Part shown: one piece after another, positions 1 through 21,327 of the stretch
Layout: each line of letters opens with the position of its first letter
Position numbering within the stretch: the stretch's first letter is position 1
Origin: Tricholomella constricta
Taxonomy: Eukaryota > Basidiomycota > Agaricomycetes > Agaricales > Lyophyllaceae
Length of the DNA stretch: 21,327 nucleotides
Reading direction: 5' to 3'
Assembly: GCA_013368375.1 (NCBI GenBank)
Contig: JAACJP010000097.1
Location: forward strand, 1 to 21,327
Notes under the pieces: model-generated
Told to the model about the DNA's origin: nothing
Databases searched by the model: none
The model's input: only the letters and a program-made list of their open reading frames with translations
Made by a program: the position numbers and the translations under genes

Positions 1-1143
1 GAAAATACGGGCTGTAATTCACTGGGGGAGTAGGTAATACATGGGTATGTTTTTATACTATACGACCGACTCGCCTCGCGCGAGCCGGCGAGCAGGTGTT
101 TTACTGGTTTATTGGGAGAAGCGCCGCCAAGCTTGGTACCGCGCGACGCTTTTTAGAGAGTGTGGCGCTCTTTGGCTCGGCAAAGGGGCTTTTGATCGGC
201 TCGAGGCGTCGGGTCGGATGTATGATCGGTGGTGGCTTTGCGATCGGTAGTGGCTCTTGGGTGCGGAACTCCGTGGTACGGCCGGATCCTTCCTGCGACT
301 GGCTGGGCAACGGCGTTTCCTAGGATCATTTCAAATCGGGTTTGGTTGTCGCCGGGTTGAGACCTTGGCATAACGTGCGCGGTCGTTGACAGGTTATACG
401 GCGTTCCGTGCTCCGTGCGCCCAGAGAGGAGAACTGGCGTTTCAAGTTACTTTGTTTCTTGGTCGGTGCGTCGGTCGTTTGGTCGTATTGTCGGTCGGTC
501 GGTCGTATTGTCAGTCGGTCGGTTTAGCGCTTTGGTCGCATTTGGGACCGTGTTCGTCGTGGCGCAACGGTAGATATCCGTAGAATGGGTTGGTTCAGTG
601 TACAGCGCTGGACGGTGCTCATCAACGCATCTCCCCAAGGAGCGTGGAAAATGGCTCAGGGCCAAATCGGCTGGCAAAGAGGGTGCGCATAACTGCCATG
701 AGCCGTTTATCAATTGCCACGCGAGCCGTTGAGATATGCTTACAAGAAATCAGCAAGCAGAAAATATATACCAGCTGAAATACTTACCAGGAAATGACTC
801 TTGAATATGACGTGGGAGTTGAGCAAGAATTTCCTGGCTAGTCCCCTGATATGACGCTCCGCACCCCGGGTTTGAAACTCGATCCTTATTGCAATTTAAT
901 CGCCCAGTCAAGCAGAAGTAATCGTTATGCATGTCACGAACTCGTCGAGCAATTGGATCACTGTTCCATCCTAGTATCAGGTCATGATTAGTTCGTAAAT
1001 TTAATTGTCATCATCGTGAGTACATACCATCTCGAGTAAGATGTCCAAAGCATTTCGGGCACCGGAGGCAGTCTGGTCGTCCAGGAAGAAATTCGGGAAG
1101 CCATACAAAAATAGGAAGATGATATAGGTCTGTCGGTGAGTAA
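1..1143. other. Gene-poor left flank with GGTCG-rich low-complexity DNA
   Basis: I see no convincing gene here; the short open frames look like chance. The stretch from about 455 to 525 is a degenerate GGTCG run. It includes a 20-bp direct duplication at 481-500 and 501-520 with one mismatch. The segment at 190-250 carries similar GATCGGT words. Weak tRNA promoter-like boxes at 556-602 do not fold into a tRNA. The right part probably lies just outside the Helitron 3' end. Confidence 0.5.
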
Positions 1144-1212
1144 CCAGAACAACTTGGGTCCGTGGGCCGTTAAACGGCAGATCCGAGTTCTAAAGGCTCT
1201 CAAGATCAGCCA

Positions 1213-2214
1213 TCACAATTGCAGATCTCGACGGCCATATACAACCATGATTGGGATACGCGTGTCTAAGACATGTAAGTCAACATCCGCAAACCGACCC
1301 TCGTAAATCATCAACCCACTCGCAACCATACCGTCGTGCTTCCATACGGAGCCCGCAGGCGAAAACACTCGACAGGTAAAGTGATATTCGCCGTGATAGA
1401 CAATACCCACCAGCCAATACTCAACGTTGCGTTCGCCATCCTGCGATTCAATAGGCACAGACAGGTTCAAACTGATATGAGGGCTCCCCCTTACTACGTC
1501 AAATGCCAAAAGAGGTGGCCCATCTAAAAACGTATGTACTCTAGTGAGCCACCTCTGACATACTCGACACTTAGAGGCAGATTGGACATGAAAACGGCGA
1601 ACATAGCTTTGAAGGGTAATATTTGCCCTGGCAGGTAGGACAGGAATCAGCGCACTTGACAGCGAGACACGTTGAGAGTTACCATTATTACAGGCTCTTA
1701 AGCACACCTTCGTGGAAGTCATCACAGGCTCAGAAGTTTTCAGGAGATGGTCAAATATAGCATGAACACTTGTGTACTGCCCCAAGGAAAGGATGTTCTT
1801 GAGAGCGAGAATAATTCACGGCGTAAGTTGTCTCGGACACTCTCCAAACCAGCCTCATTGAGAGCTGCATATTCTGTAAAGCCTGCCGTCAGGAGCCCGA
1901 GACTTCCCGGATTTAAGTCCTTCAGCGCCGCAGTCTGCACCAAGGGATTCCGTCTCCATACATTGTGCAGTATTGCTACGGTTGCATCATACGCACAGCT
2001 ATTCTCTCTCCACGGAGTACCCAACGGTGTATCTGCTGCTCTCTCCTGTTGTTGACCATGCACGTTTGCATTGAGCGTAAGTTTGACTTTCTTCTGACTT
2101 GGCATTTCATCAGACGCAGAATCAGTCCCTGATAAGTCTCGTTTAGGTTGGCGACTATCGGCGACATGGGTGCCAGGAACTGTGCCTCTTGCAGGGACAT
2201 AGTTGTTTTTTTGG
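1213..2214 (-). pseudogene. Frameshifted C-terminal USP-like cysteine peptidase region of the Helitron protein
   Basis: Direct continuation of the RepHel protein in other frames. The helicase frame hits a stop at 2155, but the frame one base over reads on through a linker into a peptidase. The switch lies at a run of seven T (A on the coding strand) at 2206-2212; six would keep the frame. A second break sits at the run of four C (G on the coding strand) at 1780-1783; five would keep the frame. The joined region has the thiol motif ENSCAYDA (Cys at 1997-1995), cysteine pairs CLRAC and CRVC like the finger of ubiquitin-specific proteases, and EYHFTCRV with a candidate catalytic His near 1383-1381, then VWKHDG. 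Related domains end many fungal Helitron proteins, as I recall. Each break could be real decay or a homopolymer sequencing error. Catalytic residues seem preserved. Confidence 0.78.
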
Positions 2215-5200
2215 CTGCAGAGCAGCTTTCTCGCTCGCCTTTGTCAATACCATCCAATCTACATCCTCAAGAACCCAGGGAAGAAAGGGACGTGCATCGT
2301 CCCAGCGAATCGCAGCAGCAACAGTCAACGGCATATAGTCCAAGCCTTTACAAGCTCGGAAAGAGTCTATCAGTGTATTTCTTCTGCCTGCATCATGCAT
2401 CCCTTTTGGGAGCTTACCAACATACCGTAGGCTGGTTATGTCATCAAGCAGCTCTAACTCACGGAACTCCTGTCGCAGGGCTCCAGAAGCTCCTCCTGTT
2501 ATAATGTTCTGGGAAAAGCCCTGCAGCGTTATTGTGCCCTTAGCGCAAATTCCTCTTGACAGAGATGTGTACATCGCATGATGGGAGGCACAGTTACTGA
2601 TATGGACCACATTCCATTCCCTTGTCTTGCCCTGTGATGCATACTCTGTCATGGAGAAATTCGGCAGCACTTCTACTTGTGTCCGGGACACATTTAGCGA
2701 GGAGTCATCTGGCAGCACGCAGACAGTGCCCACCGTAGTTTTAGTAAGTGGAACCACGTTCTCCGGTAATGCAGGCAATTGAACTTTCTTTGGCGGATCT
2801 TTCAAGCGTACGAAGAGAGTATCAAGTATCCTCTGTCCTCTCGCTCCCTGTGCAGACTGCCACGAGTGAACATATCCCTCTTGGCCACGTGTGATACATA
2901 GCTCTGTCGCAGAGTTTAGGCGAATCATGACGGGCATACCGATGCACAAGGACAACTTGCCAGGAATTATATTTGAATTCGAGCTGTGAGGAGCATCCCA
3001 CAGGTCCTTCTGTACCTTTACGGATACTTGCTGTTTTTTGACTTTAGTCTTATTTCCGGCCGCCTTCCTTTTTGCCCTTTCTTCTACAGCTTCAGGAGGT
3101 GTCACAAGATCTTCCGAGAAAAAATCTGTCAATGTTTGGTTGGTCTCCGCCGCAAATCTCTTAGAGCCAACCATGTTAATTGCGTCTTTATCAGCATTGA
3201 AAGACGTAATTATAGAGACATTCCGAAATTGCTTTTCAGTAACAGACTGACGGCCAAGTGAGTCACTTGACTGCAAGGAACGTAGGAACACCAGATCACC
3301 AGGGGTACATACTTTGTACCGCATGTTTTCCAATGCGGTGCATAATTTTCTGTCGTCAACAGAGTTGTGCGTCTGACGCATGTTTTTACGCAAGATAACT
3401 ACAACAGTCACTTGGTGCCAAAGGGCCTTACCGATCGCGGCCTGCTGATGGATCAATTTATTTCCTTTTGTACCTACTTTCCGGCTATATAGTGAGATAT
3501 CTTCGCCACCCATTACCGGAGGAAGCTGCGCAAAATCCCCCGCAAATATCATATTCATGCCTCCAAACGGTATTTCTGGATTTCCTAGCACCTGCGCAAG
3601 TCTAGCACTAATCTGATAGAGGTTATTACAAGATAACATTGACACTTCGTCAAAAAACACATAATCTACTCCGGTCAGCCGTGACTTCACCTGTGAAAGC
3701 TGATTCTTGGTCTGTTCATACATATCCGAAATTCCAAACATGTAATGGTAGGTCGACCCTCCCAATAATGCAGCTGCTGTACCAGTTGGGGCAACCACCA
3801 CAAAGCGGTGGGTCTCGCCTCTTGCCTCGAAGAACTTGATCAAAGCTTGCAATACCTGTGATTTTCCCGTACCCCCCATTCCAGCAATGTACATTTTTAA
3901 AGGTTCAGCATATAGATTCACTGCATGGTTTGCCACGATTGAGTATGCTCTATGTTGTTCCTTGTTTAGCTGAAAGTCTAAGGCGATACGGCTGATGGTC
4001 TTCTTCCACTTCCCAGTCTGGCATTTTTTCTCTAAGTAAGATCGATCAACCACTTCAACAACATTTGGATCTGCACCTTTCCAGAATATAGGTGGTTTGT
4101 CAGCTGGTATGTTCTTTGTTCTTTTATCTAAAATCGCGGCCCTCGCTGACACCACAGACGCTTTCCACTTTGTTCCAGGCTGATCAAGGCTTGGTGGCTC
4201 CGGCGTGAGGTCAGTATCCTCAGGAAGCAAATCAGCCTGCGGCTTGCCCCAATTAGCGCTGTTCACAATGTTAACCATATCCCGCATTATGGCATCTCTC
4301 CTGAGATATCGCTTTCCAACATTTTCTGAGATGCCAAGAGATTCATCATCCACAACGGCACCCTCGTCATAGGTGTAATCGTCAATCTGCTGGTCTTGCT
4401 GCGAGTCAGCGATGAAAGATTGGTCTAAGTTCATCCAGCTCGGAAGGTGAGCAGTGTTATTACCCTTCTTTAGTTGGGCATGGAAGTCATCCTGAGCATC
4501 CATGCACTCATATTGAATGTTAAAATTTTTCATGTATGTCTGATGTCTGAGGGAAAAATTGGCTGCTAGAAACGCCTCCTCCCAGGAACCGTGATTGCCC
4601 CTCAAATCAAGGCCAGATCTCCATGGCTTAAACAAGGTGAGCATGGTAGTGCAGTAATATTCACGATCACCTCTGTCATGGCGGGGTAATGCCTGACCAA
4701 CTAAATTAGGCACAGATCTACGCTCTGGATACACGCATAAAATGTTATGCGTGGATGCTAAGGGATGGCCATCCTCAAAACGATGAACAGTGTATTCACC
4801 ATGCCGTTTCTTGATGCCTGCACCACCGCCCTCAGGGAACGTCTGATGTTCTACTTCATGTACCGCTGCATCGTCAAGATCATCAGAAACGTCCTGATCA
4901 GTTGAGGTAGGCTCTGCCGGTTCTCCCTTGATTCGTGTACATTGAGAGATCCAGTCATACAGTGACATTGATTCAAGATCTGCAGAACGATAGATATAAT
5001 CATACACAGGTGAAAGACCGACGACACGTCCATTGCGCTGTATCAGCATAACCTTCTCTGGTAGGCGATTGCTGTTGCCTGTATCATCTGGCCAAGCTGA
5101 CAATACTTCAGAGACGTAACTCTGCCAGTAGAAGGTTTGAAATTTGTGACTTGTATAGTGATCAGGATTACCCAGAAGATACATGCATATCATCGGAGAA

Positions 5201-8200
5201 CCCATTTCCATCTTCACGCCCAAAAGATTAACAATTTTTGTCATGAGGGATCTCGCCTTCTCTTGGTGTGGCGCACTTCCACCCAAAATTTCAGTGTTTT
5301 TGTGAAAGATAGACCGCACCACATCAAAAATAACGTGAGTTTTCAAAGACGTTTTAGTAACATATTTTGTGACATAATACATCACACCCTTTATAGCTGT
5401 ACCTGAGCGCAGACTTGTCACGTCCGTATTACAGCGAAATAGGTATGTAAGCGGAGCAGAGACTGTATTAATCCACCCCTCAAGTTTTTTTATATTGAGG
5501 GACCCAGTAGCAGGATCAACCTCCGTCTGCTGAAAAAGTGGGCGGGGAAAACGACCCCGACACGTTCCCCGATCATTATCCAGGCATCCGGCATATTGCC
5601 TTTGCTTGTTCTGGGTTCCATCCTTGTTGATGTTTGACCTACACGTGTGGACATTTGACCTCAAAAGTATGTCATCAACAGTGAACATGAATCGAGACCA
5701 CCACGATTTTAGCTGCATACAACGATCACATGCTGTGCATCCATCAAGGCATATATCAGGAGGTGCTTCAGGTAATGTTTCTGTCGGCTTTTTATATCCT
5801 GGCGCTTCTTCTGCAGTGGCTACAGCCCCGCGCACTTCATCCATTGTGCCGGTACAGAATTCTCCTTGATGAGCAGCCTCTAGATATTGCACAAGTGAGC
5901 GTTGGAATGGGGAGGTGGGGTCCATAATTGCTTGACGAGCTTCATCTGGAGTCAAGCCATTCCTGATCCACAGCAAAAGATGCAGATGTAGTGTCAGCCG
6001 CCCCTGCTGTTCAACTGTCCCATAGTACGCTGCCGTGTCACCATACAATCCTGAATGATCTGAGCTAAAACCCAGAACATGCTCAATGAATTGCTTTACC
6101 ATGAAGTCAAAGAACCGCGCTGCTGCCACTGGATTTTTGGAAATGAGTCGGAAGCGTTCGTCGCTCGATCTGATAATGTCAGGTTCAAACTTTTCCTTGG
6201 AATCAGCGAAGTAAAGGCATATAGGATTACATATGTCAGCAGGCGACAAAGTTATATACCATGATGGTGCGCCTTGGTTAGCCACTAGAGACCATATCTC
6301 ATTTCTCATATATTTCTTACTTGTGACAGACCCATCAACCTTGCCGCCAATGTGATCCAGGTCTCTAATAATCTGAAAGCAATTCTTCTCATCTTGTGTC
6401 ACTGGTTTTACTACTTCGCCTTGCGCCATCCTCTTAGAAATATCCGCAAGGACATCCTGATTGACATTCAGAAGACGCTCTGTGATATCGTGGAATTTAG
6501 TCTTATCTGCTAACAAATAGCCCCCTGTGTTACTGGCCTTTATTTGGCGATGGCTGAAGGCTGCAAATGGGAACGCAACGTCATTCTGAAACCTTTTATC
6601 GTGATACATCAAGAGGTGTTTCTTATGCGCATCGTCAGAACGGCCTGTAGATCCTATACCACCCAAGCCGTAAGGAAATAGCCAAGGAAACATCTGGGGG
6701 TAAAGTTCCGGGTTTTTATAAATAGACTCTGGGGTACCCATGTGGCCCACCCGAAGTGCCCTACCTCCAGAATTCCAATGATTCATGGCTATCCCCTTCA
6801 ACTTCTCAACTGACTCCGTTCCCATTTGGTCACCGGTCAGACCATGGACAATAAATGGACACTCGCCCACATCTATGCCTTCTTCATCACCGTTATCATG
6901 AACACTGATGCCCTCGGGAACCTTAGTCATAAGGCTCTCCTTGTATATGACAGAAACGAGCGGCATATCCTCCGGATATTTGGATAGGTTCTCGTCAGAA
7001 ATACCCACATCAGCATAGTCTGAGTGGTTGAGGACGAGCCATTCAAGAGCTTCCCTCACAGCAGCGCGTCTGACTAGGACTGGAGTACGTTTGAATTCTT
7101 CAGTAGTAGGTACGACAGGACCGGTGAATAAGATAGCCAGAACATCATCCAAGTCTTCAACAGGTGGTGGTAGAAAGTCGTACAATTTTGGGACCGGTGA
7201 TTCAAAGGCTACAAGGTGTGCCCTCATCGTATGGCGACCAGAGGAGGCTACACGGACAAAATTACAGTTGTGGCGTACCCGAGCAATCAAGAGTTTCTCC
7301 ATGAAATTAAGACTTGACAGCGCCTTTGGAACATCGCCCAGCCAAAAGCCATTTGCAAGTGCAAAGGAAGGTACATTGCCTTTTCTGATACACGCCCTAC
7401 AAGTGAAGCAAACTCTATCACAAGAGGAATCCAACACTGGACCTTTTCGCTCCCTTATTGGTTCTGATGCAGATTTTCTTTCAACTCTCGTTACGCCTGG
7501 TGTCTCCAGAACATGAAGCATGCGTTTGATATTTTTGAGAGGGCTCAGCATACGAACAGGAACCAACTGACCGCATACAGCGCAGCCTCCCTCCTCTAAC
7601 ACCTCAGGCGAAGAAGCTGCGCAGAAATCTTTAACAATTTTGTAAGAAATTTCAGGCGTCAATGGAGGGGGAGGAAAGGGTATATTGTCATCAGGAGGGC
7701 ACACTGGGACACCGGCGCTGGCAGACTCTTTTGCTTGTGATATAGCTGCCCTCTTATTTTTTTCAGCCCTCTTATTTTTTTCAGCAATTTTAGCTTTGAG
7801 ATTATGGGATGGCTTCAGAATTAAAACGCTTGAGTAGATATTGCATGCAATACAACTGTGGCCGTTTAGCGCCGAAAGCATGTCCTCTCGATAGGGCCGC
7901 TTTGGCAGAGATATAGAGTGAATCCTTGCGACCCATTTCATATTGGCAATTGATGCACGTTGCACAAGTAGTTGGAGAGGGACATTTGCGTGTACAAATC
8001 CTTCCGTAGGTGGGTACTGTAAAAGACCGCGACTATCAACATGATCGACAAATTTCAAGGTATAATCATCTGGTGAACCGTTGAAGTCGCTGGTCATGAA
8101 CGGATCAATCTCTTCAAAGGTGAAACCACGCGGATTTTTGGCCAAACATACCCCTCCCCCTACAGGCAAAGTAGAAGCTAATGGTATGGATGGAGAGGTG

Positions 8201-8277
8201 GTACGCCGCCGGTACATATTGCAAGAGAAACGAAATTTTACAAAAGAAAATGTGGTTACATTGGTAGGTAGTTGCAT
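2155..8277 (-). CDS. Helitron Rep-helicase protein (RepHel)
   Basis: Single open frame for the rolling-circle replication initiator and helicase of a Helitron. The frame is open from 8919, but the first plausible Met is at 8277 (or 8097); protein-like sequence starts there. Residue numbers below count from 8919. A DUF6570-like region with CAVCGQL and CFTCRAC cysteine pairs precedes the Helitron-like N domain. The HUH motif is HLHLLLW (H978, H980). The Rep tyrosines are in YVTKYVTK (Y1182, Y1186). The helicase has Walker A GMGGTGKS (K1686), Walker B FFDEVSM (D1757-E1758), then GDFAQLPPV, LRKNMRQ and a C-terminal YASQGKT...TSLSRG motif, as in PIF1/RecD2 (superfamily 1B) helicases. All core motifs look intact. 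The linker holds a perfect 18-bp tandem duplication (7749-7784) coding AEKNKR twice. The frame ends early because of a frameshift near 2206-2212. Confidence 0.93.
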   Translation of the reverse strand: MQLPTNVTTFSFVKFRFSCNMYRRRTTSPSIPLASTLPVGGGVCLAKNPRGFTFEEIDPFMTSDFNGSPDDYTLKFVDHVDSRGLLQYPPTEGFVHANVPLQLLVQRASIANMKWVARIHSISLPKRPYREDMLSALNGHSCIACNIYSSVLILKPSHNLKAKIAEKNKRAEKNKRAAISQAKESASAGVPVCPPDDNIPFPPPPLTPEISYKIVKDFCAASSPEVLEEGGCAVCGQLVPVRMLSPLKNIKRMLHVLETPGVTRVERKSASEPIRERKGPVLDSSCDRVCFTCRACIRKGNVPSFALANGFWLGDVPKALSSLNFMEKLLIARVRHNCNFVRVASSGRHTMRAHLVAFESPVPKLYDFLPPPVEDLDDVLAILFTGPVVPTTEEFKRTPVLVRRAAVREALEWLVLNHSDYADVGISDENLSKYPEDMPLVSVIYKESLMTKVPEGISVHDNGDEEGIDVGECPFIVHGLTGDQMGTESVEKLKGIAMNHWNSGGRALRVGHMGTPESIYKNPELYPQMFPWLFPYGLGGIGSTGRSDDAHKKHLLMYHDKRFQNDVAFPFAAFSHRQIKASNTGGYLLADKTKFHDITERLLNVNQDVLADISKRMAQGEVVKPVTQDEKNCFQIIRDLDHIGGKVDGSVTSKKYMRNEIWSLVANQGAPSWYITLSPADICNPICLYFADSKEKFEPDIIRSSDERFRLISKNPVAAARFFDFMVKQFIEHVLGFSSDHSGLYGDTAAYYGTVEQQGRLTLHLHLLLWIRNGLTPDEARQAIMDPTSPFQRSLVQYLEAAHQGEFCTGTMDEVRGAVATAEEAPGYKKPTETLPEAPPDICLDGCTACDRCMQLKSWWSRFMFTVDDILLRSNVHTCRSNINKDGTQNKQRQYAGCLDNDRGTCRGRFPRPLFQQTEVDPATGSLNIKKLEGWINTVSAPLTYLFRCNTDVTSLRSGTAIKGVMYYVTKYVTKTSLKTHVIFDVVRSIFHKNTEILGGSAPHQEKARSLMTKIVNLLGVKMEMGSPMICMYLLGNPDHYTSHKFQTFYWQSYVSEVLSAWPDDTGNSNRLPEKVMLIQRNGRVVGLSPVYDYIYRSADLESMSLYDWISQCTRIKGEPAEPTSTDQDVSDDLDDAAVHEVEHQTFPEGGGAGIKKRHGEYTVHRFEDGHPLASTHNILCVYPERRSVPNLVGQALPRHDRGDREYYCTTMLTLFKPWRSGLDLRGNHGSWEEAFLAANFSLRHQTYMKNFNIQYECMDAQDDFHAQLKKGNNTAHLPSWMNLDQSFIADSQQDQQIDDYTYDEGAVVDDESLGISENVGKRYLRRDAIMRDMVNIVNSANWGKPQADLLPEDTDLTPEPPSLDQPGTKWKASVVSARAAILDKRTKNIPADKPPIFWKGADPNVVEVVDRSYLEKKCQTGKWKKTISRIALDFQLNKEQHRAYSIVANHAVNLYAEPLKMYIAGMGGTGKSQVLQALIKFFEARGETHRFVVVAPTGTAAALLGGSTYHYMFGISDMYEQTKNQLSQVKSRLTGVDYVFFDEVSMLSCNNLYQISARLAQVLGNPEIPFGGMNMIFAGDFAQLPPVMGGEDISLYSRKVGTKGNKLIHQQAAIGKALWHQVTVVVILRKNMRQTHNSVDDRKLCTALENMRYKVCTPGDLVFLRSLQSSDSLGRQSVTEKQFRNVSIITSFNADKDAINMVGSKRFAAETNQTLTDFFSEDLVTPPEAVEERAKRKAAGNKTKVKKQQVSVKVQKDLWDAPHSSNSNIIPGKLSLCIGMPVMIRLNSATELCITRGQEGYVHSWQSAQGARGQRILDTLFVRLKDPPKKVQLPALPENVVPLTKTTVGTVCVLPDDSSLNVSRTQVEVLPNFSMTEYASQGKTREWNVVHISNCASHHAMYTSLSRGICAKGTITLQGFSQNIITGGASGALRQEFRELELLDDITSLRYVGKLPKGMHDAGRRNTLIDSFRACKGLDYMPLTVAAAIRWDDARPFLPWVLEDVDWMVLTKASEKAALQPKKQLCPCKRHSSWHPCRR

Positions 8278-9326
8278 GGTTCTATAAGCCTTCGAAAACA
8301 AGCAGGAATAAAGGGAAAAACAATTCATAAATAACAATACAAAAGGCAGTTGTGCTTGACACGTACAAGGTGACCGATGCGAGCAGAAGGGACTGGCAAA
8401 AATGCTGTAGTCACCGCTTGCACGACTGACTCTTCTGTCTAAACCGGCTAGAAAATCGTGCTTGTAAAGAAATCCACGCTGCATGAGCCACCAAACGATA
8501 GAACAAGATCGACGAACATTGCTTCCTCGCAGGGAGGATGCAAAAACTGACCAGTTGAGGAGACTACGATGGTACCACGACAATGAACTAGAGTAATGAC
8601 TACGAGACCAGAGCTTGGCAGCATGATATAGACGAAGACGCTGTCGCAGTATGTTCTGAGCCAATATTAAAATATGGGGCCTTAAAAGCACTGAAAGTTC
8701 ATGTGATGGGACAGCTGACGTGCTCTCAGTGAAATGCGGGGCCAAAAAGCAGGACGTGGGTCGATATGATGTATATGTTAATGATATGCAAGAATGCATG
8801 GAGGGTACGTGGTAAGCTGAAAGCTTAGAGGCGGGGATAAGGCCTGTGTTACACCCAATGTGGGCAGGGCTGTCATAGTGGGACAACCCGATTGAAGAAC
8901 TGCGTGAGCAGCAGTGCAAGCTTGAATTACGGCGGGCTGGGATCTATAAAAAATAGCGTTTGAATAAGGCTTTAAGTAGACAAGTTCATAATACACACAC
9001 CTCGATAGGCGCAGGGAGGCTGAAAATCCCGTGAGGGAACCGGTGCACGGCAAGACTGCGCAATGAACTGTCAAATCTCACATACAACGTTATGATCATT
9101 AGAATGTACGTGGAAAGCCTCTTACTCTGATCCAGGCGAATAGACCACGGAAGTATGAGCAAACCAACGAGTGCAATAATCTCGAAGAAAAATGATATGC
9201 TGGAGCGACGGCGTTTTTGCATTGTGGGAGATGACAAGGGACGCGAAAAAAGAAGCCAGGCTTCAGAATCAACATTTTCCACGTGACAAAGTATATGGAA
9301 TCGTCTGCTGGAAGCCCACAACATCT
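8278..9326. other. Intergenic region between Helitron start and TET/JBP-like gene
   Basis: The Helitron frame stays open through 8278-8919, but its translation is compositionally odd and resembles nothing I know, so I treat it as upstream DNA. The open frame at 8986-9324 (minus) encodes a basic, hydrophobic peptide without recognisable features. The Helitron 5' end and promoter should be here, but I cannot place either. Confidence 0.45.
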
Positions 9327-10591
9327 CTAGACACGAAATCCTGGGATTCCATGTAGCGCTTCGAAGTCGGATTGCCTAACCCAACCTGATTCACCAAACC
9401 CGAGGAAATCCAACACATCCCTACGCAGGTAGTGCGCCACGCACACGCGCTCCCCACCACTCCAATCCATCATCTCATGCTTTAAAGTGTTACCGCAAAG
9501 GTTCACTACTGTGCAAGGGTCGTAGGACAGACGAAGCCGGATATCCGGGAAATCGAGGTAAGCTGTGCTGAATGGACCAACACTAGCGAGGGAGTCATAC
9601 CAACACCGGCTACTGCGATGGTCAACGTGAGATGGGGTGAGACGATTAGCTATTACAGATATGCCGCTAAAAACAGACGTCCATTGAGAAGCTATTTCTT
9701 GCGTCGCTGGGAGTGCACGGAGCCTGGATAGGGCAGCAGCAGCATCGTCATAGAGACGGGGATGGGTAAGAGCGAGAATGCTGTTAATAACAACCTCGGG
9801 AGCAGTGATTTGAGACAGCCATTCTCCGGCCAAAGAAAACTCTCGGAGATTCAGCGAGGGTTTCAAGGTGCAGCAGTTCGACTGTAACTCCCGTGGCATG
9901 AGTATTGAGACTCTACACGGTAAGACATACGCACTGAATGGCCTTGCGCGTACCAACCCGAGGATAAATTTACAGAGCCGGGCGTAACTGACGGGTCCAA
10001 GATAGGAGGGTAATATGCTGGCGCAACTCGCCAGCTAGTTGATGAGCCGTTACTGACACTCTTGTATAAGAGGTCGTTCAGAACTGACGATGCGTCGAAA
10101 AGCTGCTGCTATATTAATGGGCACTAAGCAGAATAACTAAAAAATCAAGAGCAACGTACCTGTAATCGCACAGGCAAAATATTCGGTAAATACCAAATTA
10201 CGATAATGCCCGTTGAGTCAACAACGGTAGCAGGTACGTCAATGTGACCAAGTTCACGGGGTGGAAACAAGGATGATCTCTTTGCACGTGGCGTGTCAGC
10301 ATAATTTTCGATACTCCATTCAAGATAAACTAGAACGTAAATCAGCCTCTCAAATCAGCAGGGCTCCTTGAATTGAGACTTACTTGGGTTAAGGAGCGCC
10401 TTTGTAACAACTTGGAGCACCCGATGCTCACAATCCTGGTACTCCGAACGACGCCTAGGTTTGTTTTTTGGAGCAGAGCCAGGTACCTTTTTCTGCCCTG
10501 CAGATGGATGGGGTTGTGTTTTATCAGGCGATGATAACATAGTGGAAAGGCGTTTGACAAAGCGCGCTCGCAATTGGTCCAAATTTTCCAT
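9327..10591 (-). CDS. TET/JBP-like 2-oxoglutarate/Fe(II) dioxygenase, four exons
   Basis: Likely oxidises 5-methyl-pyrimidines in DNA, the known activity of TET/JBP enzymes. Exons: 10591-10384, 10329-10160, 10108-9935 and 9881-9327, separated by introns of 54, 51 and 53 nt with donors GTAAGT, GTACGT and GTGCGT. All phases agree, giving 368 aa. The basic N-terminus (KPRRR) is followed by a family-typical LFPPRELGHIDVPATVVD region and by PPILDPSVTPGSVNLSSGWY. The catalytic part has SHVDHR (H269, D271 as the HxD iron ligands), CWYDSLASVGPF, LKHEMM (H319, distal ligand) and GGERVCVAHY (R329, likely 2-oxoglutarate contact). This matches mushroom proteins named 2OGFeDO JBP1/TET. In basidiomycetes such genes expand together with KDZ transposons; no KDZ transposase is visible here. 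The last intron could instead start at GTAGAG (35 nt). No lesion is seen. Confidence 0.83.
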
Positions 10592-10751
10592 GCTTGAGGA
10601 CTACTAAAGTAGCGGGAATTGGGCGCTCATGAAACAAACGTTCCCTCACGTGCTTCACGTGCAGATTTTACTCACCCCTAATCGTTGGAGTCTTCCGGCC
10701 TTTCATCTCTTTCCATGTCTCGATCTACCTTTCATTTGGTTCTACTCAATG

Positions 10752-11560
10752 TCACCACCTCGCACTCGTGCGACCGTAAAGAGAGGAAAGGCCAGCAGCG
10801 GTCCAAATTTCGTTACAGCGTTGGATGAAGGTATGACGAGATAATGGCTGCCAGCCATCAGAGGTTTCGAAGGCAAAGAGTGGGGCGTTGGGAGGGATGT
10901 TGGGGTTGACAGCAAGATGGTGTTCGAGAGCCGCAACTGGATTGACGTGATCATTAGTGGCAAAGGAGAAAATCCAATCGCCGAGATGTTTTGTCGTTTT
11001 GGTCCAAGGAATGCGGAACTTGATGAAATTGGAGTTGTTGGGAGCGGTGCCTCGTGAGAAGTCACAGTTGCGAGAGACGTGGAAGGCTGGATTGAGGGTT
11101 GTTAACAAGGGACAAGGAGTTTCACCAAGGCGACAGCAACTGCGAAAGGCAATGGAGGCTACCGCCCATATAGCAGCATCACGGGTGTTGGATAGATCAA
11201 GGAGGGCGCGAAGGATAGACATATGTTTAAGGGTAACCGGGTTGCGGGGGGGAAGGTGGCTGGAGGCCGGGGCAAGGTTTGCGATTCCCGTTTTAGTGCG
11301 TTTAAGGAGGCGAGAGCCAAACCAGGGGGCACCATTGACGGCATGCCATAGTTCTGAACCAGCTAACCAGGACGACACAGTAGAGCACGCACGGCGGCGG
11401 CCCCCATCTCAGCTGCAAAAATAGAAAGGAGGGTTTCACTGGCAGGCATACGGCAAGGTTCGGGAATATGATGGCGGTCGCAAAACTGAGTAAATCGAAG
11501 AAGCCCAGCACCGTAATTTTACTGAGACTTTCACCAGACCTGATAATTTGGTGCAAATCA
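10752..11560 (-). pseudogene. Decayed Crypton-like tyrosine recombinase
   Basis: The family cuts and joins DNA through a tyrosine nucleophile. The main open stretch (10752-11378) reads through APWFGSRLLKRTKTG, LAPASSHLPPRNPVTLKH, then SCCRLGE, which carries the first catalytic Arg, and IPWTKTTK, which carries the candidate Lys. It continues to HLAVNPNIPPNAPLFAF, a pattern I know from Agaricomycete integrase-like proteins. Upstream, the same protein continues in another frame (GAGLLRFTQFCDRHHIPEP, MPASETLL) from about 11515 to 11385. One missing base near 11385 and another near the T4 run at 11517-11520 break the frame. The C-terminus stops at YGRTSARW, where the family has its HxxR box. The His/Arg box and Tyr are absent, so it should be inactive. 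It lies just upstream of the TET/JBP-like gene on the same strand. Confidence 0.78.
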
Positions 11561-12382
11561 GCTGTGGATTCCGAGTAGGTTCACCTCACATTCGATCCCA
11601 GGTGGGCAAATGCATCGCGTACCTTCCATTGGCTACGAGGAACAAAAATATCAATCTCATGCCCCTTAAGACGTTACGGTGTACCTCCATAAAGATATAG
11701 CTGGAAAACAATGAGTGAGCATTAAGATGCCTGGCGTGACGGAACATACATTTCGTTGAAGTCGGGTGATATCGCATCGACGTAGATCAAGCCAGTGATG
11801 TTCTCGTGGTCTGCAAAGTGGCGTAACAATGTAATTTTGCGAACAGCTCACTTTGCTAGCTGGACTTTGTCAAATACATGCGTAATCTAAGTTGATGGCA
11901 ACTGTTTCTCGCTTGACGTTGTACATGTCTAGTTGCGAAGTAGCGGGCTTTGCGGTCGTCAGAGCGCCCTTCCGGTGTTATCAAATAAGAGCAACCAGAT
12001 CCGGCTTGTTGATCAAAGATCGACACGTGGGAAAATTCACGATCACGTGCTGTAAGGAAGGCCACGTCAAACGAACTGGTCGAAATGCTGCTTCTGTCCC
12101 CCCATCATCTGCAGCGAACTGTACGCCCATGCTTGAAATGAAGGCTCAGGCCATAGGGGGTGTGTTTTTTTTCTCATAAGGCAGATTTTGCTCACTAGTT
12201 ACCCTACAGCCTGGATACCAATAGCGAAGCTACTTGCATACTCATATCACAGACGCAACGCCGTATGTTTGTATTGCTGTGGTTGTCTTTACTAATACTA
12301 CGTAGTGCACAGGAATCAACACCTCTCGGTTGACCCAGAGGGCAAGCAAGTCGTCGACAGGCATCTTTCTCTAGGAACAGCC
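11561..12382. other. Intergenic region, no gene recognised
   Basis: Short open frames on both strands look like chance and none carries a motif I recognise. The upstream end of the recombinase pseudogene should lie in the first part but is not readable. Near 12327-12346 there is a small imperfect hairpin with CCTCT/AGAGG arms, which may be the outermost member of the hairpin array that follows. Confidence 0.5.
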
Positions 12383-13328
12383 AGTTTGGGGACTGCCAAA
12401 CCCTAGCGCGCCCAGTTATGGGTGCACAGAGTCGTGAGCCGGTTGAGGCTAGGGCATTGCATCAGATGTTGGAGCGGACGCGCTTCAACAACTCGAAGCC
12501 AGTTTAGGGTCTGCCAAACTCTAGCGCGCCCAGTTATGGACGTGCGCTCACGCAGGTCAATTAAGACCTTGTGTTATCCAGCGCCCAGTTAGGGGTGCGC
12601 AGAGCCGCGAGCCAGTTAAGGCTAGCGCGTCCAGTTGAGGACGTGTGCGCACGCAGGTCAGTTAAGACCTTGCGTTATCCAGTGCCCAGTTAGGGGTGCG
12701 CAGAGCCGCGAGCCAGTTAAGGCTAGCGCATCCAGTTATGGATGTGTGCTCATGCAGGTCAATTAAGACCTTGCGTTATACAGTGCCCAGTTAGGGGTGC
12801 ACAGAGTCGCGAGCCAGTCAAGGCTAGCGCGTCCAGTTATGGATGTGTGCTCACGCAGGTCAATTAGGACCTTGCGTTATCCAGTGCCCAGTTAGGGGTG
12901 CGCAGAGCCGCGAGCCAGTTAAGGCTAGCGCGTCCAGTTATGGACGTGTGCTCACGCAGGTCGATTAAGACCTTGTGTTATCCAGCGCCCAGTTAGGGGT
13001 GCACAGAGTCGCGAGCCAGTCAAGGCTAGCGCGTCCAGTTATGGACGTGTGCTCACGCAGGTCAATTAGGACCTTGTATTATCCAGTGCCCAGTTAGGGG
13101 TGCGCAGAGTCGCGAGCCAGTTGAGGCTAGCGCGGCACAGTTAGAGGAGTACGGACGTTGCTGGCGGACCCTGCCCAGCGGACGTGCTCCAACAACTGAT
13201 AGCCAGGGTTAGGGCCTTCCAAACCCAGCGCGTCCAGTTATGAACGTGTGCTCACGCAGGTCGATTAAGACCTTGCGTTATCCAGCGCCCAGTTAGGGGT
13301 GCGCGGAGTCGCAAGCCAGACGAGGCTA
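12383..13328 (+). repeat. 101-bp tandem array of stem-loops
   Basis: Regular units start at 12584, 12685, 12786, 12887, 12988 and 13089, exactly 101 bp apart; a further unit starts at 13288 after a rearranged block, and a variant block lies at 12383-12583. Each unit holds four inverted repeats with 6-nt loops: GCGCCC[AGTTAG]GGGTGCGC (one bulged T), AGCC[AGTTAA]GGCT, GTCC[AGTTAT]GGAC and AGGTC[AATTAA]GACCT. In eight copies the AGCC/GGCT arms never change (arm starts 12437, 12610, 12711, 12812, 12913, 13014, 13115, 13314), while the loop reads GGTTGA, AGTTAA, AGTCAA, AGTTGA or AGACGA. The AGGTC/GACCT arms also stay fixed over AATTAA, AGTTAA, AATTAG and GATTAA loops. The variant blocks carry other hairpins, for example GTTTGG[GGACTG]CCAAAC near 12388 and TGTTGGAGC[GGACGC]GCTTCAACA near 12467. 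There are no unique spacers, so this is not a CRISPR array, and no protein is encoded. Confidence 0.92.
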
Positions 13329-13343
13329 GCGCGGTACACATGT

Positions 13344-13369
13344 CCAACCTGCATGTCTATGCAGGTTGG
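13344..13369. repeat. Perfect 10-bp hairpin closing the array
   Basis: CCAACCTGCA, a 6-nt loop TGTCTA, then TGCAGGTTGG. It is a perfect inverted repeat 15 bp beyond the last AGCC/GGCT hairpin of the tandem array and keeps the same loop length as the hairpins inside it. It could be a transcription end, a structured RNA end or a relic of how the array formed. Confidence 0.85.
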
Positions 13370-13398
13370 TTGTGGCGTTGAACGCTGTAAAGTACCTA

Positions 13399-13697
13399 GG
13401 TATTAGATTGCCAAGTTTCCCGTGCCTTCGTGCTCCACAGATCGCCCAGATAATGGGATGGACCTGCTGGTGTTTATTTTTCACGAAAAGGCCAGTCATC
13501 GAAGGACTACAGGCGAGTAGGCATTAGATTTCCAAGCCTCCGGCCCCTTCGCGCCCCGGAGATCCCCCAGAAAATGGGATGGTCCTAGTGGGATTTCATT
13601 TTCAATTTTATACATAGTATTTATACCGTACGCTACGAATTGCTGAGCTGGGTACTTCGATGACAAGGTCAGTCGTCGAAGAACCACAGGCGAGTAC
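13399..13697. repeat. Diverged direct duplication upstream of the H3-tail-like gene
   Basis: The words GGTATTAGATTGCCAAG (13399) and GGCATTAGATTTCCAAG (13520) start two related blocks 121 bp apart, both followed by ATAATGGGATGG-like or AAAATGGGATGG-like text. The block end CAGTCATCGAAGGACTACAG (about 13492) recurs as a diverged copy at about 13670, offset 178 bp. The second copy therefore carries about 57 bp of extra AT-rich sequence (about 13600-13657). The region is noncoding and lies directly upstream of the gene at 13806. Confidence 0.65.
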
Positions 13698-13805
13698 CCT
13701 TGATTTCATATCCGACGCGTCGATGACACGATCACGTGATATAAATGATAATTTCTGGCCATGTGAGCTGGCAGCTGCTGGAGCTGGACCACGACACTGT
13801 TCGTC

Positions 13806-15504
13806 ATGCCTAGGACGAAGCAAACCGCTGCACGGTCCACAGGGGAGCCAGCACCGCGCAAGGCACTTGTCGTCCCACCATCCAAAATGCCCGCGACGAG
13901 CAGGAAGCGCAAGGCCCCGGCTGACGAGGCAATGAGCAAGAAGCGCAAGGCCCCGGCTGACGAGGAGACTGAAAGTAGACGTTCAGCCCGGCTCAACAAG
14001 GCAACCGTTGAGGCAGTAGAGGATGTGGGCGTTGCAACCTCACAGGATATGGTCGAAGTTCGGCAGGACGGCCACAATGAAGTACGTTCTCCCAACTCAC
14101 GGTCCGTAAATTCAGTGTTAATCCCCCCGGCAAAGTTTTGCGCTGGCTGCAGGAATGGAGGCACGCTCATTAAGTGCTCCACCTGTGTAAGGGTTATCTG
14201 TGGAGATTGCATTACATTTCCTCAGACCTTGAGCGAAGATGAACCGTTCCAGTGCCCACCATGCCACCTTGAGTCGCGCCAGAAAAATGACAAGGAGATG
14301 GGGCCCTACCGCGTGAGTTCGTCACGTTTACACATAATCGGACGTGTCCTAAATTCGTTGATGCAGGGATTTCCTAATGCGAAGGAAGCTACGCGTTTAA
14401 AGGCGACGCCCACCACTCGCGAGGCCTTTGCGTTCTGCAGCTCTCCAGCTCTTGTGATAATTTCTGTGCGGCTGGCGTCCGTAGATCCCGTCGGCGATTC
14501 CGCTAGGACAGTGTATCATAACATTGCCCCGTTCCTTCCCAAGAACGTTGCCTTCGTGGACTTACCCTGGGACCTCGGAGAAGACCAAGGGTTTGAGGAC
14601 TATAACAAAAAAATCGACAGGCTCGTGCTTCGGTTGAAGGAAGGAGATCTGAAGAAGTGAGCCGCAATGACAAGTTCGCGAGGACGTGCTAAATACAATG
14701 AGATGATAGGTTCCGAAACTTCGCCGTATACTTCACGGATCATAGCGATCCAAGTCGTGGAGACCTTCATTTCACCGTTGGCTGCGGGGGGGCGACGGAT
14801 GTATCCTCGGTATACATGCATATTATTGGAAAGATAGTCGGAGGTTACTGAAATAATATTTCAGGTACTAAAACAACTGTTTCCGTCATCTCTGACCGCA
14901 TTCTTCGACGAGGGAAAGCGGAATACTTTAACCATGTTAGTCTGCGGGGCTATTGTTACCAACAAGGATGCCTACAAGGACCTGAAGGCATTTGCGGACC
15001 TGTAAGTCTTTGTATTTACGTCATATGCCCTAGCTAAACGACTACAGCGGACACTTCTCCTGGGTTATGGCCTTTGGCCAGAAAGTCCTGCAGCCCGCGC
15101 TCACCAACCCGCTCCTTCAAACTGCGTCGATTTCGTGGTTTATCCATGAACGACGATGGGATGCGGTCCTTGACGATCTCCAGATCGTTGGCGCTCACAC
15201 TGACGTATACAAGCTCGAAAAGGACAAGCCCACCATTCGGTACGTATGGGCCCATCAGGGAATCAAACCGTTTGGCGAGCCCGCACCGTATAGCTGCCCC
15301 GCTTGCAACACGTTCAAAGCATGGGGCAAGCCCGTCGATGTAAAAATGCGCAACAAGAAACAGGCAGTGCAGCTCTCCCACAAATGCGGCTACTGCCCGA
15401 CCCGCATCAAGTATACTCTCAAGAACACACTTGTAAAGCATACGGTTGGAACTCGTACAGCGGTCGTAGCACGGGGCGAATGGTACCGGGAGGAAATGAA
15501 TTAG
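13806..15504 (+). CDS. Histone H3-tail-mimic protein with PHD/ADD-like finger and zinc ribbon, four exons
   Basis: Exons 13806-14656, 14710-14809, 14865-15001 and 15048-15504; introns of 53, 55 and 46 nt with donors GTGAGC, GTATAC and GTAAGT. Phases agree and give 514 aa. The N-terminus PRTKQTAARSTGEPAPRK follows the histone H3 tail (ARTKQTARKSTGGKAPRK): R2, T3, K4, Q5, T6, S10, T11, A15, P16, R17 and K18 match, but R8 is A, K9 is R and K14 is P. Residues 33-52 hold a duplicated basic KRKAPADE, a likely nuclear signal. Residues 112-153 are C-x2-C-x8-C-x2-C-x4-C-x2-C-x14-C-x2-C, like PHD or DNMT3-type ADD fingers that read H3 tails. Residues about 215-350 alternate strands and helices with H295 (TDHSD) and C344 (LVCG) after strands, resembling caspase/CHAT folds. 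C446, C449, C476 and C479 form a zinc ribbon. I recall a large Agaricomycete family of this build with no known function. No lesion is seen. Confidence 0.85.
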
Positions 15505-15803
15505 ACTTGTGGACATTGCGCTAGAATACATGCTCTGACAATATATCGTACATTCAAAGAAAGAAATGGGAAGAAAGGAGTCATAGTCAATCGGAAACTT
15601 CATGCATGTCGTGCCTACGGCGCTGATGTCAAAGGTGATGCAATTTTTGAATCACAAGAGAAGGCGCCGCTACAGGCACAGCAGACTATGATACAAGTGA
15701 CGACAAGGCACGTAAACTAGCAGGAGTAACGCTAGAAGAACGACATGCAGTCCTCGCCAACTGAATCCCACCGTGCCCGAAGGAGCCCTTGCCAAACCAC
15801 CCA
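15505..15803. other. Tail-to-tail spacer between two convergent genes
   Basis: This 299-bp stretch separates the stops of the H3-tail-like gene and the 19-exon gene. No canonical AATAAA was noticed and no reading frame is convincing. Both 3' UTRs probably share it. Confidence 0.5.
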
Positions 15804-18800
15804 TCAACCAGACTCCGCCCCGCGCTTTCTAGCAACAGCCTTCTCCGAGCCCGATGCAGGATTAAAGCCAGGGGCGCTGAGGACAATGACGAACTGGACA
15901 TTCGACGAAAGGTAAACGGTACCAGAACCGTAGGTCTTGACAGTATAGCCTACGGCGACCACCGAGTCATTGGGCAGCTCAGTATCGTTGTTGAGGAAGC
16001 GGGGCCACTTCGCAAGGGCAAGGAAGTCCGCGTCTGTGAACGCAAATCCCTTGTTGGTCTTGCTGGGGCGTCCATCATACACAGGCACTGTAACCACATA
16101 GTTAGCCCAACTCAGAGAGCTGCAAAAAAATGTCACTCACCAGTGTCTTCATATGCGATTGGATTTGCTGAGATGGCCATCGCTTGGGCAGCCACTGGAG
16201 ACTTTACAGAAAAGGTGATAGATGACTTCTTCTTCTGAGGAGTGGTAGGCGCGTTGGTGGCTGTAATGGAGAATATAGAGTGAGAACAGTTGAGAACGAG
16301 TAACGATTAACTTACAGCTAGCAGCCCGCGCAGTCTGGAAAGACTGAGGACCCCTCCCCTCCCCATAGGTAGAGAAACTAAAGCCAAGACCAGACGTAGG
16401 GCCCATTATGACAGGCTGAGGGAACTTGAAAAGGAGCCCCCATACCGAGGTGTCGCGGCGGAATTCCTGGCTCATGGGGGCGATGGAGATGCGATGAATA
16501 TTGGTGGGCGTGCGTGCAGTGTTCATCACGGGTGTGAACAAGGAGCTCTCAGAAACAACACCCATCATAATACCAATCGCAAGGGGGCGGCGGCCGTCCG
16601 CAATCCTGAGGCGACCTGCGGGGTCAACGACAAGTTCGCGGGGGTCGACGCGGGCCGTATTCACGTAGCAGCCTGAGCGCACGAACTTTAGACCCGCAAC
16701 GAAATACCTGAGATGGGTCATGGTCAACGGGCATCAGCAACAGGGAGAGGTTTCGCGCACGCAATAGCCGCAACAGGCATTTCCTGGGAGACGCTCTCAA
16801 GCGAGCAGCGCTGGGATTCAACGTCGCCTCGGCCGCCATCGCTATACGGAGCGATATCGTAGAAAGTTCTGGTCGGGCCTTAGTTAGATTCAATGGAAAG
16901 GACAATAGAAACGTACTTGAGGAATGGGAGCTGCTTGTAGTCCTGGATCAAACCGGGCTGGTCGTCCCATAGGGACGGCTGCATGACTGCGTCGAAGTCG
17001 ACATCGTCGGCGGTCTGACTGACCGTAGCGTTGCCAACGCTGGCGTCACTACCCGCATCCGAGGCACCAACGTCTGACTGCGACTGAGCGTCGCTGGCGC
17101 CTTGAGCGCTATCGGCTTCGGACAGGACCTCATCGCCCGAGCGACCTTCCTCGGAATTGCCATCCGATTCCTGCGCCTCGACATCCATGAATGGGTTTAT
17201 GTCAGCTGCAGGCCTATATGATGCCACAATATATTGAAAAGGTGTCAGAGCCGAAGAACGATAAAGTAGACTCACTGAGGAGCATCAACAATGCTCTCTT
17301 TGTCAGAATCAGGTAAATTGAATCGAGACCCTTTGGCGCGGCTGGATCCAGATGATGGACTAAACATCCTAATTATAAGAACGTTAGGTAGATAGATGAA
17401 GGATAACAAAAACATACGTATTGACGTCCGGGAGATCGTCTTCGGAATAGCCAAAAGAGGGATCGTCGGACTTCATCGTTACCATGTGTTCAATGTTAGT
17501 CCTTGCAAGAAGTCAGAAAACCGAACTCAAAAGGGTCGGTAGACGTACACACCCTGGATAAGACTCCCGTTCCGCTGCCATGAGAGCAGCTTTGGCTTGG
17601 ACTTGTTCAAGCGTTTTCTTGACAGGTTTACTTAAGTAAAAGGTTGATAAATAAAAGATAACAACAAACCGGTGAAAGAACGTACATAGGCGATGCTGAC
17701 TGCTCAGCCAACCGTGCCTTCTCAGACTTTGACTTTAAGCGACTGGTTATATCAACAGGTAAAAGTTTAGGAATAGAGAGGCGGAAACGAATGCAGAAAT
17801 TCTTACATGGGGCGTCCTGCAGGGCTGAAGCCCAGAGAGAAGGGAAAATCAGTGCCCATAACTTGTGATCGTACGACAGAAGCTGGTATTACCTAAGAAG
17901 TGCAGGCGCGGACTCCAATGGCGATTCGGCATCCGCAATGGTCAGGGGAGCACTGGGCAAGGTAACCATTGTAAATGTACGCATAAAACTTAGAGCCGAA
18001 GGAGCATACCCCAGGGTCGAGGCTTCGAGGCTCCCATGCGGCTGCGCATTCCTGGTCTGTTTTCCTTTGGGACGGCTGAAACCCAGAGTAAATATACAGG
18101 GACCTGGAATAATATAAATATGCACTTACAGCGACAGGCGAGAGCTGAAGCGAGGAGTCAATACAGCCTGCCGGGAAATGAATAAAAATGCCAACCTAGC
18201 AGAAGGAGGATCAACACCAGTGCCCATAACGACAACACTGTCGATCATCTCGCTATATAGCTCGTTAGTGAGATAGAGCTGCACGAAGTAGAACAGCATG
18301 CGTACAGAAGTGTAGCCATTTTGGGTGTGGCGCGCTTTGTGGCGCCAGCGGGGGCATCAGGATTACCTAGTATCTCCCTTTTTTTCTTTGACGGAGAAGG
18401 AGTGGCCGGGCCCTCCACGATCTCACTATAACGACATGTAAGTGGACGGGTCAAAACAGTGTCAGAGATGGGGCTTACATGTCGCTATCCGGTTCAAGGT
18501 CACTAGGTTTGCGTTTTTGTCTTTTAGATGGAACATGAATCGCGCTATTAAAATGGGTGAGAAAGATAGGTGGAGGTGGAGGTGGAAGACGTACCTAGGC
18601 CCAGAGGAGAAGGCGCGCTCGATAGCCCTGAAGCGGGACGAGTGGAGATGGATAATTAAATTACAATAAGGCCATCGGACGAATAACATACGCAGCAATG
18701 TCTTGGGACGATCTAACAGGACGACGTTGAGAGAGCTGGGAGCAGGGGAGTAAGAGAAACACATACTCAGTGACCATCTTGTCGACCTTATTTGCAGATC

Positions 18801-18893
18801 GACTACAAAAATGATAGTAGATCAGGGAAGCGTATATAGAGGGAAACAATGGACGTACTTGTTACTACTCGATTTTCCATTCTTGGGAGGCAT
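15804..18893 (-). CDS. Intron-dense gene of unknown function, about 19 exons, 705 aa
   Basis: Exons: 18893-18859, 18802-18767, 18712-18692, 18627-18595, 18544-18479, 18425-18367, 18334-18196, 18144-18130, 18075-17893, 17824-17807, 17742-17686, 17630-17553, 17501-17418, 17368-17276, 17213-16917, 16868-16761, 16707-16316, 16260-16141 and 16087-15804. Apart from one 32-nt gap (18366-18335), introns are about 46-67 nt with good splice signals, and the joined frame is open. The start MPPKNGKSSS fits the first ATG. The N-terminal half is disordered: basic SKRQKRKP and SPSKKKREI tracts suggest nuclear import, and DSDIEIVEG resembles a SUMO-interacting motif. Exon 15 is acidic and Ser-rich. The C-terminal half is globular (YFVAGLKFVRSGCYVNTARV, RRDTSVWGLLFKF) and ends with VPVYDGRPSK...SVVAVGYTVKTY...LSSNVQFVIVL, which I recall from uncharacterised Agaricomycete proteins. 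No function is assigned. It is divergent from the next gene. Confidence 0.8.
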
Positions 18894-19232
18894 GACGAAG
18901 AAAGAGTTGAAAGGGGGGACAGAAGTGCATATTGGAATACCGAAGATTTTATACGAGTCCAGGAGAGGAGCAAACAAGGCATAAGCCATGCAATCCTATG
19001 CATCGTGAAAGCACAAAAGAAGCTCAGAACCTTGAACACGATGCAGAAGGCTTGCAGACCTTCTGATCTCAATTTGGCACAACCCCTGATTAGGCGCGTC
19101 AATTTCATGCAACAGCATAGCAGATGGGAAGAATACCTATGCAAAACGAGCCAGCGAAAGAAGAGAAGTTAATAGGACCGAACAGATGGATCGAAATGAA
19201 CCAGGCAAGGAATGATTAAGGAGACACTCTGA
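18894..19232. promoter_or_regulatory. Probable shared upstream region of two divergent genes
   Basis: The region lies between the first ATG of the 19-exon gene (18893, minus) and the first coding-looking stretch of the plus-strand gene. The open frame at 18849-19172 (plus) overlaps exon 1 of the minus gene and shows no recognised motif. No TATA box or other element can be pinned down, so the regulatory role rests on position only. Confidence 0.3.
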
Positions 19233-19787
19233 CGGGAGACGATCGTTCGGGGAAGAGAAGCGACCAAGCCAAAGCCAGATGACCAATTGCATCATTGGTT
19301 GAAGGGCAAGCATCTTCAGCAGAAGGTGGAGTTGCGTGGTGCAGATATTCAAGCTACAGAAAAAGAAATGGTGTCAGCAATTAGAAAACGGACGAAGCAT
19401 TTGGCCGAGGAGATGGCTCAAAACAAGGCAAGAGATTTGGCCGAGGAGATGGCTCAAAACAGGGCAAGAGACGCGATTCTGTCAAGTGATCCTGTCGTCT
19501 GAGCGATTGGGAAAAGGGACCACATTTACATCAGTCAGACACGACAGAAGCAATCTCGAACCTCATAGAAAGAAAAACAACATATCCAGGCAATGAAAGG
19601 CCAACAGCAGGTGCGACGTTCAATTATGAGCTTGGACGCACACCCACAGCCAATTTATAGCACAATATCTGGAGCAATCTTCGATTACAGCCATTGGCGG
19701 GGTTGATCGACGCTTATCGAGAATTGTCCAGGTGGGAAACTTCAGAGCTCAGCGCAGGTATCATGCTCACCTATAGTCTGAATTCAG
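19233..19787 (+). pseudogene. Frame-broken or unresolved 5' half of the plus-strand gene
   Basis: Protein-like pieces lie in order but in clashing frames. The first is 19233-19502, charged and coiled-coil-like, with LAEEMAQNKARD twice, then SSERLGKGTTFTSV in the next frame (about 19498-19533). SDTTEAISNLIERKTTYPG follows in the third frame (19535-19610). After a good 50-nt intron (19611-19660) come AQYLEQSSITAIGG and then LIDAYRELSRWETSELSAG, one base out of phase at the G4 run 19699-19702. Another one-base jump near 19784-19790 is needed to reach the clean downstream part. The alternative splice GTGGGA-CAG (19732-19787) would join frames but drops the most protein-like segment. Either the 5' half is decayed, the sequence has indel errors, or I have misread exons. 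A 36-bp tandem duplication sits at 19401-19472. Confidence 0.45.
19401..19472 (+). repeat. 36-bp tandem duplication
   Basis: Two adjacent 36-bp copies (19401-19436 and 19437-19472) differ by very few bases. In the open frame they add twelve residues, LAEEMAQN(K/R)ARD, to a charged helical stretch. The length is a multiple of three, so the frame is kept. Confidence 0.85.
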
Positions 19788-20761
19788 ATGCCAGGCTGGG
19801 CTGACGGTATCAAGGTGCAAGCGATGGAAAGACCGAAGACTTGGAGACTTGTAGGCGAAGCTGAGGATGGACAGAAGGAAGAGATAGTGTTTTCTTTGCA
19901 AGGAAGCTTGTTAGACAAGGATTTGCCGCCAATTCTCACAAAACCCCGGTGAGTGAGCAGCCAATTAAGACATGGGAAACGATTGGCCTAACAGCGATCC
20001 AGCATAGCAAATGCAAGATACAAATACCTTCGCCAGAGTATCAAGCTCGCGGGGCTTGGGACGACGGCATTCAGCGCGGCACTATGTTCGATTGGCGAAA
20101 TATACGGTTACTTCGATAGACACTTCCCGCAGGGCGCACTCGAATGCTGGACCGCCACAGCAAGTGACGGAGTTGGTAACGACGTACTGGAGGCATCAAA
20201 CCGCTACATGTCACCCAAAAACGAAAGTCAGGACGACGAGGTTCCTTTCGGGAACCTTGTAGACCCTAAGCGCGTATTAGAGAAAATGGCACAAGAATCA
20301 CGACATATCCATACCGACGACAATGAGGTCATGTATTTCAGGCGACGCACCACTGAAGACGGTAAAACGACGTGAGTGCTACGAGACTTCCGGATATGCA
20401 TCAGAGCTCAAGGATATATAGGCATGAGAAAGTAGGGCCGCAGATGTTCCGCATTGGCGACATCATCGAGATTCAAGTCTCGTTTGTCGTGGTTCCTTTG
20501 AAGGGTGACAGATATAAGATGATTACAGTGCTGCGCTCAATCGCACTGATAAACGGAGCCTTCAGTCAGGTGCGTTGATGACGGAAGCCAAAATAATGAC
20601 AACTCACAAGATCGAAACAGAAGGCTCCTGGTACGAAAATTCACGTCGCTCCGCAGACATCAAACTCCGTGCTGAAACGCAAAGTTATGTATGACGAGGT
20701 AGACGACAATGAAGGGACACAAGGAAGTAAGCGAAGCATGGATATAGATAGAGTTAACTAA
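19788..20761 (+). CDS. 3' exons of an uncharacterised Agaricomycete protein (272 aa clean frame)
   Basis: Exons 19788-19948, 20003-20371, 20422-20569 and 20621-20761 with introns of 54, 50 and 51 nt (donors GTGAGT, GTGAGT, GTGCGT). The phases agree. The part opens with ATG (MPGWADGIKVQAMERPKTW), which could be a real start, but an acceptor-like CAG precedes it and homologues I remember are longer. Conserved-looking blocks are IVFSLQGSLL, VPFGNLVDPKRVLEKMA, TDDNEVMYFRRR and FRIGDIIEIQVSFVVVPLKG followed by VLRSIALINGAFSQ. The C-terminus is charged, KRKVMYDEVDDNEG then SKRSMDIDRVN. I recall the FRVGDIVE...VLRS pattern from a large uncharacterised Agaricomycete family. The last strand-rich block is loosely like the end of the neighbouring 705-aa protein. 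Function unknown. Confidence 0.75.
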
Positions 20762-21327
20762 GTGCCGGCATCAGAAGGTTGACCGACAAATTGGCATTCA
20801 CAGTATATATTTGTACTATGTCCAGCGTGATAACCACAAACAAATGACCGACTTTACCTAAATGTTGATGTTGTCCTCAGTATCTTGAGCTGCCCAATCA
20901 GAACTAGTAATGCATCGGCGATGCGCCAATTGACACTCTCATGCACAACACCCCTTGCCGTGTCGATCGAGAACATGGCAACGACTAGGCCTGTCGCGTT
21001 CGGGAAGCGTGGTATCTTGCCGTCTACGGTGTCGTAGTCCAGGCTACCAGAGGACAATCATTGGAACAGCAGAGGCCCTCTGGTACCCTAGTGCACCAGA
21101 CACCTTCACCTCGAGCTGCGAGCCAAATCGCGTACAACGCGATGGTCACCGACACGACGATTGTGGTCTGAACGGTCTTAACTGAATCCCGAGTCTTTTG
21201 CACCTGGCTCACTCCACAACACAAATGAGTAAACTGCGCCTTCCATCAGATTTCTTCCAACATATCTACAAGAATCTATATCAGGTGCCTATAAAGCCAT
21301 TCCCATAGCACGGGAAGCACGCGCACC
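20762..21327. other. Right flank, no gene recognised
   Basis: Two short minus-strand frames (20854-21057 and 21024-21224) overlap and one has a hydrophobic stretch (TTIVVSVTIALYAIWLAA). Neither joins into a convincing gene and I recognise no family. A gene continuing beyond the window cannot be excluded. Confidence 0.4.

Follow-up and report, generated by a model that had tools for sequence, protein, structure and literature searches.

Tandem folding units that offer many copies of a loop are characteristic of repeat-domain long noncoding RNAs, of which the Xist A-repeat is an example, and fungal mitochondrial DNA carries dispersed G+C-rich hairpins known as double-hairpin elements. Stems in DNA can also be created, and their pairing mended, by template switching, including through multibase compensatory changes, as parts of PMC8794818 describe, and TET/JBP genes ride on many fungal DNA transposons according to the main text of PMC12730594. 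We analysed a stretch of 21,327 nucleotides (hereafter the window), the entire contig C95 of the 44 Mb, 118-contig genome of the agaric Tricholomella constricta, which holds a tandem array that is likely a conserved hairpin-array element and a candidate RNA. The initial annotation had stated that no element of this form was described, and our searches agree: Rfam gave no match in the window at gathering scores, nor any in window 12300-13420 or in stretch L044 with E up to 1, no tRNA was found, and no account of such a hairpin-array element was found in the literature by title or abstract.

Tandem Repeats Finder placed a 101-bp period at 12521-13143, with 6.2 copies and 91% matches. Seven complete units could be cut, starting at 12523, 12624, 12725, 12826, 12927, 13028 and 13227; the first six run on at 12523..13128 (plus strand; tandem-repeat, unit-cut and covariance-model evidence), and the seventh lies at 13227..13327 on the same strand (unit cut and covariance model). 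All seven show the four hairpins with AGTT-type, six-nucleotide loops that had been claimed for the unit, in the forms GCGCGTCC-AGTTAT-GGACGTGT (hairpin 1), AGGTC-AATTAA-GACCT (hairpin 2), GYGCCC-AGTTAG-GGGTGC (hairpin 3) and AGCC-AGTTAA-GGCT (hairpin 4), with one A.C pair interrupting hairpin 1 in two of the seven (12523 and 13227). A recount reproduced AGCC/GGCT arms in 8 copies with 5 loop forms and AGGTC/GACCT arms in 7 copies with 4. The description "built entirely of stem-loops" is mostly true but slightly strong, 23 of the 101 positions being spacer. Degenerate blocks stand before and between the complete units. The leading one (12383..12520, plus strand) holds the hairpins GTTTGG-GGACTG-CCAAAC and TGTTGGAGC-GGACGC-GCTTCAACA and a partial unit, and covariance model R1 gives a 27-bit match at 12363-12463. 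A leader-like module, TGCTGGCGGA..CCTGCCCAG.., is found at 13146..13189, and a single strong hairpin, CCAACCTGCA-TGTCTA-TGCAGGTTGG, closes the series at 13344..13369, both on the plus strand. With head-to-tail copies of a unit on the 10-100 bp scale, the array has the build of a minisatellite. A protein-coding repeat was considered and rejected, since each of the six frames holds 10-22 stops, the longest open run is 61 codons and 101 is not a multiple of 3.

The window is 99.87% identical to C61:156528-177860, so that one array locus is seen twice, and a DNA search with the window array found this locus and its C61 duplicate only. Flank searches led to loci that carry the window's neighbouring genes at about 65-67% DNA identity. 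A 135-bp tandem repeat lies between those genes at C39 and C17 and beside the TET gene at C6, and a DNA search found that C62 and two pieces at C10 also carry it. Blastn gave no match between the window array and the 135-bp repeat of C39, C17 and C6. The four hairpins of the 135-bp arrays, present at five other loci in all, correspond to those of the window at about 52% identity. The leader-like module is common to them as well (blastn, 77% over 44 bases to C39 and C6) and there stands ahead of all units. Of 33 units cut, the mis-cut C10a_425 and three identical copies were removed, and the remaining 29 distinct units, 7 from the window and 22 from the other loci, were aligned by sequence without structure. 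Hairpins 1, 3 and 4 came out in register and hairpin 2 one column off; mean unit identity was 52% between the window and the others, 91% inside the window and 86% inside the others.

A pattern of two AGTTNNGG motifs 9-19 bases apart, which finds only arrays with that spacing, matched 67 times genome-wide, against 75 for the reversed control. Fifty-three of the 67 matches fall inside six array loci (window/C61, C39, C17, C62, C6 and C10); the others are 12 singles and two overlapping matches in a 24-bp repeat at C2:56845-56900. We therefore rejected a genome-wide satellite: each of the six loci holds a single block of about 0.3-1 kb. What stands of the "101-bp satellite" first proposed is the 101-bp tandem unit; a sequence found at six loci, always beside the same gene, is not a satellite. 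At C10 the array is split by a roughly 6.3-kb insertion (C10:42071-48940) that starts with TGTTAG and ends with CTAACA; the GGCTT repeated on either side makes it resemble an LTR retrotransposon between the copies of a 5-bp target-site duplication. C7 and C84 both stop at a position matching window 13862, about 0.5 kb past the array, and the assembly is thus interrupted close to the array; C95 and C84 seem to duplicate one another. Window 1-627 is itself a repeat with at least 40 copies at 93-97% identity, some pairs of which are spaced by about 11-12 kb, as the two LTRs of a large retrotransposon would be.

The window consensus unit holds five hexaloop stems of at least 4 bp, where shuffles give 1.43 and 10 of 1000 reach that number; the 135-bp consensus unit also holds five, against 2.49 (106 of 1000), and taken alone, this count is poor evidence for the 135-bp unit. 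Inside the window array, diversity is 0.062 in the arms, 0.101 at loop positions 1-4, 0.190 at loop positions 5-6 and 0.095 in the spacer, in keeping with the constant arms and variable loops originally described, and loops more variable than arms are unexpected if a loop is strictly read, which speaks against a noncoding RNA. Between loci that description fails, as arms alter in matched pairs and the AGTT core stays. In the 135-bp arrays loop positions 1-4, at 0.032, vary less than the arms, at 0.059, with the spacer at 0.133 (19 distinct units, three end units and C10a_425 being out and C10a_359 in).

Our argument for covariation rests on the structure-free alignment, a register test for hairpin 2 and a consensus-versus-consensus simulation. 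The initial annotation had proposed a covariance analysis over all copies. On the structure-free alignment, 95.8% of cells in hairpins 1, 3 and 4 (17 pairs) are paired and 6 of the 17 pairs are altered on both sides, against 2.2 in shuffles, with none of 500 shuffles as high. Sliding the alignment brings pairing down to 57% or less. Hairpin 2, aligned by loop register, has 97.5% of its cells paired and three of five pairs altered on both sides, a count also reached by 124 of 500 shuffles; its covariation score of 0.664, against 0.398 in shuffles, was reached by none of the 500. When the two consensus units are compared, the inner arms are kept at 22 of 32 positions (10 differ) and all 16 inner pairs are still standard, for which simulation gives a chance between 1.5e-5 (no transition bias) and 0.02 (transitions only). 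Loop positions 1-4, the AGTT core, are identical between the families at 15 of 16 positions, and loop positions 5-6 at 1 of 8. Since hairpins 1-4 in a unit and the units in an array are related, few independent events underlie these figures. Taken within the 135-bp family only, hairpin 1 covaries no more than shuffles do (95.8% vs 95.4%; 250 of 500), a point against the noncoding-RNA reading. A mixed-core test gave 95.8% paired and a score of 0.77 against 0.30, and is partly circular because its 30 cores were picked as hairpins.

Paired changes of this kind could also be mutational. If template switching in the course of DNA synthesis produced and repaired the palindromes of a minisatellite, no function would be needed; the process is known to build and mend stems (parts of PMC8794818), homogenisation of a tandem array would spread such events, and arm repair would account for arms varying less than loops in the window array. 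We consider this explanation rather improbable, though a serious one. It leaves unexplained why arrays with only 52% identity should share their loop core at 15 of 16 positions.

The kinds of imperfect pair bear on the same question. By a counting rule that favours neither strand, G.T occurs at 21 pair sites and A.C at 8 (p 0.024) when end units are included, the four end or truncated units being out for hairpin 4, and at 19 and 5 sites (p 0.007) when they are left out for all hairpins. The raw pairs (412 Watson-Crick, 85 G.T, 11 A.C and 22 other) came from stems drawn with G.T allowed, with the same four units out for hairpin 4, and are superseded by this strand-neutral count. G.T is the majority state at some pair sites and A.C at none, whereas template switching predicts perfect Watson-Crick arms. 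The bias loses its significance where sites are mostly Watson-Crick, G.T to A.C standing at 12:8 (p 0.50) and 10:5 (p 0.30), and this loss too tells against a noncoding RNA. In folding energy the plus strand of the window array reaches z -11.2 (none of 20 shuffles equally good) against -9.1 for the minus strand, and three units tested gave -2.9, -4.8 and -3.8 against -1.9, -3.7 and -3.3. All 40 covariance-model matches, from 17 sources, lie on the strand of the gene downstream described below, most of these units having built the model.

A preference for G.T over A.C would be meaningless for duplex DNA, which brings in another alternative, namely that the array is a set of double-stranded binding sites upstream of a promoter, recognised by a transcription factor through a motif such as CCAGTTNNGG, without any strand folding. 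The Myb-type core is YAACTG, and the CAGTTA of the window units fits it; the inner two pairs are mostly C-G, as a plain motif would also give, and a conserved CACGTG/TATA-like box does follow downstream of the array. The arms of a binding site, whether plain or inverted-repeat, are kept, however, and here the outer arm letters alter in matched pairs around a constant centre, while the 135-bp family loops AGTTTG or AGCTTG do not fit the Myb core. On balance we regard duplex sites as unlikely. The folding may take place as RNA or as single-stranded DNA, and sequence by itself only partly separates these two readings and that of duplex sites.

Downstream of the window array, at 13806..15504 on the plus strand, lies a gene, its exons in pieces, whose predicted protein starts with MPRTKQTAARSTGEPAPRK, a sequence that closely resembles the histone H3 tail, and continues into a PHD-like cysteine cluster; in the relative P0003 the PHD domain falls below the Pfam cut-off. 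Relatives of this H3-tail gene are found at C39, C17, C62, C6 and C10; named protein relatives come from Lyophyllum atratum, Lyophyllum shimeji and Tricholomella constricta, and the ENA protein P0008 has the same start. The gene is also matched at C84 and C7, where contig ends duplicate the locus of the window itself. Four stretches of viral contigs match a peptide pattern; none encodes a relative of P0003, and we rejected them. The arrays and the H3-tail/PHD-type gene share the same six loci, and in six of six the array lies upstream of the gene on the same strand, about 0.4-0.5 kb from its start, a co-occurrence with one gene that template switching leaves unexplained.

The second neighbour is a Tet_JBP (TET/JBP dioxygenase) gene, divergent from the H3-tail gene, with its main exon at 9327..9956 on the minus strand (Pfam PF12851, E 9e-14). 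A close relative is present at five of the six array loci and was not found at C62; in Lyophyllum atratum the TET relative P0009 and the H3-tail relative P0001 are both assigned to a contig of 2,585,383 bases. Such company raises the possibility that the hairpins belong to a TET-carrying DNA transposon, as repeats in its interior or near its termini to which the transposase binds. Fungal DNA transposons with TET/JBP genes are many (main text of PMC12730594), and a distant TET relative on C51, itself about 3 kb from a KDZ transposase, has a hairpin-forming repeat of its own upstream. Yet no KDZ match lies within 15 kb of the six loci among the matches listed, and the array sits inside the locus, between genes, so we think this origin very improbable. 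The C51 repeat (stretch L047, C51:69700-72200) is a 59-bp unit in five copies, AACACAGAAATCGGT-GATTGC-ACTGGTCTGTGTT, on the minus strand at about C51:70780-71060; that locus was rejected as a member of the family, its repeat differing in sequence and covariance model R1 finding nothing there.

On the far side of the TET gene an intact ORF of 2254 aa, of Helitron type (DUF6570, Helitron_like_N, PIF1), occupies window 2155-8919 on the minus strand. The hairpins could then act in single-stranded DNA, for instance where a rolling-circle element, such as this large Helitron, is primed or transferred; a Helitron stretch is present near the TET gene of C10 too, and wobbles in single-stranded DNA would favour one strand too. 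But the Helitron stretch is matched at C10 only and not at C6, C39 or C17, three loci with no rolling-circle element near the array in the stretches seen, and the strand favoured for folding is opposite to the Helitron's sense strand. Because of the missing matches, and because the C6-C10 identity starts only after the Helitron stretch, we take the Helitron to be an independent neighbour, and a role of the array in its transfer hardly seems probable.

Two promoter-like boxes frame the array. The sequence GATCACGTGNT has 2 matches in the window against 0.05 expected. The CACGTG box GATCACGTGCT at 12041..12051 (plus strand), upstream of the array, is a candidate array promoter, and GATCACGTGATATAAA at 13730..13743 (plus strand), a CACGTG box with a TATA-like stretch 70 bases before the start of the H3-tail gene, is a candidate core promoter. 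A CACGTG box stands ahead of the array in the window and at C39, C17, C6 and C10 (where an LTR-type copy lies between box and array), and ahead of the H3-tail gene in the window and at C39, C17 and C6. Since the conserved GATCACGTGAT box, followed by the TATA-like stretch, lies between array and gene, the array is likely upstream of the mRNA start and not within the mRNA. An intron-like stretch, GTATGT..CTAAT..CGTAG, may be present upstream of the array at 12263..12305 on the plus strand, the sole one there in the window. At C39rc 10736-11284 and C6rc 7539-7982 we observed tandem intron-like stretches of exactly 49 nt (GYAAGY..CTGAC/T..YAG) with exon-like pieces of roughly 50 nt, upstream of the array and on its strand. 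In a naive intron scan the minus strand yields the larger numbers of candidates (13, 9 and 8, against 5, 5 and 2 on the array's strand), which counts against the noncoding-RNA reading.

Taking these observations together, we favour, with a probability of roughly 0.4, the reading that the array is a conserved folding element and likely the core of a plus-strand noncoding transcript upstream of the H3-tail/PHD-type gene, with AGUU-type loops predicted to be gripped by a protein. The plus strand of the array would be transcribed, probably separately from the H3-tail mRNA because the CACGTG/TATA-like box lies between the array and the gene. The many like AGUU loops could allow multivalent binding by a predicted loop-reading protein, and the array might regulate the adjoining H3-tail gene and, at five loci, also the TET/JBP gene. 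A bolder extension, which we put forward as a speculation with the odds well against it, is a new fungal class of noncoding RNAs in which tandem AGUU-loop hairpin arrays travel and evolve with the pair of TET/JBP and H3-tail-mimic genes and serve as a multivalent dock that keeps the locus open against silencing by DNA methylation. The initial suggestion of selection on, or copying through, a folded strand or RNA is strengthened by the matched-pair changes, the one-strand wobbles and the same four hairpins at five loci; its premise of constant arms did not survive, and template switching in DNA stays a rival.

Fast-evolving tandem repeats are usually dismissed as drift, but here diverged arrays hold four hairpins and a loop core, and an array lies beside every copy found of one gene family in the Tricholomella constricta genome. 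If transcribed, it would add a new structured RNA to a neighbourhood that holds a predicted histone-tail mimic and a predicted demethylating enzyme.

The arrays resemble the double-hairpin elements of fungal mitochondrial DNA in having G+C-rich hairpins in series, but those are dispersed, while these are tandem, lie on nuclear-type contigs and are tied to one gene family. With TET-carrying fungal DNA transposons (Kojima 2025, main text of PMC12730594) they have in common repeated TET/JBP gene copies in an agaric genome; they differ in that no KDZ transposase is near these loci among the matches listed, and the words "hairpin", "subterminal", "tandem repeat" and "PHD" are absent from that main text. 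Like the template-switch quasipalindromes described in parts of PMC8794818, they show compensated arm changes in DNA hairpins, and unlike them they retain mostly-G.T pairs, a loop core kept between loci and the company of one gene. If transcribed, the arrays would make a sharp test case for selection on RNA structure against template-switch mutation. Like the repeat-domain long noncoding RNAs exemplified by the Xist A-repeat, they consist of tandem units predicted to fold, with many copies of one loop; unlike those RNAs, they are known here from DNA sequence, have four short hexaloop hairpins per unit, and occur in a fungus, where their neighbours are an H3-tail/PHD-type gene and, at five of the six loci, a TET gene.
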